64,000 nt of DNA, taken from positions 613,921 through 677,920 of the forward strand of contig NZ_KI912267.1 of NCBI RefSeq assembly GCF_000235425.2, read 5' to 3'. Shown one piece after another: positions 1-64,000 of this stretch (positions within the stretch are counted from its first letter, which is position 1; each line of letters opens with the position of its first letter). The stretch is from Pseudofrankia saprophytica. Its GTDB lineage: Bacteria > Actinomycetota > Actinomycetes > Frankiales > Frankiaceae. A program made the translations under genes and the position numbers. Below the pieces are notes generated by a model, which was given only the letters and a program-made list of their open reading frames with translations, searched no databases and was not told where the DNA came from.

Positions 1-210
1 CGAGTCGAAGAGGAGGTTTTTAGGCTTCAGTTCCACCCCAGCAAGATCCCGGCGAGCATTTGGTGTTTTAATAACGTAAAAGCGGGTCTATTCTCGACAG
101 GGCCAGAAAATGGACAGCCTCTAGAGGTCGACACCTCCGGATATGTAGAACATGCGCTTTGTGAGCCAGTCGAGCGAGGGAACATCTCTGGCATTTCGTG
201 GAGGTTTTGA
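1..210 (+). CDS. C-terminal end of an unknown protein, 5' part outside window
   Basis: Frame 1 is open from the first base to a TGA at 208-210 and encodes 69 residues with a normal mixed composition (for example FHPSKIPASIWCFNNV and SGYVEHALCEPVERG). No start codon is needed because the gene enters from outside the window. The DNA is clearly AT-richer than the bulk of the window and codon third positions are not GC-biased, which suggests recent acquisition. No family is recognised. The opposite strand is also open here but its translation looks like a shadow. Confidence 0.5.
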   Translation, partial: RVEEEVFRLQFHPSKIPASIWCFNNVKAGLFSTGPENGQPLEVDTSGYVEHALCEPVERGNISGISWRF

Positions 211-298
211 TATAATCTGAAAATTAAAGAGGATCTCAAAATGGGTGACGTAAACTAATAAGTTGAAGATCGGAGAGGCTAGCTAAGCCTCCCCCACA

Positions 299-329
299 GC
301 TCGACGGTAGCCTTCGGAAACGGTCGAGC
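299..329 (+). terminator. Possible terminator hairpin between converging genes
   Basis: A 7-bp stem (GCTCGAC at 299-305 with GTCGAGC at 323-329) encloses a 17-nt loop, and a run of five T follows at about 351-355. A second small hairpin (GAGGCT/AGCCTC, 275-291) lies just upstream. The site sits between the end of the gene at 1-210 and the stop of the convergent gene at 342, where a terminator is expected. The rest of 211-341 holds only a five-codon ATG reading frame at 241 preceded by AGAGGA, whose meaning is unclear. Confidence 0.35.
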
Positions 330-341
330 GGTTGGGGTGTC

Positions 342-1472
342 TTATTGCAATTTTTCGGATTTCTCTAGCTCCCACGCCAGAACCACCCCTGACCGTGGCA
401 ACACCCACCCGTCGAACTCGGCCCGGATCGCCTGCTCCGGCACCGACTCCGGCGCCTCGCTGATGCGGGCGTGGTTGCTACTGGCGAAGAAGTCGAGGAG
501 CCGCACGTCCCGAACATCCGCGTCGCGGTAGTCCAGCTGGACCGTTAGCCCTCTGGTGGGCTTTTCCACATCAATTTTGATCAGTCTTCCGTCCTGGCGT
601 ACCAACGTCCGGTAGGTGTAAGAGATCACCACCGGCTCACCCGCCTCAACGGCGGCCTTGCCGACGGAGACGCTGTAGGTCTGGCTCCCGTCGCGGGAGC
701 TACGGCGGATGCGCCGCTCCTGGCCATCCACCGTGAACTGGACCAGCTCGAAGGCTTCCGGGGAGCCGCCGTCGAGATCGTCCACGGCCCGGAACCACCA
801 GGCCGAGGTTGGCCCGGCCTCCTGGCTCAGGTCCCGGTACTCCTGACGGTCGGAGACGCAGACGAAGCGGCGCATGGAGCTGGCCGGGATAGTCGTGTAC
901 TCCCACCGGGCAGTCAGGGCGAACATCGGAGTGCGGGTAGCGGCAGAGGCACTCCCTCCGGGAGTGCCTCTAACCATGGTTAGAGGCGACAGCGTGAGCT
1001 CCACCCGGGCGTCGTGCCACCGCTCCGTGGCGGCGATGGCCTGGTCCCGGATGTCGTCGTACAGCTCGCGGGCGAAGGTGGCGTCGCCGAGACGCAGCGC
1101 CAGGCTGTTGCGCAAAATCTCGTCCAGCATCTCGGGCGTGGCCACCCGCGCCAGGTCTGCTTGATCGAAGGCGAACCCGCGGATGACGGCATCCCGCAGA
1201 GCGGGCGCTTCCTCCGTGATGACCTGCCGTAGTTGCTCTGTCTGGAGGCGGCCCGCCTGCTTCCGCTGAAAGTAGTCCAGGCCGATCCCGAGCAGGCCGA
1301 AGGAAAACAGGATGCCGCCGATCTCGCTCACGGGGAAGAATGAGAGCCAGGCGAGCTTCGGAAAAAGATGCAAGTTCTTGGCGAGCACCAGCAACCCGAC
1401 CCCGAGCACGGCAACCACGAGGCCGATGAAGGCGGTTTGGAGCTTGTCATAGTCTTCGTGCAAGTTTGCCAT
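342..1472 (-). CDS. Membrane-anchored protein of unknown function, 376 aa
   Basis: The protein starts at an ATG (1472) and has two hydrophobic helices near the N-terminus, roughly residues 14-35 and 40-68. The remaining 300 residues look soluble: a helical, Q/E/R-rich stretch after the membrane hairpin, then a beta-rich region. This topology suits a membrane-anchored sensor or assembly protein with a cytoplasmic body, but no named family is recognised. It is transcribed away from the small XRE regulator gene at 1730. The 257-bp divergent region between them carries strong hairpins and a dyad-rich site, so the regulator could control this gene (inference). Confidence 0.7.
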   Translation of the reverse strand: MANLHEDYDKLQTAFIGLVVAVLGVGLLVLAKNLHLFPKLAWLSFFPVSEIGGILFSFGLLGIGLDYFQRKQAGRLQTEQLRQVITEEAPALRDAVIRGFAFDQADLARVATPEMLDEILRNSLALRLGDATFARELYDDIRDQAIAATERWHDARVELTLSPLTMVRGTPGGSASAATRTPMFALTARWEYTTIPASSMRRFVCVSDRQEYRDLSQEAGPTSAWWFRAVDDLDGGSPEAFELVQFTVDGQERRIRRSSRDGSQTYSVSVGKAAVEAGEPVVISYTYRTLVRQDGRLIKIDVEKPTRGLTVQLDYRDADVRDVRLLDFFASSNHARISEAPESVPEQAIRAEFDGWVLPRSGVVLAWELEKSEKLQ

Positions 1473-1534
1473 GGTGTTTCGCGATTATTGTAACACTTTG
1501 TGATCACTGGCGGCGAGTACCTCGGGCGCAGCAC

Positions 1535-1598
1535 AAAGCTCCGGAGCCTCGGCCATATGCCGATAACCTCCGGAGCTTTGCGGGGGCGCTTGCCCCCG
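1535..1598. repeat. Two adjacent strong hairpins in a divergent intergenic region
   Basis: A perfect 12-bp inverted repeat (AAAGCTCCGGAG at 1535-1546, CTCCGGAGCTTT at 1568-1579) contains an inner five-pair stem (TCGGC/GCCGA). A second 7-bp stem with a GCTT loop (CGGGGGC/GCCCCCG) follows at 1581-1598. No T-run follows either one, and no gene ends here, because both neighbours start on either side (1472 minus, 1730 plus). They may be operators, a structured leader or insulators. The remainder of 1473-1729 contains the dyad site listed next. Confidence 0.5.
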
Positions 1599-1676
1599 GT
1601 GCATCAGCTACCCTCGCCGCCGGTCATGTTCCCACCTCCTTTCTTCTCGCGGGATTTGTCTGACAGGCCCGATGCT

Positions 1677-1702
1677 ACTCATAAGTCTGTAGACCTACAA
1701 GT
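1677..1702. promoter_or_regulatory. Dyad-rich site resembling a controller-protein (C-box) operator
   Basis: Overlapping dyads sit about 30 bp before the XRE gene: ACT-N4-AGT at 1677-1686, GTCT-GT-AGAC at 1685-1694 and TGTAG-AC-CTACA at 1688-1699. The layout (AGTC, a TGTA spacer, then GAC) recalls C-boxes bound by small restriction-modification controller proteins. The downstream gene encodes an XRE protein of the right size. The match is partial and the spacing is not canonical, so self-regulation of 1730-1945 from this site is inference. Confidence 0.3.
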
Positions 1703-1729
1703 AGCAGGCCGGGCACCGTCAGGTCTGTC

Positions 1730-1945
1730 ATGGAGGGCGACCTGCAGCGCATCGTGGGGCGCAATCTGCGCCGCTACCGCGAGGGACGCGGCCTCAGCCA
1801 GGAAGCCTTCGCCGATGTCGTCGGCGTCCACCGCACTTACATGGGCGGCCTTGAGCGCGGCGAGCGCAACCTGACGCTGCGGTCCCTGGAACGGCTGGCG
1901 GCCGCCCTCCACGTTGATCCGTTGGACCTGCTCAAGGAGTCATAG
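1730..1945 (+). CDS. Small XRE-family helix-turn-helix regulator, controller-like
   Basis: A 71-residue single-domain HTH_3/XRE protein. Residues 8-65 form the five-helix Cro/C1 fold. The recognition region reads LSQEAFADVVGVHRTYMGGLERG (about residues 22-44), followed by NLTLRSLERLAAALHVDPL, the usual last helices. Size and composition match controller proteins of restriction-modification systems, and the RTYMGGLERGERN stretch is close to that group. No ligand-binding or dimerisation extension is present. A dyad-rich candidate operator lies directly upstream. The closest possible target is the divergent membrane-protein gene. No adjacent modification methylase was found, so a true R-M controller role is unproven. 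Confidence 0.9.
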   Translation: MEGDLQRIVGRNLRRYREGRGLSQEAFADVVGVHRTYMGGLERGERNLTLRSLERLAAALHVDPLDLLKES

Positions 1946-2297
1946 CGGCCGTAGGGCCAGCCTCTCCCGGCTCACAGATGGGAAAGGCCGGATCTTCCAC
2001 CGGCTCACAGCCACCGATCTTGGTGAAAATCGTCCAGGCGATCAGCTCGCAGGTGCCCTGCCCAATCCGTCGCGTAATCCGCTGGGATCGGTCCTCGACT
2101 TCGAGCGGGAGAACGGCGTCCGGCTTCTCGGCCGCCAGATGCGCCCAGGCATGGGCCTCGCTCCAGTCGGTGAAGGTGGCAAGCTGCTCCCCGTAGCCGT
2201 TCAGGACGGCGTAGGGCCGGATGCGTCGGACTGGTTCCGGCCGGACGCTCGCCGCTGTTCCCTCCCGGCCAGCTTCGCCAGCTGCGTCTCGATCCAC
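1932..2297 (-). CDS. Small conserved hypothetical protein, 121 aa
   Basis: The first recognisable conserved stretch is RPYAVLNGYGEQLATFTDWS followed by EAHAWAHLAAEKPDAVLP and EDRSQRITRRIGQGTCELI. Together these look like a small cytoplasmic alpha/beta domain typical of actinobacterial accessory regions. The start used is a GTG at 2297. It overlaps the upstream gene by about 97 bp, and the true start may lie closer to residue 25, since the first residues are low-complexity. The 3' end overlaps the convergent XRE gene by 14 bp. No function is known. Confidence 0.55.
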   Translation of the reverse strand: MDRDAAGEAGREGTAASVRPEPVRRIRPYAVLNGYGEQLATFTDWSEAHAWAHLAAEKPDAVLPLEVEDRSQRITRRIGQGTCELIAWTIFTKIGGCEPVEDPAFPICEPGEAGPTAAMTP

Positions 2298-2455
2298 CGG
2301 GCCTCCTCGGTGACGGTTTCAGTCCGCTCCAGCAGCGCGGCGTATTCCAGTGGTTCCGCTGGCAGCCGGTCCTGGTGCCGGACCAGATTGACTTCCAACT
2401 CCTCCATCTGCGCCACCACGACCCGGCACTCCATCTGGAGGAGGCGTAAGGGCAA
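2201..2455 (-). CDS. Small coiled-coil hypothetical protein, about 84 aa
   Basis: The C-terminal 80 residues are charged and helix-forming: QMECRVVVAQMEELEVNLVR, then a segment with EYAALLERTETVTEEARWIE, which predicts a helical hairpin or coiled coil. A TTG at 2455 preceded by GGAGC is used as start; an ATG at 2434 is an alternative. The open frame continues further upstream, but that part is Pro/Gly/Arg-rich and looks non-coding. It overlaps the following gene on the same strand, which suggests coupled translation. No family is recognised. Confidence 0.4.
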   Translation of the reverse strand: MPLRLLQMECRVVVAQMEELEVNLVRHQDRLPAEPLEYAALLERTETVTEEARWIETQLAKLAGREQRRASGRNQSDASGPTPS

Positions 2456-2759
2456 GTTGTCGTGCTCCGGTGGCTCTCCCGGACAGGCCCCGCTGATCCA
2501 GCCACCCACTGCCTGCCTCCTGCCATTCGCCTTCGCCCCGTGTGGCGGGCACCCGGGGCCGGGCGGATATGCCAGGCGACGGTTTCTCGCACCCGGCCCC
2601 GGGGCCTGGCCGGACACTCGCGCACCCACCCGGCCCGGCCAAGACGTTCCGGGAATGTGGATCATGCGCCGGACGTATGGGGGAATCGCCACCACGTACC
2701 GTGATGGTTAGACTGCGGAACCGGCCGGATGATCTGGTCTCGCGCGAAATGGGGGCGCC

Positions 2760-4154
2760 ATGGTGGACGAGGGCGAACCCTCCCGCCGGTACTGCCGCTG
2801 CGGCACGCGCTTGGCCCGCGATAACTCCGGCTCCCAATGCGCCGCTTGCGCCCGCCAGGCCCGGGAGCTGGTGGCTGCGGCTCCGGAAGTTCCCGCCCAG
2901 TTCTGGGAGACGGACCAGCTGCGGGACGCCCTCGCGGCTTGGCACATGGGCCGGGTGATCACCGCTTACCGCACCCACCCCTTCCACAGCCCGCCCCTGT
3001 CCCAGGAGATCGTGGCGGGCTGGATGGGCCTGACCCAGGCCCAGCTGTCCCGCATCGAGTCCGGCGAACCCGTCACCGATCTGGTGCGGCTCATCCGCTG
3101 GGCGCGGGCCCTGCGCATCCCCGAAGCGTTGCTGTGGTTCAAGCTGCCGCCACAGCCAGGGGGCGTCACGCTCGCCGGTCCCGTAGACCAGTTGGAGCAG
3201 CTGCGCCGCCAGGCCGAGGGCCACCTCACCACCGGCGCACCGGCCGCGGCCACGCTCGATGACTGGGAGCAGCTCGTTGCCGGGCACGGGCGGGCGACGC
3301 GGTACCTGCCCGCCGCCGTGCAGCTGGACGACTTGGCCGCCGACTTCGCCGAAGTGCAACACGCCTTGTCAACCCGCCAGCCGTCCAGCACGACGAGGCA
3401 ACTCACCCGCATCACGGCGCAGTTGGCCGGGCTCATCAGCTTGTCGCTCATCAAGATGGGACAGCGCGGCCCCGCCCGGGCCTGGGGCCGGACGGCACGG
3501 TTGGCCGCCGGGGAAGCCGGAGATCCGGCGGTGGCGTCGTGGGTTCGGGCCCAGGACGCTTACACCTATTACTACGGCGGCTCCGTGCCTGAGGCCATCG
3601 CGGCGGCGAAGGAAGCCCAGGCCCTTGCGGGCCAAACGCCCTGCGTGGGGGCTGTATTGGCCGCCGCGCTCCAGGCCCGCGCCCATGCAGTCCTCGGGCA
3701 GCAAGCCGAAACCGACGCGGCCCTGCGCCGGGCCGAAGCCATCCTGAGCAGCCTGGCTACAGAAGACGTGACGGAGTCCGCCTTCGGCTACAACGAAGCC
3801 CAACTCCGCTTCCACGAGGGCAACGCCCTGACCCATCTCCACGACCGAAGCCGGGTCTGGGAGGCCACCGATCGGGCCTTGACCCTGTACCCGGCCAGCG
3901 ACTACATGGACCGCACCCTCATCCAGTTGGACCGGGCCGATTGCCTCATCCATGACGGCGAGGTCGCCGAAGGGGCCGCCCGCGTCGCGCGGACCCTTCT
4001 GGAACTGCCACCGGGGCGGCGGGACGGGCTCATCCTCCAGCGGGCTCGGGGCCTGGCCCAGGCCACCGCCCGCCATCACCGGACGCTGCCTGCTGTCCGG
4101 CAGTTGTACGAAGTGCTCGAACTGCCTGCCGGATCTGTCGGAGGCGGGGCCTAA
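2760..4154 (+). CDS. XRE-family regulator with Cys-rich head and TPR-like sensor domain
   Basis: 464 residues starting at an ATG behind a GGGGGC ribosome site. The N-terminus has a CxC...CxxC cluster (residues about 12-30; YCRCGTRLA and CAACARQ) that may bind zinc. An HTH follows at about residues 80-125 (SQEIVAGWMGLTQAQLSRIE). The C-terminal 300 residues are Ala/Leu/Arg-rich helical repeats, as in the TPR sensor half of many actinobacterial XRE regulators. That architecture usually senses a peptide or partner protein (family knowledge). A GNAT gene starts 11 bp after its stop, so the two form an operon. Confidence 0.8.
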   Translation: MVDEGEPSRRYCRCGTRLARDNSGSQCAACARQARELVAAAPEVPAQFWETDQLRDALAAWHMGRVITAYRTHPFHSPPLSQEIVAGWMGLTQAQLSRIESGEPVTDLVRLIRWARALRIPEALLWFKLPPQPGGVTLAGPVDQLEQLRRQAEGHLTTGAPAAATLDDWEQLVAGHGRATRYLPAAVQLDDLAADFAEVQHALSTRQPSSTTRQLTRITAQLAGLISLSLIKMGQRGPARAWGRTARLAAGEAGDPAVASWVRAQDAYTYYYGGSVPEAIAAAKEAQALAGQTPCVGAVLAAALQARAHAVLGQQAETDAALRRAEAILSSLATEDVTESAFGYNEAQLRFHEGNALTHLHDRSRVWEATDRALTLYPASDYMDRTLIQLDRADCLIHDGEVAEGAARVARTLLELPPGRRDGLILQRARGLAQATARHHRTLPAVRQLYEVLELPAGSVGGGA

Positions 4155-4164
4155 ACTCTCGCGG

Positions 4165-4647
4165 GTGACGATTTCGGTACAGCCTGCCAGCCAGGACGAC
4201 GCCGAAGACCTGGCCGCCCTCATGGCCGAGCTGGACTCCTTCTACGGCGCGCCGCCCACCGAGCAGCCTGCCGAGCGTCTCGCCCAGATCCGGCGGCTTC
4301 TCTTCGGCCCGGTCCCTGTGGCCTACGTCTTGCTGGCCCGGGACAAGGGCCGACTGGTCGGCATGGCTTCGTACTCCTACTTGTGGCCTGCTGCCGGAGT
4401 CACTCACTCGCTGTTTCTCAAGGAGCTGTACGTGTCCGCGGACGCCCGGAGGCACGGTGTGGGGCGGCTGCTCATGGAGCGGCTTCAGGCCATGGCCACC
4501 GAGCAGGGGTGCAGCCGGTTCGAGTGGACGACCGATCTGGAAAACACGGCAGCGCAGGCATTCTATGACGCCTTGGGTACTCGGGTGCATGAGGGCAAGG
4601 TGTTTTACCGGGTTGAGGGCGGCACGGCCACATCCATTAACACTTGA
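4165..4647 (+). CDS. GNAT family N-acetyltransferase
   Basis: A 160-residue single-domain acetyltransferase. The acetyl-CoA-binding motif A is LKELYVSADARRHGVGRLLM, with the RxxGxG/A loop RRHGVG, at about residues 92-111. Motif B follows (FEWTTDLENTAAQAFYDALG), where the conserved N and the YxxxG pattern are present. The GTG at 4165 gives a start matching the family N-terminus (IRPAxxxDaxxL-like, here ISVQPASQDDAEDLAALM). The frame remains open upstream but that part is a shadow of the XRE gene. The substrate is unknown; co-transcription with the XRE-TPR gene suggests a conditional role such as detoxification or protein acetylation. Confidence 0.85.
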   Translation: MTISVQPASQDDAEDLAALMAELDSFYGAPPTEQPAERLAQIRRLLFGPVPVAYVLLARDKGRLVGMASYSYLWPAAGVTHSLFLKELYVSADARRHGVGRLLMERLQAMATEQGCSRFEWTTDLENTAAQAFYDALGTRVHEGKVFYRVEGGTATSINT

Positions 4648-4654
4648 CCTTAGC

Positions 4655-7600
4655 CTAGTCCGAGTCAGCCCAAAATCGCGCTTGCCTGTCCTCTTGCTGA
4701 GCCTGTCGTTCGTAGTCTTCCGAAATATTTTGTAGGATACGAGCCGTCCGAGGCCAGTTAATCTTCGCCAAAGACGCCCATTCGCGGTAGCGGCTCGCGA
4801 GGACTCGCTCCTGTTCACCTCCGTCGTAAACCCCACGTGTAGTGACGCCTCTGTCATTCATCACCCCGATATGCAGTCCGTTCTGCATGGATGGGCTACC
4901 GATTACCTCCAGAAGTTCCCGGACAGGTTCGGCAGGCCAGATACCATCAGCGCCAGCTGGACTCGCCGCAAGGACTTCGCCTATCTGTTCGTCGCCCACG
5001 TCAGCCCGATCAGCCTCTGCAAGCGCGAGCCGAGCCTCGCGCACCCAGCGGTTGAGGTGTTCCGCATCAACCGTATCGTCATCACGGCGCCCCGGGAGAT
5101 TACGCCAGTTCTTAATGATCCACCATGCATGACGAGCAATCGCCTCATCGTGCTCGCTAAGCTGGCGTCGCACCTCATTTCTTCCACGGTAGATTCTAGA
5201 AATAAGGTCGACGAAAAAACTCGGGTCGCCGTCAAGCGCCTTAAACAAAGCTCGTGGTTCCCGTTGATCTTCAAGAAATCGAAAGAGCGCGAACTCGTAT
5301 CGCATTCGCAATTGAAATTCGACATTCTCTCTTTCCAAGTAGTCAAGAAGACGTCCAACTTCGTATGCAAGCGACGACGGCTGAGTACCCGCTGGATCGG
5401 TAACTATCGCCTTGTCGAGTACTGCGGCCACAAGCGCTGGCGAACAGAACGATTCCCCCTCTCCCCCTAGAACTCCGGGACTTGCTATCAACTGTACAGC
5501 GGCCCAAGCTCGCCCGTGGCTAAGAAGTTCTCGTGCCGCACGGTCAATGTCGACGGCCGAAATAAATCTCGCCGACGTATTTTTCCAGTACGTATTTATG
5601 AGCTCTGGATCGATGTCGTTCAGCGCGTCCCAATATTCAGGACGAGCGGGCACACTTAGAGCAATTGCCTCTCGCCGAGCAGGATGGGCGGCCTCCGGAC
5701 GCCGAAGCGTCTCATGAAGCCATCGGATACCGTGGTCCGATAGCTTACGTTCGGCCCAAGCCGCCGCAGTGTTCCTGATTCTTAGATTCTCGGAATCGAG
5801 CCAAGAAAGAAGTGCCGGCGTGAGATTTTCAGAAACTACAGCTCCGACAACCCATCCTAGTTGGCCTGATGCAATGCTCTTCTCCGCCAACCGTTGCAGA
5901 CCATCAATCGACCCTTCGGCGAGTATCTCGGTCACAGCTTGCGTCCGCAATCTGAGGACTTCTGCGGCATATTCTTCGTGATTCATAAGATCAATCTCAG
6001 GCAAATCCGGATGCCACTCGAAAAGATAAGCATACCGCTGCGCATTCGTCGTGGGCTTAAGTCGTTCGGCGACTATTTCCAAACGGGCAAGACTGTCGCC
6101 ATCCATCGCCCACGCCGCAGTCCGGAACGCGCGATTCCGGCTGACCTCCTTGTAGATTGGTTCCCACAATAGAAGGCGCTGATCCGAGTCCAGTTCCGCA
6201 ATCTCGCTGAAGAGGTCGAGCCCATCGATCAGTCGCTTTCGCTCTGCTGGAGGAAGTGGTCCTAGACGAACCCCCAGGTCGGCCCACCGTTGCGGATCAG
6301 TGTCAGCTGAGTCGATGGCGATCCGCACGAGTCTTCCGATGTAGTCAATCCACTCCGGGATGAGGACCGCAGCTTCGTCGGGTTTCCAGTCATGGAACCG
6401 TGGATCATGCGGTGGATGCGAGATGGCGTGACTGCTCGGCCACACGCCGAGAATCACCTTCCAACCCACATCAGGTAGCCGGCGCCGCAGATAATCGATT
6501 ATGCCTATCTTCGTTTCGACGGGGGCGGCCGTGTTGTGAACCCAGCCGGCAAGTACTTCTTGCAGGCTTGTGAGGGGCCTGTTCGACAGGCGTCCACCGG
6601 GATCGACAGTGTGGAGGCGCGCGAGCATGTACGACGCCTCGGCGACAAGATCTTTGGACCAACATAGAGTTTCAAGTGCCCACAATAGTCCAGTATGCGA
6701 CGAAGATCCGTAGGCGCCAGACCCTTGATCATTGTCCTGAAACATAAGGGTGAGAATCGGTTCAGGGCGAGAAAGGTCCTCGTCGACAGCTTCCAAGAAG
6801 CAGTTTGGAGCAGCCTCCGCAAGCAATGGCAGTACGTCTGCCAGCGACCGCCATACATGCGCCGTGGTATCGGTGTTGGCACGCCTGAGAACTTTTTGTA
6901 CCAAGCGTCGCGCTTGGTCGGATCCGCTCACTCCGTCGCCGAGTAGTTCATTTCCCAGAGAGCTAAGCAGGGCGGCACCTTGCGCTAGTCCCTTTCGGAG
7001 AACGGCTGAAGTAGATCCGTCTATCCCCTCGGAGCCCCCTGAGATTAGTTCGGCGTGATCAAATGTCGGGTCGGCAGACAGGAGGACTGCTCCAGCAATC
7101 CGGTGCCAGCGGTCAAGGTCCGCCAACCTCAGACTGTCGTGGAGGACCAGGAAAGCCTCTTCCGCCGAGGTGAGATGCCACTTACCACCTGAACGAACGA
7201 ACGGCGGATCATCTGTCTTGAGTCCTTGCAGCAGTACTGCCTCCACGTCGTCCCACGGAACATCCGCGAGAAGGCTAATTATCTTCTTATCTTCAGGAAT
7301 GTCGCTCCACGCGCCTGCTAGCACGAGCGGCGCTATGATCGCGGCGGCCGGGGAGCGTGCCCACGAGGGGCGCAATACTCTCGGGTCACGGGCCAGGGTG
7401 CGCATCAGTGCCGGGAGGCTGCGGCGGGCCAAAGCAGCCAGTCGATCGGCGCGGTCGTCAGGTATCCCCGACGCCTTCAGCGAGTTGGCGGCGCCTCTTC
7501 GTTCGGGTGGAGGAAGGATGATCGCTGAGGCTCGTACGATTTCATCCGGACCGGCAGGCAGGATGATGTGGTGGCTGCGAGCGGAAAAAATTTCAGGATC

Positions 7601-8635
7601 GTTGAACAGAGGAACGAGCAGTATTCGACCGGGTTGCGAGCTAACACGATTCCAGACGTCGGCCGAGGATATGACGAGTGCTTGATCGACGAGCCCGGAA
7701 GTCCCATGCGTTGGTCCGATGACCGAATACAGGAAGGCGACGGCCTCATCCCGCGACCCCGCTTGTACTGTAGTGACGGTCGCATCCCCATTGAGAAGAT
7801 CACTTAGCTGCTGACACTGCTTATCCCGACCGCTGCGAAACAACTCGGCGCGAAGCGCGGGATCTGTACGAACCTGAAAGCGATTCCACCACCGTTCGAG
7901 GGTCTCCCCATCTCGCGGGCTTCGACCAAGTTGCTCGGAGGTCCAGTAGTGAGCGGTTGGCGAGGCTTGAAGCCACCCTTCCAGATCGTCAGCGTCAAGA
8001 ACACGGACGTCACGGAAAAACTGGTCAGCACGCCGCTGAGCTGCCCATTCGTCCGCACCGGGCCACCGCCTGGGTGTCGCGAAAATAAAGATCGATTTTG
8101 ACGGGACGGCGCCTGCCGGGTCTTCTCGTCGCTTCTTGTAATCGGCATCTGCTTTTGCTCGGGAATCTCTGCCTACACCAAACTCGAAGTACAGCGATCC
8201 CTTAGGTAGATAAGAGGTTCCTTCCGACTCGGCGTGACCGTCCCAGCCGCCGGCCGAGACACCATCGCCGGCACGAACTGAAACCCCGGTTAGACCGGTT
8301 GTAGAGACGAACAGTCGTCGCATCACCTCCGGGAACGTGTCCTGCGCCTCCCGGGTAGCCGCCCACTGGTGGAGTTGGCTCGCGCCGACCAGCTCGGGCC
8401 CCAGCGTCCGTCGATCTGGGGCCACCGACAACACGGAGGCCCCTCGCTGGTCCTGAAGACGTTGCACATCTCGAGCATCGAAGCGGTGGAACCGCGCGCC
8501 AGGCACCTTGGCGGTCGGGAGAAGCCCCTGTTTCACCCAGTTACGGATCGTGTTCTCGTGGACACCAAGGCGGCGGGCGGTCTCCCGCACGCTCAGCAGC
8601 TCTGGGGCCCCAGTCTGGTCTCCACTCATACACAC
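4655..8635 (-). CDS. Giant protein: excisionase-like HTH, restriction-endonuclease-like segment, long helical body
   Basis: 1326 residues. Residues 13-62 are a MerR/excisionase-type winged helix (LSVRETARRLGVHENTIRNW, then KVPGARFHRF). A segment at about 100-230 resembles a PD-(D/E)XK nuclease core: GWDG (D132), a strand with E151 (LYFEFGVG), then K161 and a DYKKR helix, and a later strand SKSIFIFATPRRW. The canonical ExK spacing is not kept. From about residue 265 there is an NTPase-like start (TVTTVQAGSRDEAVAFLYSV) lacking a GKS/T P-loop, and then about 900 residues of helical repeats. It starts at GTG 8635, with GAGAG upstream and an in-frame ATG at 8629. The gene is visibly lower in GC than its neighbours. 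A defence role is inferred. Confidence 0.6.
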   Translation of the reverse strand: MCMSGDQTGAPELLSVRETARRLGVHENTIRNWVKQGLLPTAKVPGARFHRFDARDVQRLQDQRGASVLSVAPDRRTLGPELVGASQLHQWAATREAQDTFPEVMRRLFVSTTGLTGVSVRAGDGVSAGGWDGHAESEGTSYLPKGSLYFEFGVGRDSRAKADADYKKRREDPAGAVPSKSIFIFATPRRWPGADEWAAQRRADQFFRDVRVLDADDLEGWLQASPTAHYWTSEQLGRSPRDGETLERWWNRFQVRTDPALRAELFRSGRDKQCQQLSDLLNGDATVTTVQAGSRDEAVAFLYSVIGPTHGTSGLVDQALVISSADVWNRVSSQPGRILLVPLFNDPEIFSARSHHIILPAGPDEIVRASAIILPPPERRGAANSLKASGIPDDRADRLAALARRSLPALMRTLARDPRVLRPSWARSPAAAIIAPLVLAGAWSDIPEDKKIISLLADVPWDDVEAVLLQGLKTDDPPFVRSGGKWHLTSAEEAFLVLHDSLRLADLDRWHRIAGAVLLSADPTFDHAELISGGSEGIDGSTSAVLRKGLAQGAALLSSLGNELLGDGVSGSDQARRLVQKVLRRANTDTTAHVWRSLADVLPLLAEAAPNCFLEAVDEDLSRPEPILTLMFQDNDQGSGAYGSSSHTGLLWALETLCWSKDLVAEASYMLARLHTVDPGGRLSNRPLTSLQEVLAGWVHNTAAPVETKIGIIDYLRRRLPDVGWKVILGVWPSSHAISHPPHDPRFHDWKPDEAAVLIPEWIDYIGRLVRIAIDSADTDPQRWADLGVRLGPLPPAERKRLIDGLDLFSEIAELDSDQRLLLWEPIYKEVSRNRAFRTAAWAMDGDSLARLEIVAERLKPTTNAQRYAYLFEWHPDLPEIDLMNHEEYAAEVLRLRTQAVTEILAEGSIDGLQRLAEKSIASGQLGWVVGAVVSENLTPALLSWLDSENLRIRNTAAAWAERKLSDHGIRWLHETLRRPEAAHPARREAIALSVPARPEYWDALNDIDPELINTYWKNTSARFISAVDIDRAARELLSHGRAWAAVQLIASPGVLGGEGESFCSPALVAAVLDKAIVTDPAGTQPSSLAYEVGRLLDYLERENVEFQLRMRYEFALFRFLEDQREPRALFKALDGDPSFFVDLISRIYRGRNEVRRQLSEHDEAIARHAWWIIKNWRNLPGRRDDDTVDAEHLNRWVREARLALAEADRADVGDEQIGEVLAASPAGADGIWPAEPVRELLEVIGSPSMQNGLHIGVMNDRGVTTRGVYDGGEQERVLASRYREWASLAKINWPRTARILQNISEDYERQAQQEDRQARFWADSD

Positions 8636-8720
8636 ATGCTACTCTCGTTGTGGACTTTGTGCACTGAGCCGACCGGGCTCGGCGTGCAACCCAGGCGTCC
8701 CGATCAACGAGTCAAGGTAG

Positions 8721-9104
8721 GTGGGCGACCGGATGGCTGCCTCCGAGGGGACGCCGAGTCAGCGTCGCCCCAGGGGTCTTGCGCGATCCGCCGGCGCGGC
8801 GGCCACCTCCTTCGCTGGAGTCGGCGGAACTGCCACGATCATGACCGTTCATGGCAGTACGGTGGCGGCGCTGCTCGTCTTCGTCACCACGCAGATCTGG
8901 GGGGCATGCGAGCTGCGGTTGCGGTGGAGGCATGCCAGGTTGCACGAGTACCTTGTCCGGAAGGCAGCCGATAACCCTGCGGACGCTGACCTCCGCACCC
9001 TGCTGGTTGACTTCGCTGGCACCCACCCGGATGGCATCGGCGAGCGGCTCCCGCTTCGACCTGAGTTCGGACGTGCGCTTTCCACTAGGAGTAGGGGCCG
9101 ATGA
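8721..9104 (+). CDS. Small protein with one membrane helix, unknown function
   Basis: 127 residues from a GTG. A hydrophobic stretch at about residues 40-62 (TVHGSTVAALLVFVTTQIWG) is followed by a basic helical region (CELRLRWRHARLHEYLVRKA) and a short soluble tail. This gives a single-pass or monotopic topology. It is divergent from the 1326-residue gene, 85 bp away. No family is recognised, and the first 35 residues are low-complexity, so the start is uncertain. Confidence 0.45.
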   Translation: MGDRMAASEGTPSQRRPRGLARSAGAAATSFAGVGGTATIMTVHGSTVAALLVFVTTQIWGACELRLRWRHARLHEYLVRKAADNPADADLRTLLVDFAGTHPDGIGERLPLRPEFGRALSTRSRGR

Positions 9105-9169
9105 GGGGCCCGGCTCCCGGCGGCAGGTGACGTGAGCCCTCGATGGGACCCGGCTGACGCCAGGCACGG

Positions 9170-9469
9170 CTAGAGATCAGTCTGGCGATGCCGTGAGGCC
9201 GGCGACCCCAGCCTCGACGGCTGCTCCAGCACCTCTGCGGCTCCCGACTTCTTGAAGTTTCGGCCCTCCTGCGCCTGGAGCCACACCATCTGGTGCGCCT
9301 GGTTCACGAACTGCCGTGGCGGGAGGACGCCCCGCCCGCACCCACAGCGACAGGTCGATACGCTGAGGCGTGCCGTCTGAGGGTCGCCAGTCGGGATACC
9401 TGTCTCACCCGACAGGTTCACCAAACGATCAAGTTCCTCCCGAAATTGATCACTGGAAAGGCGCTCCAC
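9170..9469 (-). CDS. Possible small Cys-rich protein or gene remnant
   Basis: This 99-residue frame has a more protein-like composition than its antisense: VERLSSDQFREELDRLVNLS, then a possible metal-binding CRCGCGRG, then QAHQMVWLQAQEGRNFKKSG. A GTG at 9469 is used as start; the frame stays open upstream with composition that looks non-coding. In the adjacent frame (9475-9834) a Thr/Pro/Glu-rich stretch is open, so this may be the 3' part of a gene broken by frameshift. The rest of 9105-9912 holds no recognisable gene apart from repeats listed separately. Confidence 0.3.
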   Translation of the reverse strand: MERLSSDQFREELDRLVNLSGETGIPTGDPQTARLSVSTCRCGCGRGVLPPRQFVNQAHQMVWLQAQEGRNFKKSGAAEVLEQPSRLGSPASRHRQTDL

Positions 9470-9561
9470 GAGGTCTACCGCCGACGCTGCTCGTTGGTCC
9501 TTTGGACCAACTTCGCCGGTGTCGCGATATTGCTCCGGGGGGCGACCCCCGGACCCCCGGT

Positions 9562-9627
9562 GTCGCGCTTCGCGCGACCTTCTTCCGGGGTGGGCGCTTC
9601 CGGAGTGGGCGTTTCCGGGGTGAGCGC
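9562..9627. repeat. Hairpin followed by three 15-bp tandem repeats
   Basis: A perfect 7-bp stem with a TTC loop (GTCGCGC/GCGCGAC, 9562-9578) precedes three tandem copies of a 15-bp unit (TTCCGGGGTGGGCGC, 9583-9597; then 9598-9612 and 9613-9627). The copies differ at one or two positions. On the minus strand the unit reads as a TPEAP-like pentapeptide repeat. It lies in a gene-poor stretch and could be coding debris or a small minisatellite. Confidence 0.6.
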
Positions 9628-9912
9628 ACAGTCCGACGCGACGACCCGCCTGCAGCTGGTCGCCACCGCCTCGGACGACGCGGCCACCAGCACGAGAAGC
9701 CGCCGGCACGACGACTCCCCCAAGCCTCCCGGGGTCGCGAACCCGCCGTCGTTCACCTCACTGGAGATAGCAACGGCGGCTTGATCGCTGTTGATGCCCT
9801 CCGGCGGTCGTGATCCAGACGCCGGAGCAACCACGGCAGGGCCGAAACAGCAATCAGCACCCGGCGCCCGCGGCTGGCGGGGGTGGAATCGCCCGGGGCG
9901 GGACTGGTGGCT

Positions 9913-12900
9913 CTAGGGTGCGGGGACTTGGTCATCTCCTTGGGGGCCGGGCGCGGCTATGCGGGCCAGGATCTCGGTGAGAATCGCGGTGTCGATCTGG
10001 TCGAGGGCGGCGGCGAGGGCCTCGCGGACGCGGTCGCCGGCCAGGACCCGCCGCAGCGCCGCCGCCAGGTGCGCCCAGTCATCGGTTTGGGCGAGCTGGT
10101 CGAGGTGCTCGTCGAGTTCGGCGGGAATGGGCCGGTCCGTGGTCACGGCGGTGGCAACGGCGGCGATTACCGGTTCCCATTCCACGAGGTACCGGTGGAG
10201 ATCCGGGCCCGGCTCTGGCTCGGTGGCCAGGGCGCGGGCCGTGGTGATCAGGTTGTGGAGGGCCTGGTCGGCGGTGGGGCGGTCGGTGGTGAGCGTGTCG
10301 ACGAGGTCGGCCCAGTGGACGCCGTCGACCTGTTCGACGACCGCGGCGACCGCGGCGACCGTGTCGGGCGGGGTCATGTCCGGATAGCGGGCTAGGGCGG
10401 CGCCCAGCGTCCGCATGGTGTTGGTCTGCGAGGTGCTGGTGATGCCGGTGAGGTGGTACAGCAGCGCGGCGGCGAGCCGGTGAGCTACCACCTCGGACCC
10501 GCTGCCGGCGGTGCGGGTCAGGTAGTTGGCGAGGTTGTGGTGGGAGGCGGCGACGACGTCCGGGTCGGGCCGGCTGTACTTGAGTCGTAGCGCGGTGTGT
10601 TCGAGGCGGACCGCCTCGTCGGGCCGGCCGCGCGCGGCGGCGAGGTCGGCGCGGGCGCCGAACGTCTGGCCGAGGATCGCGAGGTCACCGGCGTCGGTGA
10701 AGATCCGCTGACAGTCAGCCAACAGCACGTCAGCCTCGTCGTACCGACCCAGGCGCAGCAGCGGGCTGTAGTCCGCGAACCGGCAGGTCGCGGCGATCTC
10801 GTACTCACTCGCACCCCGAGCCCGCATGCTCGCCGCCATCCGCGCAGACAGATCCAGCCCCTGCTCCCAACTGCCCAGATCCAGGGCCGCGCTCGCGGCG
10901 ATATGCAGAACCACCTCACGGACACCCCACGGCTGGGCCGTGTCGTCCTGGCCGGGCCGGTCGGGCAGGACGTCGAGCCGGCCCAGCAACACCTCCGCGC
11001 CGGCCAACGCCCAGGCCGCGTCCCCCAGACTCAGCCGCAGCTGCAACACCCGGCCCTCATCGCCGGCCTGGGTCCACGGGCCCAACCCACCCGCCTCCGT
11101 GTACGCCACCTTCGCTTCGGCGACCGCCAGCGCCTCCCGCAACCGGCCCCGATCCCGCAACAGATCCGCCAGATCGCCGCTGGCCGCGGCCGCGACCCGA
11201 TGATCCCCAGCCGCGACCGCCGCCGCCAACGCACCCCGCAACACCCCCTCCGCCCGCACCGGATCCACCCGCTCCAGCACCCGCCCATACAGCCCCTGGT
11301 CCTTCGGCGCACCAGTCGCCTCGGCGATCTGCGCCAGCAACGGCAACACCCGCCCCACCACCCCAGGACCACCCCCAGACCGCCGAAACGCCTGCTCCAG
11401 CAGGGCCGCCGCCAAATTCAGCTCACCCAGCCGCAGCAGGTACGGCGCCGCCGCCACCCCCGCCCGCACCACCAACCACCCCCGCTCACCACCCCCACCC
11501 TCACCAAGACCGACAGCAACCCCCTGGCGCCAGAACGCCGCCAACTCCACATCCACCGCGCCACGCACCTCCACCGGTGTCACAGCCCGCACCGCCTCCG
11601 CCACCCCCGGATGCACCCCAGCCCCCACCGACGAACCGTCCTCCGAGTCATCCGACAGCCCGCCCACGCCACGATCCACCGCCACCAACGCGCCGGCCTC
11701 CAACTCAGGCAGCACGCCAGCCAGCGCGGGCGCCTCACCTGGGCGGCCCAGCCGCGACCACACATCCGCCCAGTTCGCCTCGACGATCCCCAGCTCCCGG
11801 TCGTCGTCCTCCAGACCGCACACCAGCTCCATCAGCAGCCGGGCCGAGGCGGACAGACCGGCAACCGTCACGTCCACCCAGCTCGCTAGGGCCGTAAGGA
11901 AGCCGTCCGGGCCCAGGGCGCTCTCGCCCTCGTCGAAGAAGGCGGCCAGCGGCCGGGCACCCGTGGCCGCCGCGGTCTCGGCCAATCTGACCCTGGTCGC
12001 GAGGACGTCACGGCCCGCCCTGGCTGCCGCGTCAGCCAGCTCCAGGAGCTTCGGGTGGCCCTGGACGACGCGCAGGGCGCGCTGGACCAGGTCCCGGTCG
12101 GCCCGGGCGCCGGCGGCGCGCGCCTCGCCGTGGTCGCGGGCGGCGCCGGGCTCGTGGTCGTCGGCGTGCAGCAGGGCGCGCAGGCCGGGCAGCTCCCGGG
12201 CGAGCACGGCGGCCTCGGCGAGGGAGAGCGCGTGGATCGGCTCGACCAGCACGCCGGCCGCCGCCCAGGTCCGCGCGCCGTTCCCACCGGGCCCGCCGGC
12301 CGGCGCGGGAACCGGGACGGTCCGGCTGGTCAGGAGCAGGCGGGACTGACCGCCGGGCGGCGCGAGGGCGGCGAGCAGCCGGGGCCAGCGCGGGTCCCGC
12401 CAGGTGCCACCGTCGCCGAGCAGGCTTTCGAGGTTGTCGACGACGACGAGCACACCGGTCTGGGCGAGGGCCGCCGCGAGCCTCGGCAGGAAGGCCTCGA
12501 ACCGGTCCGCGGCGACGACCTCGTTGGCGACCGGCAGGCCGAGCTGGAGGCTGAGTGCCACCGCGAAGTCCGGCAGCCCGCGCAGATGGTCGTCCGGCTG
12601 CTGCGGCGCGCTCCACCAGACGACCCGCTCGAACGCGTCGGCCTGCCGGTATGCCAGCTCCAGGGCGCAGGCGGTCTTGCCGGCGCCGGCCATGCCGTGC
12701 AGGAGGACGCCGACCCGGTCGCTGCCGGCGGCGAGTGCCGCGAAGGCACGGGTCAGCACCCCGCCGCGGCCGACGAAACGGGGCGGCTCCGCGGGCAGAT
12801 CCTTGGTCTTCGCCGAGGTGGCGGCGAGCTCGACCGGGCCGGTCGGGGCGCTCAGCCTCAGGCCGGCGGCGGAGCCGAGGAGGACCGGGGTCACCAGCGA

Positions 12901-14121
12901 GGCAGGCGGGGCGGTCAGGGTGGGGGCCGGACCGGCGGCGTCGGCAATGGCGCGCGCGGTGGCCACGTCGACGGCGGTGCCGGCGCGCAGCAGCAGGTCG
13001 TAGAACCGGTCCGCGAGCCGGATCGCGAACTCGTCGCCCACCGGGTAGCGCATCGCGAGCACCGCGCAGCCGAGCGCAGCCATCAGCGCACGCGCGAGTC
13101 CCGCGCCTGCCAGGGTGGTCGAACCGGCGGCGGCCCTGCTCAGGTCGTCAGGCAGCGGCGTCACGGCGGTTCGCGCCTGCTCGGGCCGCCCGAGCAGTGC
13201 TGCCCGCTCCGCCCGCGCCGCCTGTTCGGCCTGTTCGAGCTGTTCGGCCTGTTCGGGCAGGCCGAGCCAGCGCAGTGTCTGGGCGGCGGTCGCGGCGGCG
13301 GACTGGCAGGCGGAGAGCACAGCGAGCTTCACCCGGTGGCGGGACGGGCGGAGCATGTCGATCAGGTCGGCGGTGCTGACCGGGTCGGGGCGGCCGTCGG
13401 CGGTCTCCAGGAAGACCGTGTCGACGGTGCCATGGCAGGACAGGTGCAGCAGGTCCCAGCCGGCGCCCTCCTCGACCGTCTCGGTGAGCAACGCGCGGGT
13501 GGCGCCGTACTGGAGGATCCGCAGCTCGATCTTCCGGCCCTGCCGGCCGGTCAGCTCCTGGATCGCCCCGGTCAGCGCATGTCGCTCCCGCCGCAGCGCA
13601 AGGGTGCCCGTACCGTCGGGCTGGGAGAACACCGCGAGGATCCGCAGCGTGTCCCCCACCGGGTCCTTCCGCGGCGCCCGGCCGGGCCGTCCGGCGACCG
13701 ACGGGGCCGCGATCTCGTAGCAGAACGTCGCGCCGTGCCGGACGAGTGGCTGCCCGTCGACGGAGGCCAGCTCCCAGGGCCAGTCCGGCAGGAAGCTCAG
13801 CTCTTCAGGCACCTCGACGCTGACGGTGACCGGCACCGCCGCCGCGATCTCCTCGCAGATGTCGGAGCCCAGCAGCTCCTCAGCCGCCCAGGCGCCGAGA
13901 AGGCCAGTGATCGCCTGCTCGGAACGGACGCGGTCGTCGGGGTCGGCGTTGACGTCCAGGTAGTGGAACAGCTCGGCGAACGCCCTGGTCTGCCAACGGC
14001 CGTGGTCGACCGTGACCTGGTGCTCGGCGAGCGGCGCCCCCGAGCCCGGTTCGAGCAGCAGCCAGCGCCAGCCGTTCGGACCCGTCACGTCCACCGGCCG
14101 CAAGATCAGTCGTACCGCCAC
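9913..14121 (-). CDS. CHAT protease - STAND NTPase - TPR protein (minus copy)
   Basis: 1402 residues from GTG 14121, with GGGGAG five bases upstream. The N-terminal CHAT (caspase-like) domain has both catalytic residues: His230 in HLSCHG and Cys272 in LSACQSA. A STAND/NB-ARC-like NTPase follows, with Walker A GMAGAGKT (476-483) and Walker B VLVVVDNLESLL. The C-terminal 700 residues are TPR-type helical repeats. CHAT-STAND-TPR proteins are predicted prokaryotic death or conflict proteases, with TPRs sensing the trigger (family knowledge). It is head-to-head with a paralogue 178 bp away. The C-terminal halves are nearly identical, while the N-terminal halves are clearly diverged. Confidence 0.9.
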   Translation of the reverse strand: MAVRLILRPVDVTGPNGWRWLLLEPGSGAPLAEHQVTVDHGRWQTRAFAELFHYLDVNADPDDRVRSEQAITGLLGAWAAEELLGSDICEEIAAAVPVTVSVEVPEELSFLPDWPWELASVDGQPLVRHGATFCYEIAAPSVAGRPGRAPRKDPVGDTLRILAVFSQPDGTGTLALRRERHALTGAIQELTGRQGRKIELRILQYGATRALLTETVEEGAGWDLLHLSCHGTVDTVFLETADGRPDPVSTADLIDMLRPSRHRVKLAVLSACQSAAATAAQTLRWLGLPEQAEQLEQAEQAARAERAALLGRPEQARTAVTPLPDDLSRAAAGSTTLAGAGLARALMAALGCAVLAMRYPVGDEFAIRLADRFYDLLLRAGTAVDVATARAIADAAGPAPTLTAPPASLVTPVLLGSAAGLRLSAPTGPVELAATSAKTKDLPAEPPRFVGRGGVLTRAFAALAAGSDRVGVLLHGMAGAGKTACALELAYRQADAFERVVWWSAPQQPDDHLRGLPDFAVALSLQLGLPVANEVVAADRFEAFLPRLAAALAQTGVLVVVDNLESLLGDGGTWRDPRWPRLLAALAPPGGQSRLLLTSRTVPVPAPAGGPGGNGARTWAAAGVLVEPIHALSLAEAAVLARELPGLRALLHADDHEPGAARDHGEARAAGARADRDLVQRALRVVQGHPKLLELADAAARAGRDVLATRVRLAETAAATGARPLAAFFDEGESALGPDGFLTALASWVDVTVAGLSASARLLMELVCGLEDDDRELGIVEANWADVWSRLGRPGEAPALAGVLPELEAGALVAVDRGVGGLSDDSEDGSSVGAGVHPGVAEAVRAVTPVEVRGAVDVELAAFWRQGVAVGLGEGGGGERGWLVVRAGVAAAPYLLRLGELNLAAALLEQAFRRSGGGPGVVGRVLPLLAQIAEATGAPKDQGLYGRVLERVDPVRAEGVLRGALAAAVAAGDHRVAAAASGDLADLLRDRGRLREALAVAEAKVAYTEAGGLGPWTQAGDEGRVLQLRLSLGDAAWALAGAEVLLGRLDVLPDRPGQDDTAQPWGVREVVLHIAASAALDLGSWEQGLDLSARMAASMRARGASEYEIAATCRFADYSPLLRLGRYDEADVLLADCQRIFTDAGDLAILGQTFGARADLAAARGRPDEAVRLEHTALRLKYSRPDPDVVAASHHNLANYLTRTAGSGSEVVAHRLAAALLYHLTGITSTSQTNTMRTLGAALARYPDMTPPDTVAAVAAVVEQVDGVHWADLVDTLTTDRPTADQALHNLITTARALATEPEPGPDLHRYLVEWEPVIAAVATAVTTDRPIPAELDEHLDQLAQTDDWAHLAAALRRVLAGDRVREALAAALDQIDTAILTEILARIAAPGPQGDDQVPAP
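10160..11830. repeat. Left arm of a large inverted repeat (3' halves of the CHAT genes)
   Basis: Reverse-complementing this stretch gives long blocks almost identical to 16570-18240. For example 11341-11400 differs from 17041-region sequence by only about one base in sixty, and the block encoding VEQVDGVHWADLVDTLTTD is nearly identical at DNA level. Limits are estimated by eye. The two arms are in opposite orientation about 4.7 kb apart, so recombination between them would invert the N-terminal halves of both genes. Confidence 0.7.
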
Positions 14122-14299
14122 GGCGACTCCCCGTAGATCCCGCGCGTGTGCTGACTCCAACGAGTAGATCCATCACATAGTGGCGCACCGGGCGCTCTCC
14201 GCTGGCATTCGACGCGACGCGCCCGGCCTGGTGCGGACAGCGACGAAACGGGCCACTCGTTCGTTACAGTCGGCGAAAGCGAAAGATCGACGGAACGGG

Positions 14300-17200
14300 G
14301 TGCCGTCGGTGGTGAATGACGGGCTGGTCCTGCAAGCGGTCGACGTCGACGGGCCGCTGCGCTGGCGATGGCTGCTGCTCGACGGGGCGACCGACAGGCC
14401 GGTCGCCGACCACCAGGTCGAGCTGAACCCGAAGGACTGGCGCTTCCAGGCGTTCGCGCAGCTCGACCGCTACCTGCGCGCGAACGCCGCGCCCGACCGG
14501 CGGCTGACCGCCGAGACGGCGATCGTCGACGAGGTCGGGGCGTGGGCGGCCGAGCACGCGCTCGGCGAGCGGGTCAGCCAGATCATCTTCAACCGCGCGC
14601 CGGTGACCGTCACGGTGGCGGTCCCCGAGACGCTGCGTTTCCTGCCCGACTGGCCGTGGGAGATCACGCACGCCGCTGGCCGGTCGTTGGCGCGGCACCA
14701 TGCCACGTTCGACTACGTCCTCGGTGACGGCGGAGGCGCGGCGGCCGGCGGTGGCACTAAGAGGCCGGTCGGGGCGACGCTGCGAGTCCTCGCCGTGTTC
14801 TCCCAACCGTCCGGCACCAGCCCACTGGCGCTGCGGCGGGAGCGGCGGGCACTCGTCGACCTGGTCCGCAGGCTCATCGGCAGCGGCGGCTACCACCTCC
14901 AGCTGCGGGTCCTGCAGTACGGCGTCACCCGCGACAGGCTGCGCGAGACGGTCGAGGAGGAGGACGGCTGGGACCTGCTGCACCTGTCCTGCCACGGCAC
15001 CGTCGACACGCTGGTCCTGGAGTCGGACGACGGCCAGCCCGACGCGATCTCGACTACCGACCTGATCGACATGCTCCGCCCGTCCCGCCACCGGGTGAAG
15101 CTCGCCGTCCTGTCCGCCTGCCAGTCCGCCGCCGCCGACGCCGCCCAGGTCCTGCGCTGGCTCGGCCTGGACGACCAGGCCGACCACCTCGACCAGCGCG
15201 CCACCGCCGAAGCCGCCGACGCTGCCAAGGTCGTCCAGGTTGACGCCCAGGCCACCAACGGCGACGGCGCCACGGGCCCGGACCGGGCTGGCGCGACCGT
15301 GCCCGGCGGCGCCGCAGGGCTGGGGCGGGGCCTGGTCGAGGCCCTCGGGTGCGCGGTGCTGGCGATGCGCTACCCCGTCGGCGACGAGTTCGCCATCCGC
15401 CTTACCGACCGGCTCTACGACCTGCTCCTCGACAAGGGCAGGACCCTGGACACGGCCACCGGCCTCGCCGTCGCCCAGGCCGCCGGCCCGGCGCCGACCG
15501 CCGCGATCCCGCCGGCCTGCCTGGTGACCCCGGTGCTGCTCGGCCCGGCCGCCGACCTGCGGCTGCGCGCGCCGGCCGGTGCCGTCGACCTCGGATCTGT
15601 GCCCACGAAGATCGCGTACCTGCCGCCCGAGCCGGAGCGGTTCGTCGGCCGCGTCGCCACCATGACCCGCGCCTCCGCCGCCCTCGCTCCCCGCGGCCGC
15701 CAGGCCGGGGTGCTCTTCCACGGCATGGCCGGCGCCGGCAAGACCGCCTGCGCACTCGAGCTCGCCCACCAGCACGCCGACCACGTCGCCGGGATCGTCT
15801 ACTGGTCAGCCCCCGACCAGCCCGACAACCACCTCCAGGGCATCCCCCTGTTCGCCACCGCCCTGGAAACCCAGCTCGGCCTGCCGATCGCCGACAAGGC
15901 CGTCACCGCCGAACGGCTCACCGCCTACCTGCCCACCCTGGCCGAGACCTGCGCCCGCACCAGCATCCTGTTCGTCCTCGACAACCTCGAGACCCTGCTC
16001 GGCGACGACGGCCGCTGGCGCGACCCCCGCTGGCCGGCACTCCTCGGCGCGCTGACCGGCCGCCGCGGCCTGTCCCGGGTCGTGCTGACCAGCCGGATCC
16101 GCCCCGCCGGCCTCGACCCGACGATCCACGTCGAGCAGGTCCACGCGCTGCCGCTCGCCGAGGCCGCCCTGCTCGCCCGGGAGCTGCCCGGCCTGCGCGC
16201 CCTGCTGCACGCCGACGACCACGAGCCGGGCGCGCTCCGCGCCGACCGCGGCCCCGGCCCAGGCCGGCGTGCCGAGACGCCGAGCGCCGACCGGGTCGCC
16301 GAGGACCGTGCCCTGCTGACCCGGACCCTCAACGTCGTCCAGGGCCATCCCAAACTCCTGGAGCTCGCCGACGCGGCGGCGAACGAAGGCCGCGCCGTGC
16401 TCGCGGGCCGGGTGGCCGCGGCCGAGGAGGCTGCCAGCACCGGCGGCCGCGGCCTCGCGGCCTTCTTCACCGACGGGGAAAGCGCGCTGGATCCGGGCGG
16501 CTTCCTGGCCGCACTCGCCGACTGGGTGGACCTGTCGCTGGCCGCCCTCTCACCACCGGCCCTGCTGCTGGTGGAGCTGGTGTGTGGTCTGGAAGACGAC
16601 GACCGGGAGCTGGGAATCATCGAGGCGAACTGGGCGGATGTGTGGTCGCGGCTGGGCCGCTCAGGGGAGGCGCCCGGGCTGGCTGGTGTGGTGGCCGAGT
16701 TGGAGGCCGGCGCGTTGGTGGCGGTGGATCGTGGGCTGGGCGTGTTGTCGGATGGGTCGGATGGCGGCTCGTCTGTGGGGGTCGGGGTGCATCCGGGGGT
16801 GGCGGAGGCGGTGCGGGTTCTGACGCCGCCGGAGGTGCGTCGTGCGGTGGATGTGGAGCTGGCGGCGTTCTGGCACCAGCTGGTTGCTGTCGGTCTTGGT
16901 GAGGGTGGGGGTGGTGAGCGCGGGTGGTTGGTGGTGCGGGCGGGGGTGGCGGCGGCGCCGTACCTGCTGCGGTTGGGCGAGCTGAACCTGGCGGCGAGCC
17001 TGCTGGAGGAGGCGTTTCGGCGGTCTGGGGGTGGTCCTGGGGTGGTGGGGCGGGTGTTGCCGTTGCTGGCGCAGGTGGCCGAGACGACTGGCGCGCCGAA
17101 GGACCGGGGGCTGTATGGGCGGGTGCTGGGGCAGGTGGATCCGGTACGGGCGGAGGGGGTGTTGCGGGGTGCGTTGGCGGCGGCGGTCGCAGCTGGGGAT

Positions 17201-18481
17201 CATCGGGTCGCCTCCGCGGCCAGTGGCGATCTGGTGGGTCTGTTGCGGCAGCGAGGCCGGTTGCGGGAGGCGCTGGCGGTTGCCGAAGCGCAGGTGGCGT
17301 ACACAGCGGCGGGTGGGTTGGGCCCGTGGACCCAGGCCGACGACGAGGGCCAGGTGTTGCAGCTGCAGCTGAGGCTGGGGGACGCGGCCGGGGCGTTGGC
17401 TGACGCGGAGGCGTTGCTGGCCCGGCTCGACGCCCTGCCCGACCAGGCCGGCCCGGACGACACGGTCGAGCCGTGGAGTGTCCGTGAGATGGTCCTGCAG
17501 ATCGCTGCGGTCGCAGCCCTGGCTCTGGGCCGTTGGGAGCAGCAGCTGGACCTGTCGGCGCGGATGGCCGCGAGCATGCGGACCCGGGGTGCGAGTGAGT
17601 ATGAGGTTGCCGAGACCTGCCGGTTCGGAGACTACGGCCCGCTGCTGCGCCTGGGCCGGTACGACGAGGCCGACGTGCTGCTGGCCGACTGCCAGCGGAT
17701 CTTCACCGACGCCGGTGACCTCGCGAACCTCGGTAGGACATTCTTCGCCCGTGCCGACCTCGCCGCCGAGCGTGGCCGGCCCGACGAGGCGGTCCGCCTC
17801 GGACACATCGCGCTACGCCTCGAATACAGCCGGCCCGACCCGGTTGACGTCGCCACCTCCCACCACAACCTCGCCAACTACCTCACCGACACCGCCGGCA
17901 GCGGGTCCGACGTCGTGGCCCACCGGCTCGCCGCCGCGCTCCTCTACCACCTCACCGGCATTGACGACCTCGACGACGGCACGATGCGGATGCTCGCCAC
18001 TGACCTCGTCCGCCACCCCGACACCACTCCACCCGACACCGTCACCACGATCGCCGCCGTCGTCGAACAGGTCGACGGCGTCCACTGGGCCGACCTCGTC
18101 GACACCCTCACCACCGACCGCCCCACCGCCGACCAGGCCCTCCACAACCTGATCACCACGGCCCGCGCCCTGGCCACCGAGCCAGAGCCGGGCCCGGATC
18201 TCCACCGGCACCTCGCGGAATGGGAACCGGTCATCGCCGCCATCGCGGAGCTTGCCGCCGGCGGGCTGCCCACGTCGACCGAGGTCGACGGCCTGCTCGA
18301 CGAGCTCGACGGAAGCGACGACTGGGCCAACCTCTCGACCACGCTGCGCCGCGTCCTCGCTGGCGAGCGAAACCCCGGCGCCCTGCTTACCGGCCTGGAC
18401 GCCGTCGACACGGCTATCGCCACGACCGTCCTCGACCGGATCGCCACGCCCGTCACCCCGGGTCACCCGGCCAGTACGTGA
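14300..18481 (+). CDS. CHAT protease - STAND NTPase - TPR protein (plus copy)
   Basis: About 1393 residues from the GTG at 14300; GTGs at 14309 and 14312 are alternatives, and the frame is open further upstream without homology to the paralogue. The CHAT dyad is intact: His232 (HLSCHG) and Cys274 (LSACQSA). Walker A GMAGAGKT is at 475-482 and Walker B is ILFVLDNLETLL. TPR repeats fill the C-terminal half. Codon use changes inside the gene: the first 750 codons favour C endings, while about 16580-17420 favour G and T endings (GTG, TTG, GGT), as in the paralogue. That supports a shared module spread by gene conversion. It probably shares the divergent promoter region with the minus copy. Confidence 0.9.
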   Translation: MPSVVNDGLVLQAVDVDGPLRWRWLLLDGATDRPVADHQVELNPKDWRFQAFAQLDRYLRANAAPDRRLTAETAIVDEVGAWAAEHALGERVSQIIFNRAPVTVTVAVPETLRFLPDWPWEITHAAGRSLARHHATFDYVLGDGGGAAAGGGTKRPVGATLRVLAVFSQPSGTSPLALRRERRALVDLVRRLIGSGGYHLQLRVLQYGVTRDRLRETVEEEDGWDLLHLSCHGTVDTLVLESDDGQPDAISTTDLIDMLRPSRHRVKLAVLSACQSAAADAAQVLRWLGLDDQADHLDQRATAEAADAAKVVQVDAQATNGDGATGPDRAGATVPGGAAGLGRGLVEALGCAVLAMRYPVGDEFAIRLTDRLYDLLLDKGRTLDTATGLAVAQAAGPAPTAAIPPACLVTPVLLGPAADLRLRAPAGAVDLGSVPTKIAYLPPEPERFVGRVATMTRASAALAPRGRQAGVLFHGMAGAGKTACALELAHQHADHVAGIVYWSAPDQPDNHLQGIPLFATALETQLGLPIADKAVTAERLTAYLPTLAETCARTSILFVLDNLETLLGDDGRWRDPRWPALLGALTGRRGLSRVVLTSRIRPAGLDPTIHVEQVHALPLAEAALLARELPGLRALLHADDHEPGALRADRGPGPGRRAETPSADRVAEDRALLTRTLNVVQGHPKLLELADAAANEGRAVLAGRVAAAEEAASTGGRGLAAFFTDGESALDPGGFLAALADWVDLSLAALSPPALLLVELVCGLEDDDRELGIIEANWADVWSRLGRSGEAPGLAGVVAELEAGALVAVDRGLGVLSDGSDGGSSVGVGVHPGVAEAVRVLTPPEVRRAVDVELAAFWHQLVAVGLGEGGGGERGWLVVRAGVAAAPYLLRLGELNLAASLLEEAFRRSGGGPGVVGRVLPLLAQVAETTGAPKDRGLYGRVLGQVDPVRAEGVLRGALAAAVAAGDHRVASAASGDLVGLLRQRGRLREALAVAEAQVAYTAAGGLGPWTQADDEGQVLQLQLRLGDAAGALADAEALLARLDALPDQAGPDDTVEPWSVREMVLQIAAVAALALGRWEQQLDLSARMAASMRTRGASEYEVAETCRFGDYGPLLRLGRYDEADVLLADCQRIFTDAGDLANLGRTFFARADLAAERGRPDEAVRLGHIALRLEYSRPDPVDVATSHHNLANYLTDTAGSGSDVVAHRLAAALLYHLTGIDDLDDGTMRMLATDLVRHPDTTPPDTVTTIAAVVEQVDGVHWADLVDTLTTDRPTADQALHNLITTARALATEPEPGPDLHRHLAEWEPVIAAIAELAAGGLPTSTEVDGLLDELDGSDDWANLSTTLRRVLAGERNPGALLTGLDAVDTAIATTVLDRIATPVTPGHPAST
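16570..18240. repeat. Right arm of the large inverted repeat
   Basis: Partner of 10160-11830 in opposite orientation. The near-identity begins close to the codons for ELVCGLEDDDRELGI and runs to EWEPVIAA. A few divergent islands, such as the segment after LYHLTGI, interrupt the match. Boundaries are approximate because they were judged by eye. Confidence 0.7.
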
Positions 18482-18908
18482 CCTGTTCCTGGCCGCCGAC
18501 GCACCCGTGCTGCTCTTTCTGCACAAGCAGGTGTGGGCGGTGCTGGACGAGCCGATCGACCACCAGCTCGACCTCGCGCCCGCCGACCGGGAGCGGCTGC
18601 TGGCGTTGTTCGAGGGCGTCGAGCTGCGCGCCGTCGGCTCCGGCCACCTGCACGCCTACCGCCACCACCGGCGCGGCGAGATCGTCGAGATCTGGTCCCC
18701 GTCGACGGCCTTCGCCGCGGTCGACGACCACGTCATGCTTGGCGGCCTGAGCGAGATCGGCTACGTCGAATACCTCGTCGAGAACGGCACGGTCGAGGCC
18801 AACTACCGCTCCATCCCCGGTCTCATCCGCGCCACCGGCAGGAACATCCCCCAGGTCGACGAAGCCCTCACCGCCGCCCTGGCCGCCGCGGAGGTCCCCG
18901 CCGCCTAG
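18477..18908 (+). pseudogene. C-terminal remnant of a calcineurin-like metallophosphoesterase
   Basis: The frame reads RDLFLAADAPVLLFLHKQVW, later LRAVGSGHLHAYRHHR and IVEIWSPSTAFAA. This is the C-terminal third of a calcineurin-like phosphoesterase: LLFLHKP-type strand, the metal-binding GHLH motif, then WxPSTAF. The N-terminal metal motifs (DxH, GD, GNHE/D) are absent. Homology begins exactly where the CHAT gene stops, with the CHAT TGA at 18479-18481 overlapping the first codons, so a rearrangement probably fused the CHAT gene onto this gene. A GTG at 18507 could start a 133-residue product, which should be inactive. Confidence 0.65.
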
Positions 18909-18946
18909 AACTCGAGCCGGCTCGCCAGCCTCCCGCGGTCGCCGCC

Positions 18947-18986
18947 ATCCGCGTCTGGCCCGTGTCGGCACGGACCAGACGCGGAT
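18947..18986. terminator. Bidirectional terminator between convergent genes
   Basis: A perfect 12-bp stem (ATCCGCGTCTGG at 18947-18958, CCAGACGCGGAT at 18975-18986) is extended inside by CCGTG/CACGG with a TCGG tetraloop. There is no T-run, which is usual for high-GC actinobacteria. It separates the phosphoesterase remnant from htpG, which converge here. Confidence 0.75.
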
Positions 18987-19016
18987 GTGCGGCCGGCGGG
19001 CGGGAGCCGAGCCGGG

Positions 19017-20978
19017 TCAGAGCGCGCTGGCCAGGCGGTCGGCGAGGAGGCGGGTGAAGCGGGCCGGATCGCGCAGTTCTCCGCCCTCGGCGAGCAGCGC
19101 CAGGCCGTATAGCAGGTCCGCCGTCTCGGCGAGCGCGTCGGAGTCCGGGTCCTGCTCGTGTGCCTTGCGCAGCCCCACGACCAGCGGATGGGTCGGATTG
19201 AGCTCCAGAATGCGCCGAGGGTGCGGCACGTTCTGCCCCATGGCGCGGTACATCTTCTCCAGGGCCGGGGTCATGTCGAACGTGTCGCCCACGAGGCAGG
19301 CCGGCGAGGTGGTGAGACGGGTGGACAGGCGGGCCTCCTTCACGTCGTCCTGGAGTTTGTCCCCCAGCCAGGCCAGCAGGGCGGCGAAGTCCTTGCGCCG
19401 CTGTTCCCGCTCAGGCTCGCCGCTCTCCTTCTCGTCGTCGGTGTCGAGGTCGACCTGACCCTTGGCGATCGACTTCAGCGGCCTGCCGTCGTACTGCGCC
19501 ACCCGCTCGACCCAGATCTCGTCGATCGGGTCGGTCAGGATCAGGACCTCGTAGCCCCTGGCCTGGAACGCCTCCATGTGCGGCGAGTTCTCGATCATCG
19601 CCCGCGAGTCGCCGGTCAGGTAGTAGATCTCGTTCTGCCCGTCCTTCATCCGCTCGACGTACTCGCGCAGGGTCGTCGCCTGCTCGGCGTCACGCGTCGA
19701 GTCCACCGAGACGATGTCGAGGATCGCCTCCTGGTTGTCGATGTCCTCGACGAGGCCCTCCTTGACCGCGGCGCCGAACTCCTTCCAGAAGGTGCGGTAG
19801 CGTTCCGCGTCGTTCTCCTGGAGGGCCCTGACCGAGGCGAGCACCTTCTTGACCAGCCGGCGGCGCACGAGCTGGATCCGGCGGTCCTGCTGGAGGATCT
19901 CCCGGGAGATGTTGAGCGACAGGTCGTGCGCGTCGACGACGCCCCTGACGAAGCGCAGGTAGTTCGGCAGCAGCTCCGCGCAGTCGTCCATGATGAAGAC
20001 GCGCTTCACGTACAGCTGGACACCCCGCCTGGCGTCCCGGGTGAACAGGTCGAACGGCGCGCGCGACGGGAGGAACAACAGCGCCTCGTACTCGAAGGTC
20101 CCCTCGCCCTTCATGTGGATGACCTCGAGCGGGTCGGTCCAGTCATGGCTGAGGTGCCGGTAGAACTCGGTGTACTCGGCCTTGTCGACCTCGCTCTGTG
20201 GCCGGGCCCAGAGCGCCTTCATCGAGTTGAGCGGCCGGTCGTCGGCCTTCTCACCGGCCTCGCCGGCCTCGCTGCTCTCGCCCGGCTCGTCGCCTTCCGC
20301 GCTCCCGCCGCCCTCGCCGGGCCTGGATACCAGCCGGATGGGCCAGGCGATGAAGTCGGAGTAGCGCTTGACGATCTCCCGGATCTTCGCCTCGTCGGTG
20401 TAGTCGAAGAGGCGGTCCTCACTGTCCTCGGGCTTCAGGTGAACCGTGACCGCGGTGCCCCGCGGCGCGTCGTCCACCGCCTCGATGACATAGGTGCCCT
20501 CGCCGTCCGACTCCCATCGGGTGCCGCCGTCCTCGCCGACCCGCCCGGTGAGGAGGGTGACCTTGTCGGCGACCATGAAGGTGGAGTAGAAGCCGACGCC
20601 GAACTGCCCGATGAGATCGGACGACGCCGCGGCGTCGCTCGACTCCCGCAGTCTGCGCAGCAGCTCGGCCGTCCCGGACTTGGCGATGGTGCCGATGAGC
20701 CCGACGACCTCGTCGCGGGACATCCCGATGCCGTTGTCGCGCACGGTCAGCGTGCGCTTCTCCCGGTCGGCCTCGATCTCGATGCGCAGATCGGCGCCGT
20801 CGACCTGCGGGCCGCCATCGACCAGCGACGCGATACGCAGCTTGTCCAGGGCATCGGACGCGTTGGAGATCAGTTCCCGCAGAAATATGTCCTTGTTCGA
20901 ATAGATCGAATGGACCATGAGCTGCAGAAGCTGACGCGCCTCCGCCTGAAACTCCAGTGTCTCGACCCGGCTGCTCAC
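19017..20978 (-). CDS. htpG: Molecular chaperone HtpG (bacterial Hsp90)
   Basis: 653 residues, the usual HtpG length. The GHKL ATPase domain starts right after the GTG at 20978, preceded by an excellent GGAGGAAG site: RQLLQLMVHSIYSNKDIFLR, then the ELISNASDALDKLR helix, DNGIGMSRDE and GQFGVGFYS nucleotide motifs. Middle and dimerisation domains follow. The frame stays open upstream to 21401, but that part has no homology and precedes the ribosome site. HtpG is a cytosolic ATP-driven chaperone for late folding and stress. Here it sits between two groups of NLR-like STAND genes, a placement discussed in the findings. A linker at about 215-235 is unusually Glu/Gly-rich. Confidence 0.97.
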   Translation of the reverse strand: MSSRVETLEFQAEARQLLQLMVHSIYSNKDIFLRELISNASDALDKLRIASLVDGGPQVDGADLRIEIEADREKRTLTVRDNGIGMSRDEVVGLIGTIAKSGTAELLRRLRESSDAAASSDLIGQFGVGFYSTFMVADKVTLLTGRVGEDGGTRWESDGEGTYVIEAVDDAPRGTAVTVHLKPEDSEDRLFDYTDEAKIREIVKRYSDFIAWPIRLVSRPGEGGGSAEGDEPGESSEAGEAGEKADDRPLNSMKALWARPQSEVDKAEYTEFYRHLSHDWTDPLEVIHMKGEGTFEYEALLFLPSRAPFDLFTRDARRGVQLYVKRVFIMDDCAELLPNYLRFVRGVVDAHDLSLNISREILQQDRRIQLVRRRLVKKVLASVRALQENDAERYRTFWKEFGAAVKEGLVEDIDNQEAILDIVSVDSTRDAEQATTLREYVERMKDGQNEIYYLTGDSRAMIENSPHMEAFQARGYEVLILTDPIDEIWVERVAQYDGRPLKSIAKGQVDLDTDDEKESGEPEREQRRKDFAALLAWLGDKLQDDVKEARLSTRLTTSPACLVGDTFDMTPALEKMYRAMGQNVPHPRRILELNPTHPLVVGLRKAHEQDPDSDALAETADLLYGLALLAEGGELRDPARFTRLLADRLASAL

Positions 20979-21258
20979 GGGGCTTCCTCCAAACGGATAC
21001 GAGCAGTCTGTGGAACGGTTGCCGAACCGGTTCCATGTGCGACGGAACGGGCAGCGTAGATCATATCGTCGTCGACGAGGGTGACCGTCATCGCTGGAGC
21101 CGGGCCGGGAACGGGACGTCGATACGCTTGCGGCGGGGCTAGCCGGTTTCGGCCGGGCGGTGGGGTGTTTCGTCGGGTGGGAGGGCAGTGATCCTCGGGC
21201 AAGTGATCCTCGGGCAGCGGTGGGCGCGGATCGGCTCTGGGCGAAGGGGCGGTGGGCG

Positions 21259-22650
21259 GTGACGGCTCCGCCGCGGCCGGGGCCGGCGTTGCGGGTGAGC
21301 ATTCCGGGGCCGGCGCCGGCGGTGCGGGAGTTCCTCGCGACCGAGGCGGGCAGCGCGGTGCTGCTGCTCGGCACGACCGTCCTCGCCCTGCTCTGGGCCA
21401 ACTCGCCCTGGTCGTCGAGCTACGAGCACTTCTGGGAGACGTCGACGACGCTGGCGTTCGGCGAGGCCTCGCTGCGTCTCACCGTGCACGACTGGGTGAA
21501 CGACGGCGCGATGGCGATCTTCTTCATGGTCGTCGGCCTGGAGATCAGCCGGGAGGCGACGACCGGGGAGCTACGCGACCGGCGGTCGGTGGCGGTGCCG
21601 GCGCTGGGGGCGGTCGGCGGGCTCGTCACCCCGGTGCTGGTCTACTGGCTGTTCAACCGGTCCGGCGCCGGCGGTGCCGGCTGGGGCATCGCGATGTCGA
21701 CGGACACCGCGTTCGTCCTCGGGATCCTCGCGCTGTTCGGGCCGCGCTGCCCCGACCGGCTGCGCCTGTTCATGCTGACGCTGGCGGTCGTCGACGACAT
21801 CGGCGCGATCACCGTCGTCGCCGTCTTCTACTCCGATCATGTCAACGCCATGGCGCTGATCCTGGCGGCCGCCGCGGTGGCCGCGATCCTCGCGCTGCGC
21901 TGGATGGGGGTCTGGCAGCTCTCGCCCTACCTGATCGCCGCGGCGCTGCTGTGGCTCGCGGTGCACGCCTCCGGGGTGCACGCGACGCTGGCCGGCGTGC
22001 TGATCGGCCTGTTGGTGCCGGCGTTCCCACCCCGGCGGGAGCAGATCGACAACGTGCCGGTGTTCGTACGGGCGCTCCAGGAGGACTCGACGGCGTCGCG
22101 GTCCGCGCTGGCGGTGTCGGCGGCGCGGGCGGCGGTCGCGCCGAACGAGCGGCTGCAGAACCTCCTGCACCCGGTCAGCGCGTTCGTCGTCGTCCCGCTG
22201 TTCGGGCTGGCGAACGCGGGGGTGCACCTGAACGGCGAGACGCTGCGGACGGCGGCCAGCTCGCCGGTGACGCACGGCGTCGTGGTGGCGCTGCTGATCG
22301 GCAATGCCGTCGGCATCACCCTGGCCGCGACCTGCGCGGTCCGCACCGGGCTCGGCGTCCTGCCCGGCCAGGTCCGCTACGGGCACGTGCTGGGTGCGTC
22401 GGTCCTCGCCGGGATCGGCTTCACGATCTCGCTGTTCATCACCCAGCTCGCGTTCGACGACGAGGCGCTGCGCGACCAGGCGAAGATCGGCATCCTGGTC
22501 GGCTCACTCATCGCCGCGACCCTCGGCAGCATCCTGCTGCGCTTCCTCGGCGAGCGGATGCCGCTGTGCTCCCCGGACAGCGAGGGCCTCCCGCCACCGC
22601 TCCCGCCCCGGCCCTGGCGCCCCCCGGCGGTCCCCGCCCGCTGGAGCTGA
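21259..22650 (+). CDS. nhaA: NhaA-type Na+/H+ antiporter
   Basis: 463 residues with about twelve membrane helices. Family landmarks are LLWANSPW at the first helix, VHDWVNDGAMAIFFMVVGLE, STDTAFVLG (147-155) and VVDDIGA with the ion-binding aspartate pair at 179-180, plus GFTISLFI near the end. The pump exchanges sodium for protons across the membrane in pH and salt homeostasis. The GTG at 21259 is preferred because AAGGGGCGG precedes it and the preceding residues are low-complexity. Many actinobacterial NhaA proteins carry a C-terminal thioredoxin-like domain; this one ends with a Pro-rich tail, and a matching thioredoxin-like protein is encoded convergently next door. Confidence 0.95.
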   Translation: MTAPPRPGPALRVSIPGPAPAVREFLATEAGSAVLLLGTTVLALLWANSPWSSSYEHFWETSTTLAFGEASLRLTVHDWVNDGAMAIFFMVVGLEISREATTGELRDRRSVAVPALGAVGGLVTPVLVYWLFNRSGAGGAGWGIAMSTDTAFVLGILALFGPRCPDRLRLFMLTLAVVDDIGAITVVAVFYSDHVNAMALILAAAAVAAILALRWMGVWQLSPYLIAAALLWLAVHASGVHATLAGVLIGLLVPAFPPRREQIDNVPVFVRALQEDSTASRSALAVSAARAAVAPNERLQNLLHPVSAFVVVPLFGLANAGVHLNGETLRTAASSPVTHGVVVALLIGNAVGITLAATCAVRTGLGVLPGQVRYGHVLGASVLAGIGFTISLFITQLAFDDEALRDQAKIGILVGSLIAATLGSILLRFLGERMPLCSPDSEGLPPPLPPRPWRPPAVPARWS

Positions 22651-22696
22651 CGCCTCTGGAAGGTCCGATGCCCCGGCGGCAGGCCTGGCGCGTCGG

Positions 22697-23638
22697 TCAG
22701 CGGCGTGCGGCCCAGGGCGCCCACCAGCGGGCGCGGCCAGCGGCCGGCGCCACCGGGCCCGCGGGATCCCCCGGGCCCGCCAGGTCGCCGTCGTCCGCGA
22801 ACAGCGCCCCGGCGGATCCGGCGAGCACGGGCACCGGCGTCGGCACGGGGGCCGGCTCCGCCACCAGGGCGGACGTGGCGGCCACGCGGACCGCACGGCG
22901 CAGCGCCGACAGTTCGGGGCGGCCGCGGAACATCTGGCCGTTGATGAACAGCGTCGGGGTGCCGCGCACGCCCTCGGCGATGCCCCGCTCGTAGTCCACC
23001 TCGACGGCGTCGCCGTAGGGCTGGGCCGCGTCGCCGACGACGAGGTCGGGGTCGAGGCCGAGACGCTCGGCGCGGATCCGCAGGTCGACGTCCTTGAGCC
23101 GGTCCTGGTGGGCGAACAGCAGGTCGTGCATCTGCCAGAACTTGCCATGCGCGTATGCCGCCTCGGCGGCGAGCGCCGCCGTCAGCGCGTACGGATGGAT
23201 CTCGAACACCGGGAAGTGCCGGAACTCGTGCCGTACCAGCGCCCCGTCCTGCTCCACCAGCTCGTGCAGCACCGGCGCCGCCTGCGCGCAGTACGGGCAC
23301 TGGAAGTCCCCGTACTCGACCAGCACCACCGGCGCGGCCACATCCCCACGCGACGGCCGCTCGTCGAGCCGAGCCGGCGCCGCCAGTGCCGCCGGCGGTG
23401 CCGGTACCGCTGGTACCGCCGACGCGACCAGGCCGCCGGTCCGCTCCACCGAGCCTGCCGGCGCGATCAGGCTGGAGATCGCGCGGTCGCCGCTGGGCGC
23501 GCCGCCGTTCGGAGATCCGGGCACCGAGCACCGCGCCGCCGCGGCGTCATCCTCAGCGCTCCTGGCATCCTCAGCGCTCCTGGTGCCTGCGCGGGCGGCC
23601 AAGGAGTCGTCCAACCGGTCAGCCGACACGCGTTCCAT
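22697..23638 (-). CDS. DsbA-like thioredoxin-fold protein
   Basis: 313 residues. After a low-complexity Ala/Pro-rich first 95 residues comes a DsbA/thioredoxin domain: VVLVEYGDFQCPYCAQAAPV with active site CPYC at 114-117, an inserted helical region (YAHGKFWQMHDLLFAHQDRL), and the cis-Pro region GVRGTPTLFINGQMF. No cleavable signal peptide is obvious, so it may be cytosolic; the CPYC motif favours reductase or isomerase chemistry. The sequence style (VEYGDFxCPYC) is that of the thioredoxin domain fused to NhaA in other actinobacteria, and it faces nhaA across 46 bp. It is 66 bp downstream of the CHAT-cyclase gene on the same strand and could be co-transcribed with it. Confidence 0.85.
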   Translation of the reverse strand: MERVSADRLDDSLAARAGTRSAEDARSAEDDAAAARCSVPGSPNGGAPSGDRAISSLIAPAGSVERTGGLVASAVPAVPAPPAALAAPARLDERPSRGDVAAPVVLVEYGDFQCPYCAQAAPVLHELVEQDGALVRHEFRHFPVFEIHPYALTAALAAEAAYAHGKFWQMHDLLFAHQDRLKDVDLRIRAERLGLDPDLVVGDAAQPYGDAVEVDYERGIAEGVRGTPTLFINGQMFRGRPELSALRRAVRVAATSALVAEPAPVPTPVPVLAGSAGALFADDGDLAGPGDPAGPVAPAAGRARWWAPWAARR

Positions 23639-23704
23639 GCCTGAAGTATCGCGTCAGCGCCCCGAACTAATCCCGCTCCCGCGAGACAACCGGCAGTCGC
23701 CTGG

Positions 23705-26700
23705 TCAGCCTTCGACCAGGCCGTGGCGGCGGGCGACGGCCCGCAGCGACTCGAGGTGGGGATAGTCGCGCAGGACCTCGACGACCAACCTGCGCCCCGG
23801 CTTCGCGATGCGGCCGGCCCGGAGATCGGTGTAGATCGCCCACCAGACGAGGTTCGGCCGCTCGCCGCCGAAGGGGTTCAACGTCCCACGCCGAAGCCCG
23901 AGCCGCCCGTACAGCAGCGGCGCCGCCGCCAGTTCCGACCCGTAGTTCGCGGCCAGCGCCTCGATGAGCACGCGCTCCTCGTCGGGCGTCAGCGAGATCT
24001 CCGGGCCGTCCTCCGCGCCAGCCGCAGGCGGGGCCTGCCGCGCCGAGGCATCCGTCACGCCTGCTCCTTCCGATTTCATCTCGGGCTCCGATACCAGTGC
24101 CGCGGGCCTCGGCGCCGGAGCCACCGTGCCCGGCGTCGCAGGCGCCACTGAGAGCACCTGCTCGGTGGGGTCGGTGGGGTCGGTGGCCTCGGCGTCCAGG
24201 CCGCCGGGCCCGGGGGCCGTCGGGCCCGGCGGCCGGGCGGGAAGGGCTGGCGGGCTACCGGGCATGCTGAGCCAGGCCGTTCCGTCGTACTTGGGGTTGG
24301 CCACCACGACCTGCCGGAACGCGTCCGGGTCCAGGTCGAGGTACTTCTGGCGGATCACCGTCTCGAAGAACGTCTCCGAAACGATCAACGCCAGGTCCGC
24401 GGCGGGGTCGTCGTGAAGCGCCTGGCGGACCGGGGACGCGTCGACGAGTCTGGTCGCGACGACCACCGCGCTGCCCGCCCACACCGCCCGGTCCAGGATG
24501 ACATCGCCTCGGTGCAGCGCCAGCCGCAGCCGGATCCGCCCCTGCGCGTTTCTCGTCGCGTTGTGCCGACGCAGGCCGATCCACAGCTCCCGCACGAACC
24601 GGGACGCGACGAGTGCCGCCGGCACCATCGGCGACACGGCGCCGAGAAAACCGTCGCCCCGCGACTGCCGTGGGAATTCGTCGGGCTCGATCCCGGCCCG
24701 GCCGATCGCATCGTCGACGACCTCCTCCAGCGCTCGGACCAGGTCGAGCTGAGCCTGGTCGTCGCGTTCGCTGTAGCCGACCACGTCGACCTGCACGACG
24801 GTCCTGGGCAGGGGCAGAGGCAGGGGCGGCGGCCGCCGCCCGGACGCCGGCGCGGAGGGCCATCGCCCGGGCGGGCCACTCGCTCCAGGCGGGCGGCCGC
24901 TGTCAGGTGGGGCCGGCGTGCCGGGCGCCGGCATACCGGCCCCGGCCGGCGACGTCCCCGGGACGGGCCCGTCGGGCGCCGGCGCGTCCAGGTGCTCGAC
25001 GACCACACGGCCGTCGACGATGTCGGGGAGCAGGTCGGCGGGAACACGCTCACCGCACAGCACCAGCCGTGACGGGCCCCGGTGGCCGACGGCGGCGTGC
25101 AGGACATCCCTCAGGAAGCCGTCACGGAACGTGGCGTTCTGCGTGAGCAGCTCGTCGAGGGTGACGACCAGGAGAATCGCCGACCGGCCGAGGATGGCGG
25201 TGAACCTCGGCCCCTGCCTGGCCACGGCCTGGTGACCACGCGCCGCCTCGTACAGGCCCAGCTGGAACGGCTCGGCCTGGGTGTCGAGGGCCTGGGCCAG
25301 CCCGACGCGTAGTTCGCTCAGGGCGGCCGGCTGTCCATGCCGCGAACTGGCGGAGTCGGCCGCCGAGTACCAGCAGAACGCACGGAACCAGCCCTCGGCC
25401 TCGCGCGCGAGTTCGACCGCCCAGCCGGCCGGATCCGCACCAGGAGGTCCGACGAGCACCAGTCCGACCGGTGGCACCCCGTTCGGCCGCGCACCGCCCA
25501 CGAGCCGCGCGGGGGCCAGCAGCCGTGCCGCCCGGTTGAGGACTCCGGCGGGCACGGGGCCAGCGGGTCGATCACCAGCCCACGCTGGGAAGCCCTCCAT
25601 CCTCACCGATGCCGGCCCGGTGGCCGGCCCAGGGTCTTCCGGCAGCCGGAAGGCCAGCGTGGAACTGGACTCGCCGAACAGCGCGAAGGCGGCTCCGCCG
25701 CGCCGGCCGGCGGCGCCCGCACGAGCACCAGAACCAGCGATGTCAGGCGCCGCCAGGTCCGCGGCCTCGGTCGCGCCCCGTACCGCCGCTGTGAGTGCCT
25801 GGCCCCTGCCGAGCAGCCGTTCGTAGAAGTTCGTCGTGAACGCGGCGGCGGCCTCCCCGTCGACGTCGTCGCCAAGCGGCGCGAGCACGGCGCAGCCCAG
25901 CCTATCGGCCACCCGCAGGGCGACCGCGATCCCCGCGGGCAGCGAGGCCGGCAGGGCCCATCCGTCCACCGCTGACGCCGCCGTCACGGGCCCGGACGGC
26001 GCGAGCACCAGCAGCTTCAGCCGGCGGCGGAACGGCCGGAGCAGGGGAACGAGGTCCACGCCCGGCACGAAGGCGTCGCCGTCCGCCTCGCCGGCCCCGG
26101 CGGCCGCGAACCGGCCGGCCACGTGCACGATGTCCCAGCCGTCCTGGTCCTCCACGGCGGCGCGGATCCAGGATGTCTGTGCCCCATAGTGCAGGACCCG
26201 CAGCTCGAGCGCCCTGTTCGACCGGGCTACGAGGTCGTTCACCAGGGCGCGCAGCGCGTCGCGTGCCGTGCGCTGCGACGTCCCGTCGTCCCAGTCTGGC
26301 TGGCCGAACACGGCCAGGATGCGTACTGGTGCCGTGACCGGCCCGGTGGAGTCCCCTGGCCGGCGCACGCGCGCCCGCGTCCGGCCCGAGCCGGACGCGG
26401 CCCAGCTGTCGCCGCCGGCCTCGTCCCCCGGCTCGATGATCCGGACGAAGGTCACGCCCTCCTTCGCGAGCGTTGCGCCCCCGGCGGGGATCTCCTCCAG
26501 CGGCAGCGCGAGCAGGTCGGCGGCGACCGGCGGCACCCGGACCTCGACGGTCACCGGGGGGACCAGCTCGCCGAGCAGCCGCGCGAGGTGGTCCAGGCCG
26601 GCGTCCGGCCCGGCACCGGGGTCTCCCGCCACATGACCGTCGGCGCCGAACAGCCTCCAGGCCCACCCGCGCGCGGAATCCGGCGCCGTCTCGTCCAGGC

Positions 26701-26746
26701 GCGCCCGCAACACCAGCGGCCCGTCGCCGCTCCCGTGACCCGGCAT
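23705..26746 (-). CDS. Degenerate CHAT-STAND protein with class III cyclase-like and effector-associated-like domains
   Basis: 1013 residues from ATG 26746, with GGGGGAG upstream; the frame is open to 27730 but that is a shadow of the divergent gene. Residues 1-330 align with the CHAT half of the 9.9-18.5 kb paralogues (ILAVFGQP, LELRVLHYGA, GWDIVHVAG), but catalytic His is Arg212 and Cys is Ser251. The STAND-like part has LVLVGPPGADPAG (429-441) without GKT, so no ATP binding is expected. Residues 648-830 are a class III nucleotide-cyclase-like domain (VQVDVVGYSERDD with D654; SRGDGFLGA with D698). Residues 915-1013 resemble an effector-associated domain (WWAIYTDLRAGRI, VLRDYPHLESLRAVA). The likely role is as a scaffold or signal generator rather than a protease. 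Confidence 0.75.
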   Translation of the reverse strand: MPGHGSGDGPLVLRARLDETAPDSARGWAWRLFGADGHVAGDPGAGPDAGLDHLARLLGELVPPVTVEVRVPPVAADLLALPLEEIPAGGATLAKEGVTFVRIIEPGDEAGGDSWAASGSGRTRARVRRPGDSTGPVTAPVRILAVFGQPDWDDGTSQRTARDALRALVNDLVARSNRALELRVLHYGAQTSWIRAAVEDQDGWDIVHVAGRFAAAGAGEADGDAFVPGVDLVPLLRPFRRRLKLLVLAPSGPVTAASAVDGWALPASLPAGIAVALRVADRLGCAVLAPLGDDVDGEAAAAFTTNFYERLLGRGQALTAAVRGATEAADLAAPDIAGSGARAGAAGRRGGAAFALFGESSSTLAFRLPEDPGPATGPASVRMEGFPAWAGDRPAGPVPAGVLNRAARLLAPARLVGGARPNGVPPVGLVLVGPPGADPAGWAVELAREAEGWFRAFCWYSAADSASSRHGQPAALSELRVGLAQALDTQAEPFQLGLYEAARGHQAVARQGPRFTAILGRSAILLVVTLDELLTQNATFRDGFLRDVLHAAVGHRGPSRLVLCGERVPADLLPDIVDGRVVVEHLDAPAPDGPVPGTSPAGAGMPAPGTPAPPDSGRPPGASGPPGRWPSAPASGRRPPPLPLPLPRTVVQVDVVGYSERDDQAQLDLVRALEEVVDDAIGRAGIEPDEFPRQSRGDGFLGAVSPMVPAALVASRFVRELWIGLRRHNATRNAQGRIRLRLALHRGDVILDRAVWAGSAVVVATRLVDASPVRQALHDDPAADLALIVSETFFETVIRQKYLDLDPDAFRQVVVANPKYDGTAWLSMPGSPPALPARPPGPTAPGPGGLDAEATDPTDPTEQVLSVAPATPGTVAPAPRPAALVSEPEMKSEGAGVTDASARQAPPAAGAEDGPEISLTPDEERVLIEALAANYGSELAAAPLLYGRLGLRRGTLNPFGGERPNLVWWAIYTDLRAGRIAKPGRRLVVEVLRDYPHLESLRAVARRHGLVEG

Positions 26747-26888
26747 GCGCTCCCCCACCCACGACCAGTGCCAGCACGATATCCACCCCTGTGCGCGGCC
26801 TGTCACAGCCGGCGGCCAACGGTCGCGGTTTTCTCCGGTCGGGCCGGGTACCCCGGCAGTCGGTGGAACCGACTCAACCGGGGTGGGC

Positions 26889-28373
26889 ATGGGACGAGCA
26901 GCGACCAAGAACGCCCATAAGGCTGGCCACGGTGCCCTGAGCGCGGACCTGGACCGGCCCGCGTCGACGCCGCGGGAGACAGCAGGGCCGCGGGACACAG
27001 CGAAGCCAGGGGACACAGCGAAGCCTCGGGACACGGCGAAGAAGGCGCGCGGGGCGAAGCACGACAGCAAGGGCGCCGGCAAGATCGGCAAGAAGACCGG
27101 CAAACGGGCGGCTGCCAAGGCGGCGACCGCCACGGCCCCGGTCGGGTCCGGCCCGGCGACCACTCCCGGCGACCCGGCCAGACCCGGCGCGATGGGCGGA
27201 GCCGGCACGATGAGCGGTGCCTCCGGCGCCGTGGTGGACGCGATCATTGCGGCGGCGCTGGGCGAGGCGGTGGCGGAGTCACTCACCGACACCCTCACCG
27301 AGTCGATCAACGAGTCGTTCACCGAGATGATGGCGGGCGGGCTGGCCACCGCTCTGGAGCAGGCGCTCACCCAGACCGTCTCCGCGGCGGTGGCCCACGA
27401 GCTCCCCGGCGCGCTGGCGGCCGTGGTCACCGCCGACGCCGCCGCCCGCGCCCACCCCCACCCCCCAGCCAGCCTGGACATGGCGGAGTCGGCTCCGGCC
27501 GGGCCTCGCGGCGTCGGCATGGTCGACATGTCGGCCGGGTCTTCGACACCGTCCGGCGTCGACACGCACCCGGTAGCGCTGGCCGCGGCGCGGTCGGTGT
27601 GGGAGTCGCTGCCGCCCAGGCGGCTCCCGGTCCTGCCCGGCCTGGACGTGACCGCGCGGCGGGCGGCGGCGAGCGATCCCGAACGCGTCGGGGGCGACTG
27701 GTACGACATCACGGCGCTCTCGGCGGACACCGCCGTCCTCGACCTCGGTGACGTGGGCGGGCACGGCCCCGGCGCCGCGGCGCTGATGGCGGAGCTGTGC
27801 CACGCGACCCGCGCCTACGCCCTGCTCGACCTGCCGCCGTCCGAGATCACCACCCGGCTGGCGGACGTGCTGTTCGCGGGTGGCCACCAAGCGATCGCCT
27901 CGGCCGTGACGGCCCGGTTCGACATCCCGACCGGCCACCTGACCTGGTGCAACGCTGGCCACCCGCCGCCGGTGCTCGTCGGCTCCGACGGGGCGGTGTC
28001 GTTCCTCGGCGACGTGCACGGCCCGCTGCTCGGGGCCGCGCCGGGAGCCGGTCCCGGGGTAAGCGCCGGCGGGGACGTCGACGGGCGGGCCGGAACCGAG
28101 TACGCGCAGAGCACCATCACGATGCCGGTCGGCGCGACCGTCCTGTTCTACTCGGCCGGTCTGGTCGACGGGTCGGGCACACCGCTCGCCGAGCGCCTCG
28201 ACGCGCTCGCGGCCGCCGTCTCCAGCGCCTTCGCCGGCGTCCCGCCACTCGCGGCCGCCTGTGACGCGCTGCTCGCCGAGTTGTCCGGCGGCCGTCCGTC
28301 CCAGGGCCAGGAGCCCTCGGCGGAGTCCCGGCGAGACGCCGACGCCTGCCTCCTGGCCGCCCGGCTCTGCTGA
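26889..28373 (+). CDS. RsbU/SpoIIE-type PP2C serine phosphatase with Lys/Ala-rich N-terminus
   Basis: 494 residues from ATG 26889 (GTG 26883 is an alternative). The first 100 residues are basic with DTAK repeats, and residues 110-180 are helical and Ala-rich. The C-terminal SpoIIE/PP2C domain has VGGDWYDI and DLGDVGGHGPGAAALMAEL (metal aspartates), WCNAGHPPPVLV, and the final acidic RRDADACLLAARL. Such phosphatases usually act on anti-anti-sigma factors in partner-switching stress signalling (family knowledge). No PAS, GAF or receiver domain is present, so the N-terminal region would be the input. It is divergent from the CHAT-cyclase gene across 142 bp, suggesting shared control. Confidence 0.88.
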   Translation: MGRAATKNAHKAGHGALSADLDRPASTPRETAGPRDTAKPGDTAKPRDTAKKARGAKHDSKGAGKIGKKTGKRAAAKAATATAPVGSGPATTPGDPARPGAMGGAGTMSGASGAVVDAIIAAALGEAVAESLTDTLTESINESFTEMMAGGLATALEQALTQTVSAAVAHELPGALAAVVTADAAARAHPHPPASLDMAESAPAGPRGVGMVDMSAGSSTPSGVDTHPVALAAARSVWESLPPRRLPVLPGLDVTARRAAASDPERVGGDWYDITALSADTAVLDLGDVGGHGPGAAALMAELCHATRAYALLDLPPSEITTRLADVLFAGGHQAIASAVTARFDIPTGHLTWCNAGHPPPVLVGSDGAVSFLGDVHGPLLGAAPGAGPGVSAGGDVDGRAGTEYAQSTITMPVGATVLFYSAGLVDGSGTPLAERLDALAAAVSSAFAGVPPLAAACDALLAELSGGRPSQGQEPSAESRRDADACLLAARLC

Positions 28374-29107
28374 CCAAGAGCGGTCAGACGCGGTTGCGAC
28401 ACAGACCAGACGCCGCGCAGACGCGACCTCCGGGCACTGACCCAAACGGTCGCTGACCTGCGCGCGCCGACTTCCGCGCACGGACTTCCACGCGTCCGGC
28501 CCTTCGCGCTCCGGCCGCCCGCCGGCCAGGGCCGGCGACACCGGACGAATCTGCCCGCTCCCCGTATTTCGACCATTTCCGCGGCAGACGGGACTGGTCT
28601 ACTGGCGTCGCCGGAGACGGCAGCGATGACGCCAACCGATCGGGGGATGCGATGGAACCGAGCAACCGATAGAGCCGCCCGCCGCCCGCCGCCCGCTGCG
28701 ACGGGCGGGCACGGCGGCTCGCCAGTCCGGCTCACCCAGGACCCACAAGGTGCCGATGTGGCCGACATTTGTCCAGTCGAGACGAATCGCCCTCAACCGG
28801 GCGATCCGCTGAGGCAAGTTGTCCAGCTCCTGTCTCACACATCTCGACATCTTGGGCACATTCTGGTCACCACGACCAGCCAGCTGGTTGCCCCGGCCGC
28901 GGCGTCGCCGTCGCTGCCGGGGTTTCCGGATCCCCGCCCGGCAGGTCCGCCGGTGGGGCGAGGTCCATATCGACGGATCTTCTGAGAACGCGCCGCGGCC
29001 ACAGGGCGGTCGACGCCTGGTACGGGGAGGCGTCGGCCGCGGGCGGTGGCTCGCGGCGCGGCTGGCCGGCGGAACCGCCGGCCAAGCACACAAACACGGG
29101 ACAGGAG
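28374..29107. other. Gene-poor stretch
   Basis: No convincing gene is present between the phosphatase and the small frame at 29108. A minus-strand frame 28850-28599 (83 residues; protein-like only in its first 50) and overlapping plus-strand frames were weighed, but none has a ribosome site or recognisable family. The part around 28730-28880 is locally less GC-rich than its surroundings. Confidence 0.5.
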
Positions 29108-29290
29108 ATGGGCAGCAGCATGCGCGGGTCAGGGAAGACCGCCGAGACCGCCAGCACCACTACCAGGACCATCAGCACCGACGCCACCGGCGGTGGCGCC
29201 GGGTGGGCCCGCTGCGACGGCACCGGCGGCGAGAACGAGGAGCCGAGGAGCATGAGCCAGACCGGCGGGGGCCAGGTACGGACCGCCTGA
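29108..29290 (+). CDS. Possible small Ser/Thr/Gly-rich peptide, 56-60 aa
   Basis: The segment ACAGGAG runs directly into an ATG at 29108, and a second in-frame ATG at 29120 stands at a workable distance from that ribosome site. The product is Ser/Thr/Gly-rich (KTAETASTTTRTISTDATGG) and ends in GGGQVRTA, with one Cys. No modification enzyme or transporter lies next to it, so a RiPP precursor cannot be claimed. Between 29291 and 29419 nothing further is seen. Confidence 0.25.
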   Translation: MGSSMRGSGKTAETASTTTRTISTDATGGGAGWARCDGTGGENEEPRSMSQTGGGQVRTA

Positions 29291-29419
29291 CGCCGGCCCA
29301 GCGACACGGCCCGCGCGGGATGACACGTCGGCGTCGCCGGTCACCGCGCGGGTCGGCCGGCGAGCTCGCCCGTGCTCACTGATCCACGGCGGGACCGGGG
29401 CACGCGCGCGGGACGGCGT

Positions 29420-30439
29420 TCAGGTCCAGCGCAGGCCGTAGCACAGGCCGAGCGCGAGGGGGCCGAAGCGGGCCGACGCCTCCCCCGCTCCGTCCAGTGG
29501 CACGCCCGTGAGGTCGATGGCGGGGTCCTCGACCGCGCGCAGCGGCAGACCGTCCAGCCGCTGCACCTCGGGATCGGCGCCGTCCGGGAACCGCACCCGC
29601 AGGTCCAGCGCGTCGCAGCGGATCGTCGGGACCATGGCGTAGCGCGGCGCCATCGGCTGACCCTCCGGCAGCCGCCACACACACCCGAACTCGTGCCGCT
29701 CCTCGGCGCCCAGCGGATGCGGCAGCCGCAGCACCGGGGAGAAGAGGGTGTCGCCCCGCCGGTCGAGCCGGACGATCCGGCCACCGAACATCACGTCCAC
29801 CTCGAGCCCGCGCGGGCTGGCCGGCGCGCCCGGCGGGCGGGGCAGGCTCATCGACACCGCCACCTCCGCGAGCCCGTCCCGCACCGCGACGATCCGCCTC
29901 GACTCCAGCAGCTCGGGCGTCGGCGTGTCGAGCCGCATCAACGCTCGCACCCGCTCCACGTACCAACCGGTCGTCCCGACAGCCGGGTCCGGGCCCGCTC
30001 CCGGACCGCGCGGCGCCCGCTCGTCGCGTCCCTGCCCGACGCCGTTCGGGCCAGCACCGTTCGGGCCAGCACCCGTGATGATCATCTCGGCGAGCAGCCG
30101 GAAGGCCTCCTGGCCACGGCGGCGCAGGGTACGCGGATCCCGGTCGAACTCGACGGCGAGCCAGTTGAGCCGCTCGGTCAACAGCCGGTGGCCGGCTCGC
30201 GGGTCCACGCCGAGGGCGACGCTGGCGACCAGGCACAGATCCTCGGGCAGCGCCTCCAGCCACTCGCCGAGCCACTCCACCAGCCGGGACCGCGACGGGC
30301 CGCCGGGCAGGTCGCCGAGCGCGGCGTAGTGGCGCAGCAACGGCCCGGTCCTGGCGTCGAGGTTCGCGGCCCGCAGGCCACGGCCGCGAGCGAGCGTCCG
30401 CAACTCGTCGTGCAGGGCCGCGAGGTCAGTGCCGTTCAT
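29420..30439 (-). CDS. Unknown soluble protein, 339 aa
   Basis: ATG at 30439 is chosen because the helical start (LAALHDELRTLARGRGLRAA) begins right after it; the upstream open part is Arg-rich and unlikely. Residues 1-125 are helical and resemble N-terminal helical domains of actinobacterial regulators (ARTGPLLRHYAALGDLPG, LTERLNWLAVEFDRDPRTLR). After a Gly/Pro linker, the C-terminal 180 residues are beta-rich with repeated charged strands (VDVMFGGRIVRLDRRGDTLF). No membrane segment or catalytic motif is evident. It lies divergent from the pair at 30784-33017, 344 bp apart. The function is unknown. Confidence 0.7.
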   Translation of the reverse strand: MNGTDLAALHDELRTLARGRGLRAANLDARTGPLLRHYAALGDLPGGPSRSRLVEWLGEWLEALPEDLCLVASVALGVDPRAGHRLLTERLNWLAVEFDRDPRTLRRRGQEAFRLLAEMIITGAGPNGAGPNGVGQGRDERAPRGPGAGPDPAVGTTGWYVERVRALMRLDTPTPELLESRRIVAVRDGLAEVAVSMSLPRPPGAPASPRGLEVDVMFGGRIVRLDRRGDTLFSPVLRLPHPLGAEERHEFGCVWRLPEGQPMAPRYAMVPTIRCDALDLRVRFPDGADPEVQRLDGLPLRAVEDPAIDLTGVPLDGAGEASARFGPLALGLCYGLRWT

Positions 30440-30783
30440 GGTTCGTCTCCGACGGACGCACGGTCGGGCCCGCGACGTGGGCGAGGCCCGCGCGGACCAC
30501 GGAAGGCTGGCCACCGATGGCCCATTGGCGCGCGTCCGCCGACGTCTCCGCCCACCATTGGCCGGGTTTCATTATGCTGACTTTCCACCTGACATTGGGC
30601 ACGCACGGCGGGCGGGCGGCGCGGCTGCCGTCATCGCCCGACCGTCCGTCGAGGTTTGCCATATAGATGCATTATCGGGGCGCGGTGGACATTACGCGCC
30701 CGGTTGGGCCAACGATCGCGGCCGCATTGTTCGCACGCTGACCAGTGACATGAGGCCATGGTGGGACTGACGGGGGAACCATC

Positions 30784-31779
30784 GTGCGACTGACAGCGGA
30801 ACTCGAGGACACCGCGGTGGCGCGGTGGTATCGGGCCGCGCGTTTCCGGCCCGATACCGCGCGGCGGGAGACCGGCGGGACACTCCAACGGTTGAACTGG
30901 CACACGAGGACCAGGTACTACGAGACGCTGGTCCAGTTCCTCGACGCCAGCGACGGGTCGATCAACGGCCTCGCGCGCGACGCCCTGGCCGCCGCGGCCG
31001 GGCAGCGCCGGCCGTCGACCCTCTACTACCTCGTAAGCCCGAAAAGCCCGGGGTCGCTCGCGGGCACGCTGCGCACGGCGTCGTCCTCACGGCTGTACGA
31101 ACGGCGCCACGGGGAGCGTGTGCTCGACCTGCTGGTCACGGAGACGAAGGTGTGGAGCTACTGGCCCCACCGCGAGGGCTGGCTGGAGGCACTCGACGAC
31201 CTGGCCGTCGTCGACCGCTGGCTCGCCGCGGCGAGCCTCGTCCGGGTCGTGGCGGACTGGGCGGTGGGCTCGCCACCGCTGGCGGGCGCGGCCGGGTTCA
31301 CCCCACCGCTGGCCGCCGTCGAGGATCTGCTCACGCTCGCCGACCCTGGCCCCGGCCGCGCCCGTGCCGACGGCGCGGGCGGGGACGCGCGGCTCGCCGA
31401 GGTCACCGGCCTGCTGACGACCGTGGCCCGCACCGCGCTCGGCGCGAGCGGAGTGGGGCCGGCCTTCGTGCTCGGCGCGGTGCACCGTCGCCTCGCGACG
31501 CTGGTCACCCGGCCGCCGGCCCAGTCCGAGAAGATCACCACCGACATCGTCGACCTGCTGACCCAGCTGGAGCACCTGCTGCCGGGGCTGTCCACCGAGG
31601 AGCGGCGCCGGATGGCCGACGAGCTCTCCCCCCGGCTGCGCGCGGTCCTCGACCAGCTGACGCGGCCAGGACCGGCCGCGTCGCCAGATCCGGCGAGCCC
31701 TGACGGCACCCCGCCAGGGCCCCTGGATGAGGATGGACGCGATGATCCGGGCGAGCGGACCGGCGGGGAGGAGCGATGA
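30784..31779 (+). CDS. Unknown helical protein, 331 aa
   Basis: Starts at a GTG behind GGGGGAA. The first 120 residues contain a possible helix-turn-helix (TRYYETLVQFLDASDGSING then LARDALAAAAG), followed by long Ala/Leu-rich helices and a Pro/Asp/Gly-rich tail. The stop overlaps the start of the next gene (ATGA), so the two are translationally coupled. The AT-richer 30440-30783 region before it should hold the promoters of this operon and of the divergent gene. No named family is recognised, and a DNA-binding role is only a guess. Confidence 0.65.
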   Translation: MRLTAELEDTAVARWYRAARFRPDTARRETGGTLQRLNWHTRTRYYETLVQFLDASDGSINGLARDALAAAAGQRRPSTLYYLVSPKSPGSLAGTLRTASSSRLYERRHGERVLDLLVTETKVWSYWPHREGWLEALDDLAVVDRWLAAASLVRVVADWAVGSPPLAGAAGFTPPLAAVEDLLTLADPGPGRARADGAGGDARLAEVTGLLTTVARTALGASGVGPAFVLGAVHRRLATLVTRPPAQSEKITTDIVDLLTQLEHLLPGLSTEERRRMADELSPRLRAVLDQLTRPGPAASPDPASPDGTPPGPLDEDGRDDPGERTGGEER

Positions 31780-33017
31780 CGCTGTCGTCCTCGCCGCCGG
31801 CTGGTGGGCCGGAGCGCGCCGACGAGCTGGAGCGCCGACTACGCGGCCGAGCCCAGACGGTGCTGACGTACACGGACGCGACCGCCGACCCGCGCCCGCT
31901 CGTCGGGCTGCACGAGGAGGTCCGCGCCGCGCTCGGACCCACCGGCCCACTCGCGCTGCTGCTCGAGTACAACGTCGAGGAGCTGCGCAGCCGCACCCGC
32001 TCGGTGGCCGAGTCCGCGCGGGTCTGGGCGGAGCTGCACGCCCGCGCCGAGGCAACGCTCGACCGGCACGACACCACGCTGATGAGCATCAAGGCGCTGT
32101 ATGCCCGGTATGCACGGTTGTCCGGCGGCCCGGCGGACCTGGACGCGGCGGCGCAGAACTACGAGGTCGAATGGCGGCGGCGGCTCGCGATCCTGGGCGC
32201 GAAGGCGGACCGCACCAGCACGGCGCACGCCAACCTCGCCATAGCGCTGCGTGACCGAGGTGGGCGTGACGACCTGCGGCGCGCCTGCGAGATCGCGCGC
32301 GAGGAGGTGCAGGTCCGCCACGCCGTCTGGGGAGCGGACCACTCGTTCACCTGGATCGCGCAGGTGATCCTCGCCCAGACGCTCCTCACGGTCGCCGAGC
32401 GGGCCGACCCCACCGAGCCCGACCCTGACGACTCCATCACTGGCGATTCCTCCCCTGGCGACTCCGGCACCGTCGACTCCCCCACCCCACCGGGGCCTGG
32501 TCCCGGGCCGGTCGACGCGGACTCCTGGAAGTCCGGGCACGACCGCTATCCCCCGGTGCTCGGCGACGACCTGGCGCGGCCGCGCGACGAACTCATCGCC
32601 GAGGGGCGCGCGGTGGCCGCGGCCGTGCTGGCGGCCCGCCGGGAGCGGTTCGGCGCGACGTCGGACGCGACGCTGCGCACCCAGCTGGTGTACGCGCACG
32701 CGCTGTTGCTCGCCGGCGAGCCGTCCCAGGCGGCCTCGGAGATCCGCTATGTGCTGGCGACCAACCGCCGCGTCGGCGCGAACCTCGACCCCGGCTGGCC
32801 CGAACTGCTGCTGGCGAGGGCACTGCTCGCCGCCGTCCTGAGCGAGGAGGGCGACGACCTCGACGGCACCCTGCGCGACGACGCCCTGCGCCAGGCCAGG
32901 GCCGCCGTCGAGGCGCGGCGGGGCCGCTACCCGGCGGGCGCCCACCGGGTAGCCGAGGCCGAGCGCTTCGAGCGCGAGGCCAGACGGCTCGCGGCCCAGC
33001 AGACGGCGGACGAGTAG
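31776..33017 (+). CDS. TPR-like repeat protein, 413 aa
   Basis: ATG overlaps the previous stop by four bases. The sequence is built of paired amphipathic helices typical of kinesin-light-chain-type TPRs, for example RTSTAHANLAIALRDRGG, then DDLRRACEIAREEVQVRHAVW, then FTWIAQVILAQTLLTVAERA, where the gap between repeats is about 42 residues. A Pro/Asp/Ser-rich insert at about 213-250 splits the array. A C-terminal repeat set follows (LRTQLVYAHALLLAGEPSQA). It is probably a protein-binding scaffold, cytosolic, and working with its coupled partner at 30784. It may belong functionally with the CHAT-TPR genes (inference). Confidence 0.75.
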   Translation: MTLSSSPPAGGPERADELERRLRGRAQTVLTYTDATADPRPLVGLHEEVRAALGPTGPLALLLEYNVEELRSRTRSVAESARVWAELHARAEATLDRHDTTLMSIKALYARYARLSGGPADLDAAAQNYEVEWRRRLAILGAKADRTSTAHANLAIALRDRGGRDDLRRACEIAREEVQVRHAVWGADHSFTWIAQVILAQTLLTVAERADPTEPDPDDSITGDSSPGDSGTVDSPTPPGPGPGPVDADSWKSGHDRYPPVLGDDLARPRDELIAEGRAVAAAVLAARRERFGATSDATLRTQLVYAHALLLAGEPSQAASEIRYVLATNRRVGANLDPGWPELLLARALLAAVLSEEGDDLDGTLRDDALRQARAAVEARRGRYPAGAHRVAEAERFEREARRLAAQQTADE

Positions 33018-33192
33018 GCCACCGGACGGGCGGAGCGCGACCGGCCCGGTCCGGCGAGAACCGGACAGGCCTGGTCGGCTATGGCGATGACCATAGGCCG
33101 GCGCGGCGGCCGGGCGGGTAACGTCGGGGAGCGGTCCACGGATCACGGCCGCGACGTCGGCGGCCAGGTGGATCTACAGCGCGGAGGTCGAT

Positions 33193-34188
33193 GTGAGCAC
33201 GGCGGCGGACGGGGCCGGCTCCTTCCTTGACCTGCTGACGCTCGAGCAGCCCGAGCCGGACCTGTTCCGCGGGCTCAGCCACGAGGGCGCGCCGCTGCGG
33301 GCGTTCGGCGGGCAGGTCGCCGCGCACGCGCTGGTGGCGGCGACGGCGACCGTCGACCCGGACCGGCCGGTGCACTCGCTGCACAGCTACTTCATCCGCG
33401 GCGGCGACACCACCCGCCCGATCGACTACCACGTCGAGCGGATCCGCGACGGGAAGTCGTTCACCACCCGGAGGATCACCGCGGTCCAGCACGACGAGGC
33501 CATCTTCGTCCTGTCCGCGTCGTTCCACCGCCATGAGGACAGCCCGGTCGACCACCAGCGCCCGGCGCCACACGTCCCGCCGCCCGCGGACGGCCACCCG
33601 CTGTTCGACGGCCGGGCGCCAAGCGCCCCCGAACAGGCGGAGGCCCACGCCCCGCGGGACGACGCCGCTCCGCGGGACGACGCCGGCCCGCGGGTCGGCA
33701 GCAAGAAGTGGGCCGACGAGCGGCGCGGCGCCTGGGCCCGGCGCGGCTTCGAGGTGTGGGCCGTCTCGCCGGTGGCCCCGCCCGCGGCGACTGGCGGCGA
33801 GGGCGAGCCGGCCGGTGCGCCCTCCGGCGGTTCACAGCCCGCTCCCGCCCGGATGCGCGCCTGGCTGCGGGTGACCGAGAAGCTGCCGGACGACCAGCAC
33901 ACGCACGCCTGCGCGCTGGTCTACATGTCGGACCTGACGCTGTCGCACTCGATCCGCGGCCCGGAAGGCGGCGTGGGCCAGGGCATGCAGCTGACCTCGC
34001 TCGACCACGCGGTCTGGTTCCACCGCCCGTTCCGGGCCGACGAGTGGCTGCTGTTCGACCAGGAGAGCCCGACCGCGTCGGGCGCCAGGGGCCTGGCCAT
34101 CGGCGAGTTCTTCGACGCGGCCGGCACCCTCGTCGCCACCGTCGTCCAGGAGGCCCTGGTCCGCCCCGCCCGCCGCCCCGTTGGCTGA
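33193..34188 (+). CDS. tesB: Acyl-CoA thioesterase II (TesB-like)
   Basis: 331 residues from a GTG. It is a double-hotdog thioesterase: N-terminal LTLEQPEPDLFRGLSHEGAP and RAFGGQVAAHALVAATATVD, then HSLHSYFIRGGDTTRPIDYHVERIRDG and SFTTRRITAVQHDEAIFVLS. The C-terminal hotdog ends with LTSLDHAVWFHRPFRADEWL. The catalytic Asp/Thr/Gln set of TesB falls in the second hotdog, where SDLTLSHS and LDHAVWFH are conserved. It hydrolyses acyl-CoA to free acid and CoA. A hydrophilic insert (about residues 140-220, repeated DD(A/V)xPR) is longer than in E. coli TesB. Transcription ends at the hairpin at 34230. Confidence 0.9.
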   Translation: MSTAADGAGSFLDLLTLEQPEPDLFRGLSHEGAPLRAFGGQVAAHALVAATATVDPDRPVHSLHSYFIRGGDTTRPIDYHVERIRDGKSFTTRRITAVQHDEAIFVLSASFHRHEDSPVDHQRPAPHVPPPADGHPLFDGRAPSAPEQAEAHAPRDDAAPRDDAGPRVGSKKWADERRGAWARRGFEVWAVSPVAPPAATGGEGEPAGAPSGGSQPAPARMRAWLRVTEKLPDDQHTHACALVYMSDLTLSHSIRGPEGGVGQGMQLTSLDHAVWFHRPFRADEWLLFDQESPTASGARGLAIGEFFDAAGTLVATVVQEALVRPARRPVG

Positions 34189-34229
34189 CGGCCCGGGCAC
34201 CCACGGAACAGACACCCACAGAACAGAAC

Positions 34230-34258
34230 AGCCCCGGCACGCGATGCGTGCCGGGGCT
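34230..34258. terminator. Strong bidirectional terminator
   Basis: A perfect 13-bp stem (AGCCCCGGCACGC / GCGTGCCGGGGCT) with a GAT loop lies between the stop of tesB and the stop of the convergent flavoprotein gene. Its position is exactly where a shared terminator is expected. Confidence 0.85.
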
Positions 34259-34280
34259 GAGGCGTACTAGGTGTTACCTG

Positions 34281-35816
34281 CTAGCGCGATCCGCCGACGC
34301 GGGAGCGGGCGGCGTCGAGGACCTTGCGGGGCAGCACCGGCGCGTCGCGGCCGGTGCCGTGCGAGCCTCCCGGCTTCGGGGCACCGGACGAGGATGCCTT
34401 CTCCTCGTGGTACTCCTCCTCGACGTTGACCGTCCAGACGTCGTGGTCCGTGCCCTTCGCGATGTTCTCCGCCGTCAGCATGGCGGTGAACATCGAGTGG
34501 TCGGCGTTGTTGTAGCGGAACATGCCGTTGCGGCCGACCGGGTGCACGTTGCTGGCGTAGTCGGTCAGCCAGCCCCGGATCGCGTCGACGTTCGCCTGAT
34601 AGTGCTCGTCGTAGATCGGGTACGCCTTTGGCTGGCGCACGACGTAGCCGGCCTCGATGTCCCGGTACTTGACGAGGCCGAGCCGGTCGAGCTCCTGCTT
34701 GCCCTGCTCGATGAGCTTCTCGTCGGAGGCGGTCCAGTCGGCGTCGTTCTCGAACACGGTGTACTCGAGGCCGAGGACGTTACGGCCGTCCTTGACAAGG
34801 TACGGCGACCACGAGGCGAAGTTCTGGATCCGCATCGTGCGGACGCTCGGGTCATGGATGTAGATCCAGTTGTCCGTCCACGACACGGCGCTCGCCGGCA
34901 CGACGAGGGCGACCGTGAGGAAGTCGCGGTAGCGCAGGTCGTGCGCGGCCTTGAGCACCCGCGGCGGCACCGGCGGGTCCATGATCTCGACAAGCTGGGA
35001 GATCGGCATCGAGGAGATGACCTCAGTCGCCGGGAGGACCTCCACACCACCCTCGGCATTCTCGGCGACGACCTCGTAGGCCTTGCCGTTCTCATGCCGA
35101 ATCTTGGTGACCTTGGTCTCGAGAGCGATCTTGGAGCCCTGCGCGAGCACCTTGTCGCGGCAGACCTCCCACATCATCCCCGGGCCGTACTTCGGGTACT
35201 CGAACTCCTCGATGAGGGAGGTGATCTCCTTCTGGTTCGTCTTCGGCTTGACCGCGTTGAGGATCGCGTTGCCGAGGTTGAGGCTCTTGATGCGCTGCGC
35301 GGCCCAGTCGGCCGGCATCTCGCTGACCGGGACGCCCCAGACCTTCTCGGTGTAGGTCTTGAAGAACGTCCGGTAGAGCCGCCAGCCGAACCGGGCGACC
35401 AACCAGCTCTCGTAGTCCGTCTGGTCCTTCGGCGGCCTGACCCGGGCCTGCAGGTAGGACGCGATGCAGATCGCGGCCTCCTTGGGGCCGAGGTTCTGCA
35501 GCGCGTTCACGGCCTTGATCGGGTAGTCGTAGTACTTGCCCTGGTAGAAGATCCGGCTCTTGCGCGGCCGCAGCAGGAAGTCCTCCTGCGGCAGGATCTC
35601 GTGCCAGAAGTCCTCGACCCGCTGGACCTTCGAGAAGAACCGGTGGCCACCGATGTCGAACCGCCAGCCGTCACGCTCAACCGTGCGGGAGATACCACCC
35701 ACCTGGGTGTCGGCCTCGAGGATGGTCGAGGGGATCCCGTACCGGTGCAGCTCGTAGGAGGCGGTGAGGCCCGCCGGTCCGGCGCCGATGACGACGACGT
35801 CTACGTTTTCCGACAT
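34281..35816 (-). CDS. FAD/NAD(P)-dependent oxidoreductase, UDP-galactopyranose-mutase-like
   Basis: 511 residues. The N-terminal Rossmann dinucleotide motif is [17 protein letters not shown] (GAGPAG near residue 11), then [20 protein letters not shown] and [12 protein letters not shown], the pattern of the protoporphyrinogen-oxidase/UDP-galactopyranose mutase-like flavoproteins. The body includes [22 protein letters not shown] and the late FAD motif region [20 protein letters not shown]. Close relatives are often annotated as NAD(P)/FAD-dependent oxidoreductases in nucleotide-sugar or cell-wall glycan contexts. The ATG at 35816 is chosen, though a TTG directly precedes it. It stands alone on its strand. 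The sugar substrate is not known. Confidence 0.85.
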
Positions 35817-36055
35817 CAAGACTCAGCCGTTCCTTGGGTGTATGACGAAGGCGACGACGCAGGTCGCGCCGCCGGTGCACCCGCGCGCGCGAGCGGCCCA
35901 ACTCCGGTCACTCAGCGTGTCGGAACCGACGGCAGTGCCCCTCGCGGCGTGCGCAGCATGCCAGCGGTGGGGGCGTATCGCCCCGGAGAGGGCGAGCCGC
36001 TCGCGCATCGTTGACTCCGCTTCTAGTTCCAGAGGTCGCGGGGACTTGGGGGAGA

Positions 36056-36077
36056 AAGCGGATGGGGTTATCCGCTT
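36056..36077. promoter_or_regulatory. Perfect 8-bp inverted repeat, terminator or operator
   Basis: AAGCGGAT (36056-36063) and ATCCGCTT (36070-36077) flank a GGGGTT loop. The site lies in the 388-bp gap between the end of tauB (36205) and the start of the flavoprotein gene (35816), both on the minus strand. It may end the tau transcript or control the flavoprotein gene. Nothing else is recognised in 35817-36204. Confidence 0.4.
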
Positions 36078-36204
36078 CGCGCACACTGTAACCGGCCAAC
36101 AGAACGACGAAACGCACGGGTCCGCCTCGCCACGCACTGTCGACGAACGGCCGCCGTCGGCACGCATGGGTGGATCACGCCGACGGCGCCGTCCATCCAG
36201 CGGT

Positions 36205-37080
36205 TCAGCCGCCGGCCGCGGCCCGGATCACTTGCTGGACACGGTCACGGAATGTGACGAATTCCGGTTCCGAGCGCAGATGCTCCCGATCAGGCCGCGC
36301 ACCGAAACCGCCGTGTTCGTCGAACACGACACGTCCGGGCCGCGCACTGAAGGCCACCACCCGGGTGCCGAGGTAGACGGCCTCCTCGACGCTGTGCGTG
36401 ACGAAGATCACTGTCGTCCCGGTGGCCGCCCACACCCGCAGGATCTCGTCCTGCAGCCGCTCCCTCGTCAACGCGTCGAGCGCGGCGAACGGCTCGTCCA
36501 TCAGCAGCACCCGCGGCCGCCCGCCGAGCGCGCGGGCGATGGCCGCCCGCTGCTGCATGCCGCCGGACAGTTCGTATGGCGGCCGGTCGGCCACGTCCGA
36601 CAGGCCGACCAACGCCAGCGTCTCGTCGGCGATCTCGCGCCGCCGTGCCCGCGACGCGCCGGCCAGCCGCGGCCCGAACGCCACGTTGGACCGCACCGAC
36701 AGCCACGGGAACAGGCGGGGCTGCTGGAAGACGACACCGCGGTCCGCGCCCGGCCCCGTCACGGGCCGGCCATCGGTCGCCACCGTGCCGGCCGTCGGGG
36801 TGACGAAACCGGCGACGAGGTTGAGCAGAGTGCTCTTGCCGCACCCGGACGGGCCGATCAGGCAGACGAACTCGCCGGCGGCGATGTCCAGCGTCACGTC
36901 GTCGAGGGCCTGGCGGCGCGCGCCACGCCGGCCGAACCAGTGACCGACGCCGCTCACCGCGACCGCCGCTCCTCGCGACGGCGTCGCGGGGGCGGGCTCG
37001 GGCACGGCCGGGGCCGGGGCGGGTGCCCCGGCCCCGGCCTGGCTGCCGTCCTGGTCGGCCGCGTCAGCCGGCGAAGGCAT
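36205..37080 (-). CDS. tauB: Taurine/sulfonate ABC transporter ATP-binding protein
   Basis: 291 residues. Walker A is IGPSGCGKSTLLNLVAGF (GPSGCGKST, 76-84), Q-loop VVFQQPRLFPWLSV, signature LSGGMQQR (171-178), Walker B VLLMDEPFAALD (DEP 195-197) and the switch histidine in VIFVTHSVEEAVYLG. This is the nitrate/sulfonate/taurine (TauB/SsuB) group. The ATG at 37080 overlaps the stop of tauA by 17 bp, showing translational coupling. The first 35 residues are an unusual Ala/Pro-rich extension. Together with tauC and tauA it imports a sulfonate at the cytoplasmic membrane. Confidence 0.92.
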   Translation of the reverse strand: MPSPADAADQDGSQAGAGAPAPAPAVPEPAPATPSRGAAVAVSGVGHWFGRRGARRQALDDVTLDIAAGEFVCLIGPSGCGKSTLLNLVAGFVTPTAGTVATDGRPVTGPGADRGVVFQQPRLFPWLSVRSNVAFGPRLAGASRARRREIADETLALVGLSDVADRPPYELSGGMQQRAAIARALGGRPRVLLMDEPFAALDALTRERLQDEILRVWAATGTTVIFVTHSVEEAVYLGTRVVAFSARPGRVVFDEHGGFGARPDREHLRSEPEFVTFRDRVQQVIRAAAGG

Positions 37081-38182
37081 GGTCGAGGCTGTCGACGGCG
37101 AGACCGGCGCGCAGCGTCTCGAGCGTCGGCACCGCGTCGATCTTGTCCTGGCTCTTGAGGAACTCGGCGGCGCCGAGCAGACCGTCGGCGAACTTGCCCG
37201 GAGCCTGCGGGGTGCCAAAGTAGTCGGCGCCGCGCTGCTGGTCGCCGGTCAGGAACACCAGGCCCTTGGTCTGGGCGAGTGCCTCGTCCGGCGACAGGTT
37301 GAGCTCGGCGCCGATGTCGGCGCTCGCCTTCGCCGGGTCGGAGGCGAGCAGCTTCACGGCCTTGTCCTCCTGGCGCAGCCATTCGGCGACGACGTCCGGG
37401 TAGGCGCCGACGAACTTCTTCGTCGCGACGCCGAGGTCGAACGTCGGGTAGCCGGCCGCGGCGATCTTCGAGGAGTCGGTCAGCACGGTGCCGTTCTTCT
37501 TCAGCTCGTCCAGCGTCGGCGACCAGACGTAGGCCGCGTCGATGTCGCCGCGGGCCCAGGCGGCCTGGATGTCCGGTGGCTCCAGGTCCACCAGCTTGAC
37601 GGACGCCGGGTCGACGCCGGCGAGCTTGAGCGCGGCGAGCAGGCTGTAGTGCGAGGTCGACGCGAACGGTGTGGCGATCTTCTTGCCGGCCAGGTCCTTG
37701 ATGCTGGTGATCCCGGCGCCGTTGCGAGCGACCAGCGACTCGGCGGCACCGATCACGTCGTGGATCCACACGACCTGGTAAGGGATGTTCAGCGGCGCGG
37801 ACAGGCCGCGGGTGACCGGGCTGCTACCGGCGAGGCCGAGGTCGACGGAGCCGGCGATGACGGCGGTGTTGACGTCACCGCCGGAGTCGAACTTCGTCCA
37901 GGTGATCTTCGTGTTGGGGAACGCCGCCTCCAGCCACTTCTCGTGCTTGACGACCAGGTCGCCGTTCGGGATCGCCTGGTAGGCGATCCGGATCTGCTTG
38001 GGCGCGTTCGCCGCGGCGCCGGTCGCGCCGGCGGAGGCGCCCGCCGAGGAGCCGTCGTCGTCCGACGAGCAGGCCGCGGCGGCCAGTGTCACCGCGAGGA
38101 CCGCCGCCGCGGGCGCGGCCAGCCAGCGGCGGCCCGCCCGCCGCCCCGACTCGTGTCCGAATCTGCCGGGTCTCAGTCGCAT
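37064..38182 (-). CDS. tauA: Taurine/sulfonate ABC transporter substrate-binding lipoprotein
   Basis: About 372 residues from ATG 38182, chosen because AAGGGA precedes it; an ATG at 38227 is an alternative. The N-terminus has a basic region, then a hydrophobic core LAAPAAAVLAVTLAAAAC with a lipobox cysteine, so the protein is a surface lipoprotein. The binding fold shows QIRIAYQAIPNGDLVVKHEK, FDSGGDVNTAVIAGSVDLGL and GSSPVTRGLSAPLNIPYQVV, which are hallmarks of TauA. A 229-bp gap separates it from tauC upstream, long enough for its own promoter, while tauB overlaps its end. Confidence 0.92.
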   Translation of the reverse strand: MRLRPGRFGHESGRRAGRRWLAAPAAAVLAVTLAAAACSSDDDGSSAGASAGATGAAANAPKQIRIAYQAIPNGDLVVKHEKWLEAAFPNTKITWTKFDSGGDVNTAVIAGSVDLGLAGSSPVTRGLSAPLNIPYQVVWIHDVIGAAESLVARNGAGITSIKDLAGKKIATPFASTSHYSLLAALKLAGVDPASVKLVDLEPPDIQAAWARGDIDAAYVWSPTLDELKKNGTVLTDSSKIAAAGYPTFDLGVATKKFVGAYPDVVAEWLRQEDKAVKLLASDPAKASADIGAELNLSPDEALAQTKGLVFLTGDQQRGADYFGTPQAPGKFADGLLGAAEFLKSQDKIDAVPTLETLRAGLAVDSLDHAFAG

Positions 38183-38411
38183 CTGTCTGTCCCTTCGGTC
38201 GGTCTCCGGCCGGGTGCCGGAAGACATTTCTCGTTTTTCCCGGTGGGTGAGGTTGGGAAAGTGGGGCTCAGTGGCCGCGGAGGGTGCGGCTGTGGCGCCA
38301 GCCGAGGTCCCGGCGGGAGAACCCGCGCGCAGTCATGGCCGGCGAGGACGGGCGGCGGCTACCGGACCCGGCGGCGCGGTCGGGCGCGGCCCGCGGCGGC
38401 CCGGCAGTCGG

Positions 38412-39284
38412 TCACGCCCTGCCCCGCCAGGGGGTGGCCCAGCGCTGGATCTGGCTTAGGGCCGTGTCCAGCACGATGCCGGACAGCCCCAGCACGATGA
38501 TCCCGAGGATCACCACATCGGTCTGGTTGTAGCGCTGGGCGTCCCGGATCATGCCGCCGATGCCGGGGATGCCGTTGACGGTCTCCGCGGCCACGACCGA
38601 GGTGTACGCGACGCCGACGCCGAGCCGGATGCCGGTGAGGATCTCCGGCAGCGACGCCGGCAGGACGACGTGCCAGGTCAGCTGCAACCGGGTGGCGCCC
38701 AGTGACCGGGCGCCGTTGAGGAAGTCGCGGTGCACCCCGCCGACGGCGGCCGCGGTGGCCACGGCGACCGGCGGCATCGCCGCGATCACCAGCAGCCAGA
38801 CCTTCGGGCTCTCGTCGATGCCCAGCCAGATGATCAGCAGACTGAAGTAGGCCAGCGGCGGCAGCTGGCGCAGGAAGGTCAGCCACGGCTCCAGTGCCCA
38901 GCGGGCCACCCGCACGCCGCCGACCAGCAGGCCGAACGGCACGCCGATGACGACGCCGAGCGCCGAGCCGAGCAGGATCCGCCGCAGGCTGATCAGCAGG
39001 TGCTCGTAGAGGAAGTGACCGTTGTAGCCACGCACCCCGTCATGCGTGGTGGACGTCCGGATCAGCTGGTGCCACACCGCGGACGGGGCCGGCACGAACA
39101 CCGGGTCCCAGATCTTCAGGGCCGCGACCAGCCACCACACCCCGACGAAGAACGCCGCCGACGCCAGCACGGTCAGTGCCCGCCACGGCACGGCCAACCG
39201 TCGCCTGCGGCCGTCGGCCGCCGCGTCAGACCGCACCGGGGCCGTACCGGCCTCGGCGGCGGCTGGGGTGTCGGTGACGGCCAC
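38412..39284 (-). CDS. tauC: Taurine/sulfonate ABC transporter permease
   Basis: 290 residues, six predicted membrane helices, with the EAA cytoplasmic loop GARSLGATRLQLTWHVVLP followed by ASLPEILTGIRLGVGVAYTS, the coupling helix that contacts the ATPase. The N-terminal WRALTVLASAAFFVGVWWLV segment and the QLPPLAYFSLLIIWLGIDE stretch match TauC/SsuC permeases. Gene order on the minus strand is C-A-B, unlike the ABC order of E. coli. It is the promoter-proximal gene and lies divergent from tauD. Confidence 0.92.
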   Translation of the reverse strand: MAVTDTPAAAEAGTAPVRSDAAADGRRRRLAVPWRALTVLASAAFFVGVWWLVAALKIWDPVFVPAPSAVWHQLIRTSTTHDGVRGYNGHFLYEHLLISLRRILLGSALGVVIGVPFGLLVGGVRVARWALEPWLTFLRQLPPLAYFSLLIIWLGIDESPKVWLLVIAAMPPVAVATAAAVGGVHRDFLNGARSLGATRLQLTWHVVLPASLPEILTGIRLGVGVAYTSVVAAETVNGIPGIGGMIRDAQRYNQTDVVILGIIVLGLSGIVLDTALSQIQRWATPWRGRA

Positions 39285-39792
39285 GGTCTGGTCCTCCAGG
39301 ACGCTTCGCGGATCGACCGGTTCGCGGGTCAGGGCGGCTCGGTCGGAACAGGACGGGACAGAGCGGGACAGGGTTGACAGGGTTGACAGGGCGAGCGGGC
39401 ATGGGCGCGCCGGGGTGGTCCGGGCGGACGAGCGCCGTGCCCGGGCCGCGGACGAACCAGCGGCGGTCGCCTGGACCGCCGGGGAGGTGGGAGAGGTGCG
39501 CGGCGGCCGGCGAGGGACGCGCGGCTAGCCGGAGCGGGCGACCCGCCCTGCCCGGCGGGCGCCCAGGTTCAGCGCGCCCGGCGACAGCGCATGCGCGTCA
39601 CCCGGCACAGGTCGATGTGCCTGCGCCTGGTCGCGAGAGGCGCCGAGGCGCCTCCGGTCGCGCCGCCGGCGGGACGGTGGCCCATCCCCTGCCGCGGCGC
39701 GGCCGATTTGGTCATGGTGGGCGAGTATGGCCAGAGGGCGAACCTCCGTCAATACCTACACTTCCGGTCGACAACATAGGTAATGTGCGCCC
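39285..39792. promoter_or_regulatory. Divergent tauC-tauD control region with an inverted repeat near tauD
   Basis: This 508-bp gap should hold both tau promoters. A TACCTA (39753-39758) and TAGGTA (39777-39782) pair with an 18-bp spacer ends 10 bp before the tauD ATG, in a short AT-richer patch. It could be an operator or overlap the tauD core promoter. Sulfonate genes are normally sulfur-starvation controlled (family knowledge), but no regulator gene is adjacent. The remaining part shows no gene; 39300-39380 contains short GGGACAGG-like tandem units. Confidence 0.4.
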
Positions 39793-40695
39793 ATGCCCGC
39801 CGCGACCACTCCCGTGAGATCGACCGGCGGCGCGCTGGACCTGGAACTGGACCTGGAACCGGTCACGCCGGCACTGGGGGCACGGGTCCACGGGGTCGAT
39901 CTGGCGGGCGACCTGCCGGACGCGGTGATCGCCGCGATCGGCGCCGCGCTGGTCGAGCGCAAGGTCCTCTTCTTCCCCGCGCAGCGGCTGTCTCCGGACA
40001 GCCAGATCGCGTTCGCGCGCCGCTTCGGGGAGCTGACCGCGTCCCATCCGGTGATGGCGCCGCTCGACGACGCCCACCCGGAGCTGTGGGAGCTCGACGG
40101 CCAGGGCGGTGGCCGCTCGGACGAATGGCACACGGACGTGACCTTCGTGCGCCGCCCGCCGCTCGGCTCGGTGCTGCGCGCGGTGCGGCTGCCCCGCACC
40201 GGTGGCGACACCCTGTGGACTGACCTGCAGGCCGCGTACGACTCGCTCGCCGCGCCGGTGCGCCGGCTCGCCGACGAGCTGACCGCGCTGCACGACGGGT
40301 CCGCGGAGTTCTCCGGCTACCTGGCCGCCCGGGGCGGCGAGGGCAACGTCTGGGACGGCGAGCGCATCCGGGCGTTGGCGCCGGTCGAGCATCCGGTCGT
40401 ACGGGTGCATCCGGTGACCGGCCGGCGCGGGCTGTTCGTCAGTCCCGCGTTCACCACCCGGATCGTGGGCGTCTCGGCGGCGGAGAGCCGAGGAATCCTC
40501 GACCTGCTGTTCGCCCACCTAGCCCGGCCCGACCATCAGGTGCGCCACCGCTGGGCCGAGGGCGACGTCACGTTCTGGGACAACCGGTCGACGGCGCACT
40601 ACGCGACGTTCGACTACGGCGACTTCCGCCGGCTGATGCATCGCGTCACGATCAGGGGTGACGCCCCCGCCGGCCCCCTCGCCCCGGCCGCCTGA
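39793..40695 (+). CDS. tauD: Taurine dioxygenase-type Fe(II)/2-oxoglutarate oxygenase
   Basis: 300 residues, family length. The iron facial triad is present: His113 and Asp115 in EWHTDVTF, and His269 in NRSTAHYATFDY. Arg284 (LMHRVTIRG) should bind 2-oxoglutarate. The N-terminal GARVHGVDLAGDLPD and VLFFPAQRLSPDSQIAFARR are typical TauD. The enzyme oxidises a sulfonate such as taurine to release sulfite for sulfur supply. Its divergent placement beside tauCAB supports this role. Related TauD-fold enzymes act on alkyl sulfates or 2,4-D, so the substrate is not certain. Confidence 0.92.
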   Translation: MPAATTPVRSTGGALDLELDLEPVTPALGARVHGVDLAGDLPDAVIAAIGAALVERKVLFFPAQRLSPDSQIAFARRFGELTASHPVMAPLDDAHPELWELDGQGGGRSDEWHTDVTFVRRPPLGSVLRAVRLPRTGGDTLWTDLQAAYDSLAAPVRRLADELTALHDGSAEFSGYLAARGGEGNVWDGERIRALAPVEHPVVRVHPVTGRRGLFVSPAFTTRIVGVSAAESRGILDLLFAHLARPDHQVRHRWAEGDVTFWDNRSTAHYATFDYGDFRRLMHRVTIRGDAPAGPLAPAA

Positions 40696-40723
40696 GGCGG
40701 ACACGGGGCGCCCGCCGGGTGGC

Positions 40724-42850
40724 TCAGCCGAAGACCATGGTGATGAAGACCGCGAGGAGCGTGACCGCCGCGATGGTGGCGCGCAGGCGGCGGCGCTCGG
40801 TCGGGGTGGCCCAGGAGATGCCGCAGGCCGCGGCCACGGGCTCCGCGGCGGTGAACAGGACCGCTCCCGCCCACACGACCACGCCCAGCAGAGCCCGGTC
40901 CGGTCGCAGGCCGGCGGCGACGACCGCCGCGGCGAGCCCGGCGGCGGCGAGCGGCAAGGGCAGCAGCGGCGTCCAGGCCTCCGCGACCAGCCGCGCAGCG
41001 GCCTCGCGCCACCCGTCCCAGCGCACCCGCGAGATCCACCCGGACCGGCGCCCCGTGGGCAGTTCGAGTGCCTTCTTCCCCGGGGTCTTCTTCTCCAGGG
41101 CAGCCTTCTTCAGGGCAACCTTCTCTAGGGCCGCGCCTCGCCCAGCGGGTGCCGAGGTGACCGCCCGCGTCCTCGACACCGCCGGCGACGCCGTCGCTGG
41201 GAGCAGAGCGGACGGCGCGATGTCCGGCGCGGCGCCGGCGCCTGTCCGGCCACCGAGGAGGGCGACCCGGGCCACGGCCAGCAGCGACAACGGGATCGAG
41301 ACCAGCCAGCCCGCGAGCGCCGCCGCGGCGCCCTTCGCGCCGGTGCCGCCCGTGCCGGTCACCGCGAGGCCGAACAGCCCGGCGGCGGCCAGGTAGGGCA
41401 GGCCGAAGCCGAGCCAGCCGGCCGGTCTGGCGCCGGCCGCGAGCCGGCCGTCACCAAGGATCACCAACGCCGGCCCGAGCCACATCCCGGCCTGCGCGGC
41501 GGCCAGCAGCGGTGCCGCGGCGTCCCACAGGTAGTGCGCCCGCTGCCGGCGATCGAGGCCTGGCTTGACCAGCGGGTTGTCGAACAGGAGGATGCGCAGC
41601 CGGTCGACCGCGCGGACGACCATGAGCCGGGCGGCCGTCGCCGGCGGCCGGGCGGCCCGGGCGACGAGGATGGCCGGGTGATGGACGCTTTCCCAGCCGG
41701 CCGCGTGCAGCTCGTAGGAGGTGCGCGGCTCCTCCGTCCCGCCGCGTTCGCTGAACCCGTCGACGGTCTCGAGCGCGGCCCGGCGGTAGAGAGTGCCGCT
41801 GCCGGCGCCGGCCGCGGCACCGTCGCGGTCCCTGGCCGCGGCCACCAGACGGGCCAGCGCCGGCTCGGCCCGGTCCGGCAGCGGGCCCGGGCCGGCGGCG
41901 GCCCGCCACCCCGACGCGACCAGGCCGACGTGCGGGTCGCGCAGGTAGCCAAGCAGCTGGTGGGCGGCGTCCGGCGTGACGACGTCGCCGGCGTCGAGCA
42001 TCAGGACCGCGTCGCCGTCCGTGCGGGCGAGCGCCGCGTTGAGCAGTTCCGGCCGGCTCGGCGAGCCGTCGGCGCGCCACAGGCAGGTCACGCCGAGCCG
42101 CTCGGCGAGTGCTTCGAGCGTCCGGGTGTCGTGCCCGTCGGCGACGTCGATCCGGGTGTCGGCGACCAGGTAGGTCCGGTGTGGGTAGGAGAGGGCACGG
42201 GCCGACCGCACGGCGTGGTCGACCTCGCCGAACGGCTCGCCTCGCGCCACGACGAACACGTCCAGCGATCCGGCCGGGCTGGGGGCGCGGCGCACGAAGC
42301 GCCGGTTCACCCGGGCGGCTTGCACGGCCAGCACGGCCAGCACCAGGTAGGCGGCGACCTCCGCGGCGAGGCACACCGCCCCGGTGAGCCCGGTGCCGCC
42401 GACGTGGCTGGTCCGCCAGACCAGGTAGACCGCGCCGGTGAGGACGGCCCCGCCGCCCGCGGCCACGGGTACCGTCGCCACGAGCGCCGCGCCGTCCGTC
42501 ACCAGGTGCCAGCCCGCGCGCACGGCCGACGCCGGCGACCGGTCCACCGGCAGGGTCGCGTCCGGACGCTCGCCGGTGGCCCCGCCGGCCGGCGCCGCGA
42601 GCGCGGCGGGCTCGACCGGCTCGACCGGCTCGGCGGCCTCGACCGGCTCGGCGGCACCGGCGGCCCTGGTTGGCTTGAGGTACTTCAGGCTCCTGGCGGC
42701 CTTGGTGGTCGGCGGGGTGGTGCCGCTGTCCTTCGCCGGCTCCGCTGCCTCCGGTTCCGCCGCACGCGGGGTGGGAATGACGGCCTGTGCCCGCGCCCGG
42801 CGGGCGGCGGCCCGACGAGCGGCGTCGCGATCTGCTCCTCGGCCAGCCAT
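40724..42850 (-). CDS. Membrane glycosyltransferase family 2 protein
   Basis: 708 residues from ATG 42850, preceded by GGAAGGGG; the open part upstream is not used. Residues 1-110 are a basic, Ala/Pro/Glu-rich cytosolic tail with tandem EPVE units. Two membrane helices (about 120-180) precede a GT2 nucleotide-sugar domain: LDVFVVARGEPFGEVDHAVR, LNAALARTDGDAVLMLDAGD (DAGD 286-289 as metal site), then the acceptor-side region ERGGTEEPRTSYELHAAGWE. Further helices follow at the C-terminus, interrupted by a Lys-rich loop. The layout is that of cellulose-synthase-like processive GT2 enzymes. The QxxRW motif is replaced by a region with RRQRAHYLW, so processivity is uncertain. Confidence 0.8.
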   Translation of the reverse strand: MAGRGADRDAARRAAARRARAQAVIPTPRAAEPEAAEPAKDSGTTPPTTKAARSLKYLKPTRAAGAAEPVEAAEPVEPVEPAALAAPAGGATGERPDATLPVDRSPASAVRAGWHLVTDGAALVATVPVAAGGGAVLTGAVYLVWRTSHVGGTGLTGAVCLAAEVAAYLVLAVLAVQAARVNRRFVRRAPSPAGSLDVFVVARGEPFGEVDHAVRSARALSYPHRTYLVADTRIDVADGHDTRTLEALAERLGVTCLWRADGSPSRPELLNAALARTDGDAVLMLDAGDVVTPDAAHQLLGYLRDPHVGLVASGWRAAAGPGPLPDRAEPALARLVAAARDRDGAAAGAGSGTLYRRAALETVDGFSERGGTEEPRTSYELHAAGWESVHHPAILVARAARPPATAARLMVVRAVDRLRILLFDNPLVKPGLDRRQRAHYLWDAAAPLLAAAQAGMWLGPALVILGDGRLAAGARPAGWLGFGLPYLAAAGLFGLAVTGTGGTGAKGAAAALAGWLVSIPLSLLAVARVALLGGRTGAGAAPDIAPSALLPATASPAVSRTRAVTSAPAGRGAALEKVALKKAALEKKTPGKKALELPTGRRSGWISRVRWDGWREAAARLVAEAWTPLLPLPLAAAGLAAAVVAAGLRPDRALLGVVVWAGAVLFTAAEPVAAACGISWATPTERRRLRATIAAVTLLAVFITMVFG

Positions 42851-43429
42851 GCCCACCCCTTCCGAACAATCAGTTACACCTCGGTTGCGGACAGTAACAT
42901 TCTGTGAGATCAACATGCCCGATCCCCGCGAGCGGCCCATGACCCTGAGTCAGGTGTGGGACGGCTCTGGGCTGGCCCCCGGGCCGGGGAGGGTGGCGGA
43001 CGGCCAGGCGGGCGACCAGCGCCGCGCGAGGGGATCCACAAGAGTCGCCGGACCATTTACGATCGGGTATGGACCCGCGAGGCGCGCCCGTATCGGGCGC
43101 CGCGTCGCGTCACGTCAGCCGGGTACCTAGAGCAGGTACCGACGGCCAGGCCCGGAAACGCCCGGTAGCGGAGACATCCACTACCGGCGACCAGGCACTC
43201 GGCCGCCGGCTCGGCGTGGCTCAGGTGGGCCCTTCCACGCCGGCGCCGGCCGCCCGCTTCCGCGGATCGGCCGGGAACCACCCACGGGTGCCGTCCCGAA
43301 GGCCCACGAGGTCCGCCCGGGAGACGTTCCCGGACCCCCGACGACGGAAGGGATCATGAGCGGCTCCGGCGATACCGGCTGTAGTAGGAACCGACCCTCG
43401 CGTGTGGGAGCGCCCGCGGAGGTCGACCG
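42851..43429. other. Long leader region before the CNNM genes
   Basis: No gene is seen. The region contains a CCGGTAG/CTACCGG hairpin (43162-43187), two GGTACC palindromes near 43122-43141, and several GC-rich dyads up to the ribosome site. It must include the promoters for the GT2 gene and the CNNM operon. A structured metal-responsive leader was considered because of the downstream transport genes, but no riboswitch consensus could be matched. Confidence 0.4.
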
Positions 43430-44980
43430 TTGATCCAGGCGCTCCTTCTCGTTCTCGGTGTCCTGCTGCTCGCGGGCTGCGGGCTCTTCGTGGCCGCCGA
43501 GTTCGCGCTCGTCACGGTCGACCGGGCAAGCGTCGAGCGCGCCGCGAAGCAGGGCGACCGCGCCGCCCGCGGCACCCTGACCGCGCTGCGCTCCCTGTCC
43601 ACCCAGCTCTCCGGTGCCCAGCTCGGCATCACGCTGACCAACCTCGGCATCGGCTATCTGGCCCAGCCGGCCATCGCCGAGCTGCTCGACGGACCGGTGG
43701 CCACGCTCGGCGCGTCCGAGAAGCTGGCGGACACGCTGTCGGTGACGCTGGCACTCGTCCTCGCCACCGCGCTGACGATGGTCTTCGGCGAGCTGGTGCC
43801 GAAGAACCTGGCGCTCGCCCGCCCGCTGGGCACGGCGAAGGCCACCCAGCGCTTCCAGCGTGGCTTCACCAGGGCCACCCATCCGGTGATCGGGTTTCTC
43901 AACGGCGCGGCGAACCTGCTGCTGCACCGGTTCGGGATCAGCCCCCGCGAGGAGCTCGCCTCGGCCCGCTCGGCCCAGGAGCTGTTCTCGCTGGTCGGCC
44001 GGTCGGCCGAGCACGGCGCGTTGCCGAGGGAGACCGCGACGCTGGTCCAGCGCTCGTTGCTGTTCGGCGACCGCACAGCGCAGGACGTGATGACCCCACG
44101 GGTGCGGATGCGCTCGATCAACGCCGACGAACCAGTGTCGGCGGTGATCGCGCTGACCAGGCACACCGGCCATTCCCGTTTTCCCGTGCTGGGTGAGGAC
44201 AGCGACGACGTCGTCGGCCTGGTCCACATCAAGCACGCGGTGGCCGTGCCCGAGGAGGCCAGGACGACCACGCCCGTCCGGACCGTGATGGCCGCGGCGG
44301 TCACCGTCCCGTCGGGTACGCCGCTGGAGCCGCTGCTCGAGCAGCTGCGCGCCGGCGGCCTGCAGATGGCGATCGTCGTCGACGAGTTCGGCGGCACCGA
44401 CGGCCTGGTCACCGCCGAGGACCTGATCGAGGAGATCGTCGGCGACGTGGTCGACGAGCACGACCGGGTGAGCCCGCGAGCGGTCCGGCACCGCGACGGC
44501 AGCTGGGCGCTGTCCGGCCTGCTGCGCCCGGAGGAGGCCGAGGAGCTGACTGGCGTGCCGGTGCCGACGGACGACGCCTACCAGACGCTCGGCGGGCTGA
44601 TGTCGGCCGCGCTCGGGCGCATCCCGGCGGCCGGGGACACGGTGGAGGTCGCCGGCGTCCGCTACACCGTGGAGCGGATGGACGGCCGCCGGGTGGACCG
44701 GATCCGCCTCGATCCACCGGTGGACGGCCACTCCCACTCCCACCGGGACCACCCGGACGAGGCTGGCGATACCGGCCGCGCGGGACGCGGGCACGCGGAC
44801 ACACGTCCGTCCGGCGAGCCGCGCCCGGCGGACGGCGACGGCCATCCCACGGCCGGCTCCGGCGGCGGGCTCACCGAGGGCGACACGGTGATGGACGCCC
44901 GCCGGCCGCTGCCACCCACCCATCCGCCGCGCGACAACGGCCGGCGCAGCCACACCGCGACAGCGGACGGACGGCGATGA
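43430..44980 (+). CDS. CNNM/CorC-family transport protein with His-rich tail
   Basis: 516 residues from TTG 43430, with GGAGG seven bases before it. The N-terminal DUF21/CNNM membrane domain has LLLAGCGLFVAAEFALVTVD, AQLGITLTNLGIGYLAQPAI and LTMVFGELVPKNLALARPLG. A CBS pair follows (about 205-345; TAQDVMTPRVRM and MAIVVDEFGGTDGLVTAEDL), then a CorC_HlyC domain. Proteins of this family export or sense Mg2+/Co2+ (family knowledge). The extra C-terminal 90 residues include GHSHSHRDHPDE, a likely metal-binding His cluster, and are absent from typical members. Its stop overlaps the next start (ATGA). Confidence 0.92.
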   Translation: MIQALLLVLGVLLLAGCGLFVAAEFALVTVDRASVERAAKQGDRAARGTLTALRSLSTQLSGAQLGITLTNLGIGYLAQPAIAELLDGPVATLGASEKLADTLSVTLALVLATALTMVFGELVPKNLALARPLGTAKATQRFQRGFTRATHPVIGFLNGAANLLLHRFGISPREELASARSAQELFSLVGRSAEHGALPRETATLVQRSLLFGDRTAQDVMTPRVRMRSINADEPVSAVIALTRHTGHSRFPVLGEDSDDVVGLVHIKHAVAVPEEARTTTPVRTVMAAAVTVPSGTPLEPLLEQLRAGGLQMAIVVDEFGGTDGLVTAEDLIEEIVGDVVDEHDRVSPRAVRHRDGSWALSGLLRPEEAEELTGVPVPTDDAYQTLGGLMSAALGRIPAAGDTVEVAGVRYTVERMDGRRVDRIRLDPPVDGHSHSHRDHPDEAGDTGRAGRGHADTRPSGEPRPADGDGHPTAGSGGGLTEGDTVMDARRPLPPTHPPRDNGRRSHTATADGRR

Positions 44981-46059
44981 ACGACCTGCTCAAGCTGACG
45001 CTGACCGTGCTTCTCCTGCTCGGCAACGCGCTGTTCGTCGGTTCGGAGTTCGCTCTCATCTCCGCGCGGCGGACGACGATCGAGCCGCGCGCGGCCGCCG
45101 GGTCGTGGTCCGCCAGGATCACGCTACGGGCGATGGAACATGTCTCGATCATGCTGGCCGGCTCCCAGCTCGGCGTCACGGTCTGCACCCTGGGCCTCGG
45201 CGCGCTCGCCGAGCCGACGATCGCGCACCTGATCGCGCACCCGTTCGACGCGGCGGGGATGCCCAGCGCCGCCGTCCACCCGGTGGCGTTCGTGCTCGCG
45301 CTCGCGCTGGTCACCTTCCTGCACGTGGTGATCGGCGAGATGGTGCCGAAGAACATCGCGCTCGCCGGGCCGGACCGGGCGGCGCTCGTGCTCACCCCGC
45401 CGCTGGCCGGCTTCGTCTGGCTGCTGCGCCCGGTGATCTGGGCCCTGAACTGGGTCGCGAACGCCAGCCTGCGGCTCGGCGGGATCGAGCCGAAGGACGA
45501 GGTCGCGAGCGTTTTCACCCGCGACGAGGTGGCCGGGCTCGTCGACGAGTCGCACCGGGAGGGGCTGCTCCACGAGGACGAGCACGACCTGGTCAGCGGG
45601 GCCCTGTCGTTCGACGAGCGGGCCGCCCGGGACGTGCTGCTGCCCAGGGAGGGCCTGGTCACGGTGCCGATGACCGTCACGCCGAGGGAGATCGAGGACC
45701 TCGCGGCGAGCACCGGCTACACCCGGTTCCCGGTGCTCGACTTCACCGGCCGCCTGATCGGCTACCTGCACCTCAAGGACATCCTCGAGACCAGACCGGA
45801 GCGGCGGGCCTCGCCGGTCGCCGCCAAGTGGCTGCGCCCGCTGGTGCACGTGCCGGCCGGCACGACGCTGCGCCAGGCACTGGCGACCATGCAGCGCTCG
45901 GGCGCGCACCTCGGCCAGGTGACCGACGAGCGCGGCGAGTCGCTCGGCCTGGTCGCGCTGGAGGACATCCTGGAGGAGCTCGTCGGCGAGATCCGGGACG
46001 AGGCGGCCGGCCGCCCGGTTCGCCCGACGGCGGCGCCGGCCGCGCAGCGCATGGGGTGA
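44977..46059 (+). CDS. Second CNNM/CorC-family transport protein
   Basis: 360 residues; its ATG overlaps the stop of the preceding paralogue. CNNM domain: LLLGNALFVGSEFALISARR, AGSQLGVTVCTLGLGALAEP and VVIGEMVPKNIALAGPDRAA. CBS domains follow (ARDVLLPREGLVTVPM, TRFPVLDFTGRLIGYLHLKD, LVALEDILEELVGEI). The C-terminal CorC_HlyC domain of the first protein is missing here, so the two may form a heteromer in which one subunit supplies it (inference). Tandem CNNM pairs of this kind are common in actinobacteria. Confidence 0.92.
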   Translation: MNDLLKLTLTVLLLLGNALFVGSEFALISARRTTIEPRAAAGSWSARITLRAMEHVSIMLAGSQLGVTVCTLGLGALAEPTIAHLIAHPFDAAGMPSAAVHPVAFVLALALVTFLHVVIGEMVPKNIALAGPDRAALVLTPPLAGFVWLLRPVIWALNWVANASLRLGGIEPKDEVASVFTRDEVAGLVDESHREGLLHEDEHDLVSGALSFDERAARDVLLPREGLVTVPMTVTPREIEDLAASTGYTRFPVLDFTGRLIGYLHLKDILETRPERRASPVAAKWLRPLVHVPAGTTLRQALATMQRSGAHLGQVTDERGESLGLVALEDILEELVGEIRDEAAGRPVRPTAAPAAQRMG

Positions 46060-46370
46060 CGCCTCGCGGTCACCGGTAGCCGCGAACCGGAATCGTCGCG
46101 TCACCCGGCTCACCGGGGTCGTTCACCCGCCCCCCACGAGGGTGTCGGATGGCCGTCAACTGGCCGGTTGTCAGTGCAATCGCGGTACCCGCCGCGTTCG
46201 GCGCGGCGTAGCTTGTTGACAGTGCCGGGAAGGTCGGCGGCACGACCACCGAGGTCGGACACCCCAACCCAGGGGCTGCCTTCCAGGCTGGGGGGGAGCG
46301 TCGTCGCCCATCGGCGTCGTCACCGACGACACCACTAGCGCGGCAATGCGGCCAGGCGGGAGGCAATCCG
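46060..46370. other. Intergenic region before the kinase gene
   Basis: No gene is seen. A CGCCGCG/CGCGGCG hairpin with a TTCGG loop lies at 46190-46208, likely a terminator for the CNNM operon. The promoter and GGGAGG ribosome site of the kinase gene follow. Confidence 0.45.
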
Positions 46371-47900
46371 GTGGCGGGATCGACTCCACCCCCGGTGTCC
46401 GGGAACGCCCCGGCCCCACTGAGCGCAGCCGACCCTCGGCGACTGGGCAAGTACGAGATCATCGGCCGCCTGGGGCAGGGCGGCATGGGAACCGTCTTCC
46501 TCGGCCGCTCCCCCGAGGGTACTCCTGTCGCCATCAAGGTGATCAAACCGGAGCTGGCCGAGGCGCCGGAGTTCCGTGGCCGGTTCCGGCGCGAGGCGGA
46601 GAGCGCCCGCCGGGTCCGGCGGTTCACGACCGCAGCCGTGCTCGACGCCGACCCCGACGGGCCGAACCCCTACCTGGTGACGGAGTACGTCGAGGGCCCG
46701 ACGCTGTCGAAGATGGTCGCCCGGCGCGGACCGCTGCGCCCGGCCGACCTGGAACAGCTGGCGCTGTCGGTCGCCACCGCGCTCTCGGCCATCCACGCCG
46801 CCGGCATCGTGCACCGTGACCTGACGCCGGCGAACGTGCTGCTCTCCCCCGTCGGCCCGAAGGTGATCGACTTCGGCCTCGCCCGGGACTTCGACGGGTC
46901 GGGCGAGTTCAGCCGCACCGCGCGGCACGCGATCGGTACCCCCGGCTACATGGCGCCCGAGCAGATCCTGGACTCCCCGGTGACCTCCGCGGCGGACATC
47001 TTCGCCTGGGGCGCCATCACGATCTTCGCCGCCACCGGCCGGCCGCCGTTCGGCGAGGGCCGGATCGAGGCGTTGCTCTACCGGATCCTCTACGAGCCCG
47101 CCAACATCGACGGTGTTCCCGCCGAGCTCGCGCCGCTCGTCGACGCCGCCCTGCAGAAGGAGCCGGACCGGCGGCCGACGGCCGAGGCGCTGCGCGCCGC
47201 GCTGATGAGCGGCGGCGATCTCGTGCCGGGCATCGCGGCGCTGGGTACCGGGCCGGCCGCCGGCCAGGCGCCCGCGCCGGGCCAGGAGGCGGACCGGGAC
47301 GCCAAGGAGGGCTCACGGCGCCGCCGCGGCCATCTGTTCGGCCGTGGCGGCCGCGGGCTGGGAGCCGAGGACGCGCCCGTCACCGCCACGCCGGGAACGA
47401 CATCACGGCCGGGGCCGACCAGCGTCGCGACCGGCCTGCTCACTCCGCCGCCGACCCAGACCCCACCCCCGACACCGGCGACCACGTCCAGGCCGCCGGC
47501 GACCACGTCCCGGGCGCCGTCGGCCCCCGGCACCGCCACGCCTCGTCCGCCGGCGACGCCATCCTCGCCGCTGCCCGCACCGCCGGGAGGAGCTCGTCCG
47601 GGCGCCGGGCCGGCCGCCCGGTCGGGTGGCCCCGTCGGCACTCCGTCGCGCGGCCCCGGCGCTGCGCCGTCCCGTCCACCCGTCCCACCCGTGCCGGGTG
47701 GACCGCCGCCGGCGTCGCGTGCCCCCTCCCGCCGGCGCCCGTCGCCAGCCGGGGGCCAGCGGTCGGCTCGGGTGACCGGCCCCCGCCTACGGTCAGCCGG
47801 CAGGCGCCGCCGACGCCGCCGTTCGCGGGCCCGAGCGGGGCAGGCCAGCCCGATCCGGGCCATGACGGCGCCGAGCGGCGCTCCGGCCGGCGCAAGGTGA
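46371..47900 (+). CDS. Ser/Thr protein kinase (kinase half of a kinase-WD40 gene)
   Basis: 509 residues from GTG 46371 (GGAGG upstream). Complete Hanks kinase domain at about 25-285: GQGGMG loop (35-40), catalytic Lys56 in VAIK, HRD at 148-150 (HRDLTPANVLL), DFG at 167-169, and GTPGYMAPE at 189-197. A Pro/Thr-rich linker follows. The last 60 residues in this frame turn into an Arg-rich run ending RAMTAPSGAPAGAR, while the +2 frame of the same DNA reads like a natural Pro-rich juxtamembrane linker continuing into the next gene. A one-base loss near the C-run around 47722-47726 would explain this. If real, the kinase lacks its membrane anchor and sensor. Confidence 0.85.
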   Translation: MAGSTPPPVSGNAPAPLSAADPRRLGKYEIIGRLGQGGMGTVFLGRSPEGTPVAIKVIKPELAEAPEFRGRFRREAESARRVRRFTTAAVLDADPDGPNPYLVTEYVEGPTLSKMVARRGPLRPADLEQLALSVATALSAIHAAGIVHRDLTPANVLLSPVGPKVIDFGLARDFDGSGEFSRTARHAIGTPGYMAPEQILDSPVTSAADIFAWGAITIFAATGRPPFGEGRIEALLYRILYEPANIDGVPAELAPLVDAALQKEPDRRPTAEALRAALMSGGDLVPGIAALGTGPAAGQAPAPGQEADRDAKEGSRRRRGHLFGRGGRGLGAEDAPVTATPGTTSRPGPTSVATGLLTPPPTQTPPPTPATTSRPPATTSRAPSAPGTATPRPPATPSSPLPAPPGGARPGAGPAARSGGPVGTPSRGPGAAPSRPPVPPVPGGPPPASRAPSRRRPSPAGGQRSARVTGPRLRSAGRRRRRRRSRARAGQASPIRAMTAPSGAPAGAR

Positions 47901-49222
47901 TCCTGGTCATCGCGGGGCTCGCCGTGCTCGCCGTCGCCGCCGTCGGCATCCCGCTGGCGATCGCAAACGGGTCCGGCGGTGACGGCGGCGGTGGCTCCGG
48001 CTCCGCGGCGCATCGAGCCGAGCTCTCCACCGGTCTCGCCCAGCAGGCCGCGGCCGCGCGAGCGAGCGACCCGGCCAGGGCCGCGCGGCTCAGCCTCGCC
48101 GCCTACCGGCTCTCGCCGACCGAGGCGGCCGCGAAGGCGATGGTCGCCTCGTTCACGGCCGGTTCCTGGGTCACCCTGCCGGGCCCCGCCGCGACCTACA
48201 CCGGCGACGCGCTCTCGGCCGACGGCAGGCTCGCCGCCGCGACCGACAACGCCGGCCACCTGCGGCTGTGGGACCTGTCGAACCCGGACAGCCCCGCGCC
48301 GGCCGCCGACGTCGCGACGTCGAGCGGTGGTGCCGACGCCGGGCCGACCATCCTCGGCCCGCGGTTCCTGCCCGCCGGTGGCCTGGTCACCGGCGGCGGC
48401 ACCGGCCACGTCTGGGACCTGGGCGACCCGCGCGCACCCAAGCCGCTCGCCCCGATCACCTCACCGTCGGGCCAGGTCGGCCAGGTGGCACGGCTGGCGC
48501 TCTCGGGCGACGGCAAGCTGCTGGCGACGGCGGACCTGAACCAGGCGATCGACCTGTGGGACGTGAGCGACCCGGCCAACCCGCGCTTCCTGCGACCGTT
48601 GCGGAGCACGGGCCTGACGACCGACATCGCGCTCAGCCCCGATGGGCACACCCTGGCGATCGCGGGGGTGGACGGCACGGTTAGCCTGCTGGACATCAGC
48701 GATCCGCGGAACCCGGCCGAGCGCGGCCACACGGCGGGACTGGTAGGCCAGGTGAACGCCGTGGCGTTCCTGCCGGATGGCAGGCGCCTGGTCACCGGGA
48801 ACGACGACGCGACCGTGCGGCTGTGGGACATCACCGACCTGGCGAAGCCGAAGCAGGTGGGTCAGGAGTGGCGCGGTCACCAGTCCGGCGTCCTCGACGT
48901 CGTGCCGGTCGGGGGGACGTGGCTCGTGAGCACCGACGCGGGCGGCACCCTGCTCGGCTGGGACCTCGGCGCCGGGTCGGTCACTCCCACGCCCGTGTCG
49001 CTCGACAGCCAGGTGACCCCCCGCGACGTGGCCGCCGACGACGCAGGCAAGTGGCTGCTCAGCGCGCCGACCAGCGCCTCGGCCGGCGGGGTGACCCTCG
49101 GCTCGACCGACCCGGCCCGGCTCGTGACGGTCGCCTGCAAGAACCCGGCGAACCGGATCAGCGCCACCGAATGGACGAACCTCATCGCCGACCTGCCCTA
49201 CGAGGACCCGTGCTCGGGCTGA
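47897..49222 (+). CDS. Membrane-anchored WD40 sensor domain (probable C-terminal half of the kinase)
   Basis: Begins at a GTG overlapping the kinase stop (GTGA) and gives 441 residues. The start is a membrane helix (ILVIAGLAVLAVAAVGIPLA). About 100 residues later come six or so WD40 blades, seen as repeats ending DNAGHLRLWDL, GTGHVWDL, LNQAIDLWDV, DATVRLWDI and GTLLGWDL. The beta-propeller should lie outside the cell. In relatives this propeller is fused to the kinase in one polypeptide. In-frame codons before the GTG (47762-47896) read as a continuous linker without stops, so this frame begins well before the GTG. Translational coupling as two proteins is the alternative. Confidence 0.8.
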   Translation: MILVIAGLAVLAVAAVGIPLAIANGSGGDGGGGSGSAAHRAELSTGLAQQAAAARASDPARAARLSLAAYRLSPTEAAAKAMVASFTAGSWVTLPGPAATYTGDALSADGRLAAATDNAGHLRLWDLSNPDSPAPAADVATSSGGADAGPTILGPRFLPAGGLVTGGGTGHVWDLGDPRAPKPLAPITSPSGQVGQVARLALSGDGKLLATADLNQAIDLWDVSDPANPRFLRPLRSTGLTTDIALSPDGHTLAIAGVDGTVSLLDISDPRNPAERGHTAGLVGQVNAVAFLPDGRRLVTGNDDATVRLWDITDLAKPKQVGQEWRGHQSGVLDVVPVGGTWLVSTDAGGTLLGWDLGAGSVTPTPVSLDSQVTPRDVAADDAGKWLLSAPTSASAGGVTLGSTDPARLVTVACKNPANRISATEWTNLIADLPYEDPCSG

Positions 49223-49405
49223 CGGCGAGACGTCGGACGTGGCACGGACGACCGAATGGCGGCCCCGCCGGCGAAAGGCGGCGGGCGCCATAGCCGGGAA
49301 TCTTTAGGAAGTAGACGGCGGTCGGCTGGCCGACATCGGCCCGGCCACCGCCGAATGCACTCGATCGTGTGACCTAACATCAGAACAGCCAACCGGGGAA
49401 CACTG

Positions 49406-49432
49406 CCGGGGCCGCTATGACCGCGGCCCCGG
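49406..49432 (+). promoter_or_regulatory. 10-bp perfect hairpin in the leader of the Hsp70-PstS gene
   Basis: CCGGGGCCGC (49406-49415) and GCGGCCCCGG (49423-49432) enclose TATGACC. It ends 31 bases before the ATG at 49464. It could terminate the kinase-WD40 transcript or act as an attenuator of the following gene. The rest of 49223-49463 shows no gene. Confidence 0.5.
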
Positions 49433-49463
49433 TGTGAGGCGGCAGGAAGCACAGGGGATAGCC

Positions 49464-52016
49464 ATGGGCTACCAGCTCGGCATCGACATCGGCACAGCCA
49501 ACACCGTCGTCGCCATTTCGGACGGCGACTGGCCGCAGGTCCTCACGGTCGCGGGCGGCCCGTCCATACCGACGGTGCTCTATTTCCCGCCGACCGGCCC
49601 GCTCTCGTTCGGCCGGGCCGCCGCGCGGCGCGCGCTGGCCGATCCGGCTCGTGCGACGGAAGGATTCGCGCGCCGCGTCGGCGACTCCTCCCCGATCATG
49701 ATCGGCGGCGGCGCATACGCGCCGGAAGGACTCGTCACCCGTTTCCTGGAACGGGTGATCATCGCGGCGGCGGAGACACGCGGCTCGAATCCCGACCACG
49801 TCGTCGTCACGTATCCGACCAGCTGGAACGCGCGGCGCCGAGAGCTGTTCACCGAGGCGCTGGAACGGCTCGACGCGCGCGACATCCCGGTGTCCGCCGC
49901 GCCGGCGGCCGATGCGCTGGGCGCCGTGCTGGCGCGCCGCGCCGCGAGCAGGACCCGCGGCCGGTCCACCGACCTGGTCGCGACCTACGACTTCGGCGCG
50001 GGCACGTGCGAGGCGGCGGTGCTGTCGGTCACCGACTACGGCGCCGAGGTCGTGGGCTCGCCGACGGGGCTCGCGCACACGGGCGGCGTCGACCTGGACA
50101 CGCTCCTGCTCGAGCATGTGCTGTCCGCCGCCGGCCCGGTCGTGGCGGGGCTGGACCGGTCCGACCCGGCGACGGTCACCGCGCTCAGCCGGCTGCGCCA
50201 GGAGGTCGTCGCCGCCAAGGAGACGCTGGCCGCCGACGACGAGGCCTCCGTCCCGGTGACCCTGCCCGGCGTGTTCGCCTGGGTGACGCTGCGCCGCGAG
50301 GACCTGGAGCGTCTGGTCACGCCGGCGATCGAGGACAGCGTGCGGGCGCTGGTCCGCACGGTGCGCTCGGTGCCGGCGTCCGCGGACCAGCTGTCCGCGG
50401 TGCTGCTCTACGGTGGCGTCGCACGGATGCCGCTGGCCGACCGGCTGGTGCGGGCCGCGCTGCCCGGCGCCGGGCGTTTCGAGCACCGGCCGGCCGAGGA
50501 CCTCGCGGTCGGGGCGGCGCTGCTGGCCGCCGGGCTCGCCGAGCAGGCGGAGCCGGTCGCCGGCGGCGCGACGGCGCTGATCGGCCCGGCGTCGATGGAG
50601 CCGCCGGAGCTGTCGTCGTTCCCCGGGATGTCGATGCCGCCGGCGGGCACGACCTACGTGGCGCCGGGAGCCGTCGCGGCGGCGGCCGGCGGCGGCTGGC
50701 AGGACCCGGAATCGACGGCGCGCATCGCCGCCTACGAAGCCTTCCCCGCGGCCACCGCCGCGGGCGTGGGCGCGGCCGGCGTGGGCGCGGCCGGAGCGGC
50801 GGCGGCCGGGGCCGGGCATCCGGAGCAGCACGGCCTCGTCTCCTGGGGCACCGGGCCGGACACGGGCGAGCGCACGGTCGTGCACGGCGGGGCCGGCCGG
50901 CCCCCAGGCGGACCTGCTCCCCAGCGGTCGGCGGGCCCGCCGCCGCGCCGCTCGGGTGTGCTGGGCTCGCTGCGCACCAAGAGCGGGATCGCGGCCATCA
51001 TCGCGGCGGTGGTCTTCATCGCCGGCGGCACCGCGCTCGGGCTCACGCTGACCCGGTCCGACAGCTCCGGCCCGACGATCACCGCCGCGCCGTCGAGCCA
51101 GCCGGCGACCCAGCCGGCCACGGGGGCCGCGACGACGCCTCCGGCCGTGGCCCGCAACCTGGTCCGGGTGGCCGACTCGAACGAGGTCGCGCCGATCAGC
51201 GAGCGCGCGTTCCAGGAGTTCCGCCAGTCCGAGCCCAAGGTGACGGTCGCCTTCGATCCGGGGGTCACCGACACCACCCAGGCCTTCACCAAGCTGTGCA
51301 ACGGCGAGGTCGCTGTCGCCGGCACGTCCTACGAGCTGGACCCGAAGTTCGCGCCGGACCCGAGCTGCAAGGACGAGGTGGTCGGGTTCGAGATCGCGCA
51401 CCACACCCTGCCGATCGTGGTGAACCCCGCCAACACCTGGCTGGGCTGCCTGGACCTGGCCAAGCTCAAGGAGCTCTGGGGCGCGGGCTCCACCATCACC
51501 CGGTGGAACCAGCTCAACCCGAGGTACCCGGACGAGCCGATCAACTTCGTCGGGCCCAAGCCCGACAGTGTGCAGGCGCAGGTGTTCAACGCCAGCATCA
51601 GCGGTGACAGCGCCAAGTCCCGGCCCTACACGACGACGGACCTGGCCGGCGTCGCGCAGACCGTACAGAACGACCGGGACGCCATCGGCTACCTCGACTT
51701 CCCGACGTACAACCAGCTGGGCTCCAAGCTGCGCGGGGTGCTCGTCGACGGCGGGGAGGGCGAGGGGTGCCAGCCGCCGAACGCCATCACCGCCGGCAGC
51801 GGCGCCTACGTGCCACTGTGCAAGCCGCTGTTCGTCTACGCCCGCGTCGACGCGCTGAAGGACCCGGCCACCGTCGCCTACCTGCGCTACTACCTGGAGC
51901 ACGCGCAGACCATCACGACCGAGACCGGCTACGTCGGGCGTTCCAACGCCACCACCAAGTCCAACATCGACCGCCTGAGTCAGCTGTCCCAGGGAGTAGG
52001 CCCGATACCCGCCTAA
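49464..52016 (+). CDS. Fusion: Hsp70-type ATPase, membrane helix, PstS-like extracellular binding domain
   Basis: 850 residues. Residues 1-365 are an Hsp70/actin-fold ATPase: phosphate-1 DIGTANT (8-14), phosphate-2 YDFGAGT (175-181), and adenosine motif LLYGGVARMP (315-324). There is no Hsp70 substrate-binding domain. A flexible Gly/Ala/Pro linker (365-505) leads to one membrane helix (AAIIAAVVFIAGGTALGLTL). Residues 565-848 are a PstS-like phosphate/solute-binding domain (VRVADSNEVAPISERAFQEF; LCNGEVAVAGTSYEL; FVYARVDALKDPATVAYLRY) with five Cys. The ATPase should be inside and the binding domain outside. The start is ATG 49464. A strong terminator follows. No pstCAB genes are adjacent. Confidence 0.88.
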   Translation: MGYQLGIDIGTANTVVAISDGDWPQVLTVAGGPSIPTVLYFPPTGPLSFGRAAARRALADPARATEGFARRVGDSSPIMIGGGAYAPEGLVTRFLERVIIAAAETRGSNPDHVVVTYPTSWNARRRELFTEALERLDARDIPVSAAPAADALGAVLARRAASRTRGRSTDLVATYDFGAGTCEAAVLSVTDYGAEVVGSPTGLAHTGGVDLDTLLLEHVLSAAGPVVAGLDRSDPATVTALSRLRQEVVAAKETLAADDEASVPVTLPGVFAWVTLRREDLERLVTPAIEDSVRALVRTVRSVPASADQLSAVLLYGGVARMPLADRLVRAALPGAGRFEHRPAEDLAVGAALLAAGLAEQAEPVAGGATALIGPASMEPPELSSFPGMSMPPAGTTYVAPGAVAAAAGGGWQDPESTARIAAYEAFPAATAAGVGAAGVGAAGAAAAGAGHPEQHGLVSWGTGPDTGERTVVHGGAGRPPGGPAPQRSAGPPPRRSGVLGSLRTKSGIAAIIAAVVFIAGGTALGLTLTRSDSSGPTITAAPSSQPATQPATGAATTPPAVARNLVRVADSNEVAPISERAFQEFRQSEPKVTVAFDPGVTDTTQAFTKLCNGEVAVAGTSYELDPKFAPDPSCKDEVVGFEIAHHTLPIVVNPANTWLGCLDLAKLKELWGAGSTITRWNQLNPRYPDEPINFVGPKPDSVQAQVFNASISGDSAKSRPYTTTDLAGVAQTVQNDRDAIGYLDFPTYNQLGSKLRGVLVDGGEGEGCQPPNAITAGSGAYVPLCKPLFVYARVDALKDPATVAYLRYYLEHAQTITTETGYVGRSNATTKSNIDRLSQLSQGVGPIPA

Positions 52017-52033
52017 GACGGGCGTCGCACCCC

Positions 52034-52077
52034 GGCGGCGGAATCCTGTCTCACCCCGGTGAGAGGATTCCGCCGCC
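52034..52077 (+). terminator. Very strong terminator
   Basis: A perfect 14-bp stem (GGCGGCGGAATCCT / AGGATTCCGCCGCC) with a further inner CTCACC/GGTGAG stem sits 18 bases after the stop of the fusion gene. Confidence 0.9.
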
Positions 52078-52122
52078 GCCCTGTTTTCGGACCCGTGTCG
52101 CGAGCGGAGGGAAGACGAGCCA

Positions 52123-52599
52123 GTGCTGATCCGCGTCGAGGGGTCGGACCTGCCGGGCCGGGCGTGCGCGGGCGGGCCCGGCTTTCCTGGCTACACGAAC
52201 ATCCACGTCGCAGTCCAGCCGCGGGGCCGACCCACCGAGCTGCTCGGTCTCGTCCCGGGCGACGCCGCGACGGCGGTATGGACCCTCGAGTGCACCACCT
52301 CGACCACACCCGCCACGACCACACCCGGCGGGATCGACCTGCGGGGCCAGCACATCCAGGGCCGGCCGGGTGAGCGGTTCATCTACCTGACCTGGGGCGT
52401 GGTCGACCCCGCCGAGGGCGGCTTCGCGATGTTCCGGCGGGCAAAGCTCTGGCTGAACGCCATGCCCGCCGACGTCCTCACCGCCGCCGTCGTGTCGAAC
52501 CTCCTGGTCGGCCGCCTGGGCCTCACCGACGCCAAGGGCCACCCCCTCTGCGCCTCCGTCCGCCCACCCACCATCACCTGGACCGCCGAAACAGCCTGA
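52123..52599 (+). CDS. DUF5990 family protein
   Basis: 158 residues from a GTG. The sequence follows the DUF5990 pattern throughout: MLIRVEGSDLPGRACAG, then NIHVAVQ, LVPGDAATAVWTLE, DLRGQHIQGRPGERFIYLTW, FAMFRRAKLWLNAMP, and LGLTDAKGHPLCASVRPPTI. It is a cytosolic beta-rich protein whose biochemical role is not known. It stands alone between a terminator and the hairpin at 52673. Confidence 0.9.
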   Translation: MLIRVEGSDLPGRACAGGPGFPGYTNIHVAVQPRGRPTELLGLVPGDAATAVWTLECTTSTTPATTTPGGIDLRGQHIQGRPGERFIYLTWGVVDPAEGGFAMFRRAKLWLNAMPADVLTAAVVSNLLVGRLGLTDAKGHPLCASVRPPTITWTAETA

Positions 52600-52672
52600 G
52601 GCAGCACCCACCCGGCCCGGCGCCAGGCCGAAATCGGGTCACTGCCCCGGCCAGGGCTGGCGCGGAACACGT

Positions 52673-52736
52673 CATCCAAGCAGGTCAGATTGGGGTCGGC
52701 TGGTCGGTCCCGACCCCACTCTGACCTGCCTGGATG
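52673..52736. repeat. Long hairpin, left of a pair bracketing the DUF559 gene
   Basis: A 27-bp inverted repeat (52673-52699 with 52710-52736) matches at 25 positions around a 10-nt loop. Its core is GCAGGTCAGATTGGGGTCGG. The same core, with three changes, recurs in the hairpin at 53856-53913 on the other side of the DUF559 gene. Confidence 0.8.
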
Positions 52737-52837
52737 GCGGCGCGTGTCTGCGTGCCTGCCTGTGGACGACGCGACGGCGTCCACAGGGGGCCGGTCTGGC
52801 CTCGACGAGGTGCGCGGGCGCGGGGATCGTCCGCGTC

Positions 52838-53867
52838 GTGGGTAGGCGAGCGTCGTATTCGGTGTCGGCTCAGTTGTTGAGCGCGACGCGGCTCGCCCGC
52901 CTGCAGGACGGGATGATCACCTATCGCCAGGCTCTGGATGCCGGTCTCACGCCGGAGGAGATCCGCGTCTTCGTGGCTCGGGGATGGTGGTGGCGGCCCG
53001 TACACGGGACATACATCATCCGCTATGTCGTCGGCCTGCCCCCTCGGACCTACGACTGCGTCGAGTCGTCGCCCCGGGAGCTGCGAGGCTGTGCCCGCGC
53101 CGCCCTGGCGGCCCGCCCGAACGCGGTGATCTGCGGCCCAACCGCCGCCCGTCTGCTCGGCTTCGCGGTCCTGGCGGAGCCGGTCAGCCACGAACCGGTC
53201 CATCATGAGCCGGTTCACGTGATGGAGCGCGGCCGCGGCTCACTACGGCCCACGCCCGGCACCACCCCCCATCGCGGGAACCTCCGGGACGCGGACATCG
53301 TCACGATCATGGGCTTGCCCGTGACCTCGGCAGCCAGGACGGTCGCGGACCTGGCGCTTTGGGCTTCGAGCCGGGAGGACGCCGTCAGCCTGATCGACAC
53401 CGCGCTGCACGGCGGTCAGCTTTCCGATGTCGCCGCGGCACGCGCGGCGACGACGGGACGACCTGGCTGCCGACGAGTGGACAGCTGGTGGGCATTGGCG
53501 GACGGCCGGTCGGAGTCCCCGCTGGAGACCCGGGTAAGACTCCTCCTCGTCGATCGAGGTCTGCCGCCCGAGGAGCTCCAGTGGCTGGTCACCGGGGCCG
53601 ACGGCCGGTTCGTCGCACGGGTCCGACCTCGCCTATCCCAGCCGCCTGGTCGCCATCGAGTCGGATGGCGTCCGGTTCCACGGCGGCCCGGGTTCCACCG
53701 GCGGCCGTGTCGACCCTGTCTTCCGCGACCGCCGTCGTCAGAACGCACTGATCGGACTCGGCTGGAAGGTCATCCGGGTCACCTGGTGCGACGTCGTCGA
53801 TCAGCCGCACGTGGTGATCGCCGAGATCCGCGCCGCTCTCGGCTCGGCGCATCGTCGAGGCAGGTGA
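52838..53867 (+). pseudogene. DUF559 protein with AbiEi-like wHTH, frameshifted (copy 1)
   Basis: The GTG at 52838 opens a frame with MITYRQALDAGLTPEEIRVF and ARGWWWRPVHGTYII, a winged-helix domain like the type IV antitoxin AbiEi head, then LPVTSAARTVADLAL and the DUF559 start RSESPLETRVRLLLVDRGLP. At 53621-53630 the frame breaks: one extra C (GTCCGACCTC instead of GTCGACCTC, as in the paralogue at 61800). Removing it restores VDLAYPSRLVAIESDGVRF, FRDRRRQNALIGLGWKVIRV and a stop at 53867. DUF559 is a Vsr-like endonuclease fold, so the lost part is the catalytic core. Without repair the frame runs into nonsense to 54052. Confidence 0.8.
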
Positions 53868-53913
53868 CATTGGGGTCGAGCAGCCGGTCCACACCCCGAT
53901 TTCACCTGCCTCG
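53856..53913. repeat. Long hairpin, right of the pair bracketing the DUF559 gene
   Basis: Arms 53856-53877 and 53892-53913 pair at 19 of 22 positions with a 14-nt loop. The left arm core (CAGGTGACATTGGGGTCG) differs from that of the hairpin at 52673 by a few bases. The restored stop of the DUF559 gene lies inside the left arm, so it may act as a terminator. Confidence 0.7.
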
Positions 53914-53997
53914 GCGGTGGCTGGTCGCGACGGCCACCGCGGTGGCGGCAAGGACGGCCGCCGGGACCGGCCGCCGGGACCCCCTGGGCCGGGGCCC

Positions 53998-54858
53998 TCA
54001 GCGGCGGGGCTCGGTGGCGACGATGACGGCCATGGAGGGGGCCCACCAGTAGGTGCAGTCGGCGGGTGGGGTGAGGCCGTCGACGACGCGGACGCCGAAC
54101 TGGCCGAAGTGGCGCAGCAGGGCGCGCTGGTGGCGCCGGGACACCGAGTCGATCTCGTTCGAGTAGTAGGTGAACGCGCCGTCGTCGGCGAGGTGCTCGG
54201 CGGCGGCCGCGAAGAAGTGCTCGGCGAACGTCGCGCCGCGCAGGTAGTACTCGTCGACCTCGGCCTCGGTCAGCGGGTACGTGTCGAACAGGATCCCGTC
54301 GTAGCGGCCGAGGCCGCCGATGACCTCCTGCCAGCGGCCCTCGACGATCTCCACACCGGGCTGCCCGGCGGCCCAGCTCCTGGCCGCGTCCGCGACCTGG
54401 GGGTTCGCCTCGATGATGGTGTGCCGCGCGGCGCCGGCGTCCCGCACATAGCCGGCGGAGATCGCCATGCCGAAACCCACCTCCAGCACCGAGCCGCCCG
54501 GCCGGGCGACGGCGCCCGCGAGCGCCCGCATCAGTGGGCGCTCCCAGGCCTGCATCACCTCCTGGCCGGAGACGACCAGCTCGTCGTCGGTCAGCTGGGG
54601 CGCGGCCGCGTCGACGGCCGCGTCGATGAGCGGCCGCGCACTGCCCGCCACCATCGCGCCCGACGTGGCGTCGAGCGCGGCGACGTCTGCGACGAACTCG
54701 TCGAGCGCGCGGCGCAGCAACAGCTCCCGCGGCTCCGCCGACATCGACCCGAGCAGTCCGTCCGACGCGGCGAACGTGACGTCGAACTTGTCGGCATGCC
54801 GCCGGAGCAACGCAGACCTCCCGGGCAGTCGGAGCAAGGGCCGCGGGAACGCCCACAT
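53998..54858 (-). CDS. SAM-dependent methyltransferase, guanidinoacetate-methyltransferase-like
   Basis: 286 residues. The conserved block is EVMQAWERPLMRALAGAVA then GGSVLEVGFGMAISAGYVRD (SAM-binding motif I, EVGFGMAISAG), HTIIEANPQVADAARSWAAG and FDTYPLTEAEVDEYYL. This EVGFG(M)xISA and HTIIEAN pattern is shared with guanidinoacetate and arginine-type N-methyltransferases. The C-terminus has AFTYYSNEI, where GAMT has a similar strand. About 90 residues upstream of the core are helical and unassigned. The substrate is unknown; the fold and cofactor are confident. Confidence 0.85.
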   Translation of the reverse strand: MWAFPRPLLRLPGRSALLRRHADKFDVTFAASDGLLGSMSAEPRELLLRRALDEFVADVAALDATSGAMVAGSARPLIDAAVDAAAPQLTDDELVVSGQEVMQAWERPLMRALAGAVARPGGSVLEVGFGMAISAGYVRDAGAARHTIIEANPQVADAARSWAAGQPGVEIVEGRWQEVIGGLGRYDGILFDTYPLTEAEVDEYYLRGATFAEHFFAAAAEHLADDGAFTYYSNEIDSVSRRHQRALLRHFGQFGVRVVDGLTPPADCTYWWAPSMAVIVATEPRR

Positions 54859-54968
54859 GGTCGCTCGCTGTCAGACCCCGCGAGCGGATCGTAGGGCCAG
54901 GCCAGGCCCACGTCGCCGATTTGGACCGAAAGGTCCACCTGCCGGGCCGAAAGGCCCTTGGCTGGCGG

Positions 54969-55355
54969 TCAGTCGACGTCGGCGACGGTCCGCACCGGGA
55001 CCCAGCCCTCGCGGCCGGAGGTGTCGCGGCACCACAGCCAGCCGCTTTCCGGGTCCTCTGCGAGGACGTCAAGCGCCTGGCCTACCTCGGTCGGCAGCTC
55101 GGTCGTGTCGTAGGGGGTGACGACCGTCGCCGGGCCGGCAGCGGTGCCCGACAGGTGGCGACCCGGCACCCAGCCGCTGCCACGCGCCGTGGTGACGAAG
55201 ACGAACGCCGGCCAGTCGGTGTCCCGGCCACCGACCTCGACCCGGTCCCCCACGTCGACCCGCAGCGGCGCCCGCTCGGGCGTCTCGTGCGCCACGGACG
55301 CGATCACTCGCCGCATGCCAGGCAGTCCAGGGCCCGGCGCGTGCCCGTCCGCCAC
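54969..55355 (-). CDS. Tandem SH3-like domain protein downstream of meaB
   Basis: 128 residues from a GTG three bases after the meaB stop, so it is operon-linked. It has two SH3-like units: VDVGDRVEVGGRDTDWPAFV ending GWVPGRHL, and YDTTELPTEVGQALDVLAED ending GREGWVPVRTV. No signal peptide is present, so it is likely cytosolic. In related genomes small SH3 proteins of this kind are annotated without function. A role with MeaB or the mutase is inferred from position only. Confidence 0.8.
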   Translation of the reverse strand: MADGHAPGPGLPGMRRVIASVAHETPERAPLRVDVGDRVEVGGRDTDWPAFVFVTTARGSGWVPGRHLSGTAAGPATVVTPYDTTELPTEVGQALDVLAEDPESGWLWCRDTSGREGWVPVRTVADVD

Positions 55356-55358
55356 GTC

Positions 55359-56456
55359 TCAGGCGACCGGGTCGGCGCCTGCCGCCGGACCGGCTGGACC
55401 GGAGGAAAGGGGGGAACCGGGGGAATCCGCGCGACCATCGGCGGACTGGGCGTAGGCGGCGAGGATCGCGTCGGCGGCGAGGCTGGGGGTGAGCGTGCCG
55501 TCGCGGACGCGGCGCTCCAGGTCGGGGGTGAGCGCCCGGACCGCCGGCCGGGCGCGCAGGTCGGCGAGCAGCCGGTCGTGCACCATCGCCCACGTCCAGT
55601 CGACCTGCTGACGGCGGCGTCTCGCCGCCAGCAGCCCGCCGGCGTCGAGCAGGTCCTGGTGGGCGACGACCTGGTCCCACACCTCGTCCAGGCCCTTGCT
55701 CTCGATCGCGGAGCAGGTCAGGACGGGGGCGCGCCAGCCGTCGTCGGGGGCGCGCAGCATCCGCAGCGCGCCGGCGAGCTCGCGGGCGGCGCGCTGGGCG
55801 TCGATCTCGTGCGGGCCGTCGGCCTTGTTCACGGCGATGACGTCGGCGATCTCGAGGACGCCCTTCTTGATGCCCTGCAGCTGGTCGCCGGTGCGGGCGA
55901 GCGTCAGGAACAGGAAGGTGTCGACCATGTCGGCGACGGTCGTCTCCGACTGGCCGACGCCGACCGTCTCGACGAGCACGACGTCGTAGCCGGCGGCCTC
56001 CATGATGACGATCGCCTCGCGGGTGGCCTTCGCGACGCCGCCGAGCGTGCCCGCCGTCGGCGACGGCCGGATGAAGGCGTTCGGGTCGGCGGACAGCGTC
56101 GCCATCCGGGTCTTGTCGCCGAGGATGCTACCGCCGGTGCGGGTCGACGACGGGTCGACCGCGAGCACCGCGATCCGGTGGCCGGCGGCGGTCAGCCGCG
56201 TGCCGAGGGCGTCGATGAATGTCGACTTGCCCACGCCCGGCACGCCCGTGATCCCGACCCGGCGGGCCTTGCCGGTGTGCGGCAGCAGCTTCACCAGCAG
56301 CCGCTGCGCCGCCGCCTGGTGGTCGGGCCGCCTCGACTCGACCAGGGTGATCGCCCGCGCGACCATCGTCCGGTTGTTCGCGAGCACCCCGTCCGCATAG
56401 GCGTCGACGTCGACGGTGTGGCGGACGGCCGGCACGCGGGCGAGAACCTCCGTCAC
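55359..56456 (-). CDS. meaB: Methylmalonyl-CoA mutase-associated GTPase
   Basis: 365 residues from GTG 56456, five bases after the mutB stop. G3E-type GTPase: P-loop GVPGVGKST (71-79), VLAVDPSSTRTGGSILGDKT RM-type switch, DVVLVETVGVGQSE, and the base-specifying VNKADG. It chaperones loading and reactivation of the B12 cofactor on methylmalonyl-CoA mutase using GTP. The 3' tail is Gly/Ser/Pro-rich. Position directly after mutAB is classical. Confidence 0.97.
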   Translation of the reverse strand: MTEVLARVPAVRHTVDVDAYADGVLANNRTMVARAITLVESRRPDHQAAAQRLLVKLLPHTGKARRVGITGVPGVGKSTFIDALGTRLTAAGHRIAVLAVDPSSTRTGGSILGDKTRMATLSADPNAFIRPSPTAGTLGGVAKATREAIVIMEAAGYDVVLVETVGVGQSETTVADMVDTFLFLTLARTGDQLQGIKKGVLEIADVIAVNKADGPHEIDAQRAARELAGALRMLRAPDDGWRAPVLTCSAIESKGLDEVWDQVVAHQDLLDAGGLLAARRRRQQVDWTWAMVHDRLLADLRARPAVRALTPDLERRVRDGTLTPSLAADAILAAYAQSADGRADSPGSPLSSGPAGPAAGADPVA

Positions 56457-56461
56457 CAGGG

Positions 56462-58783
56462 TCAGGCCGCGCCAGCAGCGGCGTCGCCGTCGGCGTCTCC
56501 GTCGCCGTCCGCGGCCGTGCCGTCGCCGAGGTCGTGGCCGAGCTGGGCGGCGAGGATGCCGAGGACCTCGACGGCGGACTCGGCGATGCTGGTGCCCGGC
56601 GGGAAGATCGCGGCGGCGCCGGCGGCGCGCAGCGCGTCGTAGTCCTGCGGCGGGATGACGCCACCGCAGGTCACCAGGATGTCGGAGCGGTCGAGACCCG
56701 CGAGCTCGGCACGCAGCTCCGGCACGAGCGTCAGGTGACCGGCGGCCAGCGACGACACGCCGACGATCTGCACGTCCGCCTCGACCGCCTGCCGGGCGAC
56801 CTCGGCCGGCGTCTGGAACAGCGGGCCGACGTCCACGTCGAAGCCGAGGTCGGCGTAGCCGGAGGCGACGACCTTCTGGCCGCGGTCGTGGCCGTCCTGG
56901 CCCATCTTGGCGATCAGGATGCGGGGGCGGCGGCCCTCGGCCTGCTCGAACGCGGTGGCCAGCGCGCGCGCCCGGCTGATCTCGGGCGACGGCCCGGCCT
57001 CGTCGCGGTACACGCCGGAAATCGTACGGATCTGCGCGGCATGCCGCCCGTAGACCTTCTCCAACGCGTCGGAGATCTCCCCGACGGTCGCCTTCGCGCG
57101 GGCGGCGTCGACGCCGAGCTTGAGCAGGTTGCCGTCGAGGCCCGCGGCCCGAGTGCCCGCCTGAGCCTCCTCGGCGGCGCGGGTGAGGGCGGCGAGGGCG
57201 GTCTCGACGGCCTCCGGGTCGCGGTCGGCACGCAGCTGGCGCAGCTTGGCGAGCTGCTCCGTGCGCACCGCCGAGTTGTCGACCTTGAGGACGTCGATGT
57301 CCTCCCCGCCGGCGAGGCGGTACTTGTTGACCCCGACGAGCGGCTGGCGGCCGGAGTCGATGCGGGCCTGAGTGCGGGCCGCGACCTCCTCGATCCTCAG
57401 CTTCGGGATGCCGGCGTCGATCGCCGCCGCCATGCCGCCACGCTCCTCGACCTCGGTGATGTGGCCCCAGGCCTTGCGGGCAAGGTCGTAGGTGAGCCGC
57501 TCGACGTAGTAGCTGCCGCCCCAGGGGTCGATGACCTGGGTGGTGCCGGACTCCTGCTGCAGCAACAGCTGGGTGTTGCGGGCGATCCGGGCGGAGAAGT
57601 CGGTCGGCAGCGCCAGCGCCTCGTCGAGGGCGTTGGTGTGCAGCGACTGGGTGTGGCCCTGGGTGGCGGCCATCGCCTCGATGCAGGTGCGGGCGACGTT
57701 GTTGAAGACGTCCTGGGCGGTCAGCGACCAGCCGGAGGTCTGCGAGTGCGTCCGCAGCGACAGCGACTTGCTGCTCTTCGGGCCGAACTCCTTCACCAGC
57801 CGCGCCCAGAGCAGGCGCGCGGCCCGCATCTTGGCGACCTCCATGAAGAAGTTCATGCCGATCGCCCAGAAGAACGACAGCCGCGGCGCGAACGCGTCGA
57901 TGTCGAGGCCCGCGGCGAGGCCCGCGCGGATGTACTCGACGCCGTCGGCGAGCGTGTAGGCGAGCTCCAGGTCCGCGCTCGCGCCCGCCTCCTGCATGTG
58001 GTACCCGGAGATGGAGATCGAGTTGAACTTCGGCATCTTCTGCGAGGAGTACGCGAAGATGTCCGAAATGATCTGCATCGACGGCTTCGGCGGGTAGATG
58101 TAGGTGTTGCGGACCATGAACTCCTTGAGGATGTCGTTCTGGATGGTCCCGGCCAGCTGCTCCGGGGCGACCCCCTGCTCCTCGGCCGCGACGATGTAGA
58201 GCGACAGGATCGGCAGCACGGCGCCGTTCATCGTCATCGACACGCTCATCTTGTCCAGCGGGATGCCGTCGAAGAGCTGCCGCATGTCGTAGATCGAGTC
58301 GATCGCCACGCCCGCCATGCCGACGTCGCCCGTCACCCGCGGGTGGTCGGAGTCGTAGCCCCGGTGGGTCGGCAGGTCGAAGGCGACCGAGAGGCCCTTC
58401 TGGCCGGCGGCCAGGTTGCGCCGGTAGAACGCGTTCGAGTCGGCGGCCGTCGAGAAGCCTGCGTACTGGCGGATCGTCCACGGCTGGGTCACGTACATCG
58501 GCGCATACGGCCCGCGCAGGAACGGCGCGATCCCCGGGTAGGTGTCGAGGAAGTCGAGGCCCGCGGTGTCGGCGGCGGTGTAGAGCGGCTTGACCTCGAT
58601 GCCCTCGGGGGTGTCCCAGGTCAGCGCGTCGACGTTCTTGCCGGTCGCCGCCTCGACGGCGGCGCGCCACTGGCTGTCCTGATGCGCGCCAGCGGCGGCG
58701 TCCGGACCGGCCGCCGGCGACGAGGCGGCGGCGAGGCCGAGCTCGACGTCGGCGAAGTCGGGAATCAGGTCCTTGCTGGGCAT
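56462..58783 (-). CDS. mutB: Methylmalonyl-CoA mutase large subunit
   Basis: 773 residues. The TIM-barrel substrate domain shows [56 protein letters not shown] and [19 protein letters not shown]. The C-terminal B12 domain has the cobalt-ligand motif DGHDRG (His632) in [15 protein letters not shown], then [17 protein letters not shown] and [14 protein letters not shown]. It isomerises (R)-methylmalonyl-CoA to succinyl-CoA. The start overlaps the mutA stop (ATGA). The tail has a low-complexity Asp/Gly/Ala extension. Confidence 0.98.
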
Positions 58784-60690
58784 CAGGCGACCTCGGCCTT
58801 CGCTAGGGCGGAGCGCAGGACGTCGACGGCGTCGCAGCCGGTGAAGACGTAACCGCCGATCCCGGCCGCCTCATCCGAGGCTGCCCGCTCTCCCGGCTTA
58901 CCGGCAAGCCATACGTGGTTGGCGCCGGCGGCCTTGAGGGCGGCGGCGACGGGCGCGGCGCTGGCCGCGTACGCCTTGTCCGACGCGCACAGGCAGGCAA
59001 TCTTCGCGCCCGAGGCGGTGAACGCCGCGGCGATCGCCGCCGGGTCGTCGCCCGGGCCCGCGTTCGGGGTGTCGAACCCGCCGGCCTGGAAGAGGTTCGC
59101 GGCGAACGTCGCGCGCGGGGTGAAGGACGCGAGCGACCCGATCGTGGCGAGGAACGCCACCGGCCGGGTGCCGTTCGCCGCCAGCGCCGCGTCCGCGCGG
59201 GCGCGCAGGTCCTCGTAGTCCTCGTCGTAGTGCCGGATCGGCAGCCCGCCGGTCTGGGTGCGCGCCGGCGCCGGGGTGCGCGCGGGCAGCGTCTCGGCGA
59301 CGTTCGGGAACTCGCTGACGCCGGTCAGCGGCGCGCGGCGCAGCGCCAGGTCCTCCCGGCGGCGCGCCCAGGTGGCGTCGAGCCGCTCGCCGACGAGGCC
59401 GCTCGCGAGCGCCGCGGCCATCCCGCCGGCCCGCTCGATCTCGGTGAAGAACGCCCAGGCGGCCTCGGCGAGCTGGGCCGTCAACGCCTCGACGTACCAG
59501 GAGCCACCCGCCGGGTCGATCACCCGGGTCAGGTTCGACTCCTCCTGCAGCAGAACCTGGATGTTGCGCGCGAGCCGGCGGGACGTGTCGTCCGGGAGGC
59601 CCAGGCGCGCGTCGAACGGCAGCACCGTGATCGCGTCGGCGCCGCCGACACCGGCGGCGAACGCGGCGATCGTGGTGCGCAGCAGGTTCACGTACGGGTC
59701 GCGCCGCGTCATCATCGCCGACGACGTGACGGCGTGCTGGCGCTGCGCCCGGTCGGCGTCGAGGGCGCCGCAGACCTCGGCGACGCGGGCCCACAGCAGC
59801 CGGGCGGCGCGCAGCTTCGCGATCGTCGAGAACTGGCCGGCGGTGGCGGCGTACCGGAACTCCAGCTGGCCGAGCGCGCTGGCGACGTCCAGGCCGGCCC
59901 CGGTGAGCGCCCGAAGGTAGGCGACCCCGGTGGCCAACGACGCGCCAAGTTCCTGCGCGTCGCCGCCACCCGCGTCGTGGTACGGCGTCGCGTCGACGAC
60001 GAACGTCCGGACCCCGGGATAGCTCGCGGCGACGCGCTCCGCGAGCCGCGATGCCTCGTCCAGGTGGGCCTTCACCGCCTCGCCGGCGAGGCCGGTGCGG
60101 GCGGCGAGGCCGAGCGGGTCGGCGCCGAGCGTCGCCACCAGCTCCGACGGCGCGACCCCACGGGCGGCCGCGAGCGCGAGCAGCACGTCGGCCGCGGCGG
60201 TCGTCGTCACCGCGTCGCCGCCGGTGTCGAGCACGATGGGCGCCAGGTCGAGGTAGACGTCGCGCAGCACGTCCGGCAGCGCCTCGACGGCGATGCCGCC
60301 GGCCGGGGCGAGCAGCAACCACAGCGACGTGGCGGCGCCTTCCAGGTCGGCGAGCACGGCCTCGGCGGTCGTCTTCGCGTCCGGGTGGGAGTGCGCCGCC
60401 CGCAGGTCCCAGCCCCCGACCGCCCCCTCGGCGCGTCGCCCGCGGACGAACGGCGCGAGGCCGGGAACGCCGACGTCGACGGGCACTCCGTCACCCGCTG
60501 TGTACAGCGGCTTGATCGCGAAACCGTCGTAGCTGGCGGTCGCGAGCAGCGACTCGGCGTCCGCCGGGACGGCCTGCTCTCCGGCTGCTCCTGACTTGCG
60601 CAGAACCGCGAGTACCAGCTTCTGCCAGGCTTCTCGCGACGCCTGCGGGAACAGCGCGGCCAGCTCCAACTCGGCCGAGGGAACGCTCAT
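58783..60690 (-). CDS. mutA: Methylmalonyl-CoA mutase small subunit
   Basis: 635 residues from ATG 60690; the upstream open frame is not used because homology begins with [20 protein letters not shown]. It has the mutase barrel with [35 protein letters not shown] and the degenerate B12 domain ([20 protein letters not shown]; no DxHxxG), as expected for the non-catalytic subunit. It pairs with MutB to form the heterodimer. It opens the mutA-mutB-meaB-SH3 operon. Confidence 0.97.
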
Positions 60691-61040
60691 GACCGGATCG
60701 TAGAGTCCCTCGCCCCGGGGAGCCTGGAATGTACTCCCAGTCACATCCGCTTGCGGTCGATCCCTGCCACCCCCGCATCCCCCTTCCCCCAGGCATCGCG
60801 GTGCCTCTGGGGCCACGCCTCATCGAGCCATGAGTTCTGGTGCCCAGGAGGCCGGCCTTGACCCCACGAGCCATGGCCACATCTCAGGACGCTCGGAGTC
60901 TCGATGGGGTCCTCGGAGGTCACGGTCGAAGGCGGCGGCCGGCCCATGATCCGATGGGTGCGCGGTCATCGTGGCTCGGTTATCCACATGCCGGTGGGCA
61001 CGGGCTCGACACGGCCGCGGGCTGGACGGAACGTGACGCA
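60691..61040. other. Intergenic region upstream of mutA
   Basis: This 350-bp stretch separates mutA and the second DUF559 gene, which diverge. No gene or strong hairpin is evident. The plus-strand reading frame is open through much of it but its translation does not match the DUF559 family head. The mutA promoter must lie here. Confidence 0.5.
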
Positions 61041-62067
61041 GTGCGCCACCGATCTTCCACCTCGGCCGTGGTCACCGCCGCGATGCTGCACGCGGGGCAG
61101 GTGGCCCGTGGGCAGAACGGCATGATCACCTATCGGCAGGCACTGGACGCCGGTCTGGCCAGAGAACAGATCCGACAGTTCGTCGCGCGTGGCTGGTGGT
61201 ATTCGCCCTCCCGTGGCAGCTACGTGATCCGTGCGGTCGTCGGGCCCGCGGACGGTGAGAATGACCTACGGGCCCGCGCTCAGGCCGCGCTCGCCGGACG
61301 GCCTGACGCGATCATCGCCGGGATCACGGCGGCTCGGCTCCTTGGGCTCGGTGCACACGCGCTGCCACCGCTGACCGCTGACCGCTGACGAGCCGATCCA
61401 CCTGCTGGTCGCCCGACGCGGGGCGATCCACCCGGCGCGGGGCGTCCACGTCCGGTTCGGCATCCTTGCCCCGGATGACATCACGGCGGTAAGTGGCCTG
61501 CCGGTGACGTCCCCGGCTCGTACCCTGGCTGATCTCGTGCTCGGCTCCGCAGAGCCGGAGGAGGCGGTCAGCCTCATGGACGCGGCCCTGCGGTCCGGCC
61601 GCCTTGACAGGCTCGACGTCGCCCGAGCCGCCGCGGCGGGCAGGCCGGGATGCAGACGAGCGGAACCATGGTGGTCCCGGGCCGATGGACGATCCGAGTC
61701 CGCACTGGAGACCCGCGCCCGGCTGGTCCTCGTCGACGGCGGACTCCTGCCCGAGCAGTTGCAGTGGCTGGTCCGGGACGAGTCCGGCGTTCCGGTCGCT
61801 CGGGTCGACCTCGCCTATCCCAGCCGCCGCGTGGCGGTGGAGGCCGACGGCGTGCGTTTTCACGTCGGCGCAGGCGGGAACCGCGGTGCCAGCGGTGTGG
61901 CCTGGACCCGTGACGGCGTCGATCCGGTCTTCCGCGACCGCAGGCGTCAGAATGCCCTCGCCCGGCTTGACTGGAAGATCGTGCGAGTCACCTGGTTCGA
62001 CGTCGTGGATCAACCGCTGGAAGTGATCGCCAACGTCCGCGGAGCCCTGAGCTCACGACCAGCCTGA
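61041..62067 (+). pseudogene. DUF559 protein with AbiEi-like wHTH, frameshifted (copy 2)
   Basis: Paralogue of 52838-53867. The GTG at 61041 begins an N-terminus aligning to copy 1 (MITYRQALDAGLAREQIRQF; ARGWWYSPSRGSYVIR). The frame closes early at 61388 (LPPLTADR stop). The cause is visible: the 7-bp unit CTGACCG is duplicated in tandem (61371-61377, 61378-61384). Removing one copy restores PLTADEPIHLLVARRG and continues into VTSPARTLADLVL, RSESALETRARLVLVDGGLL, RVDLAYPSRRVAVEADGVRF and FRDRRRQNALARLDWKIVRV, ending at 62067. The nuclease-like C-terminus remains open from about 61504 and could be made alone. Confidence 0.85.
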
Positions 62068-62233
62068 CCTGGCCGGTCTGGCCGACGCGCGACGAAACAC
62101 GTCAACCGCCCTATCGGATCATGAGATCTCATCCTGACCTGTGGCGCCATCAGAGGCGTATTGGGCACCACGGGCCATGCGGACAGTGGATCCCCCGCGA
62201 GTCATGGACCCACAGCAAGTCAGCGCCGCGGCG

Positions 62234-63007
62234 TCAGGCCGGCTTGTGCCAGACCGAGACGTGCGCCGTGCTGGCGTTGGTGAAGGGGGCCGCGGACCAG
62301 TCGGCGTGGCGGGCGGTGAGGGTCAGTCCCGCCAGGGCGGCCATCAGGTCGAGCTCGGCGGGCCAGGCGTAGCGGAGGTTGACCGGGTAGGTCTCGACTC
62401 CCCGGGGACTGATGATGATGTGGTTGCCACGGACCGTCTGGGAGTTGCGGTCGTGGATGACGGCGACCAGCTTGGACTCGTCACCGACGATCGCCTCGGT
62501 GCTGAAACGCGAGCCGTTCGAGTGGAGCCCTTGGTCGGGGACGAAGGCGCGCAGGACGAAGGCGCCGCCGGGAGCGAGAGCGCCGGCGACCGAGGCGAAG
62601 CACCTGACCTGTTCCGCCTGCGAGGGCAGCGCGAAGAACGTGTTGAAGACGACGTAGATGACCCGGAAACCACCGAAGGGAGCGGCTGCCTCGGCCAAGA
62701 CCGCGGGGTCGCCGAAGTCGCCGATCGTGACCGAGATGTCCGCGCCGCCCGGTTTCGACCACAGGCGGGCCACCATCCGCTCGGACGCGTCGATGCCGGC
62801 CACCTTCACCCCGGCGGCGGCCAGCGGAAGGGCGGCGCGTCCCGTCCCGATTCCCAGCTCCAGCGCCGGACCGTCCCCGGCCAGCTTGGCGAGCATCCTG
62901 ACAGCCGCGGGCATCGCCGGCTCCATGCCGTCGTACCAGTCGTCGTAGACGTCCGCGACCCGATCCCCGTACTCGGCGGGGTCCCATCCACCGGGCAGTT
63001 CGGCCAT
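62234..63007 (-). CDS. Class I SAM-dependent methyltransferase
   Basis: 257 residues. SAM motif I is ALELGIGTGRAALPLAAAGV, followed by VAGIDASERMVARLWSKPGG and VTIGDFGDPAVLAEAAAPFG, then VIYVVFNTFFALPSQAEQVR and LAPGGAFVLRAFVPDQGLHS. The N-terminal EYGDRVADVYDDWYDGME is typical of small-molecule methyltransferases. The substrate is unknown. It stands alone between the DUF559 pseudogene and the oxidoreductase; 62068-62233 shows no gene. Confidence 0.88.
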   Translation of the reverse strand: MAELPGGWDPAEYGDRVADVYDDWYDGMEPAMPAAVRMLAKLAGDGPALELGIGTGRAALPLAAAGVKVAGIDASERMVARLWSKPGGADISVTIGDFGDPAVLAEAAAPFGGFRVIYVVFNTFFALPSQAEQVRCFASVAGALAPGGAFVLRAFVPDQGLHSNGSRFSTEAIVGDESKLVAVIHDRNSQTVRGNHIIISPRGVETYPVNLRYAWPAELDLMAALAGLTLTARHADWSAAPFTNASTAHVSVWHKPA

Positions 63008-63079
63008 GGCGGAAGCCTGCCAGTCGCTCCGATCACCCGCATCTCATTTTCTCCGGCTCGTTCTCCGGCTCGGCCGACG

Positions 63080-64000
63080 TCAGCCGGCCGCCCCGGCGCG
63101 GCGCAGTGCCAGACGCGCGGCGTGGTAGCCGGACATGCCGTGGGTACCGGCGCCGGGCGGGGTGGACGCGGAACAGAGGTAGACCCCGGGCAGCGGGGTG
63201 GCCCAGGGGTGGCGGGACAGGACGGGGCGGGCGAGCAGCTGGCGCAGGTCGGCGGTGCCGCCGCCGATGTCGCCGCCGATCTCGTTGGCGTTGTGCGCCT
63301 CCAGCGCTGCCGGGCCCATGGCGTGCCGGGCGAGAATCCGGTCGCGGAAGCCGGGGGCGAAACGCTCGACCTGGTCCTCGATCGCGGCGGTCATGTCGAC
63401 GGTCGAGCCGAGCGGGACGTGGCAGTACGCCCAGCCGGTGTGCCTGCCCGCCGGCGCCCGGGTCGGGTCGGCGACCGTGGCCTGGACGAACAGGACGAAC
63501 GGGCGCCGCGGGTGCCGGCCCCGGGCGACGGCGCGCTCGGCGGCGGCGACCTCGGCGAGCGTGCCGCCCAGATGCACGGTCCCGGCGCCGGCCACCGCCT
63601 CGTCCCGCCAGGGCACGGGCCCGTCGAGCGCCCAGTCGACCTTGAAGACGCCGGGGCCGTACCGATACCGCGCCAGCGCGGCCCGGTAGCGCGTGGGCAG
63701 CTCGTCGCCCACGATCCGCAGGACCTGCCGGGGGGTGAGGTCGAGCAGCACCGCCCGCGCCGGCGGCAGCTCGCGCAGGCTGGTGACCGGCTGGCCGGTG
63801 ACGAGCTCGCCGCCGAGCACCCGCAACCGGGCGACGAGCGCGTCGGCCAGCGACTGGGAACCGCCGACGGCGACCGGCCAGCCGACCTGGTGGGCGCTCA
63901 CCGCCAGCAGCAGGCCGTAGGCCGCGGTCATTGGCTGGTGCAGGTCGAGCATCGAGTGCGCGGCGAGGCCCCCGAGCAGCGCGCGGGCGGCGTCGCCGCG
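63080..64000 (-). CDS. Phytoene-desaturase-like FAD oxidoreductase, 5' end outside window
   Basis: The minus frame is open from the window edge (RGDAARALLGGLAAHSMLDL) to a stop at 63080, giving 306 C-terminal residues. GGSQSLADALVARLRVLGGE and TGQPVTSLRELPPARAVLLD, then YRYGPGVFKVDWALDGPVPW, and the terminal FAD motif PLPGVYLCSASTPPGAGTHG followed by MSGYHAARLALR match CrtI-type/NAD(P)-flavin oxidoreductases of the phytoene dehydrogenase superfamily. The N-terminal Rossmann motif lies outside the window. Substrate unknown. Confidence 0.85.
   Translation of the reverse strand, partial: RGDAARALLGGLAAHSMLDLHQPMTAAYGLLLAVSAHQVGWPVAVGGSQSLADALVARLRVLGGELVTGQPVTSLRELPPARAVLLDLTPRQVLRIVGDELPTRYRAALARYRYGPGVFKVDWALDGPVPWRDEAVAGAGTVHLGGTLAEVAAAERAVARGRHPRRPFVLFVQATVADPTRAPAGRHTGWAYCHVPLGSTVDMTAAIEDQVERFAPGFRDRILARHAMGPAALEAHNANEIGGDIGGGTADLRQLLARPVLSRHPWATPLPGVYLCSASTPPGAGTHGMSGYHAARLALRRAGAAG

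Follow-up and report, generated by a model that had tools for sequence, protein, structure and literature searches.

In Pseudofrankia saprophytica a single gene encodes an Hsp70-type nucleotide-binding domain (NBD) and a PstS-fold domain in one protein, with a predicted membrane helix between them, and the same architecture recurs across the family Frankiaceae. The protein is best read as a solute receptor of the envelope, in which the Hsp70-fold part would be a non-hydrolysing docking platform for the neighbouring kinase, a reading that is given a probability of about 0.4. The residues with which an ordinary Hsp70 splits ATP are replaced, so scaffold signalling fits better than an ATP-burning chaperone. 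The window, that is the whole stretch of DNA analysed, comprises 64,000 nucleotides (contig NZ_KI912267.1, positions 613,921 to 677,920), and positions below are counted from its first letter.

Layout of the fusion protein

49464..52016 (+), Hsp70-PstS fusion gene, 850 aa, ATG start, stop included
49464..50558 (+), Hsp70-type NBD, residues 1-365, without a substrate-binding domain
50559..50987 (+), linker, residues 366-508, rich in Pro, Ala and Gly, predicted to be disordered (pLDDT <50), under weaker constraint
50988..51056 (+), predicted single membrane helix, residues 509-531
51156..52013 (+), PstS-fold domain, residues 565-850, predicted extracytoplasmic, five Cys shared by all 28 aligned proteins

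An earlier note on this DNA had described one protein with an Hsp70 part, one membrane helix and a PstS part, lacking the peptide-binding domain of Hsp70. The open frame of 850 residues confirms the fusion, and both folds are recognised in the structure model and by sequence comparison. The window protein has the Hsp70 nucleotide-binding fold and no peptide (substrate) binding domain of the chaperone type: the Hsp70 profile match stops at 376 of 599 and is followed by predicted disorder and then by the helix. The latter is predicted from hydropathy (2.41 in the window protein) and is partly present in the model (residues 509-521); values of 2.2-2.8 were found between both domains in all 32 fused rows from the fetched loci. 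The predicted topology places the Hsp70 part in the cytoplasm and the PstS part outside. In the structure model the disordered stretch that separates the Hsp70 part from the helix comprises 143 residues, so tethering or clustering fits better than stiff coupling. A promoter and terminator scan gave no signal above chance.

Distribution across Frankiaceae

In 27 of 35 Frankiaceae genomes a single open frame runs through the fusion. The earlier note had named halves that are always separate genes as pointing to a local artefact; this is not what the family shows, and such an artefact or a misassembly is rejected on this count. PF00012 and PF12849 occur together in 26 of the 27 outer-domain matches, the window protein included, and the 27th is labelled partial. 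In a tree with a midpoint root for drawing only, whose output warns of long branches, 30 fusion rows fall on one side of one branch with support 100/100, and the fusion proteins may have one origin. Both copies of G001 are counted in the 31-row residue comparisons and only one in the 32-row outer-domain comparison and in the tree; G032 (cut at a contig end) and G018 in locus L065 (partial NBD) were left out of the 31-row counts and of the tree. Against P. asymbiotica, dN/dS is 0.29 for the NBD, 0.24 for the outer domain and 0.46 for the linkers, with outer-domain values of 0.56 and 0.45 in two more distant comparisons.

Five genomes yielded no fusion: G014, G016 (63% complete), G023, G024 and G027. 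This absence rests on shorter-framed or missing PF12849 matches, the region having been fetched for G027 only (L067). The contig stops ahead of the Hsp70 part in G006 and G010. Both halves are adjacent but in different frames in G013 (L064) and in the second copy of G005 (L079), possibly through decay or sequencing error. Free-standing relatives of the outer domain, in a search that sees only proteins of about 160-509 residues, amount to five matches: P0051 carries the label partial, the contig of P0054 equals that of the Hsp70 piece P0030 in length (5,952 bases), and the contigs of the remaining three measure 1,036 to 3,692 bases.

The Hsp70-type domain

49485..49505 (+), phosphate-1 loop DIGTANT, residues 8-14, Asp8 and Thr11 kept
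49665..49685 (+), FARRVGD, residues 68-74, Ala69 at the position of DnaK Lys70
49893..49913 (+), SAAPAAD, residues 144-150, Ala146 at the position of DnaK Glu171
49986..50006 (+), phosphate-2 loop YDFGAGT, residues 175-181, Asp176 and Thr181 kept in the window protein
50403..50432 (+), adenosine motif LLYGGVARMP, residues 314-323

The phosphate and adenosine motifs had been called intact, which holds for DIGTANT, YDFGAGT and LLYGGVARMP but not for the Lys70 and Glu171 positions, both Ala. Residue equivalences were taken from sequence alignment, coordinates not being superposed; on this basis Lys70 and Glu171 of DnaK have an equivalent in 0/31 fusion rows each, and Thr199 is kept in only two, one of them the window protein. 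With these losses the Hsp70 domain resembles a pseudo-ATPase. The phosphate-1 Asp and the phosphate-2 Asp are each kept in 27/31, so nucleotide may still be bound without hydrolysis. The equivalents of Asp8 and Asp194 are also missing in three kinase-side copies. According to PMC12406271, the side chains of T11 and K70 contact the gamma-phosphate and their replacement disables Hsp70 allostery, and PMC4109909 gives DnaK K70A as inactive in mycobacteria.

The comparison with relatives lacking a PstS part comprises 29 proteins (33 minus P0028-P0030 and P0033, which are Frankiaceae pieces or fusions). Lys70 is present in 24 of them, Glu171 in all 29 and Thr199 in 27; Lys70 is missing in four and falls in a gap in a fifth, so its loss alone is not peculiar to the fusions. 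Exactly one helix-like hydropathy segment was identified in 22/29. The window protein fits this membrane-anchored layout of NBD, one helix and variable C-terminal outer part, a grouping that emerged from the comparison rather than a named family. One member of the comparison, L022, labelled Pseudonoc, is an Actinomycetota MAG.

The outer domain

51177..51194 (+), SNEVAP, residues 572-577, Glu574 in 32/32 fusion rows, 0/18 PstS and not in 4jwo
51399..51413 (+), HHTLP, residues 646-650, His646 in 32/32 fusion rows, 0/18 PstS and not in 4jwo
51552..51575 (+), GPKPDSVQ, residues 697-704, at the site of PstS HRSDxSGT, Pro698 and Val703 in 32/32

The C-terminal part had been described as resembling a phosphate-binding protein. 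Its two-lobed periplasmic-binding fold is borne out by structure prediction and by the nearest solved folds, which are PstS-type proteins (4jwo nearest, also 4exl), 4jwo itself being only a 'possible' phosphate binder. Phosphate as the ligand is doubtful, since the Ser-Gly-Thr loop, present in 18/18 Frankiaceae PstS and in 4jwo, is replaced in all 32 fusion rows by Ser/Thr-Val-Gln/His/Pro. The Arg and Asp of PstS are likewise found in 18/18 Frankiaceae PstS and 0/32 fusions; 4jwo also lacks both (Ala, Ser), so only the loss of Ser-Gly-Thr and the Phe/Tyr at position 623, where 4jwo has Arg, set the fusions apart from it. In E. coli PstS the loop, the Arg and the Asp contact phosphate. Newly invariant in the fusions are Glu574, Glu643 and His646, and Val703 is invariant too (32/32 rows), which suggests a kept binding site with a putative location in the cleft. 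On these residues the domain is probably not an ordinary phosphate receptor.

The match to TIGR02136 (3.2e-35) reaches 121.8 bits, under the curated cut-off of 206.6 bits. The protein is not a free soluble or lipid-anchored PstS accompanied by Pst transporter genes, its outer domain being fused in frame to the Hsp70 part. A role as transporter component was also discarded: no ABC transporter family was identified among the five window proteins scanned.

Gene neighbourhood and proposed mechanism

46419..47900 (+), Ser/Thr protein kinase, conserved neighbour and likely partner (Pfam Pkinase 7.4e-42; synteny)
47897..49222 (+), WD40 propeller ORF, hydrophobic segment near its N-terminus, reading frame different from that of the kinase in the window

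The position of the fusion beside a kinase-WD40 gene, already noticed in the window, proved to be conserved: the WD40 part of that gene lies at most 3 kb away in 29 of 37 fusion copies, and five copies have no WD40 gene in the region examined. Both orientations occur among the 29 adjacent copies, ten on the same strand as the WD40 gene and 19 on the opposite one; adjacency therefore survives inversion, and the 19 opposite copies do not share an operon with the WD40 gene. The neighbouring kinase is the likely partner of the fusion protein.

In the proposed mechanism, the PstS-fold domain outside the cell would bind a small ligand, probably other than phosphate, and closure of its two lobes would be the signal. 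The Hsp70-fold part would bind nucleotide without turnover and act as a docking platform from which the signal passes to the neighbouring kinase. A precedent is the relay proposed in PMC6069109, formed by the solute-binding protein GlnH, the membrane protein GlnX and the kinase PknG; the same paper calls the stimulus of such kinases an outstanding question, and the fusion protein is a concrete upstream candidate for an actinobacterial Ser/Thr kinase. The named residues make the ligand and nucleotide questions open to direct test.

Hsp70 is familiar as a soluble chaperone engine. If the proposed mechanism is true, a conserved membrane receptor with the ATP-splitting residues replaced gives the Hsp70 fold a signalling role, and the fusion would be a natural test of what this fold does without its engine. 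Other solute-binding folds were identified on the same Hsp70-helix part, Peripla_BP_6 in P0046 and Peripla_BP_4 in P0047, each in one protein, on contigs of 4,536 and 2,422 bases. Tentatively, these and the PstS-like domain, at least three families of solute-binding domain, could form a receptor class with the Hsp70 fold as signalling output through one helix, in which the Frankiaceae pseudo-ATPase would steer the neighbouring kinase as the Hsp70 counterpart of pseudokinase receptors.

Alternative readings

The earlier note had placed a nucleotide-driven Hsp70-type switch inside the cell. This is unsupported, because the gamma-phosphate Lys and its partner Glu are gone from all 31 fusions and the catalytic Thr from 29. 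A receptor with a working ATPase, where an outside ligand would set ATP turnover and the ATP/ADP state would be the output, is thus improbable, and the loss of both Asp equivalents from the three kinase-side copies also speaks against it. In its favour are the adenosine motif of the window protein and the Lys70 kept in most relatives without a PstS part; Asp8, Thr11, Asp176 and Thr181 are kept as well, so the window protein may have weak ATPase activity. A phosphate sensor, whose outer domain would still bind phosphate or one of its esters, though through other residues, and report phosphate supply to the cell, would agree with the PstS-type nearest folds, with the TIGR02136 match and with the absence of Arg and Asp from 4jwo. 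It is nevertheless quite unlikely, given the replaced Ser-Gly-Thr loop, the score under the cut-off and a separate canonical PstS in the genome.

The replaced ATPase residues, the long disordered linker and the lost Ser-Gly-Thr loop would suit a membrane-anchored assembly scaffold comparable to GspL and PilM. Its actin-like inner part would gather cytoplasmic partners, and the PstS fold, as a protein-binding module instead of a solute sensor, would hold an envelope component. Against it stand the four invariant residues of the suggested binding site, whose place in the cleft lining is putative, and the five window proteins scanned, among which no secretion or pilus family was found; it is a somewhat less unlikely reading than a phosphate sensor. 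The solute receptor with a docking platform remains the preferred reading.

Comparison with known systems

No description of the Hsp70-helix-PstS architecture was found in the open-access library searched, subscription papers being mostly outside this scope. PMC7159879 mentions Hsp70 proteins lacking the peptide-binding domain, in the different setting of GTPase-centred systems, and PMC11093716 includes a substrate-binding domain protein in a Parafrankia exoproteome, with no traceable link to the fusion gene.

The fusion shares with DnaK/Hsp70 the NBD fold, both phosphate loops and the adenosine motif, and differs by the missing substrate-binding domain, the replaced Lys70 and Glu171 and the added helix and outer domain. 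With PstS (TIGR02136, 4jwo, 4exl) it shares the two-lobed fold, and Cys 635, 662 and 769 are common to the window protein and 4jwo; the differences are the replaced loop, the attached helix and Hsp70 part, and the extra Cys 612 and 786, which 4jwo lacks. The T7SS protein of Rv3446c type (TIGR03931), P0041, likewise combines an Hsp70 NBD with a single helix (at 511) and an outer part, but its outer domain is TIGR03931 and its catalytic residues are kept.

GspL combines an actin-like cytoplasmic domain, a membrane segment and a periplasmic part, as described in PMC6233222 and PMC3815138. Unlike the fusion protein, GspL and PilM have a ferredoxin-like outer domain and a context of secretion machinery. 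In PilM the actin-like part is inside the cell. The GlnH-GlnX-PknG system of Actinobacteria likewise brings together solute-binding, membrane and Ser/Thr kinase parts from a conserved gene neighbourhood, according to PMC6069109. There, however, the parts are three separate proteins, and the ligands are Asp, Glu and Asn. GlnX is not known to have an Hsp70 part.

Sensor kinases fused to solute-binding domains, such as BvgS, are one-protein receptors with a periplasmic-binding fold outside, like the fusion, with a histidine kinase as output in BvgS where the fusion has an Hsp70 fold. Ssz1 of the yeast RAC is an Hsp70 homologue thought to be a non-hydrolysing scaffold that works without ATP hydrolysis; unlike the fusion it is soluble, eukaryotic and provided with a substrate-binding part. 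The RAC entry 5mb9 turned up in the comparison of the Hsp70 part.

Architecture and distribution of the fusion protein

The Hsp70-PstS fusion is real and conserved. The genes concerned in the window are:

46419-47900 (+), Ser/Thr kinase
47897-49222 (+), WD40 propeller with an N-terminal hydrophobic segment (TM-WD40)
49464-52016 (+), Hsp70-PstS fusion protein

The fusion frame starts with ATG and encodes 850 residues with zero internal stops. The Pfam HSP70 profile matches residues 5-359 (E 1.1e-26) and is covered only at positions 2-376 of 599; the peptide-binding part is therefore lacking, as the earlier note had proposed. PBP_like_2 matches residues 561-809 (E 9.7e-12), and TIGR02136, the PstS family model, reaches 3.2e-35 but, at 121.8 bits, stays below its cut-off of 206.6. 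The domains are separated by 143 residues rich in Pro, Ala and Gly and by one hydrophobic segment (509-527), which Arg and Lys immediately precede. The nearest solved chains by sequence are DnaK and 4jwo, a possible phosphate-binding protein. The layout first read from the sequence (Hsp70-type part, one predicted membrane helix and PstS-like domain in a single protein) is right; searches of an open-access library found no description of this architecture. An inverted repeat, GGCGGAATCC ... GGATTCCGCC, was seen by eye at 52030-52090, directly 3' of the stop codon, and was not listed by the terminator scan.

Residues 540-850 matched 27 proteins (E up to 1e-3, window protein counted), 26 of them with both Pfam domains; all organism-named rows were Frankia, Parafrankia or Pseudofrankia. 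Among 84,980 species genomes, a pattern-based scan picked out 36 loci, of which the 6 matching at full length carry the same three names; in Pseudonocardia and others only the Hsp70 part was matched. Thirty-five Frankiaceae genomes were searched for PF12849 and 37 regions, mostly around long-frame hits, were tested for frames. Both parts were identified in a single open frame in 27 of these genomes. The remainder comprises two genomes with a contig ending before the Hsp70 part, one whose halves are in two different frames, and five in which this search and frame test did not find the fusion; four of the 37 regions lacked any member of this protein family. The 27 genomes, some with two copies, contributed 33 protein rows including the window's own, one truncated by a contig end and another with a partial Hsp70 part. 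Free-standing relatives of the outer domain amounted to just five matches, located on short contigs or labelled partial. In the Hsp70-part tree 30 fusion rows form one side of one branch (support 100/100), which is consistent with a single fusion event.

Selective constraint was estimated as dN/dS (Nei-Gojobori) in a close pair, with P. asymbiotica, and in two more distant pairs (loci L002 and L056). The ratio of the Hsp70 part was 0.29 in the close pair and 0.30 and 0.32 in the distant ones; that of the outer domain was 0.24 against 0.56 and 0.45. The linkers gave 0.46 each in the close pair and 0.45 to 0.89 in the distant pairs, and the helix 0.22 in the close pair. The Hsp70 part is therefore constrained throughout, and the outer domain clearly so in the close pair and less in the distant ones.

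Catalytic residues of the Hsp70 part

Thirty-one fusion rows were compared with the genome's own DnaK. Lys70 (fusion position 69) is replaced in all of them, by Leu (20), Val (7), Pro (2), Ala (1) or Met (1); Glu171 (position 146) is likewise absent from all 31, and Thr199 (position 181) persists in two, including the window protein, the rest having mostly Phe, His or Trp. At Thr11 the rows contain Ser (19), Thr (6), Val (4) or Ala (2). Retained residues are Asp8 (27), Asp194 (27), Gly196 (31) and the adenine-site Lys (26). Thr11 and Lys70 are the two DnaK side chains contacting the gamma-phosphate, Glu171 holds Lys70, and the allosteric cycle is disabled when either Thr11 or Lys70 is replaced (PMC12406271); K70A is the inactive form used in mycobacteria (PMC4109909) and Thr199 is reported essential for hydrolysis (PMC13012618). 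Given these losses the domain may bind nucleotide and would be expected to turn it over poorly, and the nucleotide-driven switch of the earlier note, taken as ATP-driven, is unsupported. Three kinase-side copies (genomes G001, G011 and G012) also have Asp8 changed to Ser and Asp194 to Gln, which would be a further step toward poor turnover.

The comparison group was 29 relatives that lack the PstS part, 24 of which have one or more predicted helices following the Hsp70 part; Lys70 is present in 24 of the 29, Glu171 in 29 and Thr199 in 27. Because some of these also lack Lys70, the PstS-fused lineage is distinguished by having lost these residues together, Glu171 above all. The metagenome protein P0041 has an Hsp70 nucleotide-binding domain with catalytic residues retained, one helix and, as its outer domain, the type VII secretion-associated TIGR03931.

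Residues of the outer domain

The alignment comprises 32 fusion rows, 4jwo and 18 canonical Frankiaceae PstS (17 from other genomic regions and the genome's own, in L047). In E. coli PstS the contacts to phosphate are made by Ser-Gly-Thr, Arg and Asp. All 18 PstS and 4jwo have Ser-Gly-Thr at 702-704. In the fusions the first of these residues is Ser or Thr, the second Val (32/32) and the third Gln (23), His (8) or Pro (1). In place of the Arg (698) and Asp (622) of PstS, all fusions have Pro and Ser; since 4jwo also lacks both (Ala and Ser), their absence tells the subfamily and not the fusion. Where 4jwo has Arg (623), 32/32 fusions have Phe or Tyr, and where it has Asp (647), 29 have His. 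Glu574, Glu643 and His646 are found in every fusion, in none of the 18 PstS and not in 4jwo. The domain is PstS in fold and not in the Ser-Gly-Thr loop, and phosphate as ligand is doubtful with that loop replaced throughout.

Five Cys are invariant in 28/28 aligned proteins, three of them shared with 4jwo, against a single Cys in the window protein's Hsp70 part, which fits a location of the PstS domain on the oxidising outside. A 539-aa protein elsewhere in the genome (L048, 2891-4510), with a PBP_like_2 domain and, by eye, two hydrophobic segments, is perhaps another membrane-tethered PstS-fold protein.

Neighbourhood and proposed role

The fusion gene had been noted to follow a kinase-WD40 gene. 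This is true in the window, where the kinase (Pfam 7.4e-42) and the propeller precede it, and a WD40 part lies within 3 kb of 29/37 fusion copies, counted after dropping three loci duplicating others. The two genes share a strand in 10 copies (7 in the window's genus and 3 second copies) and are opposite in 19, in other genera. Of the 8 copies without a WD40 part, three lie close to a contig end, among them L052, with the kinase 245 bases off; the available flanking region of the other 5/37 contained none. In G001, G005 and G012 a second fusion copy occupies the opposite flank of the same kinase (in G005 the two halves of this copy are in different frames), and this arrangement is probably shared by G011, split over two contigs. 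Adjacency has outlasted inversion and duplication, which suggests a shared function.

In some genomes (L068, L079 and L082) the kinase-WD40 gene stands between two Hsp70-PstS paralogues. Kinase and WD40 are in one open frame in 16/19 distinct loci, the exceptions being the window, L072 and L079; in the window the two frames differ and overlap by 4 bases, which may be a natural split or a sequencing error.

The best-supported reading of these sequences is that the fusion protein is a receptor. A ligand would sit in the cleft of the outer PstS fold, the single helix would link this domain to the Hsp70-fold part, and the latter, as a nucleotide-binding but likely non-hydrolysing platform, would meet the kinase. 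The long disordered linker favours tethering or clustering over a rigid lever. The closest functional precedent is the proposed GlnH-GlnX-PknG relay of Actinobacteria (PMC6069109). Peripla_BP_6 (P0046) and Peripla_BP_4 (P0047) are further solute-binding families joined to this Hsp70-helix unit; both proteins come from short metagenome contigs, and their Hsp70 part lacks its N-terminal end. With caution, this supports sensing as the general theme of these proteins. One-protein solute receptors are an already known kind; an output domain of Hsp70 type is not known from any described receptor.

Shuffling seems to involve Hsp70 and WD40 modules as well: an 855-aa protein of the same genome (L038, 2585-5152) has an Hsp70 nucleotide-binding domain followed, by eye, by WD40-like repeats, and no clear membrane helix. 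Finally, positions 1-6000 of the window have a G+C of 0.62 and 0.59 (two sampled segments) against 0.66-0.77 further on, and are perhaps acquired DNA.
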